DNA from: Eudorina sp. 2006-703-Eu-15
Taxonomy: Eukaryota; Chlorophyta; Chlorophyceae; Chlamydomonadales; Volvocaceae
DNA: 64,000 nt
Assembly (NCBI GenBank): GCA_003117195.1
Contig: BDSI01000172.1
Coordinates: 1-64,000 of the forward strand
Direction of reading: 5' to 3'
The notes under the pieces were generated by a model, which made no database searches, was not told the DNA's origin, and saw only the letters and a list, made by a program, of their open reading frames with translations. Within the stretch, counting starts at the first letter, position 1; each line of letters begins with the position of its first letter. Shown one piece after another: positions 1 through 64,000 of the stretch. The position numbers were made by a program, and so were the translations under genes.

Positions 1-192
1 ATGCCGCCACGCACGCAGCAGCAGGTGTAACACGCATGCATGCACCCAATAGCAACGAAGAGAAGCTCGACATACACCCTACCCCTGGATTTTAATTTGA
101 CATGCGTGTGCAATTAGTGCAATTTTGTGATGGCATGCCAATTATTAGGTATATGCGAAATTTATAGCATACATTTTCGTACGTCGGCTTAC

Positions 193-3100
193 CAGCGAAT
201 GTGAAAGCACGCATTCCGTACTCGCATACGAGGTGGACATACACAACGGACTGGTGGAAGATGGTGACCTCCATGACCGTCCGCATGAACTCGTAGTACT
301 GCAAAAAACTCAAAACCGTCCCAGCCATACATTCAAAAGATAGCATGGCACCGATTGCTCTTAGACGTTAAATTGTAATTTTTCAGCTTAGGCGTTAAAT
401 TATATATAATTTTTCAGCTTAGGTGTGAAGTCGATGTGGAGATTGGTAAGACGATATTGAGACGAACAGCAGCAGCACAGCTTATTAGCTGAAGCTTAAC
501 ATCTGAAGCTCAGCTTCACTTATCGATGATGATTATATTGCCTCAGATTCTTATCCCACGCCTCAATTGTACCTAGCTAAGGCGATTGCCTTCACGGCTA
601 ATACGGCTAATAAGCAAGAAAATGCCTGCGATAGATGCATGCTGTATGTGTGCATGCTGCTGCCTGAGCCCTGGGCGGGGTGATGTTTCCCATCCAGCCA
701 GTGTTTCGTTATTATTACCCTCCAAGCAAGCCGCTCGCTCCGGTTCTAGCTGTCACCTACCTTGCTTGCACCTAGCTAACTCCAGCTAATTAGCTGCTGC
801 TCCACCAGACTGCTGTACCTAAATAAACGCTTGCGTCATCTTTCATTCACCCAAGCACTGTTGCAACACCCGCCCAAGCAAGCATGCATGGTGAGCTGCC
901 GTCGGTACACCCCATATCGGTGGGACTTATGACGACGACGGCAGCATACACACACTTTTATCATCCAGCTATTGATAATGTACGTACTATATGTTCGCCT
1001 AGTTTCGCCCTTACATTCGTAGAAAAGCAATGTATGTAGTGCGGAATAGATCTCACACCAACGAATCTTACCATACTTACCATTCCCTGAGCTCCCAGTG
1101 ACGTAGACAAGAGGCTCGCCGCAACTGACAGGTAAGCGATCGGTGGCTTGTATGGTGAGGTCAGAAGCATATATGTCTGGAGTGCTAGCATAGGCAGCGA
1201 AGTCAGGAAGATGTCCGGCTTCGCCTGAATAGATGAAGTCATTCGTAGCAAGGAGATAGACAGCATACACCAGCATAGGCAAGGACAGATAGATACATAG
1301 ATAGATACATAGAAACATAGATAGATACATAGAAGCATACATAGATAGGTAGACGTACATATCATAGACGTAGACAGATAGACGTACATACACGTACATA
1401 TATACACACACATATACATACACGTACATGCACGCATACATACATGAGCATATACGCATGCATACACATACATACACGCCTACCTACCTACCTACCTACC
1501 TACCTACCTACCTACCTACCTACCTACCTACAGTGTGTATATATTCGGTTCAGCATCTCTGCCAACAGCTCCCCTTGCATATGTAGCGGCACTTACCCAA
1601 TAGACGTCAAGTAAAGAAATGGCAGGCCATCCGTATCCATCATTGCCAAAAGTGTATGGGTGGGCCTCGTAAGGCAACAGTCCTTGAAGGTCGGAGCTGG
1701 GGTCGCCAAGTTGCTTCCTGTACAGATCCTCTGCTTCACGTTCTTGAGTAATTTCAGCAGGGTAGTGGTGGGCAGAGGTCACGACAACTGCACCAGGAGA
1801 TGCACTAGATGCACCTGCACACCGACCGCATGTACATGTCATGTGGTTCACTTCGTTACGTTTTATATCAGTATATATATCTTTCCTAAATAAATAAGTA
1901 TGCAAGGATCGACCGACGGATGCATGTCGGGATAAAACATGCTATATGTATGTATTTTGCAGAATGAAGGACGGATGATGTAGGCGTAAGATATACATAT
2001 CTTACATATGTAGATATCGATGAAGGAGCCTAGGCATATTGCGATAATTGCGACAACATAAATAAAAAAGAATGCACATACTGGTACATGCATCGAGGCA
2101 CTCTCGCTCATACATCCCGTCGTTCATGCGCGCATGGTTCATACATTGCGCATGTATATTATCCATAAACGTCCGTGCCTCTATCTTGCGCCCCTGCCTT
2201 GTGCTCATGCATGATGATCAATCATTAGGCGAAACGTTTATATATTTGTGTGTCGCCGTGCAATCAAGGGCTGTCAACGTACATACGTACATAGCACATA
2301 CAAGAACCCCAAAAAACAATCATCAATGGTGCGCCCTTGATGGTTGAAGTTGATATCACCCTGGCTCAATCAATGCTGAGACGAAGGTCGAGGACGAACC
2401 GGCCTTCGGCGAAAAGTAAGCCGGTGCGGCTTTGCCGTACAGACGCTAACAATACAAGGAGCCCAAATGGGTTCCGTCCCAACCATCCGGCACGTAAGCC
2501 TTTGCGTCTTACAGTATTGATGTAGTACTAAATAATGTAGAACACCCAAGCATCCGTCCACACACTCATAATGATGTACCGTAAATGTACATGTATACAT
2601 ATAGTATATATGTACACCGAATCCTTATACATAGATTTACTTCTAGTCGATTGGCGTTTTCTACCTCTATATATTCAGTGTCGACAACTAATAACGTGAT
2701 GATGGTGGCCGCCTACCTGCAACAAATTCTGACGAGGTTTTCTGCACATTGGTGTTGAGCGTAGTTTCAGAGGACCCTATGAGAGGAGGCGGATATGCGA
2801 CGTCGTGCTGGATGGCGATGGAGGCCGACGCATCCCACATCTTAGCTGCTGGAGCCACTGTCATTCCTGGTTCTGGGGCAACCTGCTGCCTTTTAAATAA
2901 TGGACGGCGCGAATGAATGTTCTTGCGAATTTCCCAAGTAAAATAGCACCATGGTGAACACCCTATGCCCTCGCTGCAACCGCAGTACCCCGCCGGAGGT
3001 TGCCTGTATTTTGGATCCTGTGGCGTCGATTGAGGGAATGCATGGTTCAAGCAGCGAAAGCAAAGCAGCTGTGTGAAAGGATCGATAGCCTTCGTGTACA

Positions 3101-6100
3101 TAAAAACTATAATATTATTACTCTCTAGGGCGCCGCGCTCGTCAGCAAGTATAAACCGAGACCGTGATTGGTAAGTAAGAATAATTACTTACCTTGCTGC
3201 TATATAATATGGCATTCATACCCAGGCAGGGTAAACCGGGGGTAACCCCCGGGTACCTCCCTACAGGGCTGGGTGGGTAAAGGTATCCTGGGGTAACCCC
3301 ACTGTAATTCCTCACATGTAAAATCTGTTCATTTATGTGAAGCCCATGTTCGCCTAGTCCTTCATCTGTTGTAGAAGGAGGTGGCGAACTGTTTGGGCTG
3401 TAGGCCAATTCGTCGGTTTGACTGTCCAACAGTCCAAGTTGTACAAATTCGCTCCATCATGGCGGCCAGAACGCAAACAGTGTTGCTGAGTGTTCTCATA
3501 CTATTGCAAATGAGTTACTTCCTATCTCCTCAACTTTCATAGGTAAGGGCAATGGGTGCTCAAGGCGGGGCGAGTTGGGGAAGGGCGGGGCGGGCTGGTG
3601 AAGTACTCAGGGCGGGGCAAGCTTGGTAAGGGCAATGGGTGCTGAGGGCGGGGCGGGCTGGTGAGGGCAAATGCGTTCTCAGGGCGGGACGGGCTGGTGA
3701 GGGCCGATGCCTGCTAAGGGTAAGGCGGGCTGGTGAGGGCCGAGGCGTTCTCAGCGCGGGGCGAGCTTGGTAAGGGCAATGGGTGCTTAGGGCGGGGCGG
3801 GCTGGTGAGGGCCGATGCCTGCTAAGGGTAGGGCGGGCTGGTGCGTGAGGGCCGAGGCGTTCTCAGCGCGGGGCGAGCTTGGTAAGGCGGGGCAATGGGT
3901 GCTCAGGGCGGGGCGAGTTGGGGAAGGTAGGGCGATGCGTTCTCAGGGCGGGGCGGGCTGGTGAGGTACTCAGCAGGGCGGGGCAAACTTGGTAATGGCA
4001 ATGGGTGCTGAGGGCGGGGCGGGCTGGTGAGGGCAAATGCGTTCTCAGGGCGGGGCGGGCTGGTGAGGGCCAATTCGTGCTCAGGGCCTGTTGGTGAGGG
4101 CCTGTGCCTGCTAAGGGTAAGGCGGGCTGGTGAGGGCCGAGGCGTTTTCAGCGCGGGGCAAGCTGGTGAGTATAAAGCGTACTTCGTCGAAGTCTTAGTT
4201 CCAGGATGCGAGTTCAATACAAATGATGTACCGCACGATATACATATCGTGCCGTACATCACCTGAGAACATGCATCCACATTGTCGCCTTCATTACAAC
4301 CTTGCATTTTTGAGTTTTGGAGTTTACAGCTCTATACCACCAGTCAAGTTTGGGCAGCTCATCAGGGAACATGCACGCACAGTGTGTCGCTGTCCTTGTG
4401 GTGGAATCTCCAGCTTTTCCTTCTCAGCTTGTAATAGAGATCAAGCAGATTGGTAAGTACCTGCCAGTTTCCTAACCAATCGCATTCGTTGACTGGCGGT
4501 AACAACAGTCAACATTCAGCGAAGCACAGCTAGCCTGCGGCATTTTCACCGCACCGTGGATGTGGTAATTCTATAGACATGAAACTGGTAAGATAAGTGC
4601 GTCGTTGAGGGTCCAGTTGCAAAAGGCTCGCTTCGTTGCTCCGCAAATGCTAACATAGTCTGTCCTGTCTGTCTGCTTCATTGCTCTATCCTCAAGTTAA
4701 AATCTACAGCAACACGTAAGTTTTGTAAATCTATCTTCCAATGGCTTGCTGCATTGTCTTGCTTTTATCCTTTGCGTCGTGGCCACGATGTGTAATGCAT
4801 GCCGCTTTGCACTCTTGCGCTGTGCAGGCATCATCGCTTGCTGGAGATAGATAAGGTTATGGACTGGACCGTGCGGCTTTGGCTGGACAGCGGTGGACCA
4901 GCAGGCGGGACCAGGCGCGGGCTAGCCAGCAGCAGGGGCGGGGGCAGGCCTGCAGGCAGGAGGGGCCAGCCGACCAACTGGGCTGGCCGTGGCAGGCCAG
5001 CAGGTGTGGCCGGGCTTGCTAGGATAGGCGTGTTTGAGGGGTGAGGCACACAAACAGACTTGTGTACCCTTTTCTCTTGGATTTGATGAAGGAGGCGTGT
5101 GCAAGTGGATGCATGAGGACAGCAAGTAAGGTGTGTGTGGTGTTGGGACTGGACTGGTTTGCTTGGGTAAATTTGAATATGCTAAGGTGTGGGCACAGTT
5201 CTGCTGTTGATGTTAGTGGGGACACGTACGATGATAGTGCCAAATCAAGGGTGAATGCTGCTTGGTGTTTGAGCACAGAATCAGTGGAGAGAGGCAATCC
5301 GGACCAGTGGAACGTATTCTGTAAATAACGGCCAATGCCTGGGTTACCCCCTCCGTTACCCTGGGTAATGATTACCCCTACCCCTGGGTACAAATTACCC
5401 ACCCCCCTTGTCACGAGGGTGGGTTAGGTGGGTGGGTAACCATTACCCCTACCCTCACCCCCCTGGGTAACGGTTACGAGGGGGTTACCCCCCTTAGAAT
5501 GGCATATAGCTAACAATAAGAATAAGAAAACGAAAACAAACATGTAACAACAACACTAAAAATAATATACCAAAAATATACTAATAATATTAAAAATTGG
5601 TGGATTGACGTACAGTAGTAGTACGTACTTGGACTCACCCGGACATCATTTGACGACCAATGGGCACATGTGATTGAAAGCATACATACTATCAATAAAT
5701 GCCTTACCTTGCCAGGTCCCAGAAATTCCTGCATGAAGATGTCGATGGCAAGCATTCCTTGGCCAAGAAGAAGGAAACGAGTTGGCAAGTTTAGCCACCG
5801 GCGATCGTGGACATATCTGATGGAGCAGCCGAGGACAATGACACAACAAATAATAAACAAACCCAACGAAGGCATTGCTTGCTGTACAGCAGGCTTCATG
5901 CCCGTGGGTGTGACTAACAACGAAGCGAAAACAGTCCACAAGCAAGTAAAGTCCCACGCACGCACGCTAGCTGCCACGCAGCCTATCCAGGTAACAGGCA
6001 TCAGCATGCATATTATAAATGCACTAACATGCATGCATGCACATTCAAGCAAGCAAGCGTACATGTGACGCATTATTACATACCGAGTGTCCTGCACGCT

Positions 6101-7050
6101 ATGCACGTAGCTATAGCTAAGTATATATTTATATATCTCTGTGTAATAAGTAGCTGCGGCGGTATCCCTCGCGGCCGCCCGCAACATCTCAGTAGTACGT
6201 AGTGTCAGTCTCTTATCAAAAACGTCTAAAACGTCATTCACGGCGGCCGCTGTAATGTCACGACAACTCAGCGTTTTGATGGCTGGAAGCCTGGGAAGCG
6301 GTAGCTAGCGTGCTAGGAGCGGCAGCTTGATACTGACCTCAAAAGCCAACGAAACCTTCGATAAGAACCAGATCTTGGAAAGTTAGATGATGGTGGCAGA
6401 ATTTGACCGCAACCCACTAAACCAGTCCCCAGATGGGCGAAGAGCAAAATTGACAAGCTTGCGTACGCAACCCCTCCACGTTCAGCTTGTAGCCACTGTA
6501 TGGTGACGTACCACTGCATGCAATCAAATAGATAGGCAAACATACACAGGCGTGCACCATACCATGCCCATTACACATGTTCACCGGTGTCAAGAAACAC
6601 TACTGCACGATACAATAATCTCCCTGCATGCTAGCTAGTAGACGTGTACGCTTTGCGCGGCACGGTTGATTGATTGGCAAGCGATCGCGCGAGGTCACCT
6701 GGTCCGAGGTCACCAGCTACTATACTGCAGCGTAATCGGACGTCAAAAACGCACTTGAGATTACGTGTGGAGCAGTTAAAAAGAATAATGCCCGTACATA
6801 CACGAATGCGTACGTACGTACACGCGGATGGTCATGCACACGCATGTATATAGCTGTCTACTAAATAAAAAACGTGAATGATCGGAATAATAGAGTGCGT
6901 GGGGCGTAGAGTGAGCGCCCCGCCCTGTATGAACGGCTTCGTGGAACTACTTACATCTGTGACCAGGCTGAAGTAGACCATGAAGGCTCGATAGGCAACA
7001 TATGCTAGCTTAAAAACCTTGCTGTCCCGTACCGAACGGATCTGTTGCAT
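193..7050 (-). CDS. Multi-exon membrane protein, possibly XK-related (3' part beyond left edge)
   Basis: Nine exons read on the minus strand: 7050-6955, 6513-6423, 6249-6084, 5816-5708, an unresolved stretch, then 3421-3316, 3089-2717, 1787-1597, 1224-1081 and 298-193, after which the gene leaves the window. Junctions have AG acceptors and GTAAGT/GTGAGG-like donors, and the phases agree on both sides of the gap (0, 1, 2 and 0, 1, 0, 0). At least one exon between 5708 and 3421 is missing from this model. The first Met is at 7050. Hydrophobic segments occur in exon 1 (AYVAYRAFMVYFSLV), exon 2 (ASLSILLFAHLG), exon 4 (RFLLLGQGMLAIDIF) and exon 1224-1081 (FLTSLPMLALQTYMLL). The last resembles the Pro-Gln-Leu...Leu-Gln-x-Tyr helix of XK-related proteins, which include phospholipid scramblases. 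Exon 3089-2717 is Cys-rich (LLCFRC, GCSPWC). The gene is fairly well supported; the family is a tentative inference. Confidence 0.5.
1260..1531. repeat. Tetranucleotide microsatellite block (GATA/CATA, then CCTA)
   Basis: About 200 bases of irregular (ATAG)/(ACAT)/(ACGT) units are followed by roughly 13 copies of CCTA ending at 1531. The block lies in the intron between exons 1787-1597 and 1224-1081 of the minus-strand membrane-protein gene. Confidence 0.9.
3225..3305. repeat. GGGTAA/TTACCC-rich low-complexity patch, copy 1
   Basis: Repeated GGGTAAACC, GGGGTAACCCC and GGGTACC words, several of them short palindromes. The patch sits just 3' of the exon ending at 3316 on the minus strand. The same word family recurs at 5335-5495. 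Confidence 0.7.
3545..4180. repeat. G-rich minisatellite, about 36-40 bp units
   Basis: Imperfect tandem units built on GGGCGGGGCGGGCTGGTGAG and GCGAGCTTGGTAAGGGCAAT-like words, over 600 bases. It lies within the long intron region of the minus-strand membrane-protein gene. Almost every unit carries a plus-strand GGTGAGG or GGTAAGG, which resembles a splice donor. Confidence 0.85.
4225..4260. repeat. 36-bp near-perfect palindrome
   Basis: Arms of 17 bases separated by 2 bases, with one mismatch. It would form a compact hairpin on either strand, immediately after the G-rich minisatellite. Confidence 0.85.
5335..5495. repeat. GGGTAA/TTACCC-rich low-complexity patch, copy 2
   Basis: More than ten occurrences of GGTTACC, GGGTAAT and TTACCCC in both orientations within 160 bases, like the patch at 3225-3305. 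It lies in the unresolved interval of the membrane-protein gene. Confidence 0.75.
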
Positions 7051-8780
7051 TGGGGCAATTGGTGGCGGGCGGGTATGGGTACGTACGCACGCACCATCAT
7101 CAATAAACACACAGGGGATACATGCGTGGCTGGCAGTACGGAGTTCTTAAGTTAACCAGATATATATTAGTGGCTTTTAGGAAGGGTTGGCTGGTTATTA
7201 CTAGCTAAGGCGGTACACCTAGGGTTGATTGGCACGGGTTATTATTACGTCGATATATATACTGCTAAAGAGTACCCCTACGTTCTTACACTAGTTATAA
7301 TATTACAATTAAATATATTTATTAATATTTCTCAGATGACGCGGAAAACTGACACAATATTACGACTTTCGCACAAAGCAATGATAATATCTATCGATGG
7401 TGTCGATGTTTATTTTACAGTAATTGTTGTATCGTTAACTGGCAAGCACCGCATGCGTTAATAATAATAATAATAATACGCCCAGTCAGGGACTGTGGCA
7501 TGTGTTAAGGGGGCAGGAGTGATGAGGCTATGGGTTATACACTATCTACAGTAATACAACTGTTTAGTACTATTTCACCCCCGAGTCTGACCAAATAGAC
7601 TATATATTACTCTTGCGAGCAGGACCTATCTAGTAGCAATCTTCGGCGGGTCCAGGCCATGCATTCAGCAGTCAGCAGTGATTGCAGCGCAAGCAGCAGA
7701 CACCCCATATTGGGCAGCAGCCCATATTGGGCGCTGCGAGTTGCAAGGTACGCATCTTTTCGTGCACTGCCTCGATCGCTCGCACCGTTTTCAACCCGCA
7801 ATATCCGCAACATCCGCGACTGAGTCTATTGATGAATACCCGCACCAATCATTAATACGTTCTGCCTTGATATTTTTCGATGTGGGTCCGCGAAAACGAT
7901 CAGTGTGCCACCCTGACCCACCGACTGAGGCTCGTCCTAACGACTTGAGCCAACCGAAACCTCCGAAAAATCCTACACCAGCGAGAACACGAAATCCAGC
8001 GTTACATTACCAGACAGCAATTTCCCAGTGCAACCTCGCTCGCTCTTCCATGGAGCTCCTTCATGCCTGACGTACAACGATTCGCCGCATGGCGACTCTC
8101 GCGCCAACAGCCTCCCCGTACATACATCCGTCGGCGCCTTTAAAAGGGCATCCGAATCATGACTTTTACCAGTAGTTTTATACTTACTACTGAAAGTTGT
8201 TTTGCGTGAGATCTGGTTGCTAAGCTTTCAGCTCGACGCGCTACCAACCAGTCTTGGACGCTATTATTGCTGGTCCCCGCGACCTCCCGGTAAAGTCTTC
8301 GCAAAGTCGCAAAGCTACGTAACAGTTTATTTCAGGAATTACTGCCCTGTCCACCTCGGGCACCAGCAGCCTTGCTGCTACCCTGGCTGCACGACCGTAA
8401 GTTCAACCTCTCTCGCGCGCACCGCCAGTCTCTTCTTCGAGGGCGTTTTGGCGATAGTAGCTTAGGTCGCATACGCATACGTACGACATTTTGCCGCCCT
8501 GATGAGGCCCTGGCAAGGCCGAAACGCGTCGTGACGTGCCTTGCCTTTGCAAAATGCACCATGTAGCTTGTTGCACTTGAGCACTAGTCTGCCTTGCCCA
8601 CCCTGCTTGCTGCACCCACTTCGAGCAATCCCCGTGTGCTCATTACAGCTAGCTAGTCCACTTTCTCGCTTACTGCCTGCCTCGCAAACAACGAATCGCC
8701 AAGCAAATGTGTCCCCGACTAACCACGTGCACGCCCGGCCCCACCGACCCCGCCCGCCTGGGACCGATTGGTCTCAAAAC
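7051..8780. other. Intergenic, no gene recognised
   Basis: AT-rich to about 7600 (including a short TAA run near 7462), then more GC-rich. Open frames here are short and show no recognisable domain. The first part is the candidate promoter side of the minus-strand gene starting at 7050. Confidence 0.5.
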
Positions 8781-8784
8781 AACC

Positions 8785-9045
8785 AACAGCAGCAACAGCA
8801 GCAACAGCAGCAACAGCAGCAACAGCAGCAACAGCAGCAACAGCAGCAACAGCAGCAACAGCAGCAACAGCAGCAACAGCAGCTGCAGCAGCAACAGCAG
8901 CAACAGCAGCAACAGCAGCAACAGCACCAACAGCACCAACAGCAGCAACAGCAGCAACAGCAGCAACAGCAGCAACAGCAGCTGCAGCAGCAACAGCAGC
9001 TACATACAGCAGCTACAGCAGCAGCAGCGGCAGCAGCAGGGGACG
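8785..9045. repeat. CAG/CAA trinucleotide tract
   Basis: Mostly CAACAGCAG 9-mers with a few CAC and CTG interruptions. All three plus-strand frames stay open (Gln, Ser/Asn and Ala/Thr readings), as do the minus-strand frames, so openness is not evidence of coding. No flanking exon with a recognisable domain was found. Confidence 0.95.
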
Positions 9046-10126
9046 GCGCGTACTTCTGCTGGGGCCACATACCCATCCAGCAGGGCACATATATACATAT
9101 ATATAGCAGCTGCCTGTGCTACACGCAGCAACTGGGATTTGGACGGACTGTTTTGGGATGGTACGTAGGCAGCGTCGTTGAAGGTGACTACAGGCCTGTA
9201 GGAGGGGCTGTATTTCCCATGCAGACCTCAATACAAACTAATAAAAAAACTAATAATAATAACAGCCCCCGCCCCATTAGGAAGACTATCCAGGGATGGA
9301 CAAGTAGGGGTCGGCTTCCTCGAAGCCGGAAAAGGGCGGGGCCCCCTATAATCCGTACAGGCCGCCGCTTGCTTTAAAAAGAAAACTCTATTACCGCGCA
9401 ACAGTGTGAGAGAGTGAAAGGTTGCCATTGGGGGTGTCGTTGATGTTGAAGGGGGATCGGCGTGCATAGATTCACCAAGCCCAAACACGTCGGCAGCCCC
9501 GAAACCATCCTGCAGTACGCGCCGCCGGCGACGGCGGTCATCGTATCGGCACTATGGTAACGATAGTGCCATAGTGCAGTACCACATCCGTCTGTCAAGC
9601 AGATGATCACAAAGCAAGCTTGAAGCATCCTTGTTTTGCCGTGAAACTGTAGTTGTTTGGTCCGTCGGCAGGCATGCAACCCTTCAGTTGCACGCCCGCA
9701 GCAGACGTGAACCTCTAAAGTTTGCTATCAATAGTTACATAGCAAATGTAAGACAAAAACAGGGTGCGAAAAAGCCGCGGTGAGACCCGGACTTTGGGCC
9801 ATCGGAACTGGAGAACTCGTTGGCACTCGGTACGCTATCCCTTTGCATCCTGAAACTTTGGTTCAATACATATTGTTGATTTGTATTCATCTGGCAAGAC
9901 AGAAAGGCAAATCTTGATGTTGGTGGTATCTTGATGTTCAAACATCAGAACACTATCGAAGTTCAATTTAGCACGCGCCGCCCATTCCTAATCCAAGTAT
10001 TCATCACGCGGCACCTGTTGCAACAAACATGAGCGCGAGAGGCGTTGGGTGGATGTTGACTCGGGTCCATGGAGACCGCGGAGCTTTACTTTGACCGTTT
10101 GTGCGCAAAGAATTTTTTTCAGCCAA
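9046..10126. other. Intergenic, nothing recognised
   Basis: No conserved domain, RNA gene or clear repeat is visible. There is a short run of (TAA) near 9238-9262. Confidence 0.45.
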
Positions 10127-10425
<299 letters not shown>

Positions 10426-11640
10426 TTTGTTTCTATATGTATCTTGTGGTTCATCAAACTCGCTCTGACGAGCAAGAGTTTGGTATTCTTACCCAATGCA
10501 AAGAAGAGTGATACAAAGCATTCATTGCAAACGAAGATGGATCCCTGTAGCGTTAGCCCGTCATCGCTCGGTTGGGAGGGACCTCGCCTTGAGCTACTGG
10601 CACCCCGACGCAGAGCCGAAGACTGAATGCGCCCTGCTGGAAAGGATTACGTACGAATGCACAAACAGGCTTCGTTAGGGCCAACCATGTTGGAGCTTTA
10701 AGCAGCGACAAAGGCTGATGATCAAGAACCGGGTCAAGAACCTCTGCCCGCACGTCAGGAACGCAGTAACGCATGTACCATCCGTGGGCCTTGCGATCAA
10801 ATGTAAGCAATAATACATTCAGAACCAACATACGGCCGTATTGCGGCCCAAACGCAAACTCAGCGGCTGTCGAGCGTTGTCTCCATACAGAAATTGAAGT
10901 AGTATAAGCGAGTTTGCCCCGCCGATCCACATACATATATACAGCTTGGTAAGAGGTTCAGGGCCATGTTCAGGGCCAAGGGAAGTATTTCGTCTAAGAA
11001 GCCTTAGCTTGAGTATCAATCAAATTCCACCCTACATACGCCATGCATAATGTGCCTTTCACACAGAGGTCTACCGTTTTGTGACTGGTGTACACATATC
11101 GAGCATGCGGACATCTCCTCGCGCTCTCAATAACGAACCTGCAGCGTAGTAGTCTGTCCTTGATACGTACGAGCGAGGCCTTGTAACTGAGGGTATATTT
11201 ATACTGTAGGTTCTCTTATGGACATAAGCTCGCTTGCATCATGAAACCTTGCTTAATATGGTTGGACCAAGCAGGTAAGGATTATATCTATTTGAGGTAT
11301 GCGAATTGGTCAACGAACTGTGACTGAATTTCACTTTCCCATGCATCTACACACAACGCGTCATCTTGCTTGCGTTGCAATGGTTGGTTGGTTGTTACAT
11401 GTTGTACAGGCCTTACGGCTATAAACATGTGTTCCCCCACAACGGTCATCCGTCAAAGGGCGCACAAAAGACCAAAAGAACAAAAGGTAGCTGAGTCTCT
11501 CATCTCTGCAGCTTTTCCTTCAGCAACTTCTGCACCTGATATAAGAAATGACCAAGCTTGCACTGGTCAAACAAAAACATGAATCCGAACATATCCGAGT
11601 CATCAGGGAGATCCACCGCTCGACGTAGCGGTTCGTAAAC
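10426..11640. other. Intergenic; one unexplained minus-strand frame at 10553-10936
   Basis: The minus frame at 10553-10936 stays open for about 127 codons with mixed codon use. It includes segments such as AEFAFGPQYGRMLVLN and DRKAHGWYMRYC that read like protein but match no family I recognise. It might be a decayed exon or transposon fragment. The rest holds nothing I can identify. Confidence 0.2.
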
Positions 11641-11647
11641 CGGACAT

Positions 11648-11839
11648 TCAATTAGCACGTACGTGTAGCTCGTCCTCTACCGCTCCACTATTGCAAACCC
11701 GGCACGTCCGTGTACTGCGCGGCGTGCGCCCGGGCCCCCGTGCTAACCGCGATACCTCCAGATCCCAACGGCCAAGCCGGAATCGCATTGCAATACAGGT
11801 ACCGTCGTACTTGTGCTGATTGTAATGAAAGTTGAACAA
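11648..11839 (-). mobile_element. LINE-like C-terminal fragment (non-LTR retrotransposon remnant)
   Basis: The minus-strand frame reads RFRLGRWDLEV, then RTCRVCNSGAVEDELHV, then stops. That Cys-x2-Cys ... Glu-Asp-Glu-x-His pattern resembles the zinc-knuckle tail of algal L1/RTE-type endonuclease-RT proteins, where a final Cys normally follows the His. Here the frame ends right after the His, so this is a short 3' remnant. The rest of the RT is not nearby. Confidence 0.5.
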
Positions 11840-12637
11840 TGCATGATATTAATTCATGCATGGCGCAAAATACGGGCAGTATGTATTGCATTTCCGCAAA
11901 CCTTTACAGGCGTGTGCATTGACGGACAGTGATATGTAGTGATCAAGCCTGATAAAGCAACCGAGCGACTCTGCGGGTCCGTTTCATTTTTATTCCATAT
12001 TATATATCGAAGGTGCTGTCTACCTAGCTGCGCTGGTTATGGCAGGTGTTCATCCTGGCTCTGTCACGCGGTACTGTCGCTGCTGCTGTCGCTGGTTCGT
12101 TGGACCAAGAGAGCTCCTATTCTCAGTCGCCGCCTGCTGTCCACCTCGTTGCAACTGCTGGTGCGTGGGTAGCCGTCCCGGGATACCCTACAGTATTTGG
12201 TACTCAAGCACGCAACCGACAGGTAGGCAGGTCAGCAATATGTGTAACACTGGGCGGTGCTAGCGGTGCAAAGGCCACTCGAGCTCGCTGCTGTGCACCT
12301 ACCACCATTCCTAGGCTGATATCCTTCGTTACGGCTACACCGCCGTGCGTGTTACAATATGCGTGCTGCTGGGACGCGTGCTGGGCGGGTGTGGTAGGTA
12401 GACTGAATGCACACATCAACCGAGGCACATGTGGGATTTTTACTGTAAGCGAGCCGGCGTCACACAGGGTAAGGCTATTGTAGCTGGGCACAACTTCAGT
12501 GTATATATAGGGGGCGGGTAGGCAAGCAAGAACGACGCAGAAACACCCCAAGCATTTGATCGAGGTGATATCGTGCAACAAGGATTTTGAAATTCAACAA
12601 CCGATTTTTAGATTATTTTGTTTTAGATTATTATCAA
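11840..12637. other. Intergenic, nothing recognised
   Basis: No domain or RNA signature is visible. It ends in an AT-rich stretch just before the shared 15-mer at 12638. Confidence 0.4.
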
Positions 12638-12652
12638 GGATGTTACAGCGGC
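12638..12652. repeat. Shared 15-mer AGGATGTTACAGCGG, possible LTR end
   Basis: The same 15 bases, preceded by a similar AT-rich stretch, occur near 26655, and a variant TGTAACAGCGGACCCC occurs near 45164. Starting at TG, this could be the outer end of an LTR or solo LTR. No matching second end was found, so it is only a candidate. Confidence 0.35.
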
Positions 12653-15102
12653 CCCGCGGGTCATCGGTGACAGCCACGGCGATTGCGACAGCCGAAGCTT
12701 CCTCACCATACAATGCATTAACGAACTAATGGCGCCACCATGGCGCACCGGACAGGCTCCACAAGTGCACCGAAACACTCCCCGGGCCCGCATTACCAGG
12801 GAACCACCCCGTTCCAAAGAACCAAGCACGGCGGGCTAAGGATTCATCAGGGGGAGTTAGCCACCAGGGCCGCAGGGCACCCCTATTAGCGAACCATCAC
12901 CCCAACCAAGGCGGGGTCACTTCTCCAGCGGTGGCCCGTAGTCCAGGGGAGCCACGGGGGCTTGCGAGCTACCATCGCCCGTACGGTCCCACCGGGCTGA
13001 AAAAACCGTCCAAACCTAGTAATAGCGCCACCGGGCCGTAGAGCGCGTCAGTGCCCCGTCCACCCGCAGCCCTCTATATACTACTCAACGTCCACAGGGC
13101 TTCAGTTAAGAACCCTGGCCTGCTGACGGATGGAACAGGGCCACGGCACACACGACGACCATCCTGCACCTCAAGATGTATGGGGTGTGCGTGTAGCCCC
13201 CACAGCTGACTACCCCTTCAAGGACTCCCAGCTCTGCGAAGTCCTAGAGCCGGCTCCAAAAGTCCGCCACTGTCCGCCGGGCGGCCAGCCCTTCAGCATC
13301 CACTGATGGCCGCCGGGTACCGTCCGCATTCCTGGACCTGGCGGCCCTCATCGCTCGCCGGCCCGTTTCCATGGCACTGGTTGTCGCCAAGATGACGACG
13401 TCCCAGACGCACTGTTGCACACCCATACATGGGGGGCAGGGCGAGCCACACATACATGCGCCTGGACCTACCGTCGGATGGGATGACACACGCATGTGCG
13501 GCCCCTGACAGGCTGCTGGCCCGCGGCCAGCGCCGCCGCTGTAACGGCCGAGCTTTCGACGCCGTAGGTCTGATTGGCCGGCGGATTGTGTACGGAGATG
13601 GAGACGGTGGAGACGGAGGAGTCGGGAGACCCCACGACAATGGCACCAGCCTCCGCCAGGACCTGCGGTTAAATGTTCGGTTACTTGTTCGGTTATTTAT
13701 TCGGTTAGGATGTGACGGGTGAGGCCAGTCAGAGCCCACGGTTGGGCTCAGTTGAAAATAAATTGGCAAATCACTTGGCAAATAGGTGGGTGTCCGGTGA
13801 AGGGTGCATCCAGAGCGAGGCAGGAGCGGGTAGCGTCTGCGGTTGGGATGGGGCGGCCTCAAAGGGCGATGTACGTGCTCGTCACACCCAACCGACCTGT
13901 CAAGCGCGCACACAACTCGTTGATAACCAGTGGTATACTGTCTGACCAGTGCATCCCGGCTTGCCGCGCGGTTTGCCATAGTCGAACATTGAACGCGGAC
14001 GGACGCGATTCGTCTGTCGCCCTGACTCGGGCATCTCCTGAAGCCCGGGCATACCCCGGCTCCGCCAACCGAGGGCACCTGCCGCGGCGAGGCGAGGCTG
14101 ATTCCAACCCCAACGCAGAAGCAGCAGCAGCTGGCAGCATGAGGACGTCGCGTGAGGCGCGGTCGCGGCGGCGGTTGGCCACAGCGGCACTTGTGATGAC
14201 GGCCCTGGTGACCTGTCGTACGACCGTTGCAGGTTGGTCGCGACGCAGGCGGCAGTGCCGTACGGATCCACAAAGAGTCCAAGGATGGACCAAAGAGGGG
14301 CGCGGAGGCGGCATTTGAATACCCAAACGTCGCCAGGTAATTTAATACCCGAAGGTCGATGTATGCACGCGATTGGGCGTACCGTACCATGTTACGGTGT
14401 CGTACCAGGATATGCCGAATCATACGATGAGCTGTTTTCACACGAACTTACTACTTCACCTCAGCGCTCTGCATTCGATAATTCGCGCGCCTGCGACCCC
14501 ACTTCTCCCTGCCGGTCCACCTCATATCGTCATATGTCATCCCTTATCCGTACACCTCCCGTACTTCGTACCATCCGTACCCCAACCGCCACCATACCTC
14601 GTAGCTGTGGATGCCCCCCGTCGACTGGTCCAGGGTCATGCCCCACAGGTTGCTCTGCGACGACGTGCGCGCCTGCGGCGGCGCCGAGCTCTTCGCCGTC
14701 GCTGCAGCGACGGTGGCCACCGTCTCCGGGGCCTGCTGCTGCTGCCCTGCTTCGCCGCACTGTCAACCTATACATCGTTGGGGCTTCCGGGGACCCAACG
14801 ACGTGTCTCACCTGATTCATATGTTTTGTAAGTCTGCTCAAAACTGAATGAATTGCCCTCGGCACTGATGACACACCACGCTCGTCGCAACACAGTACGG
14901 TACCCGACCTCGCAGTAGAGGCCGCGTGCGGCGGCAAGACGCACGCGACTCGCGGGGGTAACCAAATTCCTGACCCTTTAATTTGAATTATGTATTCCAC
15001 GCCGTGGAATATACACGTACACCTACTCCGACGCTGCGTGGGTCATCGTGCCTTCCTGCGGTAACAATAGGGCAACGCACCGCGGCCGCACCCTGCCGGG
15101 CC
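12653..15102. other. Intergenic, no gene recognised
   Basis: GC-rich with long open frames on both strands (for example minus 13293-14441), but their Arg/Pro-rich composition has no recognisable domain and looks like open reading by base composition. It may include the unrecognised 3' LTR or flank of the retroelement beginning at 15458. Confidence 0.4.
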
Positions 15103-15278
15103 TTTTTGGGCGGGGCCCCAGCGCGAAGCGCGTTCGGGGGGCCCCGCCTCCTAGGATTGCCAGTTTGCCCCTGTCCGTGTGTCCGTATGCCGTACGGCAA
15201 AACGTTCATTATCCGCTGAACTAATCCTCAATGTTTGACATATTATGATAATTGTCCTCTATTGCAAGGTATCCTTGG
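15103..15278 (-). repeat. Dispersed repeat, copy 2 (inverted relative to copy 1)
   Basis: The reverse complement matches copy 1 at 10127-10425 through most of its length, including the AT-rich half and the GC-rich near-palindrome. It has only a short ACAC stretch where copy 1 has the long AC array. Confidence 0.75.
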
Positions 15279-15457
15279 GACTGACTCTCGACAATGCCCC
15301 TGGCCCCCTGGACGGACGGTGCGGCGCATTCCCCCGGCACCGCACAGTCCATGGCCGCAGTATTCTGACAGCGGTACCCAAAGCCGCTACGCACGCGTTG
15401 CTCAGAAGCGGACCTGAGCGGACACAGGCCCGCTGTAATGTGCAGCTAACGGCAGCG

Positions 15458-17407
15458 TTACGTGGCCGCCGGAACCACCTCGTCGTGTGGCGACGCGCAG
15501 ACCTCACAGGCGAGGTCGGCGGCAGGCCGCTGAAGCCGCGGATCGACGATCGGGTCAAGGTCAGGCAGGTGACAGGGCACCAGCTGCTCTACTCGACGCC
15601 GCACTCTCGACATATCCCTCCCCATCAACACCGCAACACCTAACGGCCCAACTCGCTCCACACGCAACACCTCGTCGTACACCGGCATCTGCAGTGTGTT
15701 GTGCACCGCGGAACGGCGCACGTACACGTAATCGCCCGGGGCGAACTCCACAGCCGGCGGCCGGTATTTGCCCGACCGCACGTGAGCATAGCGGCGGGTG
15801 TCTCGATGCTGGGCGATCAGCAGGTTGGCCGCCGCGATGGGAGCGTGCCGCTGAAGCAGCGCGGCGCGCTCGTGCAGCGCAGCCGCGTAGGCCCCCACCG
15901 CGTCTCGTCCAGTGAATCCCAGCGGCTCCGCCAAACGCTCCCGCACAGCAGGGGGCACGACCGGAGGCACGCCGAACATCAGTTCGTATGGCGAGTACCG
16001 AGTCGAGGCCTGTGGCGAGCAGCGGTAGGCGAGGGCCAGCCAGGGCAGTTGCAAATCCCAGTCGTCCGTACGCCCCGTCTCCTGGCAGTGCTTGCGCAGT
16101 GCAGCCTTGACGACCTGCACCAGCCGCTCGGCGGCCCCATCTGCCAGGGGATGACCGGCCGAGGTGAGGCGGTGGTCGACGAAGCATTGCCGCAGCAGCT
16201 GCTGGAAGGCACCCTGGCATTCGCCGCCACGATCAGTGACCACCTCGGCTGGGGCCGAGAACCGAGCCACCAGCTCCAGCAGGCCACTTGACGTCTCCTC
16301 AGGTTGCTTGTTGCGAAGGGTGTAGAACTCTGCGTGTTTCGTGAAATGCTCGATGCACACCATGACATAGGTGTAGCCATGCGGCGCAGTCGGGGGCAAG
16401 GGCCCCGCCAGGTCCACGCCCCAGCGGTAAAACATGCCCCTGATGGCCAAAGGCTGCAGCTGGATCGGTCTCGCCACACCGCCACCGTTGGTCATATCGC
16501 ACAGCTTGCAGCCACGCACGACCTGTTGGACAGTTTTCCGCATGCGGTACCACCAGTAGCCCAGCTGCACCAGCGCCAAGGTTCGCCGAACACCCAGATG
16601 AGCCACCGTGTGAACCTGTCGAACGATGCCCTCTCGATCCTTGGGCGACGGACAGACCCGCGTTGAGCCATCGCCACAGACTCGCAGCAGTTGGTCCCCC
16701 GTCCACCGGTATAACGCGGCCCTTCTGAGCACGCGCCGCTCCGGTTGCCCATCATCCGCCGTGACCCCCACCGGCGCGCCCTGAAGGTACGCCAGTGTTG
16801 ACGCGTCGCACCACACGTCAGGGTCCGAATCTTCTGAGACGGCGCCTTCCTGCGCCTCCACGGCCGACGCAATGCCAGCCGTGGCCATGACCACCACCAG
16901 CCCAGGCGCTCGCTGTGAAAGCAGAGCGGAGGCCAGCGGCGTCAACAAATCATCCCAGTCCGCCGCCGCTGACAACCAGCATGTCGCCATGGTGGCAACA
17001 GCAACTGCCGGCAGCGGCGGAGCCGTCCCTGCCGCCAGACCCGCCACCAACCCCGGGGCCACACCGGTGACCTCAGGAATCGGCGGCGACAGCCCGCTTC
17101 CCTCCCCCTGCGGTAAGGCAGGTAGATGCCTCGCCGCAGGATACTGCATGTCATGTGGCGTGATAAAAGCGCGATGAAGAGCCATGCAGAGGGAGAGGAG
17201 GGACTGAAAGATGGCGGCGGAGACGACTGCTCCAGCAGCTCCAGCTCCAGCTCCAGCTGAGCGTGCCGCGACGTCCGCAGCCAGAAGCCAGCCGCAGCCA
17301 CATAATTGGCTGCAGCAGCTCGGCTGGGAGTGCGGTTGGGCCCCACCCGCAGCGGCGTATCCGTGACCGAGGGCGGCGGCAGCGCCATCCATGGCCGGCC
17401 AGCGCAA
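15458..17407 (-). CDS. Ty3/gypsy integrase (open frame within a broken element)
   Basis: A 649-residue open frame whose integrase begins near residue 198. The zinc-binding HHCC motif is H266, H270, C300, C303. The catalytic triad is D332 (WGVDLAGPLPP), D392 (TDRGGECQGAFQ) and E427 (LADGAAERLVQ), with close to the classical 35-residue D-E spacing. It would catalyse 3' processing and strand transfer of the element's cDNA. The first 195 or so residues are Ala/Pro-rich with no recognisable domain and overlap the tail of the methyltransferase-like region in another frame. The integrase core looks intact, unlike the rest of the element. The listed start is only the first possible codon; in the living element this would be part of a pol polyprotein. 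Confidence 0.85.
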   Translation of the reverse strand: MRWPAMDGAAAALGHGYAAAGGAQPHSQPSCCSQLCGCGWLLAADVAARSAGAGAGAAGAVVSAAIFQSLLSLCMALHRAFITPHDMQYPAARHLPALPQGEGSGLSPPIPEVTGVAPGLVAGLAAGTAPPLPAVAVATMATCWLSAAADWDDLLTPLASALLSQRAPGLVVVMATAGIASAVEAQEGAVSEDSDPDVWCDASTLAYLQGAPVGVTADDGQPERRVLRRAALYRWTGDQLLRVCGDGSTRVCPSPKDREGIVRQVHTVAHLGVRRTLALVQLGYWWYRMRKTVQQVVRGCKLCDMTNGGGVARPIQLQPLAIRGMFYRWGVDLAGPLPPTAPHGYTYVMVCIEHFTKHAEFYTLRNKQPEETSSGLLELVARFSAPAEVVTDRGGECQGAFQQLLRQCFVDHRLTSAGHPLADGAAERLVQVVKAALRKHCQETGRTDDWDLQLPWLALAYRCSPQASTRYSPYELMFGVPPVVPPAVRERLAEPLGFTGRDAVGAYAAALHERAALLQRHAPIAAANLLIAQHRDTRRYAHVRSGKYRPPAVEFAPGDYVYVRRSAVHNTLQMPVYDEVLRVERVGPLGVAVLMGRDMSRVRRRVEQLVPCHLPDLDPIVDPRLQRPAADLACEVCASPHDEVVPAAT

Positions 17408-17499
17408 TCGCCGCGTAGGGCGGAGCCAGTACTGTGCAAGCGGCCGCCGGGCACCGCCCGGCGGGCAGCAGCCCGGCCAAAGAGCGCGCCTCTCCAGGA

Positions 17500-18085
17500 C
17501 GCAGCTGCTGCAGACAGTGTTGTAGATACACCGCGTTCGCCAAGTTAGTGTACAGGCAGCTCAAACGATGAACTGCCGCGCCAGTGCTGGCAGCGTCCAA
17601 AGTCGAGGGCAGGCCGAACGGCCACCCAGCCTCGGGCGCTTCATTGATGTCGACGAAAGGGCCCTCCAAGACGAAGGCCGGCGGCGGTAGCCGCCGCTCT
17701 CTGCGATAGTGCTGTAAAACCCCTATGAAGCGGATAAGGTGCTCCGCGCGCCAGTGAGTGCCCCCCCCCCCCAGCTACCTACTACTAAGCACACCGTGGA
17801 ATCCCCCAAGCCCAGAGCCTCCACTGCCGCTGCGGAGGCTGCCCAGTGCAGCAGCTGGTCTGGCGTGTCGAACGCAGGCACCGAACCCTCATCCCAGGCC
17901 CTAGTGGCCATCTGCCCATCGTAATGCAAACCCCAGATCGGCACAAGCCGTGCAACGGCGCTCCGCTCGCGTGCGTCGCAAGAGAGGTGCACGTATCGCT
18001 GTACCCTAAACCCAAGACTCAAGCATGCTAGGAGGCCAGAAGCCAGGCCACCCGTCAGCTCCACTACCACTATCGGTGGGTGGAC
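17500..18085 (-). pseudogene. Cytosine-C5 DNA methyltransferase-like domain, frameshifted
   Basis: Read from 18085 leftwards: IVVVELTGGLASGLL fits the SAM-binding motif I, followed by GFRVQRYVHLSCDA (motif II position) and STVCLVVGSW just before the place where the catalytic Pro-Cys of motif IV belongs. There a run of 12 C (17761-17772, G on the coding strand) replaces the motif and the frame changes. The next frame continues HLIRFIGVLQHYRRE, PPPAFVLEGPF (motif VI position, where Glu-Asn-Val is usual) and LDAASTGAAVHRLSCLYTNL. That last stretch resembles the Asp-Ala-x...Ala-His-Arg-x-Arg...Trp-x-Asn-Leu segment of DNMT3-type enzymes. The catalytic motif is missing, so this copy must be inactive. 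The assignment rests on motif order, not a computed alignment. Confidence 0.6.
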
Positions 18086-18089
18086 ACAT

Positions 18090-18555
18090 GTGACTTGTGT
18101 GCATGGACATGAGGGTGCGGCTTACTTGCCATTTGGAGCGAGGAGGCCATGAAGGCGGCAGCAGTACACTGGAGGGCAAGCTAGATAGCCACTCTGTAAC
18201 AACACACCATTGGATACTCTTGCCCCCCTGCCTACGGTTTACGGCAAACTGCGTGTACATGGCCACCAGGTTTACACGAGGTGTATAGCCGGGCCGTGTT
18301 GACACATCTAGTGTATATCCAGGCCATGTTAACACGGCCAGTGTATATCCAGGCCATGTTAACACGGCCAGTGTATATCCATGCCATGTTGACACGATGG
18401 GATATATCCTAGTGTCAACACGCACCGGATATATTTGACCGTGTCTACACCCTCGGATGATAGCCTATCCGGGTATTTTTGCATACACGGCCGTGTGATA
18501 CACAGTCGTGACACTGAGTATACACGGCCTCCAAAATTACAGACGATCCCTTCAC
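18090..18555. repeat. Insertion inside the pol region, with a 30-bp tandem repeat
   Basis: This interval separates the linker frame (ending near 18555) from the methyltransferase-like frame (starting near 18085) and shows no pol similarity. At 18290-18420 it carries about four units of a 30-bp repeat built on GTGTATATCCAGGCCATGTT, partly diverged. It looks like a later insertion into the element. Confidence 0.55.
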
Positions 18556-18768
18556 CCCCCAATGCTGCTGGAAAAAAGATGTGCTGCACGCACGAGCGCA
18601 GTGTTGACGCCGAGAATCTCCCCAGTATCGGTGCGAAGGCGCAACGGCAGCGCCGTGAGAGCACGCAGCCTGCGCAAGGCCACGAGCTCGTTGCGTACAA
18701 GTGCAACAGACGACTGAAGCGTCGTGTCACCGGCAACCGGCGGCCCCGAAGGACCGCTAGTCGCCGGC

Positions 18769-18887
18769 TCCCCGGCGGCAGGTTGCCCCGCCGCCAAGGC
18801 CTCCAGCTCCCCGGCGGCGGGCTGCCCCGCCGCCAAGGCCTCCAGCTCCCCGGGGCGGGCTGCCCCGCCGCCAAGGCCTCCAGCGCG
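18769..18887. repeat. 39-bp tandem repeat in the pol linker, about 3 copies
   Basis: The unit is 39 bases (13 codons) containing GGCTGCCCCGCCGCCAAGGC. On the minus strand, in frame, it encodes a repeat like EALAAGQPAAGEL. Copy 3 has lost a few bases, which shifts the downstream frame. Confidence 0.85.
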
Positions 18888-19289
18888 TCGTCAGCCGCCA
18901 GCTCCGATACTGCCATGACAGGCAGCCCCTCGCCAGCCACAGCGCACACCGCATGCACGCACCAGAGGGCGGCGCGAGCCGTGGGCACAGGGCCAGCAAG
19001 GTGAACAAGACCGGCCAATGGGCCTGCCGCCTCTGGAGTGGCGGCCAGCCCGCCGGCTGGGTCCTGCAGGTCGCGCTGAGCGGAGTAATGCCGGGCCAGC
19101 ACCATCGAGCTCGTGGCAATTGCAGCCAGATGCGTAACAACAGCAGCCGGCGCCGGCCGCCCCTCGGGCGCTCGGGAATAGGCGTAGAGCGGCCAGGTCG
19201 TGCCCGGGTACTGCACCAGCACCGGGGTCGAGCGCAGCTGATCGCCCTCCTCATCCACACGAGCCCCGGTGCCGTCGTGCGACGACGGC

Positions 19290-19880
19290 AGCGGATGGCG
19301 GCTCAACGCGTCGGCATTCTGGTGGAGCTTGCCTGGCCGGTGCGCAACATCAAAGGCAAATCCCTGCAGCTGAAGAGCCCACCGGGCATATTGCACCGGC
19401 AGGCCATCCTGCTGCGACATGAGCCAAAGAAGCGGTGCATGGTCAGTGACCACCGTGAAGTAACGAGACGCCAGGTAGGGGTAGAACGTTCTGCACGCCC
19501 AGACCACCGCCAGGAGCTCGCCCTTGTAGCTGTCGTACCGCCGTTCGTGAACGTTGAGCGACCGTGAAACCGCCGCGGTACTCACGTCCCTCGTCGTCAA
19601 GTTGTCCCAAGATGCCGCTGATACCAACCCCCGAGAAATCCGTGTGCAAGATAAGCGGCCTGACGGGGTGCACCCGCCGCAGCACAGGACCATCCATCTG
19701 AGTGTAGATGCGCTTGAGCTCATCCAACGCCGCCTGTTGCGCAGCCCCCCACGAGTCGGGCTGCCACACGTACTTGGTGCTCGTGAGCGGGTTGAGCGGC
19801 GCTGTGATGTCAGCACAACTCAGAGCGGCCTGCAGTCCGCAAAATGCTGCCGAAGCCCGAACGCCACACGCGATGACCAC
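19290..19880 (-). pseudogene. Ty3/gypsy RT thumb plus RNase H, frameshifted
   Basis: The upstream frame reads PLNPLTSTKYVWQPDSWGAA (RT thumb/connection) and then ILHTDFSGVGISGILGQLDD with the first RNase H aspartate. Around 19572-19580 the frame must shift by one base to continue as AVSRSLNVHE, YKGELLAVVWACR (Glu), VVTDHAPLLWLM (Asp) and LHQNADALSRHP (Asp). All four DEDD residues are present but split between frames. The RT palm with its YxDD motif is missing upstream. Confidence 0.85.
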
Positions 19881-20748
19881 GATGACCGGCTTCGCCTGGT
19901 GTGTGCTCGCGCGGGGGCGTGCGCGACAGCAGCTAGACTATAACTCGGGCTTGTTATATCCAATGCTGGCCCCGAGGCCTGACCGTTGTGGCGAGGCCGC
20001 GCTCCTTCTCCCTAATCCTGAGCAAGGCTACTGAGCGTAGGCACGATGTCCTGGCTATGGTTGAAGCTGTTATATAATGCAGCGTAATGACGACTGCCGG
20101 CCAGGTACATTGTTGGTCGGCCTGGGCCGGACGCTGGCGGCGCAGCCGCCGAATGCAGTAGAGGCATTGTGTTACAGCCTTTATAACATTCAATCGTCCT
20201 GTCGAATTGACCAGGCGAAGCGCTGCCAATAGGCAGCGCTCGCACCTAGGTAGGGCAGAGATGGGACGAGCAACCGATCCCAACGAGAAAGTTACCTAAC
20301 GTGAGGACGAGACAACTAAGACCGTTGTCTACCGAAATATCCAACTGTTCTTCCTGGTAATTATAACGACTTCTGCCCACTAATTGCACGACCATCAGCG
20401 GTGCACGACACAGCCACTCAATGACACCTTGACACGACCTGATCTAGGTAGAGGTACGGGAACAGCCGGCTCGCAAACCTCGTTAGGGCGGGCCACTGCG
20501 CACCGCTATATCCAGACACACATCCGCCGCATATTGCGTATTGGGGCCGGTATCGGTGCCTCCCAATGCCTCCCAGCGCCTTCCTGCCACCCGACCGACC
20601 TCGCACAGCAGCGGCCGGCCCACTGGACCGCATCGTGTCTACTCACTAACGTATGTGTACTCCGGGTATTTGCCCCTGCCCGGGCGCCACTGCCAGTCAA
20701 ATCCTGCTTCGCCGACAGCCTGCAAGTCTACAAGAAGAAGCAAGCCTA
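19881..20748. other. Intergenic between retroelement and RPF1
   Basis: No gene recognised. A minus-strand TGTAA near 20171 is a possible polyadenylation signal for RPF1. Confidence 0.4.
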
Positions 20749-23700
20749 CTACAAGAAGAACCGCCGGCGGCTGGTCTTGTTCTCCTTCTTGGGGAGCCAC
20801 TCGAACTCACCGTTGCGGCTGTCGAAGGTGCCCTTCTGCAAGCTGAGGAGCTTGAGGGTGAAGCGCGGCCCGAGCTCCTGGGGGTTACCAGAGACCCAAA
20901 GGTGCCCGGGGGAGGGTGGGGGTGGGGGGGCGGTGCGCAGGCGCGCCATGCTCAAATACGCCAATTGCGCGCGCCAACACACATAGTTCATTGATTCATT
21001 CATTCATAGTTCGGGCGGGTTTCTCGCTAGACACATGGGGATTTGCCCCGCCCATCCGACACCGACATCATTCCTTGCCCACCCACCCACCCGCCCATCA
21101 GCCTCCCGTCCGTCGACCGGGCAGGTACCGAAGCCCCACGACCCAACACCCCACGCCCATACATCCCGTGATCCACCCCGTCCGACACCCCTGCGACAGG
21201 CATCCGTACACCAGCCTAATGCCATGTGTGCGCAAACGTCCACAATTCCACATCCACAATGACTCGTGCATCCGGGGCTTCACGGACATGGCCTTTCTGA
21301 CAACCCCCCCCCGCCTGTGATCCCCCGGGGGGCGCTCTCACCTGCAGCCGCGCCACTACCGCCTTCTTCTTCTTGGACGCTTCCTTGGCCGCCGCGTCCC
21401 GCGTCTCCTTCTCCTCGAAGATGTACCGGTGGTGCCTGCCAGGTGCCGGGCATCAGGGGCGGCGCCGAAACCAGTCGCGCGGTGTACGGCATTGTCCGTT
21501 TTGTTTCTTTGTGGCAGTGGCAGTGGGATCGGCTTGGGAGATCACGAGGGTTTTAGGGGTTTAAGGTTTGCGGTACACGCACGCCGAGTGGGAATGCATC
21601 GCCGGCTGCCAAGCAACCATCGCGGGAGTCCGCATCACTCCGCTATCCGCGGTGCGTGATGGCCGCGCCCAGTCCGGCCCCCGCGGAGCGCGCAGGCCGT
21701 CGGACCGTTGCCCACACACCCGCCTCACACACCCGCCTCACACCCGGTACCCGCCTCCGCCAGACCCGTAGTCCCGTCCCCTCCTGCCCTCCACGTGGTG
21801 GCATGCTCCATCGCATCTCACATGGTCGCGCTCCGGCTCCTTGCTCACCGCGCCCCTGACTCCACTCACCGCACAAAGATGAAGTCGCGCTGGTTGTGGA
21901 ACGTCACCACCCGGCGCCCGCGGAACTGCGGGTCCTGTGGGCGAGAGGCGGCCGGGGGGGGGGTCAGCGTTCACCGCACCGCAGCGCAGCCAGTACACCC
22001 CTTATCCCGCTCTCCCCGAGGCACGACGCGGCGCAACGTTCCACATAATGCACAAGTCAGCTACCTCCACGCACACACACGCATCCCTGGGACCAGCACC
22101 GACAGGATCCAGCGCACCAGTAGCCAGGCCCTTGCCCTGCAGGGCCGTCACTTCACCTCGCCCCGGACCCTAGCCGCGCCCTGGCCGCCTCTGACAGGGC
22201 GCGGGGTCCCGCCGCGTAACCCGAATCGGCGGCCACGTCCCGGTTCGGGCTGGGGTAAGGCCGACGTGGCCCCTGCGCGCAGCATTCGGTGCCGCACAAT
22301 CAACCTCCCCCCAGCCGCTGCCCAGGGGCCCCGCACCGCATGAGTGCCGTACCTGCGGGAACAACGACGCCAGCATGCGCCCCATCCGGTGCCCGAGCCG
22401 CGTGTCGAAGTGGTTCAGGATGAGCTCGGGCTTGTGGTGGGTGGCGCGGCCGTGTCCCTTGATGTCGCGGCCCAGCTTTAGGTTGGTCAGCCGGAAGTGG
22501 GCGGTGGGGCCGTCGGGCAGGTGCACCAACAGCATGCCGTTGATCTGCGGTGGGGTCGGGTGAGACAGGAGAGCGCGCGTGGGCGGTCGTGGGTGGACAT
22601 ATGGATGCCGCAGGGCGGCAGGGGGTTAAGATGCGGCCATGGGGCCTGGGACGACCGCACGTGCAAACCAGAGGCAACAACGGCGCGAGTGGGCGTCGAT
22701 AGGTATCAGGTGAAGGCAGCCTTCCTTGTCACAATGTCCAAGAATTGCATGGTGCAAGCGTCCAGCGTCCAGCAGTGCGGGGCAAGGCCGCAAGGGGCGT
22801 CAGCCGGTGTCGCCCTTCGGCCGCACTTCCGACTCCCGCTCATTTCGGCATCCAGGTCCGTCGCATCCCCCCGGGCGCCCGGGGCCGGCCCCCACCTGCT
22901 TGCGGTCCTCGTTGAACACCATGAGGTCGGTGTAGTCCCGCTTGGCCGCGAACTTGACAATCTTCTTCAGCGGGAAGCCGTTGCGCTTGTAGTACTCGGC
23001 GCAGGGGAGCAGCTCCTGGCGTGTGCGCGGGAGGTACAGGACGTGGATCGGAGCGAACAACAAACCCAGAGGTTCAGGATCCGCCAAGTGAAACAGGACT
23101 ACAGGGGGGCATCGGGACCCGCGGTCCGATTTGTGCATGATGCCATGGCCCATGTCAAAAATTTAACCGCGGCTAGGCATGACCGATGGCCATGCCTATG
23201 ACCGCACCAAAAGCACACATTGATAGGCGGCAAGGTTGCGGGCGGTGTCACCTGCGTTGCTGTCAACACCAACATATCCTGCACGGGGTTCCCCGGCCTC
23301 GCTCGGTTGCCCCTGCCGACGTGCCCTCTGGCCGCAAGTACCGACCCTCCCCAGGCGTCGCGGCTCACCAGCATCTCCGACAGGAACGTGTACATGATCT
23401 TCGAAGGCTTGTAGCTGGTGGTTATGAGCACCTTGGGCGGCCGGGCGTTCGCAAAGTGGGCTGCAGGGGAGAGTGGGACCCCGGGGCGCCGGCAGCGGAT
23501 GGGGCAGGGGTAGCAGTGGATTGACCCCGCTGTAGGCCCCCCAGCCCTTCCCTCCCACGTCCCGTCCGCCGGTACCCTTTTCCCGCATCGCTGCGCGCCT
23601 GCGCCGTCGATTCCCTCGAATCGATTCCCTCAGGTCTCAGCCCAGATCCGACCAGCGGGACCGGGTCGCCAAGAGCCCGGCATGCCAACCGGTCTCTGCG

Positions 23701-25010
23701 CGCACTGTCCAACCTCCCAGTCTGGCCTGATATCTGGACCGGTCCACCACCACGACTCTGTTTCAGGCACCCATCCGCGAATGGACTCCCACACCCCCCT
23801 GCAACCCACCAGTCCGTCCCGGACCACCCCGGGACCCCGCCTACCCACCCACCCGCCCTTCCTGCAGGACAGACATGCACAGGCTATGCCCCCACATGTG
23901 GCATGTCACGCACTCCTGCTCTGCCCGCCTACAAGCACACATGCGGCCACACGTAGAAGCTCCAGGGGACCAGCCCGCGACCCTACCCGCCCACGCAACA
24001 ACCCACCCGCGAACTCGTCGTCATTCTCGTCCGCCATAACCTCCTCGTCGGTCGGGTCCACCATCGTGTCATCTGCCTCGCGGGTGTTGTCCAGGGTCTG
24101 GACCGGGGTAACGAGACACGTGCAGGCAGGGGCCAGGAGGCAGGGGGCAGGGTTGCGGCCCCGATGACAAGGGGATTAGGGATCTCGCGAAGTCGCGATC
24201 GTCCTCACGTGCCACACCTTGACCACCTCCACCCCGCGCAAGGCCCCGCTCGAAGCCCGCACGGTTGCTTCTAGGCTTCTGGTCAAGATGCCTATTGCAA
24301 ATGCGCATCCAGCTAATGGTTTGCAACTCGTATGCCGTGCCGCCAGCGGGAAGATTTTGCGTGCGCCCATGACTCCAGTACTCACATGTTGCACCGGTTT
24401 GGGCGGCGGCTCCAGCCCAAGCTCCTCCGCACGAGCCGCCTCTTTCTGCCGTTTCCGCCTCTCTTTGGATTTGGTTTTCTGTATAAGACGAGGGCATCAG
24501 CGTCACACTATTCAATGGAGAGGATCGAGGTATCATCGACACACAGTCACAGCGGGGGTTCTGGAGGGCACTGCACCTCTTGATACACGCGCGTGCTGGA
24601 CACTGCAGGACCGCCACCAGTGCAGGGCACACACGCTGTCTCGCACACGGCTACCTCCTCGAGGCGGGTCGCGACGATAGACAACACCCTACCAAGATGG
24701 CCGCACAGACATGGTGCTGTGTACGGGCAGCTCGCCGTACAGCCTCTGCAACTTTAGTCCCACTTAACATGACACAAGCATATACAACCCGTACCTCCTT
24801 CTGATGTTTTAGCTTATGGTAGAGTTCGGAGCGTTTCTGCTTGTTGCGAATTCCGCTGGTCTGCTGACCGATGGTGCCGCCGCCTTTCGGCTTGACCGCA
24901 GCATCAGGGTCTTTTCCTCCACGACGATCTTCTTCACCACTTGTTGCTGGTTTGGAATCATCATCCTCGTTCGCCTTGCGTTTTTTGGGGTTCTTCTGAG
25001 ACTTGACCAT
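20749..25010 (-). CDS. RPF1: Ribosome production factor 1 (Brix-domain protein)
   Basis: RPF1 acts in the nucleolus in maturation of the large (60S) ribosomal subunit. Nine exons on the minus strand: 25010-24795, 24478-24386, 24097-24007, 23460-23369, 23015-22896, 22544-22353, 21934-21870, 21435-21342 and 20877-20749. All junctions are GT-AG with matching phases, giving 363 residues against about 350 usual. The N-terminus is Lys-rich ([14 protein letters not shown]). The acidic stretch [16 protein letters not shown] precedes the Brix domain (from about residue 135), which includes [49 protein letters not shown] and [20 protein letters not shown]. It ends with [20 protein letters not shown], the family hallmark, and a basic tail. 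It is divergent with the small gene at 25596. Confidence 0.95.
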
Positions 25011-25595
25011 TTTAAACAAAGTATAAATGAGAAGTCAATATGAGCTCAGCTTAGCTAGGTTTGTTGGAAACGAGCCACAGGAACGCCTGCTACACAATTT
25101 GTTACAGACACAAAGGTGGCCGGAAAATGGGCTGCATTACTTAATGCGGATGTTTGATACTTCCAACAAATAAGACTTGTATATCAATCTGGAAGAATTA
25201 CGTGCAAGCTCCGTTGCTTGACGAAATTGCGCGCCTGTCATCAACCGCTCCGAAAGCTCCACGAGGCCGCACAGCATGCATTTCAAAGACGTGACAGTCT
25301 TGTGAGACTGAATATCACCGGTACCCTGAACAGTTATAAACTCCTGTCTGCAATGTTATTTGGAAATGAGGTCTGCAGTTTACCCAGGGTGACGTGTTGA
25401 AGGGAAAGGTTGCTGCGCTGCTGATTCAGTTGCTTCATATATCACAACCTAGACTAAAGTTGTTACAAACCTCATTTTGTAGCCAAGCGGCCGCTGTTGT
25501 GCGAACGGTTAGGCCTTCGCCTTCGTCTCGGCGCTTTTACGGCCGCATCACATTTGCAGCTACGACGGCTTCATCGAAGTTCGCGCAATTGTTAA
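25011..25595. promoter_or_regulatory. Divergent upstream region between RPF1 and the gene at 25596
   Basis: About 585 bases between two opposite start codons, so it must hold both promoters. It is moderately AT-rich. No specific element was recognised. Confidence 0.4.
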
Positions 25596-26151
25596 ATGGC
25601 TCAAGACGACGTCAATGCAATTCGCTTGGCCGTGACTGCATGGCACGACAAGCTCCTTTCACTCCCTTCTACACAGGGTGTCTTGCTTCACGGACTGGTG
25701 GGTCCATTTGCTTTCTTTCTATTTGCAATTTATACCACTTCCTCCTGGCTAAGTGCGGTGTGGTGTTATCGAAACGTGCCCAATACCGCAGCGTCAGGCT
25801 CCCCCACTTGAGGAGCGTGGGGCCGCTGTTGCGGTCGCAGCAGAACACCTAGCGACTTGCTTGGAGGTGCGTGGGTATCTCCTCCTTGTTGGTGCGGCCA
25901 GCTTGAACCCAACCCTTGTCAGTTAATGTCAGTTGCTTTCCGATGACGGGTTCCGACACCGTCACTTTAATTTGCAGGACAAACACCTACCTGATGGATT
26001 GATAGACGACTTGCTAAGCATCTGCGAAACCTTCACGGCGCTATGTGGTGTGGGCCTGCCGTCAGGTAAGGCAGCCTCGCGTGACGTGTTCCTGTTGCCC
26101 CGTCCAGAACTTGTGCTCTTCAACCCCCTTGCCCTTGACCCGTTTCCTTGA
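25596..26151 (+). CDS. Small hypothetical protein, three exons
   Basis: Proposed exons 25596-25697, 25792-25866 and 25978-26151, all phase 0, giving 116 residues. The start is MAQDDVNAIRLAVTAWHDKL. Exon 2 reads RQAPPLEERGAAVAVAAEHL and exon 3 DKHLPDGLIDDLLSICETFT. Introns have donors GTGGGT and GTGCGT and pyrimidine-rich tracts before CAG. If the first intron were retained, the frame would instead read a hydrophobic stretch (GPFAFFLFAIYTTSSWL) and stop at 25811; the splice signals favour removal. A further open stretch at 26202-26360 (MLSYTPGAYVPSD... to a TAG) could be another exon but does not fit in phase. No family recognised. Confidence 0.42.
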
Positions 26152-26719
26152 CCTGGCACGCCGACGTTTGACATGGGTGTCGCTAGCTGGTCGGCCTTAG
26201 AATGTTGAGCTACACGCCGGGGGCATATGTGCCTAGTGATTGCGGATCAAACGCCCACGCTGAAAGCCTGAGACCAGCCATCTTGGGCTGGTACACGTAC
26301 CTTGAGCTGGCCAACATTGCCGACGCTTCTATCGAGGGGACCAGTCCAGGGGTTCAATAGTCGTCAGTGCCATCACGGCACCCAGCGCATCATCCATCGA
26401 TTCCCCGCCTGATACCTGATACAAACAAACCGATCCTAAAGACTACAACACTCTTGCATCACGACACCAGCCTTGGTCGCCAACGTCTGCACGGCAGGAC
26501 ACCCCCATGGCGCTTGCGTTGTCCGACCTCCTTACAGATTGGAAGCTCTTTTCCTTATTCCTGTGGGTGGTGGTGCATGGTTGTTCTTTAGTTGATGGGT
26601 TGCCTACTGACTTGAGCTCCGCCAGGGGTCCATGAGGGCGCTTCCCTACTATTATTAAGGATGTTACAGCGGACCCCTATATCACTGCTTTATACCGCCA
26701 TTCTCCAAGAGAGTTCCGC
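26152..26719. other. Intergenic or exon-bearing gap upstream of globin 1
   Basis: Contains the 52-codon open stretch at 26202-26360 and, near 26655, the shared 15-mer also found at 12638. Nothing else is recognisable. This is the likely promoter side of the globin gene. Confidence 0.35.
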
Positions 26720-29247
26720 ATGCCCATGCCCATGTCCGCTCCACAACCGACAGCAGGTCCGGACCACCCGCGAATCGGCAGCGCCCCCCTCAATCCCGCA
26801 AAGCTGAAGCTGCTCAAGACGGCCACGGGGCTGCCCGTGCACACCACGTCGATTGGCAGGAGGGCGTCGGCCAGCTACTGCGTGTGAGAGGGGCCACTGC
26901 GAGGAAGGGGGCAGGAACCGGGGGGAAAGGGGGGCCAGTGACTGGGGCGGGCCCCTGAAGGGTCCGATCCCATGGGTCAGTCAGGGTCAGTCAGGCGGTC
27001 AGGGCGTCAACTTGGGTGGAACGGGAGTAGAGGGTGGGAGCGCGGGAGGCTTAGGTTCCAGCTGTGGGCCGACTTGGGATGTCTGGACTGAAGACCCGGG
27101 CGCACAGGACAGGACAGGAGCGACCCGGCGGGCGGTGGTCCCTGCGGCTGGCGTCGGCGTTGGGGTGTATCGGGTCGCGGGTTCTGGCGGAAGGGGTTTA
27201 CGCGAGTCACCAGCGCCATTACGACGACAGCGACGAGGGTTCAATCCACCCCACGACCATTCCTGTCTGCTCGACATTTCTCGGCCACGTCTCGGCCACG
27301 AAAGCGGCACCGTACTTTGCCCGCCTCGCGAAATGCACCCAGTACGACACATGCACGCGCGTTGGTGCCTTAGGGTGTCGGTGCGTGGCGCCTGACTGAC
27401 CACCAGCCCAACGGCGTGTTCGGTTTGCACTGCCTTGCTGGTGGGGCTTTCAGGTACGAGAGCATAGGCGGTTGGGAGACGCTGTCGGCGGCCGTGGAGA
27501 GCTTGTACAACCGAATGCGCAACGACCCGCGGTGCGCCTCTTTGTTCGCGGAAGCCAACGAGCAGAACCTCAAGACGCACACGGTATGTACGGGACATGT
27601 ACGAAAGTCCTTCAAAACCGTACGGCATTGCGTGCGACGCGAACCTGAACCACCGTTGCCCGCGCGTGCTTGCACGCGCGTCCCCGTCCGTGGGACTGCA
27701 CCGCTTGGCGCATCGCTGATATTATTACCAGTACTTCCAAAGAACGCCGTGGACGTTCGTTTTATTTCCATCGCCAAAGCGCCCCATGCGGTTGTCCCCT
27801 GCCGTGCCTGCCTCCAAACCGTCCACGTCGGTCAGTTGGAGTTCCTGACTTGTGCGCTGGGCGGTAAGGCGCGCTTCACGTCCTCGACGCTTCTCACCAG
27901 CCAGCGGGACCAGCTGCGCAACCATGGCTTCGGAGTGGGCCAGTTCGATGTGATGCTGCAGCACATGAAGGTGGGCAGGCGCGGGGCGGAGCCACCGCGC
28001 TCAGCCCCATGGCGATTTGCGACGAAAATGCATTATAAGTTGTGAAGCTGGTAGAAGGGGGATATACGATCATCGGATTCGCCGATGCTTGACGTGGTAG
28101 TAAATACTAGATGTAACACGGCCGCACGTCGAGACGGCAGCGGACTCTGTCTGTCGCTCGACCGGTCATGCTTCTCACTCGGGAGTTGGCGGTGGCGGAT
28201 TCTCGGGATGCAGAGGCGGCAAACGGGCAGCGAGGAAAGGATGCACCCGAAATCACATGTCTCACGCTTTCGATAAATTCCGACGCTTTTTTGGTGCCCT
28301 CTCTCGGCGGCTGCTCCCTGCGCGCCATCACCGGCCGCAACATCGCCAACGCCTCGTTGTACATTGTCGTACCGCCGTGATCAGGCCGTGCTGGACGAGC
28401 TAGGGATCCACCAGGAGACGGCCGTATCCGCCATCGCGCTCCTGCGCTGTCACAAGTGAGGCCGCTGCCGTGTCTCTGGGTGCTGCAAAGTCCATCCGCT
28501 CCGGTGCCCCTTTCGCACACGCTGCTGGCTCGGCACTGCTCCGCCGGGTCGCACACACCGTAGGGCGGGTCGAACCGGGGCACTGCCTGCCGAGTGCCGC
28601 AGCCCCGGTTCGACCCGCCCTACGGTTTGTGCGACCCGGCGGAGCAGTGCCGAGTCAGCAGCGTATACGAAAGGGGTTCGGCAGGAAGTGCGTTACGTGT
28701 CGGTCGGTGCGTGCCGATGCGGGGTGGCGGTGTCGTTGTCGTGCGTTGGGGCCCTCAGCTCCGCCTGGCCGCGTCATGCCGCTGGACCTACCCCTCGTTT
28801 CCCTGGACCTACCCCTCTGTTTCCCTGGACCTACCCCTCTGTTTCCCTGGACCTACCCCTCTGTTTCCCTGGACCTACCCCTCTGTTTCCCTGGACCTAC
28901 CCCTCGTTTCCCTGGACCTACCCCTCTGTTTCCCTGGACCTACCCCTCTGTTTCCCTGGACCTACCCCTCTGTTTCCCTGGACCTACCCCTCTGTTTCCC
29001 TGGACCTACCCCTCTGTTTCCCTGGACCTACCCCTCTGTTTCCCTGGACCTACCCCTCTGTTTCCCTGGACCTACCCCTCGTTTCCCTGGACCTACCCCT
29101 CTGTTTCCCTGGACCTACCCCTCTGTTTCCCTGGACCTACCCCTCTGTTTCCCTGGACCTACCCGGTGTCGTCTGGTGCCGCGCAGGTACCTGTTTGAGA
29201 AGCGGGCGTCGGAGTCGGAGGACGAACCGGAGTCCGCAGACAGCTGA
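26720..29247 (+). CDS. Truncated globin 1 (trHb group 1 type) with substituted haem ligands
   Basis: Five exons: 26720-26883, 27454-27583, 27836-27970, 28385-28455 and 29187-29247, all GT-AG with matching phases, giving 186 residues. Truncated globins bind haem in a 2-on-2 fold and handle O2 or NO. After a Pro-rich N-terminus the globin core starts at VYESIGGWETLSAAVESLYN, with the B10 Tyr in SLYNRM, then FLTCALGG, GFGVGQFDVMLQHMK and LDELGIHQETAVSAIALL. Aligned on the QFD/HFD anchor with globin 2, the proximal F8 His position is Gln121 (TSQRDQL), and the E10 position, Lys in globin 2, is His97 (KTHT). The C-terminus is acidic (SESEDEPESADS). Intron 4 contains a large hairpin and a minisatellite. 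Three in-frame ATGs lie together at 26720-26734; the first was chosen. Confidence 0.88.
28521..28662. repeat. 60-bp inverted repeat with 22-nt loop (hairpin) in globin 1 intron 4
   Basis: Arms 28521-28580 and 28603-28662 are complementary at 58 of 60 positions; one of the two exceptions is a G-U wobble in RNA. The transcribed intron would fold into one very stable hairpin. Confidence 0.95.
28784..29163 (+). repeat. 22-bp minisatellite, 18 copies, in globin 1 intron 4
   Basis: The unit is GGACCTACCCCTCTGTTTCC plus CT. Three copies lack the bases TC or CT and are 21 or 20 bases long. The array fills the 3' half of the intron up to about 20 bases before the acceptor at 29186. It is pyrimidine-rich on the transcribed sense strand. 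Confidence 0.97.
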
Positions 29248-32200
29248 GGACGAGGAGCTGCCCGGGCCCGGGGTCAGGCCATCGTCCGTGGCGATACCAG
29301 CAGCGACAACGACAGCAGCGGTAGCAGGGGCATGTGCTGGTCGGTTGATGCCGGCAGGAGCGTATGGGTCAGCGGTGGCAGCATCGGGCTGCGGTGGTGG
29401 CAGCGGTGGTGCCTGTTCGTGGGCCGCTGCTGCTGCTGCGGCGGCGGTGTTGCTGCCGCGAGCGGCCACGTTTGGGTGGCCTTGGAGGGCTCGCGGGACT
29501 CGCGGGTCGAGACGTATGCAGCCGCCGCCCTGGCGGCTGCAGCAGGCGGCGGCTGTAGCAGCAATAGTAGCAACAACTGCAGCAAGCGGCAGCGGCGTTC
29601 AATCCCACCTGATGGTCGGTCGACTTGGATCAGTGGTGCAGGCGGCGATGCCAGGGGGTACCTATCTCCTCACTGCCGCCGGCCTGTTACCGGGGGGAGG
29701 GGGCAGCTCGCTAGGCAGGTGGCGAAGACATGTCTACGCGCCGCACACCGGCGGGCGGATGCGGCATCGAATGGCTCGGGCGCTTCGGACAACAGACATA
29801 AGGCGGCGTGGCTGTGGCTGTGGCTGTGGCTCCTACGGGTCGGCTCCATCCTGACATGATGTACGGAAGCGGTAGCGAGTGCTGGTGGGAGGCCGGACGG
29901 CTCCTCGCCGGTGCTTCTCCTTCAGGGTTTCAGGGTGCTCGATTGGGGCACGGCAGGCCCGCATACAAGAACGCACCGCATGCACCGCCAGCTTCAGTCA
30001 TCGTACCAAGCCGGGAGCGGCCGAACATGGATCTGCAAAGCATGCGTTGCGTTGCCATAAGTGCAGCGCAGGTGTACTGTGATAGAGTCACGAGGTGGTA
30101 GTCGTGCTGTACGCGCGGCATGTCCGGTCATCGTACTGCACTAGGTGGTTTGGTGGCGGCGAGATGGGGCAGGATGCCTTCGTCTCCAGGCGCAAGCACC
30201 TACATCACAGCTGGTGCGGCTGCGGGGTGGGTGATGTACCGGCGGTTTTGGTCGGTAGCGGATGCTGGCGCCTCGTTTGTTGCCCCTTGCCGACGGTGCA
30301 CAGCGCATGTGGAGAATCGAAGCATGTCCCATTTGCAGGGTTCGGAGAGTTGCAGAAAATAATCATGCACCAAGAGTTGAAGCCGGTCGGGCAGCCAGGG
30401 TCGCCGAAGTGGGTTGATGGGGATGTATGCGCTCGAGCGCGTACGTGGGCTGAAGCGCTGTTCCCATGTCCTGGGCCGCTACGCCCGATATGCAGGCCCA
30501 AATTTGTTTGTTTTTTGGTGGTAGTCAGTCGCGTTCACAGAATGGCACAAAAGCTTCCGCGTTCGTGTCATCGTTGCCATTTGTGTCCTGTACCGTCTGC
30601 ATTGACTTTTCTTTATCGCATGACTGGTTGGGAAATGAAGCTGGATAGGCCCTGGGCAGCGTCGCGCGATGCGGCGCGCCCGCGGAATCTGCGCCTGCGG
30701 ATGGAACGGATTCGGGGGGGGCCATATGTGGTGCTTCGCTTGCTTGAATCTTAAGATTTTGCCGAGTTGAGGGAGCACATACATGTGTGCTACGTGTACG
30801 GCATGTGACCTAAGGCCTGTCGTGACTTCTGGCTGGACATGTACAATGTGGCGGGACTGGACTTGCATTATTTACAAAGAACGTGTTGCGCTTGAGTGGT
30901 GTGTGCGCTCTCGCCGGGTGACATTGCTTGGTCAACCTTCATGTCTGCTTCCCTCACTTGCTCGGTTTGAGCGGAACAGTGCAGTCATTTTTGGTTCTAC
31001 GGCGGTGTCATCGTCTGAAGAACTGAGTTCGGAGAGAGGAGTTATGTATGATGCAACGGGTGGCAACCTCGATCGGAGATTCGCCTGACATCGATCTACG
31101 CGGTTCGAACAGGGGGCATGGTGATGAAGGTGGTGTCGGTGGTGTCCGACGAGGCGTTTGTTTCCTTGCAGGCCGCGGGCCCACACAACTGGGCTGCTCA
31201 CTCACTGCCTGGCAATGATCCTCCCCAGAGCTTGCCGGGATGGGTCGCGGCTGATGTAAAATGCGACGCATGGGGCGCGCCTGTACGCCACGCCATGCGA
31301 GCATCCTGCCACACTTCGTCGTGAATACAGACGAACTAAAGAACTCCTCTGTGTCCCATGAATGCGCTCATCCCTCGCGCGTGCAACTGCTCGTACAGCG
31401 CCGCCATTAGCGGGATGCTCGTACACGCCACAGGACACATTGCCGTACATGCGCGGACCAGGAGCGCGAGTCGAGCGCGAGGGCGTTCCAGTAACGATGA
31501 TACATGGGATTCCGGGCAATGGTAACGGTTACCGTTACAGTGGGCTCCAGACCCCAAAACACCCCACGAGTAGAGCCAGGTAGAGCCAGCTGGCATCTGA
31601 CCCAACGCGATATTCGGAGCGCACCCCACCCCGTACCCTGCAGTGCAACTTTCCAAGACGGCCAGAGAACAGCAACCTCAAGCTGCCAAGGCGACACCCC
31701 AGGCTCAGGGGAGGCAGTCCATGGCCACTGACTTGCATAGTTTATCTCACGGACAGATACGGCTGGGGCGCAGGTTGCCCCAACCGCTGCGTTTGGCCCG
31801 AATGCGGGTGGACAGCCTGAGCTAGCAGGGTGCTCACACTTGACCCGCGCATGCCCCTGGTCCCGCGCAGCGGCCCTTAATGGAACCGCCTTTGGTGTCG
31901 TGTCTGGGTGACCTTGGCAGGTATCACATCTTAGCCGGTTTTCGTTGGCGACGGCCTTGACAGGATACAGAAGCGATTGGCAAACATCCGAAAATGCGAC
32001 GTAAAGTCAAGATGTTCATATTAGTAACTTTCGCCTCTGTTCGTACCAGGTTGTACGGCACTACAGTTTTACCGTGTAAACGGGCATGGTAAACGGGAAG
32101 CAAGCACAGAACACAGAATACGCCCACGTTTTCGACATATACCCTATTTATCCTACTTTCGCTTCATCGGATCGGAGTGGATGTCTGCATTCTGAAGGTT

Positions 32201-32543
32201 TACTTGGACGGACTCTCTGGTTGGATCGCAGGCATGGCCATCTTGCTTACTGCTTGAGGAGATGCGTCGAATATAATACATCTTCATTCCAGTGTTACCG
32301 TGAGGTTGGAACGGGCCACGCCAGGACGCGGCGGGAGACCCGCTGGACTTGTTGCGACTTGTTGGACTGCCGATCGAGCCCATCGTGACGAATGGGACGA
32401 GGTGGGTGATGCTGATTTAACATGGATGTGGCAATCCACCAAAGTGATGGCCAAACGAACTACAGCAGGCGCCGGCGTCAATCTATCTGACATATGTTAT
32501 CTTCTTTGTATAATACCATTCTGTCAATATCTCGCATGATTAG
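29248..32543. other. Intergenic, no gene recognised
   Basis: Near 29300-29840 it is rich in GGC/GCA-type trinucleotides that open several frames (Ala, Gly, Ser), without domains. From 30 to 32.5 kb the composition is mixed and no exon with a recognisable motif was found. Confidence 0.45.
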
Positions 32544-35500
32544 ATGCCGACCGCCCCTGAGTGTGCATTCGGCCGGCCCGTGGTTCCGCGTGTCCATGTC
32601 CGTTGGCGCATAGGTCGTCCAGCCGCAACCTCCGCATCCAGCAGCCGCGTCGCCCGTGCGCTCCGCGCGGGCCTTGCGTCACTGGACGACCCTCTGGCCT
32701 CCGCTGGCGAACCAGCGTCAGTCGGCCAGGCCGTGGAACGCTACGCGGCAACTGCCAGGAAGGTCTGCGAGATCGCCCGAGTGGCAGACGGCGCAACCCG
32801 GCAGCAACAGCAGCGGAGCGCTGAGCTGCTTCAGCCGGGGACTGAAACTGCAGGCCTGCTCATGCAGCTGTTCGGGCATGTGCCCGCCTTCCCCTCGAAA
32901 CGCGAGCTCGCGGAAACGCCCACGGAGCAGTGGCTGAGCCGGGTCGTTCACACCAACGCCACGGCCGCCATCGCAGGGCTGCTCGACCAAGCACGGGTTC
33001 TTTATCCGTACGGCAGTGAGTTGCCGAACAATATGGCGGCGTGCATCTTCTCAGCCGCCGAGGCGTTGGGCGACATCGTCAAGTTTGCGTGGGAAACGCC
33101 GTCTTCTGCAGACGGCGTTTCACCGGCCGATGTCACCTCCCTGGATCTGTTGCGCGCTCGGCTGCTGGCGCAGCTGGCCGATCCTGAGGTGGTGCAGACG
33201 CTGTCGCACCTGCCGGGATTCGTGCGGAGGGAGGTATGGCCGTGGATCGAGCGGGTCGCAGGACACAGCGGCAGCAACCACCAGGGCGCACGCGGCGGGC
33301 ACGGCCGAGTCGGCCGGCCCCACCCGCGCCACATCACCATCGTCGGGGCCGTGCTGTTCGGCGACGCCCTCCTGTCCGCCCCCATGCGCTGCCTGACGTG
33401 CGTCCTGGGGAAGGCGCAGAGCGCGGGCAGCAGCGGGGGTAGCGCACTGTCAGGGCCGCAGGCGCAGCAGTTCCTGGCGACCGTTGCCCAAACGCGCGTG
33501 GTCCCGGAGCTCTGCGCGGCGATGCTGGCGGGGCCGCACTGCACGGGGGTGCTCCGATGGGGCCCTGCGTTTGCCGGGTGCGACGGGCGCACCGCAGGCG
33601 CCGCGTACGCGGACATGCCTGACCTCATCTCTGCTCTGGCCGATCTGTTGTGCTACATCGCTGCCGAGTGCGACAGAGCCAGCTGCCTGGAGATCCTGGG
33701 CGCGCCCGAAGTGCGGCAGCTTCAGCTGGCAGCGCTGCGGCAGTTGGAGGCGGTGGCGGATCAGTATCATGGATGCCGCGAGGCGCCGGTTGCCGGGACG
33801 GGTGGCCGAGCCGCGGCAGGGGCGGCAGGGGAGCTGACTTCCGCCCTCAGCAGCGGGGCATCGAATTGGGATGGTGGTTGCGGGGCGGGCGGCGACGGCC
33901 GGGTCAGCTCCCCGAGCGGCGCTCAGAGGACGCAAGGCGCGGCGGCGGGCAGCGCAAGGCGCGAGGCGGGCGGTCGCGGCTGTGCGGATACGCCCACCAG
34001 CGCCGGCGGCCTCGGCACTACCGGCGGCGGCACGGACACGGCGGACGGCTCCCCCGCAGCCGCGCGGACACTGCGATGGGATCTGGTTGACCTGGACCTC
34101 CTGCGACGCATCCACTCGGACCTTACACCGACGCAGCTGGCCAGAAGGTTGGCGTGCAGCGCCTGGGTGTGCCTTGGTGTTGCGGTCGGTGCCTTCCAGC
34201 AGCTCAGGGCGGCCGGCCGTAAGGACGAGGCAAGGCTGCTGGCGGCCGAACTGCTGCCCAGCCGTCTGGAGGCTGCGGCCGTGGGCGCGGCTGTTATGCG
34301 GACTGTGCGAGCCAGCATGTCGGCAATCACGGAGAGTTTGCGGGAGCCTGCTGCCGAGCGGGGCAGGGGAAGGGGCAGCGCCGCGGAGGGGGGCGGTGGG
34401 GCCACCGCACACGGCCATGACGCCGCGTCGTGTCCACCGCTCAACGTTGATGACTACGATGTCATCCTCGGGGCACATGTGCCGGGTATGGTGGAGGAGG
34501 CCGGGCATCTGATGCGCTTCGTGCTGGTGTCGCGGATGTTTCATGCGCCGCGGGATGAGGCAGCGGCGGCCCTGCCCGACCTGCTAGAGATGGCGAGCGG
34601 CCTGCTGGACACCGTCGCGGCGGCGCTGGAGGCCGCTGGAGCCGGGGTGTTGGGGCAGCAGGTGCACCTGGACGAGATATCTCGGACGGGCGACTTCGGG
34701 ACGGACTGCCTCTTGTGGCTGCTGCACGGGCAGGTCTTTGGAGAGCCGGGCCTGCAGACCGGGGAATCCGACGGTGAGGGCCACCGGCGACGGAGGGCGG
34801 TGCAGTCGGGGGGCAGGCTGAAACGCAACGGATTGAAGACTCGACCTCAAACACTCCATGTGGTAAAGTAAAGTGCCCTGGACGGGTTTGATCTTTGATG
34901 CCGCCGCGCGGAAAGGCCGCGCGCATTTGCATGTCGTCGGAATGCATCTGGGGCGCGCGCGTTGGCGGCAGGTATGTACCGTATCACGTGCCGCGTCTGC
35001 CTTTGTGTGGATTGCTTTTTTTATTTTTCTGCTTGCGGCTGTTCGGCTGTGCGTGCCGCCCCGCAGAGGCAGACGCGGGGCCTGGTATGCTGTGGGAAAG
35101 CATCAGCCCCGAAGCCCAGGCGGCAATCGTGCAGCGACTGGTCCCCACTGATCTGCTTCACTCCCTGGACGTGCTGCTGCGGGACTCGGTGAGGAGGGGC
35201 TGCTGGGAGCGACATCCAGCGGGGATGCACCAGCGGCAGGGGCAGCAGCGGCGACAGCGGCAGGATGGGCCCTGCAATCCGCTCATCCTGTCGCCGCTTA
35301 TTCCGCAGCTGCTGGGGCCGTTGATGCACCAGCGGCTGGTGCGGTGGCGGGAGCAGCAGCGGCGGCAGGGCGACGGCGACGGCGGCGGCAGAAAGCACGA
35401 CGGGCGCGAGAGTGACGGCCGCTTCCGCTGGCGGGCACACGAGGAGCTGGGGCTGCTGATCACAGCCCTCAAGGTGATCCGGCGCGACGTCGCGGGGACG

Positions 35501-37027
35501 CCGGGGAGTCCCTGGGCCGGGTGCGCTGACGGGCAGCAGCAGCAGCAGCAGCAGCAGCCGCAGCAGCCGCCAGCAGCGGATAGGGCGGACGAGTCGCAGG
35601 AGGCTGTCTTACAGGCGAGATTAGGTCTGTCGATGCTCGTTTCAGTGCTGGGAGTGTCCGACCAGGGCCTGCCGCGGCTGCTACGTGAGCTGCTGCGAGA
35701 GGACGTGGATTCACCGCACCCCGTCGTCCCAAGGGAGCCGCGTCGAGTGAGGGACCGCAAGGCTGTCCCGCGCGGCGGGGCTCGAGCCGCCAGGAGCCGC
35801 CAAGCGGCGGCAGCGGCTGCGCCCAACACTGGCGACCTCCTCGCACCGGCCCCACGTCGGCGGCGACTCCACGGCGCCGCCGCCGCCGCGGACGCAGAGA
35901 TCGTGGCGCAGGCCATCGTGGCGTGCGGCTTTGCCGTACTACCGTACATTCATCAGCTGCTGGAGATGTCCATGGCCGAGGCCATGCTGGACTTGGCGGT
36001 ACTGAGGCGCACCGACGGCGGTGGTCGTGAGGGGCTCGCCAGCCGCACCGGCTTTCTCCAGCTCACCGCCTTCAGCGCGCTACGTGCCGTTGCGAACGCG
36101 GCCGAGCACCTGCCGCCGGAGCAGCTCCTGGCCACGGCGCCGCAGCGCACCCTGGCGGCTGTGACCGTCGCGTTCTTGTTGCTGCAGCGGCTATGGAGCG
36201 TATGCGACGACGCGGGGGAAAAGGTCGACTGGAATGAGCTGATGGATGACGCGAAGCCGCCCATGATCAAGGCCGTGACGCTGCTGTCGGCGGACGAGCG
36301 GCTGCTGGATGGCTGCGTGCCGGGCTGGCTGTGGGCAAGCGGCGCGCTGACGCTCCACGCAGAGCCGGGCCTCCCGGATGGCACCCCGGACGCTGTGGAG
36401 CAGCCCGATGGATCACCCGGCCATGGACAGCGCACTGCTGTGGAGTCATCGGACGCGGAGGCCCAGCAGCCCATGATCGCATGCTTGAGCCTATCCCCCT
36501 TGAAGGAGGAGTTCGACGCGCAGTTTGGTTTCATGCAGGAGGGCGCCCAAGCCGCCAAGGCCCCCAGGGCGGAGCCGGTGTTGAAGTTCATGGACCGGCG
36601 CTGGGCCCGCTTCGACGCCTGGGACTGGGCGACCTCGCACGAGGCGCACCGAAACGACGTGGCGGAGATGGCGCGAGAGGTGGCGACACAGCAGCACTAC
36701 ACGGGATGGAGCGCGTGGAGGCAGCTGGCGGCCTTGGCATCAGACGGCCTTGGCAGCTGTGAGATGGCGGCTGCGGCTGCGGCTGCGGCGGCTGGGACAG
36801 AGGGCACCCGCAGCGGCATGTGCGCCTGGCCGCCTCGGCAGCTGCGGCTGTGTGCCAACCCGCTGTGCGGCGACTACAGCGGCGGCAGCGAGGCGGGGCT
36901 GAAGCTCCGATGGTGCTCAAAGTGTTATGCCGTACGGTACTGCAGCGCAGTTTGCCAGAGGGAGCACTGGCCACAGCACAAGGCGGAGTGCGCGGGCTGG
37001 GCGGGGCGGTGGCAGCTGAAGGGCTAG
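32544..37027 (+). CDS. MYND-finger protein A (tandem paralogue)
   Basis: Two exons, 32544-34773 and 35067-37027, with a phase-1 intron, giving about 1396 residues. MYND fingers are zinc-binding protein-interaction modules; in algae such large proteins are mostly uncharacterised. The MYND is at the very C-terminus (about 36850-36990), reading [20 protein letters not shown], then [24 protein letters not shown]. The first Cys pair is spaced C-x4-C, as in gene B. The long N-terminal part is helical, Ala/Leu-rich, with blocks such as [20 protein letters not shown] shared in outline with gene B. Exon 2 opens with [20 protein letters not shown] and contains a short polyGln run. TGTAA at 37620 is a possible poly(A) signal. 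A further 5' exon cannot be excluded. Confidence 0.8.
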
Positions 37028-38543
37028 GGGTTCAACCTCCAACGGAGGTCATACAAGGACAGTAGTTGGTAGAAACACGCGGTGGCGTGGGGGAAGACAC
37101 TGCAGCGGCCATGCGCCATGCCTGCTGCGGACAGGGCGGGCGATGGGACAGCTGTAGGTTGTTTGGGGTGTTCTGCAACCGAGCACGTGCAGTGATTTGC
37201 AACAACGCCTTCCGGGGTCATTTCAGTTTTGCAGGGGGGTAGCAGACTGCTCCGTCGCGGTGCAAAGCGGATAGATGCGCGTGGTGGCACAGTGATGTAC
37301 TTGTGGCTGGATGGCGCAGAGCCACCCGTTTGCATTGCATGGCATCCCAACATACCAATTGGAGGATTTCGTTGCTGAGGTGCGGCGAGGTCCGTGGAAG
37401 ATCCCCGACCGCTACTATATGGTACAGGCACCAGCATTGAGCATGGCCGTAGGGGCAATCCTGGCGCGCGGGTAACCTGGTGTAGTGGCCGGTATGGCTG
37501 CGTGACCCCCCCGCGGGTGATGGAGGATGGGTGCGCAGTCCTTGGTAGGGGTTGATGAGACGAGGCACCTACGAGCTGTCTGGGCCCGTTGGCACACCCG
37601 GACGGGATACGGGTCCACCTTGTAACGGTCACGTTACATTATGGCTGTAGCACGCGCGCTGCAAGATGGATAGCCATGCGCGATAGTGGATTGCGAGGAA
37701 AAGCGGAAAGAGACATACTATGTTACGTCCGAACCGTTTTGTGTTGAGCAGTAATGCCTCGTGCTGTGCTTATCGTAGCGAGTGTCGGCAGATGAGGTGC
37801 TACACATCGAGTGCAGATGCGCAGATGTCGTTAGGTGGTACAATAGTCATCGTCCGTGTTACCAGCTTCATGCATCTAGTTGGTTTGATCTGCGCCCCAC
37901 GGCGCCCCAGGGGTCACTGGGTCATTCCCGTGCACCAGAGCACCAATTATTTGTAGCGAATGCCCTCGTTATGCCGGCCGTGAGTATTGTTGGAATGAGT
38001 CACAATATTGGTTAAACATAAGCTACTGCTGCGCTGCAGTTGAAGGGCACGTACTGCACGTTTGAAACAATGTTGGCACACGGAGCAACCAGCGCGCTGT
38101 GTTGCTATCATGAAATTCGGTAATGCGCTGAATGGAAAAGCTGCCCTGTCACGAACGTAAAAGGAAAGGATGCAAGGATTTTCAAAAATCCTAAAAACGG
38201 TTGTGTACGGGACAAATGAACTGTTTAGCAGACGCAGGCACGCAGCAGTGAATGCATGAACGCCCACCGATGCGCACTTCATAGGAAATTCGTTAACTAG
38301 GGCCAGCTCACGCTAACTTTTAAATTGAATACTTGGTCCGACGGGTTCCCTAATCAGTAGGTTATTGTTGTATGGAAGCCTGTCGTTGGCCCAGAGGAGC
38401 TGGACTGCGCGCGTGAGATGAGCAAACGGAAAGGTCGGTTCTGCCGCGTTTTCAGCGGCGGTTTTGATGTCATACTCGTGGGCAAACATTCCTTTAAGTA
38501 TTATACTTGACTGGAACACGTCATCACAGTTGATACGACCTTA
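37028..38543. other. Spacer between the MYND paralogues
   Basis: Holds the 3' flank of gene A and the upstream region of gene B, and becomes AT-richer from about 37950. No other gene recognised. Confidence 0.5.
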
Positions 38544-41500
38544 TTGTTGACGCCGGTTTGCGCGCATGCGCGCGCTTTCCTTGTCCTACGAATACTCGTA
38601 TCCGCAGTCGCAAATGGTGCCAACGGGGCGGGCCGCTCAACTGGCAACCAGCAGGCGGCGGTATCCGAACTGGAGGCATCTCTGCGCGCCGCGGGCGAGT
38701 CCTACGACCTGGCTGGCAGCTTCGAGCTGTACACCAACACCGCCCGCAGAATCTGCGCGCTGGCTCAGCCGCCATCCCCCCAGGTCTCCAACCCAACCCT
38801 CCTCCTCCGCCTCTTTTCCTTGATCCCCTGTCCTCCCAGCCGAAGGGACCATGGCGCTCTGAACTCCGCCCGGTGGCTCGAGCAGGCGCTTCAGAGCGGT
38901 GCCGTCGGCGCTACCGCTTCGCTCATCAACACTGCCCTGGAGGTGCACCCCCGCAGCACCGCCCAGCACACGTCCGCCCTGCAGAGCTTCGTCCACATGT
39001 GCGTGGCCGCCCTGTCAGCCGTCTGGCAAGGCGAGCTCTTGTCCATGACCCAGCAGTCAGACTGGACCTCCTCAACACCCGCCCTCTACGCCCAGCTCGT
39101 GGACCAGTCCATGCAGCCCGAAGTCCTTGGGGCGCTGTCTCGAGTCTGCGGCTACATCCAGAATGAGATCTGGCCGGCCGTCGCAGCGGCGTCTGTGCTG
39201 GCGCCCTCCGGTGCGGCCGGCGGTCACGGCAGCCGCGGCTGGCCGGACTGGGCATCGACGGAGGCCGGATGGGATGAGATGAACTTCGGTTGCGTGACCC
39301 TGGGCATCGTAGCCGACATGATGTGCAGCATTCTGAAGGGGTCCCGGATGGGCACCGACGGCAAGGGGGCAGGCGGCAAGCGCAAATTTATGCGCTGCGC
39401 TGCAGCCCTGGCGCAGTCCAGCCTCCTTGCGACGCTGAGCTCGGCGTTCCTGGCGGTGCCGACCCTGCCGGCGACACCGCTGCCGCAGCTGTCGGCCGCT
39501 ACCGCGCGCGCAGGCAGCATCGGCATCACCGACAAGTTTGAGGTGTGCGCCTGCGGTCTCATGGAAGCTGTCAGGAACCTGACGGAATCGATTCGCGCGC
39601 TGACCGCGGAGACAGACCATGGCGGCGCCGCGGCCGTGGCAGCCGTGGACACACCCCAGGTGCTGCAGCTGCAGAGAGAGCTGCTGCGGCAGGTGGCCCT
39701 GGCGGTGGACCAGTTCCCGGGGACTCCTCAGGCCCTCGCTTATGCTTCTGCAGGGGTCAGCGGGCGCAACCGCACCTGCACAGCGGCCGGCAGAAGCAGC
39801 AGCAACAGCAGCACGACTTCCAACAGCATCAGCGGCAGTGGTGGCGGCAGTGGCGGCAACGGCGGTGCGGTGCAGCGATGGCATATCCTGCAGTATGACG
39901 TACGCAGCATGATCGCACCCTCCACCACCCGCCTGGACTTCGCCGCTGTACTGATCCAATGTGTATTGGCGGCGGTCGGCCCCGTGCACCTGCTTGGCAG
40001 GGACGCATCCCGCGCCGAGGGCAGTCGTCTGGTGCTCAAGCTGTTCCCCAGCGTCGCTGAGGCGGCGACCCTTTGCGCCGGTGCGCTGCGGACGCTGGCC
40101 GCCTGCCTAGCGGAATTGGACGCGGCGGCCGCCGCCGCTGCCGCCGGCGGCCAAACCGGCAGGAGCTCCCGGCATGTGCCCTCCATCAACTCGGACGAGT
40201 TCAGGGACGAGGCCTCCCGGCTCGCCGTGGTGCAGGCGGGGGGCGTGCTGGTGCAGGTGATGCTTTACCGGATGCGGCACGCTTCGATGGACGAGGCGAC
40301 GGACGCGCTGCCGGACCTGCTGGAGGCCGTGGCCTGGCACGCGGGCGCGGTGGCGGCGGCGATGCGCCTGGCGGCCGCCTCGAAGCTTGCTTCGGACTTC
40401 GGGCGGGGATACAACATGTCTGGCTTTGTGGTCATGGCGCTGGCTGGATTGCTGCAGGGCCAGGCCTTCAACACTCCCGTGCAGATCGATATTAACTGTG
40501 AGTGAGCGCTCCCCCACTCCACCCCACGCCACTCCGGGGTTTGGCATCATCGTCGTTGTTGTGCATGGTCGGGATCCTGATCTGGATCCCGGATCCCGAC
40601 AGTTCAGTTCCTGATTTCGAGGTCCGAGGTTCGCTGCACCGCGAGGGCCCGTCGGATATGATGCCGGGCCTGCGGCGCCACTGTTCGCTAACGCCGGTCA
40701 GAACGTGTCGTCCCGTGCGTTGTGACTGGTGTTGGTAGTAGGCACAAGGCGGCGCTATATTGGGAATAATACAAGTTGGGTTGCGCAAAGGGTGGCACAA
40801 TCATCCTGCCCTCGCTCGGCAACGATTATAGGCACCTGCGCCCTACGCCGCACCCACAACTTGGGCTTGTTCTTCGCTTTCGCCCATAATGCCTTGTTTA
40901 CCGCGCCGCACACGCGTGCTTCCCGTCTGTCGTCATGGCCTGCAACTACGGTCGGTCACGCTTGACACCCCGGCTATAACCCTATCTCCCTGCACAAGTG
41001 CCCACACGGCGCGTTGCCCCGAAACCCGTCCTCCGCCCGGCGCCAGCCATCTGCGGCACCCTGCCAGGCGCTGGCGCGACGATCTGGCGGCGGCTGAGCC
41101 CTGAGCGGCAGGCCGACTGCCTCCAGCGCCTAATTCCCACTGACCTGCTGCGGTCTCTGGACGTACTGCTGCGGGACTGCGCCGCGAACGGCAGCTGGCG
41201 CCGCCAACCGGATCCGCAGCAGCCGGCGGCGGGGCAGTCCCAGCAGCTCCAGCCGTCGCCCTTCCCGGTGATTCTCTCCGTGGCCATGGCGGAGCTGGTG
41301 GGATTGCTGATGCACGCCCGGTTGGTGCGGTGGCAAGAACAAGACGGGAGTGCGGCGGCGGACGATCGCGACGGCGGCATCCAGTGGCGCATCCAGGACG
41401 AGCTGGGACTGCTGCTGACCTGCCTCAAGCTGCTCAGGCGCGAGGTCGCGATGGCGGAGCTGCAGCGGCAGCAGCCCCGGCAGTCGCAGACCCCGCAATG

Positions 41501-43232
41501 GAGAATGCAGCTGCTGCGGTGGGAGAAGGAGACGGCCTCGGCGCGCCTGGGGTTGGTGTGCTTCGTCAGCTCGCTCGGACTGGGTCGGACGGGTCTGCCT
41601 CTGATGCTCCAAGCCTTGGGCTACAAGACCACGCCGGGGCTGCCCGCGCGGGGAAGGGCGAAAGCTGCCCCAGGCAAGTCAGGGGGGACCGGAGGTAAGG
41701 CGGCGGGCAGCAGCGGCGGCAGCGGTAGCCAGCCGCAGTCGCAGCCGCGGCGTGGTTCTGGAGCCGATGTCGTGGCAGCGATCGTGCAGGCGATGGCGGC
41801 GTGCAGCCTTGCGGCGCTGCCGAGCTGGCTGCTTCAGGTCGACGCGGCCCTAGCGAACCTGCGCAGGGCCAACGGCGTCTTCTCGCCCGGCCCGCTGGGC
41901 GTCTGCCCTCGGTGCTCTGGGACGCAGGTGGCGGGCGAGGCGATCCGCGCCGTGATGCTCGCTGTCGTACACCTACCGCCGGGGCTGCTGCTGGCGGCGG
42001 CGCCGCAGCGGCTGCTGGCGGCGCTGGGGGCGCTCCTGGCGGCTGTGTCGGACTGGGACAAGAAGACGCGCCAGATGTGCGGCGAGGAGGACGAGGAGGA
42101 GATGAGTGAGCTGGAGGTGTTCCTGGCGGTCGTCATTGCCCGCGTCGCGTCGGATGAGCGGCTGGTAGCGGGCTGCGTGCCCGGCTGGCTGTGGGCCGAC
42201 CCGGCAGTTGAGGACAGATCGCAGCGCGGAGAGGGGACGAAGAGCTGGCACATTCGGGTCCACTTTGGGGAGCTGGCGGCGCTGCATGGAGACGGCGGCT
42301 GTGGCGTTCTGACCAAGCCCGTCGTGCGACTCTGGCAAAATTGCCACCCGGCAGCGCAGAAATTCCGTGCTTGGCGATGGGCGGATGAGTACGGAAATCG
42401 TACAGCAGAGGTGGCGGCGCTGGCGCGGTCGTTCATGGCGGACAGCCCGGTGCTGCAGGAGGCGGGGACGGGGACGGGGGCGGGGACGGGGGCGGGCGCG
42501 TGGCAGCTGCTGCAGCTCGCGGCGGCGGCGAAGGGCACGCCGAGAGCTGCTGGTGGCGGCGAGGATGCGGAGCTGGTGATGTGGCCGCCTCGGCTGCTGC
42601 GGCTGTGTGCCAACCCGCTGTGCGGCGACTACAGCGGTGGCAGCGAGGCGGAGCTCAAGCTCAAGCGGTGCAGCAAATGCGATTCGGTGCGCTATTGCGG
42701 CGCGGACTGCCAGCGGCAGCACTGGCCGCAGCACAAGAAGGAGTGCGACGGCTGGCGTCATGCATGCGGCGCCAGCGACGAGCCGGGCAGTCGGCGTGGG
42801 GCTGCCGGCGCAAACGCGGGGGCCGCCAAAGGCGCAGTCGCCAGCCGAAAGAAGGGCGGCGGCGGCGGCGCACGACCGGGCAACGGCAGCGCCGACGGTC
42901 GCGACGGCATTTGCAACGGCCCGGTCAGCGGCGCGGCTGAGGAAGGCTGCGCTGCAAAGGCCGTCAGCCCTGACTGCTCGGCCGACAGTGGGGGCTGCGA
43001 GTCGGCGCTCGCCGTCACCAAGGCGAGTGACAGCGTCGAAATGCCCCACTCCAGGAGCCCTGACCCCGGTCGGCTGGAGAGGCTGGCCCCCGCCCTCGAG
43101 GTGACCTCTCGGAACCAGGTCCCTGCTTACTACTGGATGGCGGCGGTGGTCCTGGCGTTGGCGTGCCTGGGGGCGCTCCTCCATTTGGGCGCCGCGACGA
43201 GCTTCATGGGTTGGGACAGCCCACCTTCATAA
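38544..43232 (+). CDS. MYND-finger protein B (tandem paralogue, membrane-tailed)
   Basis: Exons about 38544-40497 and 41068-43232, phase-1 intron at the same place as in gene A, about 1372 residues in this frame. No ATG opens the first exon's frame; 38544 is merely where it becomes open, and an AG near 38605 suggests a short upstream first exon. Exon 1 shares blocks with gene A (for example LYTNTARRICALAQ and SARWLEQALQSGAVGATASL). Exon 2 begins with LSPERQADCLQRLIPTDLLR and SLDVLLRDC. The MYND (about 42604-42760) reads [44 protein letters not shown]. Unlike gene A, it has about 150 more residues, Gly/Ala-rich, ending in a hydrophobic helix (YWMAAVVLALACLGALLHLG) some 10 residues from the stop, a likely tail anchor. 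Confidence 0.76.
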
Positions 43233-45710
43233 GCGTGAGATGACGACCCTCACAGTACACGCTGCCGCTGCCGTGTCTCTGTTGGACCCTGGGTGGCAGC
43301 GGGCGTGCTTTCACTCGCTCCTCGTGCCCGCTGGGGGAGTGAAGGTGTTCAACCGCTGCAATTCATCGCCTACCTGGGCGGACACCATTTCGGGCCCATG
43401 TGTACGGCCCCGTTTGAACGGTCCCGTGCAAATGTTTATGGTGAAATTGTCTCCCAGCAGCGCCCCACCGTGGGCCCTTGGATACGAGCGGGGACACAGC
43501 TGACGCAATAACACGTACGCCGTGCTGCCAATGGCCCGTGGGCGCCCCTGCCGCGTGCCGGTCGCCTCAGCGTGCGGAGGGAGGGGCGCGCGCGTCGGCT
43601 GGGCTCATGCTTTTTCACGTCTACATGGCATGAACCTCGCGAGGCGTCGTCCGCAGGCGGCAACTATGTGTAACGTGCTGGGGTGGGCAGCATAGGCAGT
43701 GACCGATGTTTGGTAACCTGAAATCGTTTGATGCTTGATGCTGGATGAGAGGCACTAGCGCAGGTTGAGAAACGCTGTGCAGCAGGCGGCAAGGTCTGCA
43801 TCGTTGACTGGGTGCTGCATACATGGAGCATTGAGGACATCGAACGGCACTGAACACAGTGTGCACGGCGTCACGTCGGCACCCAAGACAGGTGTCATTT
43901 GGGGTCGGGCAGTTGCCGTCGGCGCCACCTGTCAGAGAGGAAGTGAATAACGCAAACGGCCCGTGGGGTCGGTCAAGGTAAACCGCGCACGTCGTGGTGT
44001 TCTCAGATGCAGAGTGGGGGAAGGCCTGATAGGTGCACGAGGGCCAGTGCCGTACGGGTACGCCAGTACGGTGCGTAATTTGGGGTGTCCGGATGGTGAG
44101 ACTGCGTGTGGCAGTTGTCATGGATGAATGGCACACACACGGGTTTGCTACTTGTGGGTGGGATAGGTTGTTTCAAGCAGTAGGACCGACATGCACAGGG
44201 TGGGCCATGAGCCCATGGCTGGTCGACATGGCCGACCGATTCGCGCAAGCGAACCTGACCACCCGTTGTTATGGTTGGCACTTGATGAAGTGCTTCGCCA
44301 TACCGCGTGATGGTTTGTTTCAGACGATGGCCGAGCGATCCCCGGGTCTATATGGATGGAGAGGCCCTGGGCGGATGTGCGATCCTGTCGACTCAGCATC
44401 ATTAGGCTCGTTAGCAGTAAATCAATGCTGTGCGACTGTACGGATGCCTGGCGATGTGATGTTCCACCCGTTCAACTGCAATACGGTATTCTGGAGGGTG
44501 CGGCTTTCGAAGCGCGCAGTCTCATCGGTGGCTGGGCCCGCACTGCGGCGCGATACATGAAGACCCATCCACTGCAGGTGCCCGACAGGTCTGCCACTGC
44601 ACCACTGCACACGACCAGGTCTGCAGAGGGGTCGTTGCGTTGCGTCTGAATCCCGATTTGCTTGATCAGGTTACAGTGAATGGTCTGGTGGCTGCTGACC
44701 TGTGGTCAGCAAGCGTCCGAGCGATTGGATGGTCTGGTTGGCTCGCCATTAGGTAAATATAGTAGCACAGGAAGGGGATGGAGATCCATCCGCAAGACAT
44801 GCAGCATCGTTAGGATGAGGAGGGGCGCTCCGCAAGCGGCCGGAGTGCATGGTGGCTTGCCTCGGGGTGCCTGTGGGGATGACTTCGAGTTTTAACTGCT
44901 TCTGGTGTGCCTCGTTTTCCCCTTCAACAGGAATGCCCCGCTGGGTGTCTCTTGATGTCTTGAGTGAATGTTACACAGGCCTGCATCATATCAAGCACGC
45001 CCTGATAGGAAGCGCATTACCTTTATAACGGCTGAACGGCATGACAGTTTCGGTGTGCACTGCAGTTCATCCGGATGGGAACGTGCAGAGGTTGCAATCA
45101 ATCGCTTAACAAACCGTTTTGAGTTGTCGAAGACGGCTCCCCCGTGATTCTTACACAACTGATGTAACAGCGGACCCCACAGAAAAAACCTCCCCATCGG
45201 CGCTCCGCACGTCATTTGCAGCTCATGGCATCACATCCTGTAGAACGGCGGTAGCAGGGCACATACAGATATGCAGTGTCCTATGCAGTGCCCAGTGTTA
45301 CCTTTCGGCACAGGTGGCGTGCTACTACAGGGCAGCCCGTTTCCGCTCTCTTTGGCAGTTGTGCCTTTTGGCTGCCGTGCCATGTAACCATTGATTATCA
45401 CTGCCTGATGTCATATCTCAATTCACCAGGGTCAAGAGCCCAAGACATATCGTGCTGGCAATACGTACTACTGACGGTACGTAAGTGGTACACAGCCAAA
45501 CAAGGTCGTAAGCGCGCAAGCTAGGATTCCTAGCGCTTTCCAGTGCTTCAAGCATGCAGCCGCCTCCCCCCATCCCGTGTGAGCTTGCTTGCCAGGTAAT
45601 GTACGGAAGCATCCGTCCTTGAACACTACGGGCGAGCGGGAAGCCACGCTTTCTGCTCCGATATATTTTTTCACTCCCCATTTATTAGCATCTGAAGCCA
45701 CAAGAACCGT
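43233..45710. other. Intergenic, no gene recognised
   Basis: TGTAA near 43669 may serve gene B. Near 45164 there is a TGTAACAGCGGACCCC word, a variant of the shared 15-mer. Otherwise nothing identified. Confidence 0.45.
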
Positions 45711-45783
45711 GCCCGGTTAGCTCAGTCGGTAGAGCGCAAGGCTCTTAACCTTGTGGTCGTGGGTTCGAGCCCCACATTGGGCG
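45711..45783 (+). tRNA. tRNA-Lys (anticodon CTT)
   Basis: A complete 73-base cloverleaf. The 7-bp acceptor stem pairs GCCCGGT with ATTGGGC (two G-U pairs), discriminator G. The D arm is GCTC/GAGC, the anticodon stem CAAGG/CCTTG with loop CTCTTAA and anticodon CTT, and the T arm GTGGG-TTCGAGC-CCCAC. There is no intron. A TTTT run at 45787-45790 is the pol III terminator. A box and B box (GGTTCGAGCC) are canonical. Confidence 0.97.
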
Positions 45784-47739
45784 GCAATTTTATGTGATTA
45801 CTCAGCATCTTAACGTCGGTAAGGTTGTGGCCATGCACTTGAAATATGTGTTATGCACCCAGCAGGTAGCCAGACCGAAGTATGTACCCATCCTCGAACG
45901 CCGCCTATGAGGGGTCCTCTCTATGAGGGGGGCCTCTCTGGGCCTCTCGTGCGTGTATGCACGTTGAATCCGTGGCTAATAAAATTCAAAGTACATGACC
46001 CGTGTATAGAAAAATACTACTAATACCCATCATCTCCTAGTAATAATACAAGTAATAAGCGAGCCCCTGCGAGCCTCACCGCGGCTGCCCCCTTAATCCA
46101 ATCGGGCTTGCCCAGCGTAACACCATTGTCATTACAATTAATATTATTATAATCAGTATAATTTTTTAATCTTTATAATCAATTATTTTATTATTTTCCT
46201 ACCGAATGTGCAGCCGGGTGCAGCTGGAGGACATCCAATAAGGTAAGGGAAAGACTGTTCACCCAGGCGCCAGGACAGTAAGCACGGCCAGTTTGAAACA
46301 GTAATGATGGGATTATCATACACTGACCATGCATGGCCTGCCGTGCCTTGACGGTCACAGCCACGCTTCATCACAGCCATCCCGCCTAGTCCCGTAATTT
46401 CTGCACAACCGGGAGGTACGTACCAAGCCGCAAGCCATGAGCTTGCTTGGCCATTAGGATTTCGTTAATGGCACGCCTATGGACGCAAAACCGGGAGGTA
46501 CGTACCAAGCCACAAGCCATGAGCTTGCTTGGCCATTAGAATTTCGTTAATGGCACGCCTGTGGACGAAAAACCTATCGTAGGTCCACCTTGCATTCTCA
46601 GCAACGAAGCCGCGGCTGCAACTGTAAGCGGGCTCTTGCCGTGCCCTCGTTGACATCACGACATAGCCGGAACCGGCTACAGATCCGTCCAAGATGCATG
46701 GCCCCAAAACACGTATGGCCAGCGCGGCCGTTCCAGCAGGGCGGCGATCGAACGCCCAAGGCGCGACCAACGCGTCCCTGGAAGTCTCACTACCATACCA
46801 TGTAGAGTGTGCTGACTCCCGCAGCCAAAACTGCGCCCCTGGCGTACGGGCAAGTTGCTGGGTACTGAGGTCAGGGCCCTGGCTGGATTTATTCGAGTGC
46901 GGCTCCTTCTCCTGCGGTTCACGACGACTCAGGAGTGCGCGTCTTGCCCGCCTTTCAGAGGCCGGAATCTATAGAAATACAAAAATGGTCGAAACATTGG
47001 AGACGATGTTTACTACCAACGTCATATGAATAGTGATATTGTCTTTTGTCGGGGTCGCCATGCCGTGGCGTGCGCTCAAATTCGCGAATGACGCTGGTTG
47101 GCACAGTCTCGAGTGCACGTCTCGGCGCCATACGGTACTCTCCAACCTACCTGCCGCTTCTGGCCATTTCCCGTCAGCCCTTACGGGTTACAGCTGATGC
47201 ACGCTCTTACGGTGCTTCAAAGTTTCGGTGCGATCTTTAATGAATACGCGCATTGGCCTGTCACATGCACCATGTGACGCGAGGGCGTTCGGGATATCGA
47301 GCCAGGTCTTCAAGATGTCCAGGGACAGCAATCGCTGAACTAAATAATATATGCCAGTGTCAGCATGAAAGACTCGCAACAGGACTCCTGGTGGAGGTCA
47401 AGACTGCAATACATCAGCTAATAATATGCCTTGTGTGCTTTGTACCGGATTGTGCATGTACAACAACACAATAACGTGAATCTTTCTGACCAGACTATCT
47501 ACACGCATTCCCTCAGTTACGATGATCTAGTGCTATCCCTTCATTCAGCATTCCCCCCAAACTTTTCTGTCGTTCCTGCTGTGCAGGCTTGCACTGAAAG
47601 GGTTTGCGATTACCATTACCAGTTGAACGTTTGTATTGTAAGACTTGAAACATTGGGGATTTGCCGATTGGGAGCGATTGGGAGTCAGACGACTCTTGAG
47701 ACTGGCCTGTCAGAAGGGAACGTCGTAACGGAGGCGGCC
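45784..47739. other. Intergenic between tRNA and globin 2
   Basis: AT-rich around 46000-46200. Contains the 82-bp tandem duplication at 46409-46572. No gene recognised. Confidence 0.45.
46409..46572. repeat. 82-bp tandem duplication
   Basis: Two copies (46409-46490 and 46491-46572) differ at only a few bases. Each begins CCGGGAGGTACGTACCAAGC and includes the near-palindromic GGTACGTACC and a CAAGC...GCTTG pair. Confidence 0.93.
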
Positions 47740-50269
47740 ATGTCCGCGCCAAACGGAAAGGCAGCTAATCCATTGTACTCTGGAGCGGATGGCGAGCAGG
47801 CGAAGAACTCTGTTGCGTCGACAAACCGTGAAGTAAGCGCGTTGATGCTGGGGAATGGGAGGGTTATGCGGCAGAGCTTGTATGCAGCAAACACCGTGGA
47901 TTAGAAGGAGGTATTTAATAGAATGCCATATGACGTCGGGTCTGCAAGATAGGAACGTTCCCGAAACGGAGACCACGCTCGAGTTCGCGTGACGTATTTA
48001 AGATAGTGTGGAGTGTCTGGCTGTTCAGGCACCGAGCACGAATACAAGCACAACGCACAAGCCGTCAACAGCCAGAGCGACACTCCATGCTAAGTTGGGA
48101 GGTGCAGCTGCCGTGGCAGCAACCGTCGACATCTTTTACAAGAAGATTATGGGGGACCCCGACTTGGCGCCTTTCTTTCAAGGGGTGGACATGGTGACAC
48201 TGATTGCCAAGCAAAACCGCTTTCTGGCGTACGCCTTCGGAGCAACGAACCACTATCACGGCAAGGGTAGGCACAGCTTTCGAGTAGGGTGTGTCTTTGG
48301 ACCCTGGTGTGCCAAGGTGACCTGCAGCTGCTGCTTTCCGTGATGTCTACCCTTATGGAGCCCGACTGCCGGCTGGGTGTCCTGGCGCGCATGCGTAGTT
48401 GACAGACTGGGGGCATCTACGTTTTGTCTGCTCTCTGCTAAGGTTACTGACTTCTGCTGACATCTTACCCATATTCGTTGGTTGTCGCCACTGTACCAGA
48501 TATCGTGATGGGTCACGCACACTTGATCATCAACCGCGGCCTCAACCTGTCGCACTTCGACAGGGTTGCAGGTAAGCTCGGCTAAGACGGGGCTGTGGGC
48601 GGCGAACCTAAGCACGTTTGTTTTATGTCGGCAGACCACGGGTTGTCAAGTCCGCCACACTGATGTAGATCAGTGGTCTCTCCCACAGAGTCCACTGTTG
48701 CATTCGACCCAGCAAGGGCGCGCCATCTGTACCCCGCCGCTGGCGGCAGCACACGGTGTGGAGCGGCCACACAACCCAAGAGCGGCAGTTGCTGCAGCGG
48801 CATATTGTGGGGATGGCTCTGAAGGCGGGAGCACCTCACGGGACCAGTGCTACAACCGGGATGCTTGCCGGTGCGCTGGCAAGGCACTTGAGCAGCTTGA
48901 AAACCTTCCCGTTCTTCCATCGACGCAAAGCGGGAAACCGCCAGTTCTACCTGGGAAAGGTTCTGGCATGGATAGGAAGTCGAAGGGGTTGCAACCGTGA
49001 AACCCTTGGAAGATGACGGAAGCCGTCCAGCCGCCGCTAACCGCAGCGGGTGCCGCCTTGCACCTGGTGCACGCGTCCAACGACCGCTGTGATGAGTCAC
49101 ACGGAGTCCTTGGTCGTATCCATCGTATCACTCTGCCACTCACGTCATCGCTCCTCGAGACTCAGTGCAGCCTGACCCATCGACCGGGTCACAAGACGCT
49201 GGACCGAATGCCCGGTAATCCTCAGGGTGCGCCGTCCGAACTCATGGGGGCCACTCGGATTGATGCGCTTTCCAACTGAACAGTTTTCCCCTCCCATTCC
49301 CCTCAAGTTGGTGCCGCGCCACCGCGACCAGCCTCACCACACATCGCCTACTGTCGGCAGCCTCCCCACCTTGTACTGGTTTCCCCGGGTGCCCTTGCAC
49401 AGGCCACTTCGTGGACTCTCTGAAAGAGATGGGGGTGGCGCAGGAGCTGATCGATGAAGCGGCGGGCGTGCTCATCGGGGTCAGGCCCCTGTTCGACCCG
49501 GAGCGGTATAAAGGTAGGTGGGCCGACGGCCGGCGGGCAGGGAGGTGGGCACGTTGACCGATTGGGCTGATGGGGCCCAGGAATGATGCTGCTGTATAGA
49601 GTTGCGGGGCAGACGGCCTTCCGGTCAGGAGGCACGTGAGCGTGCGGGAAGAAATACCATGGCTGCATCTCGCACGGTCCCCATGGTGCTGGGTATCCGA
49701 ACAAACTAACGGGCCCCTAGCGTCGACCGCGGTCGGAAAAGGGAGTTGCGCAAATCGGCCGAGTGCCAATGGGGACCCTGGTTGTCGGGGCTTACGTCGC
49801 CGGGGCTTGGCAGCGCCATACCGGTTGGGGTCCAGGAGTAGGCTGTAGGGATCCCGTCGGTTGCGTGAAGGGGGACCGAAATGGCCCGGCGGCCTATGCC
49901 CGCGCTGTTTGTTGGAGCACACCTGTGATGCATGTCCAGCCTGTGCAGCCTGGCACCAGATGTTAGGGATGGGCTTCTGGACGCCCTTGACGACGGGAGG
50001 TTGCCGGCCGCCGGCATGTCAAGCAGCCGCATACCTACTGCCGAACACTGGCCCAGAGTGTGGGGTCCGGCTGCCTGCCACAGCGCGGACCGGGGGCGTG
50101 CACTGTCACGTGATTCATCCACCGTCGGCGCCTTCATGTTTTACGCACTACGATACGGTGCGGTGCAGGCAAGATCGACGTGGAGAAAATCGAGAAGGCG
50201 GCCACCACGCAGCAGAGCAAGTCCCCCGAGGGGACGAAGGAGACGCCGGCCTGCTGCTCGATCATGTAG
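47740..50269 (+). CDS. Truncated globin 2 (trHb group 1 type) with C-terminal CaaX box
   Basis: Five exons: 47740-47832, 48029-48266, 48500-48571, 49403-49513 and 50169-50269, all GT-AG and phase-consistent, giving 204 residues. The N-terminus (MSAPNGKAANPLYSG...) is polar and Ser/Thr-rich. The globin core starts at LHAKLGGAAAVAATVDIFYK (B10 Tyr68), then DPDLAPFFQGVDM, with Lys92 at E10 (AKQNRF), GATNHYHGK, and proximal F8 His116 in MGHAHLIINRGL. It continues HFVDSLKEMGVAQELIDEAA. Algal relatives with Tyr B10 and Lys E10 bind O2 and support NO dioxygenation. The last exon encodes a Lys/Glu/Thr-rich tail ending ETPACCSIM. Cys201-Ser-Ile-Met is a farnesylation-type CaaX box preceded by another Cys that could be palmitoylated. 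Membrane attachment is inferred, not shown. Confidence 0.9.
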
Positions 50270-53200
50270 TGCGGGGCCGTTGGCGAAGGCGCGGGTGGGG
50301 AGCGGAGGTGAGGGCGGCGACCCGGTGGAGGCGGTCAGCGCAGCATACCGCAACTTCAGGGCAGGGCGCTCAAGTTGACATGCATGGGCTTGCAGCGGCA
50401 CCTGCGTAGCGACCACGGCGTACCGCCCGCCGGTTTGTCGGTTTCCAGGCACGCGCCTAGGATCCGCACTACTTGGGCGCCGTGTGCAGTGGGCCGGCAT
50501 TAGTGCTGATGCGATTTGTGCGCCTTTCGACGACCGGCAGCACAGCTGCAGCTCTGTGTGAGTATGTGTGTATAAGAGGATTGAGCCGCGAGCAACGAGG
50601 AGTTCAGCTTGACCGTCGTTGCAGTGTGTGATGTGTTACATTTCTGACCTGGCCTGGCGGTCGCGAAGGGCTGTGGTGTGTGCGTGCGCGAACGTGGTGT
50701 TTGTGTAGAAAAATAACCCAGTGTTTGTGTGTTACATAACGGACCGGGCCTGACGCTGGCCAAGGCCTGTTAACCCAACCCTATCGGAAAGATCGCCGGG
50801 TGGAGCAGAAGGGTATGAGAGGCAACATCCCCCTTTGCTCGACCTCGACAACACGCGCGCTGAGAAGCACGGCGGTCGCTTTAGGATGCGTGTGTTTCTC
50901 CGGCGAAGAGCTTTGTGAGGAAAATGTGAGGAAGATCGAGGGTGGGCCGCCTCGCACAGGTGTGTTCATCGGCTGTGATAAGCGTTAGGGCATCACCGTC
51001 CACCGTTGCATGTATCGTACGGCGCTACCCCAGCAAAAGGGACGGCATGAAAGCATGCAATTCGTCGGGACTTCCCTGTGCCTGCACGCATCCTCTGAGG
51101 CCAAGAAATCGGGGCTACATGAAGTTCATGTTTATCGCTGCGGCTTTGCGCGGGAAGTGGGTCAGTCAGGAATTGGGGGCGGCGGCCCGGCCCGAGGTTT
51201 TGGAACCCTTGTCGATACCGGCCGCGCCACGTGCTTGGCCATTTCAGACCACCGCAATCTGAAAATTTCACCAGCGTCCGAATGGCAATTATCCTCTTCT
51301 TCAACGTTGTTTTCCTGGCTAACGAACTGAATTTGATCCGATAACGCATTGAGCCGTCGGTTGCGCTTCTTGTGTGTCTATTGGTCGTGGTTGGTGGCGG
51401 CGGCGACGGCTTTGACCCGCAGTGGCGGCTGATGTGCTGATTTGGTTTGGCGCCGGTGCGGACAACTCCCAGACCGCCTTTTGTTGCGTTGACTGTGCGG
51501 CAGAACGCGAGGCCAAACCGTCCCGCTGGTTGGTGGTGGTTGGAGGTTGTCGGTTGTTTTAGTTGTGTAGCTCCTTTCATACACTCGCGCATCGCAGCAC
51601 CCAGCGATTGGGCGTTCAAATAGGCTGTCCGAGGTGGGGGGTTTCCATGCCGCTTTCGGGTCGGCGTTTCCATGTAGCAAAGGCGCGGAGTTGCAGGTCT
51701 GTTGTCCGCCGCGGCGGTGAATGTGCGCACAGAGGACTGCGCGACCGTCATTGAGCTCGCAACCATGGCCGACGTATTAATTTCGAACTGCTTGTTGCCA
51801 ACTAAGGACCGCGCATCAATCAATCTGCCAACCCAGCGGTAAACTGCTACTTCGCAGCCGCTGCGTTTGGACGCTGGTGGGTTCCTGGAATCAATTTTAT
51901 CCGGGCCCGGACCCTGAGAGAGTGAATGGCGCGCACTCACCCCGGCTCAGCTCTTGGAGAAGCTCAGGAGGAGGGTTGGTGCGGCGTTGTCTGGTGCAAT
52001 GTGCACACGCTGGTGCGCAGGTGTTTTGTGCGCAGCGCGGAAGGCTGGCTTGTGTCGCTTGGTACGGAGTTGAGTGTCGACGTGTTGAACGAATGAATGA
52101 ATGTTGGGGGAATGATGGGGGAATTTCGTTACCACGGGGGGCAAGTCGGAACCAGTTGTTATGGCGTCTGCGGTTAAGCCTGCTTGGAGTCTTGAGTTAT
52201 GAAGCCGCCGTCAGAACCTGCGCCTCTTGAGCTGAGTTCCCGGCACGCAGGAGACTCTCACACGGTTGCGCGGGTCTGCCGAAGTCGGACTGCACGCGTG
52301 CGAGTCATGCAGTTCGGCTGTTGCCCGGGGCGCCGTCCCTCGTGGCCCGTCAAGGAGTCCATCTAACCTGCCGTGTGAGTGCATTACCTAGCTGTGCAGA
52401 GCGGAGGAGTGCCGATCGGATGGTAAGGATTCAGGTGCTAACAACTGGAGTTAATGCACACCTGTTAATTGCCTGCCCACGGACGCGGCTAGTCCGCCAT
52501 GCCCATTCCCCGACGGAGGTTGAAGCGCCTCCGGCGGGATGAATGTCAGTGCGCGACGTGTGGCGTCAGGTAGGTGTCAGGTCCGCCTGTGCTTGGTCCA
52601 TGTTACGTGAGTTGTGTAAACGGGCTTGCGGGGTGCGGTCTCTCGTTGACATCACCCTGGGCTTCCATGCAGATGAGCGCCTATGAGGCCGGCCGGCCCG
52701 GAGAGAACTCGGGCATCTTGACATCAGATGGTTCCCTGGTAGTTCGGGCCTGGCGCGGGTTCTCGGTGCGCCTGTGGGGCTGATCCGGTGCTTGTTCGTG
52801 GCGCGGGTTTTCCTTGCGCAGTGTGTTAAGAAAGGAAACCCGCGCGAACGGACCCAGACGCAGTGTGCGGTGATGAGGCTTCGGCTGTCACCCGTTGTAG
52901 CATGTTCCATGTGTGGGTGTTATCATGCAAGTGATACACGAGGCACAGTGGACACAGGTGCACTTGTAGTCGGTGCACATGGGACTGCCTGGGATGGGAT
53001 GACGGCCGATGGGGCGACTGCGTGGTACCCTGAAGACCGACGTGGCGAGCAGGGCATGCAATCAGCCTGCGCTCGAAGAGGATTCGCACAGACCTACCTA
53101 AGCATGGAATCAGGGCAACTCGTACGTCCTTGCAAATATCTCGGTACTGGCACCTGTACTGCCCGGTACTGCACACCCAGCAGCCGTTGGCGGTGGAGCA

Positions 53201-53545
53201 CGCACATAGCTGCGTGAGGACCTAGCCGCTGTGGGCGAAACGACGAATGCTCCGAGGAACCGCGGGTACCGTAATGGTCCGAGGACGGGGTGGACAAGTT
53301 GCATAAACAGGTAGTATTGCCGTACAGTGGATCCACTAGCCACCGCAACCGACGAGTTAACAGTACCCACGTTGTCATAAACTTGTATTAGTAGAACTCG
53401 TGCCAGAACAAGCTCGGCGCACATCAGCATAACGAAATGCAGCCCTGTCAACTTATGGTGCAGCGGACTCCGGCCAAGGTAACACTTCGTTCAGTGATGA
53501 GGGCCGTTAATGTAGCCTTATAGACGTTCAAGAATTGATTCTTTC
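50270..53545. other. Intergenic, no gene recognised
   Basis: Only scattered, composition-driven open frames. Two loosely similar words (TGTTACATTTCTGACC and TGTTACATAACGGACC) occur near 50634 and 50731. Confidence 0.45.
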
Positions 53546-54043
53546 ATGCAGGAGGCCGGCTTCCGCTGCTTTGCGGCGAACGTGCGGCCGCTGGCCAAGC
53601 GCGTCGTTCGCTCTCCGTTGCATCCTACTTCTCAGGTGAACGACAATTGATTTAATTGTAACATCTCAGGACTGATTTGTCAGTAAGGTTTGTGCGTTTC
53701 GGATTCGCAGGCCTCTACAGTGTACGCGAATGGGCTTGCCGCCCGTGCTGTCGCCAGCCAAGCAGGTCCCCCGCCACCTCGTGCTGGGAAGAAAAAGGTC
53801 AAGAAGATGGTTGACATCACGGGGGAGGTGCTCAAGGACTTGTCGAACGGCATGTTCCAGGTCAAGCTGGAGAACGGCGTCAGCGTGATTGCTCACCTTT
53901 CTGGGAAGATTCGTCAGAACAGAATCAAGGTGGTTGTTGGCGATAAAGTGACAGTGGAGCTAAGCCCTTACGACCTGACCAAGGGGCGTATCACGCTACG
54001 CCACAAGCCGGGCGAGGCGACACCGCCCCCCGCGACTAAATAG
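53546..54043 (+). CDS. infA: Translation initiation factor IF-1, plastid type
   Basis: Exons 53546-53635 and 53711-54043, phase 0, 140 residues. Residues 64-130 form one S1/OB fold: [57 protein letters not shown]. Bacterial-type IF-1 binds the 30S A site during initiation. Bacterial and plastid-coded IF-1 has about 72 residues; the 60-residue N-terminal extension here is rich in Ala, Val, Arg and Ser and poor in acidic residues, as expected of a chloroplast transit peptide followed by a Lys-rich hinge (AGKKKVKK). The start is uncertain, because the ATG at 53546 overlaps a CAG preceded by pyrimidines and could instead be an acceptor with an earlier first exon. TGTAA at 54715 is a possible poly(A) signal. 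Confidence 0.9.
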
Positions 54044-54861
54044 GCGTCACATTCTCGTTACCAGGTCTAGTTGTGCTGGTGTGGGACAGTTAAGAGCAAA
54101 TGCGTCAACAGCAAGGGGCCCGGCGCCAGTTGGGGTGGCGCTGGGTATGGCTGTGGGAACGTACGCTGTCCCCCGGACACGTTGGTTTCCCACATATTCT
54201 CAACATTTTGCTTGTCTTATGTTGCGTTACGTTTACGTTTGCACATTTGTGGATTCCATGATGAGTGGTGACGCCGAATGGGCGTATCGAGTTGTGTTGT
54301 GAGTTTCCCGAGAGTCGAGTGCGAGTGAGGGAGGGGCTGTGCCACCAAAAGCATGGCGCAGGTTTTGGGAGGCGAGTGGAACAGCCCCCTAGGACAGTAC
54401 GGGGCACCCACACAGGTGCTTTGTCCCTGGAGAGCCCAGGCCTGACGGGATTATGTGTTGCTGTCCTTGTTTGTGGTCCCGGATGCTTTTTGGCTGTATG
54501 CTGCTGAATGCGTGGCAGTGCCTGACTGTGCTATGAATTCAGTCCCTCGATCGAGTGCCCTTATAGGGGCCCGAGGCAGTTCTATGTTGTTTTACCTTGT
54601 TGTGTTTGGGCGCGGGTGGGTTTATTTGGTGGTTAGGCATTGCACGATATCATTTGCAAGGCCTTGTTCTGACGGCCCTGCGTGCATGACTGCCGTTGAC
54701 TTGGCACCAGGCGAATGTAAATTGTGTACACTTGAAGGTTCGCTGTAGATTTGCATTGCTAGGTATTCGCGCATATTAGGGAGCGCTGACCCATTATTGC
54801 CCAGGTCATCCTCACATCACGAAGGCGTTATTAAACTGACGGCGATATTAAGCAATAAAAT
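54044..54861. other. Intergenic between IF-1 and the carrier
   Basis: About 0.8 kb with no gene. It holds the IF-1 3' flank and the promoter region of the carrier gene, AT-richer in the last 150 bases. Confidence 0.5.
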
Positions 54862-57800
54862 ATGGCATACCGACAAAGTAGCGAGGCCAAGGCAGCACTG
54901 AAGTTGGGTTTGACGTGTTCAGCGGCTTGTATTGCTGAGTCGGTTACGTATCCGATCGATATGGTCAAAACACGACTACAATTGCAGGTATGGTTTAGTA
55001 TCTTGCGGACATCGCGTGATGGTGGAGCAACGGTTCAACAGTGGGATGTTGCACACGTGTGTGCACCTTGAACCGAAGGGTTGTCTTCTTAACAAAACAA
55101 ATACGACTGCAGCATGCAGTTGAGACGAACAGTTGACCGTGGGCTCACATATAAGCACACCATATGGGGGTCCGACTGCTCTCTGCAATTTGAACAGGAA
55201 CACGTACGCTGAAGGAATTGCTGTTGCAACAGAACGGGGTTGAGGAGTCGTGGCAAACATTCCAGGCTCTGAGGCTTGGATTCCGTGGGCCTTACCGGCT
55301 GGTTTCGGTCATTCGTCGAACGGCGCACACAAACCGCAAACACGCCACACCTGCCGGATATCCTGGCTCAGGTTCCACCACAGGACACATACCCAAGCCT
55401 ACCATTGCATACCAGGCGGTTGCATCACCCTGCACGAGCACATGCACCACATGTCGTCTGCCCCAAACCCCCCGCTCGGTTTCTGCAGGGAGAACTCGGC
55501 GGCAGCCTTAAAGCTGCAGCGGACGGGGCGGCGGCCCACGCAACCCCAGCAGGCCACAGGCCGTACGGTGCCGTACGTATGGGCCTGGAGATCATACGTC
55601 ACGAGGGCCTTGGGGGGTTGTATACGGGTCTGCCCCCGGCTCTAATACGACACGTGTTTTACACGGGTGCGTGCTGCGTAGCCGTGGACACCCACACACA
55701 CCACTCGCCCCTCCCGTCCCTTTAGCAACTCCCGTAATCCCCAGGTTCACTGCGGGGGCCCCTCCAGCGGTAAACAGACCAAACAGCTGCATGCGTTTCT
55801 CTCTGCATAGCATGTGATGTCACATGGCCGAGACGGGGCGCGACCCAGTTCAGCCAGGCAGTCTCGCACTCCCAGCACATCGCGCCCATACCGAGTCAAG
55901 GGTGGCAATTTCGTGCGCCCCAAGCAGCGGAAGTCACGTAATGCGGAATGGCCTGCCTCTGGGGATGCCACGTGCCGACTCAGGGTGCGGCTTGGCATGT
56001 CCAGCTGGCGGACACGCTGCAATCTTGCGTGGCTTCGGCGCCGGGCAGCCAGGCTCATTAGCCGCACACGCTGGGGCGCGGGATCTGTTGGATAGGACTG
56101 CCGTACTCTGCCACTCTACTCTGCCACTCACGCCGCACACCTATGCGTGAATCCGCCCCGCCGCTGCCGCCAGGGACCCGCATTACAGTGTACGAGTGGC
56201 TACGGAGCTCAGCGTCGTTGACGGCTGTGTCAGGTGCGGTACTGCTCGGTCGGAGGAAACAAGCTCTTGGCTCCCGGGTGTTGGATGTTGGGTGGGGCGG
56301 CACGCGCGCGCGCGCGGGCTCAGCTGGGATCCTCCGGGTGTAGAAAACAGCAGCCGTCGAGCCTCGAGCCGGAGGCCCAGAAGGAACCCAGGCTGCGCCT
56401 CCGGGTGCTTGCTGCGCGATGGGGCAAAGCGGGTTGTGGCGACTGGTAGGCTGTTGGGGTGGCGACTGACTGGTAGGCTGTTGGGGTGGCTACGCAGCAA
56501 CGCAAGACTCGGCCTCCCCGTGGATCAGATATCGATCAACTCCACAAGCGTTGATCAAGGAGTTGCGCGCAACTCCCATGTAACTAGCTGCAGCGTCACA
56601 GGTCCGGGGGGCGCAACCTTGCCGCGTTCCAGGCAGGACCGCGTTTCGCCGGGTTGTTGTGAGCGGGGCAAGCGCTGGTGCCTGCCGGGAGGGGGCGCAA
56701 GCGGGCTGGCGGACTGCTGGGGTGTAGTCGACGGCGCTCCAGCTGACACGGGCCCATGACCTGTCTGCGAGCGAACGCATCCGTCCGCCTGCCAGTGGCG
56801 TCCATAACCTCATCAGGCAACCTCGCCGCCTGCCGTGCCCATCTTGCGCGCTCCCTACCCCGGCACCCTCCCTATGGTTCGAACGGCTGCTCCTCCTTGT
56901 CTGCCTGTCTGTCTTTTTCGTCGGATCGTGACCTCGAAAGGAAGCGGCACCAGCGGCAACACCGGCGGCGGTGGTGGCGCAGCAGCTGGCGGCCTTGGTC
57001 TGGGCGCCAAGCTCTTGATGGGTCTAACCGCGGGGGCGGTGGGGCAGGCGGTGGCGGTGCCGGCTGACCTGGTCAAGGTGGGGCACGGCAGGCTGCCGCG
57101 GACTGGGCGGATGACCGTGTGCTTCTGCGTGCTTTAGGGGAATTGTGCGTGCGTGTGTGCATGTGTTTGTGGTAGCGTGCCTCCAATTGACGGTCCAGGG
57201 CAGTGACAAAATAACTGTATGTCGACCCCAGTCTCGGTAAGGGCCCTGTGGCGCCCGCTGCTCCCTGGGCCCCCCAGGTCCGGTTGCAGGCGGAGGGCCG
57301 CCTCGTGGCGGCGGGCAAGCTGTCCGCACCAAGGTACCAGGTGGGCGGTGTGGACCCCACGTTCCCAACAGGCGCAGGTCTGTGTTTGTGTCCCTGGGGT
57401 GTCAGGCACCAACGCCGCGTGTCTGTCGTTGGCTGCTTAGCTCGAACAGTGCCGAGGCCAGGGCCGCCTCCCCGGTGTGTTAGGTTATCCATCTGAGCCT
57501 GCGACGGCAAGCCGCTCACCAGCTGTTTCGGCATCTCGGTCCCCGGAACGCCCGTCGGCTCCAGGGAACGCGGGACTGCCTGCGCCAGATCGTGGCGGCG
57601 GACGGTTGGGTGGGGCTGTGGCGAGGAGCCGGACCCGCAATCCAACGGGCGGCGCTGGTCAACCTGGGTGAACTTGCCACGTACGACCAGGTACGACGAT
57701 GTACGACTGTCGCATGGGGTATCGGCATCTTTGGGCCTTAACAGCACGACGCTTCGGCCTACGCAGCCAAGGCTGCAGAACGGGCTTTGCAGCGGATTCG

Positions 57801-59615
57801 TCACGACGGCGCCGGGCAAAGGGCATGTGAAGGGAATCGAGACACGTGATACGCATCATCTTATTAGGCCGATACCCTTCTGCTTGGCGCATTTCACTGG
57901 CGGTATGTTCTTGCCGTCCCCAGAACACACCGGCCACGCCGTTGCACCTGCACCTGTTCCGCTGCGTTCTGGACACGAGGCCGTGTTGCCGTACCGTACT
58001 GCACCCTTACCATCCCTGACCTGACAACGCCGCGCACAGGCCAAGCAGGCCATCCTAGCCACGGGCATCACGGGCGGCGACAACCTGGCGGCGCACACCG
58101 CGGCCTCCGTGTGCTCGGGCTTCTTCGCCAGCGTCGTGTCGGTGCCCGCGGATGTGGTCAAGACGCGCATGATGAGCCAGGTGGGCGGGGCGGGTAGCGG
58201 TGGCTGGGATGGGGTCCACGTGGGCTGGCCGTCCAACGGCACCCGGTTGGGGTATGGAGGGTCGGAGAGGGCCCAGGATGCGTGGCTTTGCGGCTGGGGG
58301 ACGGTAGCAGAGGGGGCCGGAGTGTTTGGGGTTACCCGTGGGGGAACCTGGAGGGGCGGGTGTGGAGGTCAGGAGCGAAGGAGCGAAGGAAGCAGCCCGG
58401 AAGTTGCGGACTGGGAGAGCGGCGGAGCCCGACAGCACCGACAGCGGGTCAGAGGTCGGTGGTGGGTGCAACGCAAGACAGCCCGGACAACCCCCGTGGT
58501 GGGACGGTTGCGTCGGTACGGTGCCTGGGTAAGAGCATGAAAACGGCCTTCGCGCAACGACATGCCGTACGGCCGTACCTTCGAACGTGGAACGAAAACG
58601 CCGGGATGGGCACACCACATTTCCATGACCCGCAGCAGCTGTTGGCTCTTGACTGTACGGCGGGGTTCCCTTCACGCCATTCAGGTAAATGTCTAGGGTT
58701 CCGCGACAAAGATCGGTCAAGCCGTGTTGGCCCCATTCTGTCGCTGAGGTCTAACCGAATGACCCGCAAGCGGTCTGTCGCAACGCACCCATCCTTGCTT
58801 CCCTCCCGGGTACGTCGGCCCTTTTCCGGCAGGACCCCTCATCCCCGCGCTATCGGTCCTCCCTGGACTGTCTGGTGAAGAGCGTGCGGGCGGAGGGCGT
58901 GATGGCCCTGTACAAGGGGTGCGTGCCGGGGAGGGTTATCGCGCTGCGAGGGGTTGAAGGGGGGTCTTCACGATTGGCACCGGCGGCGACGTTCAGGACC
59001 AGGACTGGTTGGTGGCTGCTGCGACGCCCAAAACACAGTTGCGCTGTCACGGCGGTGTTACGGGCCGGCAACAACTCGCGGGCCACGGAGCCGTGGGCCG
59101 CGACCTGGTGTGGTGCACACAACGGATCGATCGCTCCAGGGCGAAATCTCCACTCTGCGACGGCGTAGGGGCCCAGCCAAGCCCAGATGGAATCGACAGA
59201 TTCACTCACCGGGAACGATCACGAACCAGACGGACCCTGCAGCCTCTGTGCCCCTTCCGGTCGGACTTTGATGCCATGATGCGGCCCGGTGGCCTGCGGA
59301 GCTGGCAGTCAGGCATGCGGTAGCGCTGCGACCCTTCCGGCGGTGCACTCCGTCATTTTGTACCTGATGTATCTTGCATTGCTGCCCATGGACTCGCTCG
59401 TAGATTCTGACAGCTCTCGCCGCCTCCATGAATGCCGCAGCATGTCCCCACCCACCCCTCCCAAATCACCCTACATCAGCTGCCCCGTCGCATCCGTCGC
59501 CCGCCCACTCCTCCGCAGCTTCCTGCCCACGTGGGCCCGCCTGGGGCCCTGGCAGCTGGTGTTCTGGACGTCGTACGAGCAGATGCGCAAAGCAGGAAAC
59601 TTGGGCGGCTTCTGA
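54862..59615 (+). CDS. Mitochondrial carrier, uncoupling-protein family (UCP4-like)
   Basis: Nine exons: 54862-54987, 55489-55666, 56174-56233, 56941-57077, 57278-57340, 57565-57690, 58040-58180, 58833-58918 and 59519-59615. Phases agree throughout, giving 337 residues. Mitochondrial carriers are inner-membrane transporters with three repeats, each with Pro-x-[Asp/Glu]-x-x-[Lys/Arg]. All three are present: PIDMVK (31-36), PADLVK (162-167) and PADVVK (266-271). The tripartite pattern plus HVFYTG, VRLQAEGRL, GLWRGAGPAIQRAALVNLGE and ALYKGFLPTWARLGPW match the UCP4 (SLC25A27) branch and its plant relatives rather than ADP/ATP or phosphate carriers. The linker after repeat 1 (about residues 122-145) is unusually Gly/Ser-rich; the exon 3 end and exon 4 acceptor there are the least certain junctions. 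The actual substrate cannot be read from sequence. Confidence 0.92.
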
Positions 59616-62078
59616 GGGGCACCGCGCAGAGGACAACGGGGAGCTTGCGTGCGGGTACTGGCGCTGCTGCTGTGTCCGCGGACGAGGATGGCCGCAGCGG
59701 GCAACTGACTTGTCCCCTTGGAGGGATGTACGCAGGTCTGTCAAAGCACTGCGATGATGCACGCAATTTTGTAGAAACACTGGGACGGCGGGGCAGGCGG
59801 CCGTGTTTGCCAGTGTTTGCTATCCAGAATGATGTGATTTTACACGTTGCAAGCCGGGTCCCTGTCCAGCCGCGATTGGCTGCGGTGCCGAGCTGGATAG
59901 CACAGCTGCTCGAGCACAGGGGCGCGTCGGCCTATTTACAGCCTGTTGTACGACACATTGACGTAAAGCGGGTAGTGCGATGGCTTATTCTCAACCATCG
60001 CATGCTTGTCACAACAGCCCGCGCATGTCAGTGTGAATTGGAAGGAAAGTAGGTTGACGTGTAACGGGTGGAGCCTTTGGAGCGGCGCATACAGACTAAT
60101 CTGGAGAGCGTTAGAAGACCCATGGGTGGGGGCTCAGTTTGCCAGCTGTTTCCTGGTCGGATGCGAGCCTGTGCTGCACTGAATGCGAGCGAAGCCGACC
60201 GCATGATGCGTGTCGTGGGTGCCAGTTTTGATGAAGAATGTCGCGCGAACGCCAATATGTCAATCCTTTCTAACCAGCTAAGAGTGTGATGGGCGCTTTG
60301 GGTAGCAGACCTTCCGAGGGGATGATGAAGTGGGGGAGTGCGACGAGCTCGCCGACTGGAGGAGGTAGGTAGAGAGGACACGCTGATGCACTGCAGCGGC
60401 GAGGATTTTTTTATTACCTCGCACAGTGTCGCTGCAATCGAGCGTTGTCGTGGCAGAGGGACCGGGAGGGCGAGGGCCGGTTCTTCTCCTCTTGCTTGAG
60501 CGAGAGAGGAGCGTATGCTAGAGACGGGGACCACCGATTCCGCAGCCGTGATTGACATCAGAGGGTGGAACCGCCGACGACGAGGGAGCGCGGGCGTCGC
60601 TAGGTTGCCCGCTGTGTTCAGGTGCTCGCGGAGAGTGGCACGCTGGCGATGTTGCGCGTTGTGGACATGGAACCTAGGGAGTTCGGATGACGGGGACAGC
60701 GCGCGTTGTCGAGGTCTGTACAGCAGCATTAGAGCAAAGCAAACGATACATGATATTACCATCGGGCTGTGTGGGTCATCGCAGCAGGCGGCTCCGCATG
60801 AGGGCCAGAATCGCGTCATGGGAGGCAGGCGCGTGTCTTCATGATGTCCGGTACCTGTACATGGCTCCCAAACCGCTTGCACCCCAACCCCACCGCGCTG
60901 TTGTCAGCCGCCGCGTCGCACCAGTCACGGGGGCGCGGCCGCCTCTGTGTTAACAATGTACTTTTGAGGGCCGCGCGGGGCCGCAGTGCGCCCGCCCGCT
61001 TACGTAACACTTGTCAGGAAGCCCATCAACTGCAGTCAAAAGGAGCGGGGCACACCAAGACATGACAGGACATGATACGAGAGGGCGACTGCTCGGCAGC
61101 CCCGACCAAGGACGTCTCTCTCAGGTGTACAAGCGACGTCGCCGAACATGCACTGCAGCTCGACAGCCCCCGCCAGGCAACCGGGAGTCAGGATGTGTAT
61201 CCGCCCGGTCCAAGGACGAATCCACGAATGCCATGGGGTAGACGAAAGGCAAGTCCAGACGCACCCATCACGCACGCGCCGTGGGTCGGCGGGGCATGCG
61301 ACCGTGTACGGTATGCGCAAATCAAAGTGCACGACAAAGGCCTGCAAGCAGACAGCTCCGACCCCAACAGCTCCGCGGCACAAACGTTCGGCCACCGGAC
61401 CCAACAAGGAATCAGTGCCACCCATCACGCGAGTACGTGCAGAGTACTTTGGAGAATGCTCCCCCCGGCCCAACAACGAAGCGTGGCGCATGGAACGCAA
61501 ACCCGCCGGGGCGATGTCCTCGAGGACCCCAAAAGTGTCACCCGACTGGTTTGGTGTCCTTCCACCCATCCTCACCCATTACCACACATCAGAAGGTTAC
61601 CAAGGCGTGCATTTATGCCATCAGCCGTACAGCGCACCAGTAGCGGTCATACTACTAACCACCAGTGTCGATGCATTCCGGCAAGCACCCTGGCCCACCC
61701 CATCCCTCAAAAGGTTTCCCTTTTCGTCACGGATACGTCTGTTGCTAATTACACACTGCTGAAACAAGCAACTGCAAAAACCAAGCAAAACACCGTTGGT
61801 CACCAACCAGTGGGTCCACGTAACTCGGGTTTGTTTCTGGGTTTGTTTTTCCTTTCCTTTTCATCCTCCGAACCCCAACACCACCTTTCACAACCATCCT
61901 GCCGCGCACCCACACCAGGATACGTCGTACAGTGCAGCGACACGTCAACCCACAATCTTCCCCACAACGCAACACGCAACCACGTGTGACAACCCACCCA
62001 GCAACGTTTTGACATCCCGCTGGCTGGCTCCCCCCCCCGCCCGTGTTTCTATGAAACAGCATCCACTACGCCTTGCCT
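59616..62078. other. Convergent 3' region between the carrier and MYND gene C
   Basis: TGTAA near 60060 (plus) may end the carrier transcript; a minus-strand TGTAA near 61752 may end gene C. Long open frames on both strands have no domain and look like composition effects. Confidence 0.45.
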
Positions 62079-63746
62079 TCAGCAGCCTCCACCTCCACCT
62101 CCAGCTCCCGGCCCGCCGGACTCCGCCCCCGCCCCCCCGCCGCGGCCGCACTCCGCCTTGTGCCCCGCCCTCCAGTGCGCCACCTGGCACTCCCGGCTGC
62201 AGTACTGCACCCGCCCGCCGCACCGCCCGCAGCTCATCAGCCGCTGTCCCGCCTCGCTGTCCCCCGCCAGGCTCGTGCAGGCCGGGTTGCCGCACGTGGG
62301 CACCACTGCGAGTGCATCCTCCGGCGCGACCAGGACCTTGAGGGCGCAGGGCCACCCTGACCTCATCCGCTCCAGTATGCTGCTCTGTGCCATCACCGCG
62401 CCCTCGCCCTCAGCCGCGGCGTCGGGCCCCCTCCGCGCCCCGACGTCCACGCAGCTGCCCCCTCCCGCCCCTCCTCCTCCGGCGAAAACCCGCTCCACCG
62501 TCGCCCACAGCGCCGCGTCCGGACTCTTGCCACCCGGCCCGATCAGCTGCCGTACACGGTGCAGCCCCCGCGCAAGGTTCCACGGCCCGGGAAGGCCGTA
62601 CAGCCTGGGGCCCCCCTGGAGCAGCTGCGCCGCCCAGGTGCGGCTGTACGGCCCCTTGACGGCCTCCGTGCTGCCCAGCGACGCGACCACCGCGGCCAGC
62701 CGCTCCGGGGCCCACTCGCCCAGTGAGCGCATCGCCTGGGTCCACTGCTTGGCCACGCCGCTGGAGTCCAGGTCCGGGGCGTTGAGCACCTCGAACAGGT
62801 AGGTGGCGAGGTGCATCTGCCCCAGGGTACGCGCCTCGTGGGTCAGCAGGTGGTTCCAAGCGGCGGCGACGGACGGGTCCATCTCGATGGGGGTGTCCCG
62901 CGTCCCGGCGGCGGTGGGCGTAGCCGGCGGTGTAGCAGACGGAGGGCCGCCGCCCCTGGCGGCGCAGGTCGCCGCGGCGCCGGTGCCGCCCGACGTCCGG
63001 GTCACCACCTCCCCCGCGCAGGTCCTTCCCGCCGCCGCCGCAGCGGCGACCACCGCGGTGAGCTCAACAAAAGCGGTCGTGTTGGCAACAACCCAGGCGT
63101 GGGTGAGGATCATCCCGGCGTCGTCTTCCCGCCATGTGGCCTCCGCGAGCCGTACGGCAAGTATGCAGACGTCCGGCAGAAGCCGGGCGGCCACATGGGA
63201 GAGGTTCTGGCCGATGCGGGCGATCATGCGGCGCAGCTCCTCGGCAGTGGCACTGCAATACCTGGCCAGGCCTTCCGTGGTTTCGGAGGCCGCTGAGGTG
63301 CTGCCACCGCCGCCCTCCGTCCCGCCATCCCCAGCGCCCGCGTCGTTGCACGACGCGCCGTCTCCAGCTTCCGGACCGTCTTCGGTGGTCGGGGCGGCGG
63401 CGGCGGCGGCTGCCTCCTCCTTCTCCCGCTGCTGCAGCAACTTGGTGTATTCGTAGATGAGGAGCACACTCCACTCGGGGCCCAGCAGCCCCGTCGCCGC
63501 CGCCAGGGTGGCCGTCGCCTGCCCGCGCGCTTCGCGGCGCCGCGTCAAGGCCCGCTGCAGCGCCGCCGGCCCCCTGGCCTCCGCCTCCGCCGCCTCCACC
63601 TCCGCCGCGGCCATCTCATGGATATCCCGTCGGACCACTTTCGCAATGGTGCTGACCAGCCCCGCCACTTGGGAGGACTGCCCGTAGGCCAGCGCCTGGC
63701 GCCAGGGGAAGGTGTTGGCCTCGATGATGAGGTGCACCAGGAGGCC
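62079..63746 (-). CDS. MYND-finger protein C (5' part beyond right edge)
   Basis: One long last exon from an acceptor at 63747-63748 to the TGA at 62079-62081, about 555 residues visible. Earlier exons lie beyond 63746 and probably off the window. It opens GLLVHLIIEANTFPWRQALA, then a helical region with KLLQQREKEEAAAAAAA. The MYND (62148-62294) reads TCGNPACTSLAGDSEAGQRL, SCGRC, QYCSRECQVAHWRAGHKAEC and is followed by a short Gly-rich tail. Like A and B it has a Cys-x-Asn-Pro-x-Cys first pair and a Gly-x-Ser-Glu-Ala link, so it belongs to the same expanded algal family. The rest of the protein shares no obvious blocks with A or B. The function is unknown. Confidence 0.8.
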   Translation of the reverse strand, partial: GLLVHLIIEANTFPWRQALAYGQSSQVAGLVSTIAKVVRRDIHEMAAAEVEAAEAEARGPAALQRALTRRREARGQATATLAAATGLLGPEWSVLLIYEYTKLLQQREKEEAAAAAAAPTTEDGPEAGDGASCNDAGAGDGGTEGGGGSTSAASETTEGLARYCSATAEELRRMIARIGQNLSHVAARLLPDVCILAVRLAEATWREDDAGMILTHAWVVANTTAFVELTAVVAAAAAAGRTCAGEVVTRTSGGTGAAATCAARGGGPPSATPPATPTAAGTRDTPIEMDPSVAAAWNHLLTHEARTLGQMHLATYLFEVLNAPDLDSSGVAKQWTQAMRSLGEWAPERLAAVVASLGSTEAVKGPYSRTWAAQLLQGGPRLYGLPGPWNLARGLHRVRQLIGPGGKSPDAALWATVERVFAGGGGAGGGSCVDVGARRGPDAAAEGEGAVMAQSSILERMRSGWPCALKVLVAPEDALAVVPTCGNPACTSLAGDSEAGQRLMSCGRCGGRVQYCSRECQVAHWRAGHKAECGRGGGAGAESGGPGAGGGGGGC

Positions 63747-64000
63747 CTGCGGGAGGAAGGAAGAGGAGGGGTTAAACTGAAAAGAGAGTCAAAACCCAGA
63801 ACCGAACCCGGGCACACCCACAAATACTCAGAATAGGGGTGGAGGAACAACACAGGGGGCGACGGGGATTAGGGAACCGCACAGGGGCGACGGGGGTTAT
63901 GAATTGGTGGACGAGATACAGCGCTGCCGCCCGCCGAAAGCACTTGGGTGCCGACACACATCACGACAGGGCAAGAAGGGCGGGCGGGCGGGTCGGCGGG
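63747..64000. other. Probable intron of MYND gene C
   Basis: On the minus strand this precedes the acceptor (CTCCCGCAG) of the visible exon and has no open frame resembling the gene. It reaches the window edge. Confidence 0.5.

What the first reader, a model, noticed from the sequence alone, without database searches (positions are those of the whole stretch)
17500..18085. DNMT3-like methyltransferase domain inside a Ty3/gypsy polyprotein
Between RNase H and integrase, on the same strand, lie ordered pieces that fit C5 cytosine methyltransferase motifs I, II, the approach to IV, VI and the DNMT3-type Ala-His-Arg...Asn-Leu segment. Capture of C5 methyltransferases by retrotransposons has been reported in a few algal and dinoflagellate lineages; I do not know of a described volvocine family with this domain order. 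Such an element could methylate its own or host DNA. This copy has lost the catalytic Pro-Cys, so the claim concerns the family, not this copy.
Basis: partly seen in the sequence, partly recalled or inferred. Interest (0 to 1): 0.88.

Follow-up and report, generated by a model that had tools for sequence, protein, structure and literature searches.

The report
Dead DNA methylase in algal retrotransposons
A broken retrotransposon copy in a green alga carries a domain derived from a DNMT3-type DNA methylase between its RNase H and integrase, and in the copies read in this alga that domain has lost its catalytic residues while mostly staying in an open reading frame, which suggests a reused, non-catalytic part.

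Summary
Minus strand 18074-17171 encodes, in several broken frames, a DNMT3-derived cytosine-methylase domain between RNase H and integrase. Pfam does not see it directly, but a profile of 120 relatives ranks its two ORFs first of 1317 window ORFs (E 1.8e-10, 1.3e-9). The relatives are Ty3/Gypsy polyproteins (RNase H, DNMT3-like domain, integrase, often a PHD finger); a profile of five of their domains matches DNMT3A best among solved structures.

Best reading: a captured DNMT3 domain turned pseudoenzyme, kept as a non-catalytic module. Capture by Gypsy is known from a charophyte; recurrent catalytic death with retention is the new part. Its present function is inferred.

The parts
19297..19814 (-). 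RNase H remnant and a short stretch before it, in two frames; most of RT and gag not found
   Evidence: Pfam RT_RNaseH 3.7e-19 on ORF 18359-19819; DNA similarity to sibling copies stops at window 19814 (C1) and 19810 (subfamily B), and 19815-20400 belongs to another repeat
18075..18543 (.). later insertion of a short high-copy repeat with a 30-bp tandem array; not part of the element
   Evidence: absent from sibling copies (window-C1 alignments end at 18074 and resume at 18543); 23 other places in the genome match the whole 456-base query at 84-97%; tandem array 18281-18396
17171..18074 (-). DNMT3-derived domain without the catalytic Cys (pseudo-methylase), broken over several frames
   Evidence: family profile hits; sibling domain modelled with DNMT3 fold; C-terminal extent by eye against sibling ORFs
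17723..18121 (-). ORF A: motifs I and II and the approach to IV, reading VCLVVGSW where relatives have a Trp followed by (P/E)C
   Evidence: profile positions 8-106, E 1.3e-9
17151..17774 (-). ORF B: region after IV, motif VI (LEGP) and motif VIII (VHRLS...TNLANA)
   Evidence: profile positions 130-250, E 1.8e-10; 52-53% identical to P0001
16942..17544 (-). third frame carrying part of the C-terminal third of the domain (about 17410-17205)
   Evidence: read by eye against sibling ORF L010; not tested by profile
15458..17560 (-). integrase ORF: H2C2 zinc-binding 16487-16645, rve core 16148-16429, C-terminal domain
   Evidence: Pfam H2C2 5.9e-14, rve 6.5e-8; 85% identical to Pleodorina starrii P0002 over the region searched
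15458..15511 (-). first residues of the PHD finger; the rest is not in this ORF
   Evidence: CEVC... at the end of the ORF; P0002 continues into a PHD finger, Pfam 2e-11

Best explanation
The window holds a truncated, frameshifted copy of a volvocine Ty3/Gypsy retrotransposon family. An ancestor of its lineage in green algae captured a DNMT3-type cytosine methylase domain between RNase H and integrase, upstream of a PHD finger. Wider relatives keep the catalytic residues. In the window's genome and its volvocine relatives the catalytic centre was lost at least twice, but the domain stayed mostly in frame, kept (by prediction) the DNMT3 fold, and was carried through recent amplification. Most likely mechanism: the domain is a pseudoenzyme, working like DNMT3L rather than like DNMT3A. 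It no longer methylates; it serves as a DNA- or chromatin-binding or assembly module of the RNase H-integrase polyprotein, together with the PHD finger, for example in handling or placing the cDNA. Shown: homology, domain order, absence of the catalytic Cys in the copies read, repeated loss on the integrase tree, recent copies, constraint on conserved sites in most pairs tested. Inferred: the retained fold (prediction only), volvocine host, any non-catalytic function, and why catalysis was lost. Rough odds: identity of the domain 0.95; no methylase activity in this subfamily 0.9; retained non-catalytic function 0.5 (lowered from 0.55 on checking, because two dN/dS pairs that I had left out are mixed).
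Against: In A-B and D-F the domain's dN/dS is 3-4 times that of RNase H (and, in D-F, of integrase), and it is not separable from the flanking linkers (A-B pN/pS 0.34 [0.28-0.42] against 0.42 [0.31-0.57]; D-F 0.14 [0.11-0.18] against 0.19 [0.13-0.26] and 0.18 [0.08-0.29]). Other pairs are mixed or saturated: A-C domain 0.254, RNase H 0.244, linker 0.324; B-C domain 0.374, RNase H 0.280, linker 0.354, so there the domain is no slower than the linker; D-E and the rest have saturated dS. At integrase identity 0.42-0.59 dead pairs share only 0.24-0.31 of the domain, against bin means of 0.44-0.54 in Cys-bearing pairs, so constraint was relaxed or changed (aligning dead domains to a Cys-bearing profile may exaggerate this). 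D-F shows no significant avoidance of conserved sites (p 0.16). The fold predictions used alignments that include catalytic relatives, which may impose the family fold. No binding, expression or mobility data exist here.
Confidence: 0.62

Rival explanations
1. Passive remnant: after catalysis was lost the domain is only a tolerated spacer, kept because deleting it would disturb a single-ORF polyprotein, and it is decaying.
For: Domain dN/dS close to that of the linkers, in B-C slightly above; faster divergence than in catalytic relatives at equal integrase identity; subfamilies C and H show degraded motif I as well; D-F shows no avoidance of conserved sites.
Against: Changes avoid conserved sites in A-B, D-E and E-F, which share a dead motif, and in the more distant E-G; dN/dS well below 1 in all pairs with finite values; the domain lies in open frames in subfamilies B-H although relatives without it exist with a 74-113 aa linker; predicted fold intact in two subfamilies.
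Confidence: 0.33
2. Active methylase family: the element methylates its own or host DNA.
For: Wider relatives keep the motif IV Cys and motif VI EN in 120 of 120, and RxR in nearly all shown, and five of them match DNMT3A; two SymbioDIRS-Dnmt3 domains made 5mC in yeast, while the KnitGypsy-Dnmt3 result was inconclusive (PMC5890265, passages).
Against: 0 of 43 listed own-genome copies have the motif; DNA for GWECQD absent and for GWPCQD found once, unrelated; motif VIII reads HRLS, HRVS, HRAS, HCLY or HHLV instead of HRxR. The patterns do not cover rarer forms such as ECK or PCE, and copies in unassembled repeats can be missed.
Confidence: 0.04
3. Trans-acting regulator like DNMT3L: the dead domain binds and steers a partner methylase encoded by the host or by Cys-bearing elements, as helper or as dominant-negative shield against silencing.
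For: DNMT3 fold predicted; DNMT3L is a catalytically inactive cofactor that forms heterotetramers with DNMT3A (PMC11021467, abstract and passages); PHD finger in the same polyprotein.
Against: No DNMT3-type partner was found in the genome: PF00145 finds two places, resembling DNMT1 and DNMT2, and no Cys-bearing element copy was found. Intron-split genes can be missed. Interface residues were not tested.
Confidence: 0.12
4. Chance resemblance: no methylase domain here at all.
For: No direct Pfam or PDB sequence match.
Against: Two colinear profile hits rank first of 1317 window ORFs; a 52% identical metagenome relative; a DNMT3-fold model for the sibling domain.
Confidence: 0.01

Closest known systems
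KnitGypsy-Dnmt3 of the charophyte Klebsormidium nitens (PMC5890265; section 9 read, other passages)
   Same: Dnmt3-related domain inside the Pol ORF of an LTR Gypsy retrotransposon; domain under purifying selection (Ka/Ks < 0.2 there).
   Different: There the key functional residues are reported conserved; here the window's subfamily and the copies read in its genome lack them. Host is a chlorophyte, not a charophyte. The exact place of the domain in KnitGypsy and common descent could not be checked: no Klebsormidium sequence was in hand.
SymbioDIRS-Dnmt3 and SymbioLINE-Dnmt of Symbiodinium (PMC5890265, passages)
   Same: Retrotransposons that captured C5 methylases; two SymbioDIRS-Dnmt3 domains methylate CG in yeast.
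   Different: DIRS and LINE elements with tyrosine recombinase or endonuclease; catalytic residues conserved; no RNase H-domain-DDE integrase order.
DNMT3L of mammals (PMC11021467, abstract and passages)
   Same: DNMT3-family domain without catalytic activity; function as a non-catalytic part. Works-like comparison only.
   Different: A host gene and cofactor of DNMT3A, not part of a retroelement polyprotein; no orthology claimed, and no partner known here.
Methylase-encoding Ty3/Gypsy and DIRS elements said to occur in green algae among others (opinion article PMC6338049, passages)
   Different: The passage names no volvocine family and no dead domain, and does not say which of the two methylase kinds the green-algal elements carry.
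Orchid Ty3/Gypsy elements with a captured m6A demethylase domain (PMC9289625, abstract start and passages)
   Same: Gypsy elements fixing an extra nucleic-acid-modification domain.
   Different: Different enzyme class and host; reported as functional in the title.

Membership tests
Ty3/Gypsy retrotransposon | Pol order RT, RNase H, DDE integrase with H2C2 zinc domain, in this order | tested here: met
   In the window RNase H then H2C2 and rve (RT not found in this copy); full order in relatives by Pfam (P0165; RNase H and integrase order) and RNase H-integrase order in sibling ORFs.
Ty3/Gypsy retrotransposon | flanking long terminal repeats | tested here: not met
   No direct repeat pair flanks this truncated copy. 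Siblings' LTRs were not examined, so this concerns the copy, not the family.
DNMT3-type C5 cytosine methylase (domain homology) | significant similarity to C5 methylases, nearest to DNMT3 | tested here: met
   Through relatives: PF00145 in 5 of 5 domains; DNMT3A best in PDB, 7.4e-11; window ORFs match the relatives' profile. Direct match absent.
DNMT3-type C5 cytosine methylase (domain homology) | DNMT3 fold | tested here: met
functional C5 cytosine methylase | motif IV catalytic Cys | tested here: not met
   VVGSWGGG in the window; 0 of 43 listed own-genome copies have W[PES]C.
functional C5 cytosine methylase | motif VIII RxR and motif VI ENx | tested here: not met
   Window and siblings: HRLS and LEGP (Glu kept, Asn lost); other subfamilies HRVS, HRAS, HCLY or HHLV, and CEQ, GCA or EVA.
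KnitGypsy-Dnmt3 | Dnmt3-related domain in a Gypsy Pol ORF | tested here: met
KnitGypsy-Dnmt3 | conserved key functional residues in the domain | tested here: not met
   0 of 43. Not filed as a member.
KnitGypsy-Dnmt3 | common descent with the Klebsormidium elements | not testable with these tools
   No Klebsormidium sequence appears among the hits that bear a name.
DNMT3L-like pseudoenzyme (works like) | DNMT3 fold without catalytic residues, under constraint | tested here: met
   constraint is weaker than on the enzymes in two pairs and mixed in others.
DNMT3L-like pseudoenzyme (works like) | binds and stimulates an active DNMT3 partner | not testable with these tools
   No partner of DNMT3 type found in the genome.

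The most novel reading that the evidence does not exclude
Green-algal Gypsy elements captured a DNMT3 enzyme once, and in volvocine hosts its catalysis was repeatedly selected against while the DNA- and chromatin-binding fold was kept and reused as a new part of the integration or anti-silencing machinery: a retroelement counterpart of DNMT3L arising at least twice, in a lineage where no host DNMT3 gene was found.
Probability: 0.33. Interest if true: 0.85.

Novelty: new variant of a known kind. Interest (0 to 1): 0.72.

Why it matters
Retrotransposon-borne DNA methylases have been reported with conserved catalytic residues (PMC5890265, passages), with the open question of what an element gains by methylating DNA. 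Here related elements exist in three states (no domain, domain with catalytic Cys, domain without). That makes the question testable: if catalysis is lost again and again while the fold stays, the benefit may lie in binding rather than methylating. It also puts DNMT3-type domains into chlorophyceans, a group in which a review reports no DNMT3/DRM homologue (PMC9861306, passages), and gives a natural series of steps from enzyme to pseudoenzyme.

Tried and rejected
Direct evidence by Pfam or PDB sequence search on the window's own pieces: nothing. Viral-contig scan with ORF B: 20 pattern matches, none confirmed. Rejected: that the missing Pro-Cys is damage of this copy only; siblings with open frames lack it too. 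P0025 looked like a relative without the domain, but it sits beside P0137, which has it, and is probably a gene-model artefact; it was dropped. P0033 was wrongly counted as Cys-less (a fragment starting after motif IV); the corrected list is.

Rows chosen and dropped: for the tree I sampled 52 of 102 Cys-bearing relatives with enough integrase at random (22 of 44 Pro, 30 of 57 Glu; one Ser-type row left out), and for the careful tree dropped 13 rows whose state was not read, or that were partial or long-branched; the earlier tree with assumed states is. The 120 relatives are the best-listed of 183 found with a Cys-bearing query among 8000 scored candidates, so '120 of 120 with Cys' is biased upward. 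Among the 52 hits of the integrase-seeded search I could read motif IV in nine: four without the Cys (P0002, P0007, P0010, P0038) and five with it (P0015, P0016, P0018, P0031, P0035). Own-genome counts are lower bounds by the tool's own note and overlap; I read motif IV only in the 43 copies hand-listed and two more (L012, L014); other matches were fragments, broken there, or not fetched. DNMT3L chains are not shown by name as best chain; that is no evidence either way.

Literature: ten searches (one search was about DNMT3L); the listings showed no paper on this family or on a dead DNMT domain in a retrotransposon. 'Comparative genomics of Chlamydomonas' (PMC8226300) has Gypsy once and methyltransferase not at all in its main text. 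Subscription papers and Repbase were not searchable. The host name was not given; 'volvocine' is inferred from the sister relation to a Pleodorina starrii protein (98/86). Subfamily letters A-H are mine. The motif names and the catalytic roles of motifs IV, VI and VIII are recalled.

Full report
OBSERVATION. The minus strand of window 15458-19819 encodes a Ty3/Gypsy Pol remnant: RNase H (RT_RNaseH 3.7e-19) and integrase (H2C2 5.9e-14, rve 6.5e-8). A protein search with the joined pieces found one relative, P0001 from a metagenome (E 2e-36, 52% identity).

CONFIRMATION THROUGH RELATIVES. Searching with the integrase ORF alone gave 52 proteins, the named ones from Pleodorina starrii, Volvox africanus, Tetrabaena socialis, Gonium pectorale and Haematococcus lacustris (and one labelled Spirochaetia MAG), the rest mostly from metagenomes. 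One, P0018, has a PF00145 DNA methylase match above the curated cut-off (4.6e-5, 23.4 bits against 22). Its domain found 183 proteins, 120 listed. A profile of these 120 domains, containing no window sequence, was run against all 1317 ORFs of at least 30 aa in the window. ORF B (E 1.8e-10, profile 130-250) and ORF A (E 1.3e-9, profile 8-106) came first and second; the third had E 0.58 and the best shuffled ORF E 0.81. The two hits are colinear and leave motif IV between them. Five relatives' domains all match PF00145, best 1.9e-10, and their profile matches DNMT3A best in the PDB (7.4e-11), then DNMT3B, DRM2 and HhaI. So the domain is of DNMT3 type.

ARCHITECTURE. Among the 120 relatives, 88 show RNase H upstream, 104 integrase downstream, 74 both in one ORF and 0 the contrary order; a PHD finger (by regex) follows in 84 of the 104 with integrase. 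Two relatives without the domain (P0039, P0043; 74 and 113 aa between RNase H and integrase) form a well supported outgroup (100/99) in the integrase tree. This fits a single capture on the branch to the rest, although loss in the outgroup is not excluded.

CATALYTIC STATE. In the 120 relatives the motif IV Cys is always present: ECQ 58, PCQ 42, ECK 10, PCE 4, ECS 2 and one each of SCQ, ECN, ECT, SCE, that is 72 Glu-Cys, 46 Pro-Cys and 2 Ser-Cys; motif VI is EN in 120 of 120; motif VIII keeps RxR in nearly all of the types shown. The set was seeded with a Cys-bearing query, so this fraction is biased. In the integrase-seeded set (52 proteins) motif IV can be read in nine: five with the Cys and four without (P0002 from Pleodorina, annotated with 950 aa over domain, integrase and PHD; P0007; P0010 and P0038 from Tetrabaena).

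THE WINDOW'S OWN GENOME. The assembly (181.2 Mb, 3033 contigs) holds many relatives: 48 matches to ORF B, 63 to P0018 and 92 to a Pro-Cys domain; these sets overlap and are lower bounds. I listed 43 copies in which motif IV can be read, in subfamilies A to H (my labels): A VVGSWGGG (window and C1), B VVGSWAGN, C LLVGSWTT, D, E and F ASWCW(H/Q)DV with Trp at the catalytic place, G IAFWNS, H AGG-type. None of the 43 has W[PES]C, nor have two more read. DNA for GWECQD occurs nowhere in the assembly, and for GWPCQD once, in a place where the family profile scores at most 4 bits; rarer forms such as ECK were not searched. Motif VIII RxR is also lost. One open frame covers RNase H, the domain and the whole integrase in D, E, F and H; in B, C and G it covers RNase H, the domain and part of the integrase, cut by the end of the fetched stretch or of the frame; in A the C1 copy is open over RNase H and most of the domain. 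Compared with one reference copy each, copies are 98.8-99.8% identical in B, 93.7-99.9% in C, 97.7-99.4% in D, 100% in E (four copies over 1086 nt), 96.0-99.4% in F and 99.8% in H. The window copy is older: 91% to the C1 copy over the domain. So elements with the dead domain have multiplied recently, and the missing Pro-Cys is not damage of one copy.

HOW OFTEN LOST. In a tree of 65 integrases (51 Cys-bearing rows out of a random sample from 102, 12 rows with a directly read Cys-less state, 2 without the domain), the Cys-less state needs three changes; supported branches force at least two; holding the 12 rows as one clade is rejected (lnL 87.8 lower, AU p 0.000287). The window's clade (A, B, C, P0002, P0007, P0010) is sister to Cys-bearing P0101 and P0166, with H just outside; D, E, F, G and P0038 lie elsewhere. 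Pro/Glu before the Cys changes eight times. The tree is of integrase; exchange of modules between elements would alter this count.

CONSTRAINT. Between A and B, dN/dS is 0.054 in RNase H, 0.218 in the domain and 0.289 in the upstream linker; between D and F 0.015, 0.049, 0.076 and (downstream linker) 0.090, integrase 0.016. Other pairs are mixed or saturated: A-C RNase H 0.244, linker 0.324, domain 0.254; B-C 0.280, 0.354, 0.374; D-E and more distant pairs have saturated dS. So the domain is under purifying selection but not separable from the linkers by this measure. At integrase identity 0.42-0.59, dead pairs share 0.24-0.31 of the domain, against bin means of 0.44-0.54 in Cys-bearing pairs: constraint changed after the loss. 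A sharper test asked whether changes between subfamilies that share a dead motif avoid sites conserved in the catalytic relatives, with the motif IV, VI and VIII neighbourhoods left out. They do in three of four such pairs: A-B p 0.0096, with 11% of the most conserved quarter changed against 28-44% elsewhere; D-E and E-F p 0.0002 (the smallest possible with 5000 shuffles); D-F, the closest pair, is not significant (p 0.16). Circular shifts of the conservation profile reach the observed value 3 of 167 times (A-B), 0 of 267 (D-E), 0 of 270 (E-F) and, for the more distant pair E-G, 0 of 268.

THE COPY ITSELF. Similarity to sibling copies stops at window 19810-19814, and 19815-20400 is another repeat; RT and gag were not found. 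The copy has no flanking repeat pair. A 470-bp high-copy repeat sits at 18075-18543, with ATC at both junctions. The domain is spread over at least three frames, and the last ORF ends inside the PHD finger. It lies downstream of exons of a Brix-domain gene on the same strand. As it stands it cannot make the whole protein.

HOST CONTEXT. PF00145 finds two places in the assembly, resembling DNMT1 (9e-17) and DNMT2 (1.3e-19). No DNMT3-like host gene was seen, with the caveat of intron-split genes. A review states that among algae surveyed DNMT3/DRM homologues were found only in Cyanidioschyzon and Klebsormidium (PMC9861306, passages).

INTERPRETATION. The enzyme was captured, then lost its chemistry more than once while constraint on conserved sites stayed in most pairs tested. 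The most likely reading is a pseudoenzyme reused for binding or assembly next to integrase and PHD finger, comparable in manner (not by descent) to DNMT3L, a catalytically inactive cofactor that forms heterotetramers with DNMT3A (PMC11021467, abstract and passages). Loss may have been favoured because self-methylation would help the host's maintenance methylase silence the element; this is inference. The main rival is a passive spacer, which the linker-like dN/dS keeps alive.

KNOWN WORK. Dnmt3 capture by a Gypsy Pol is described in Klebsormidium, with conserved residues (PMC5890265, section 9). A 2025 survey refers to DNMT3 members within retrotransposons, naming streptophytes and dinoflagellates (PMC12344493, passages). 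An opinion article says that methylase-encoding Ty3/Gypsy and DIRS elements (adenine or cytosine type) occur in green algae among others, without naming a family in the passage seen (PMC6338049, passages). Ten literature searches listed no paper on a volvocine family and none on a dead DNMT domain in a retroelement. Hence: a new variant of a known kind.

Noticed in passing
relatives P0017, P0019, P0031, P0032, P0074, P0101, P0129, P0157, P0165, P0169 (C-terminal tails): After the PHD finger, 10 of 40 long tails show a DP(F/W)xGxG motif, some followed by (T/S)P(P/W)F, like an amino-methylase (N6-adenine type) Rossmann domain; Pfam D12 matches are only weak (0.035-0.35) and absent in P0129 and P0074. 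These polyproteins may carry two captured methylase-like domains.
   Followed up: partly
120 wider relatives, motif IV: 72 of 120 have Glu-Cys instead of the Pro-Cys expected in C5 methylases, with motif VI EN kept; Pro/Glu switches at least eight times on the integrase tree. Whether Glu-Cys enzymes are active is unknown.
   Followed up: partly
P0018 residues 404-438, P0074 residues 701-735: A G-patch domain between the methylase-like domain and integrase (3.1e-7 and 3e-5).
   Followed up: no
window 18075-18543: Short high-copy repeat with a 30-bp tandem array inserted in the element; 23 other places match the whole 456-base query at 84-97% (a lower bound); ATC at both junctions.
   Followed up: partly
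window 19815-20400: Repeat found at several other places (about 78-95%, over 300-590 bases for the best), abutting the truncated 5' side of the element; possibly an LTR or another transposon.
   Followed up: no
window 22170-22625 (-) and neighbouring exons, about 20752-24000: Brix-domain exon (1.4e-11; two neighbouring ORFs gave no match); by eye the gene resembles ribosome production factor 1 (recalled). The element copy lies just downstream on the same strand.
   Followed up: partly
window 45710-45785 (+): tRNA-Lys (CTT) gene.
   Followed up: no
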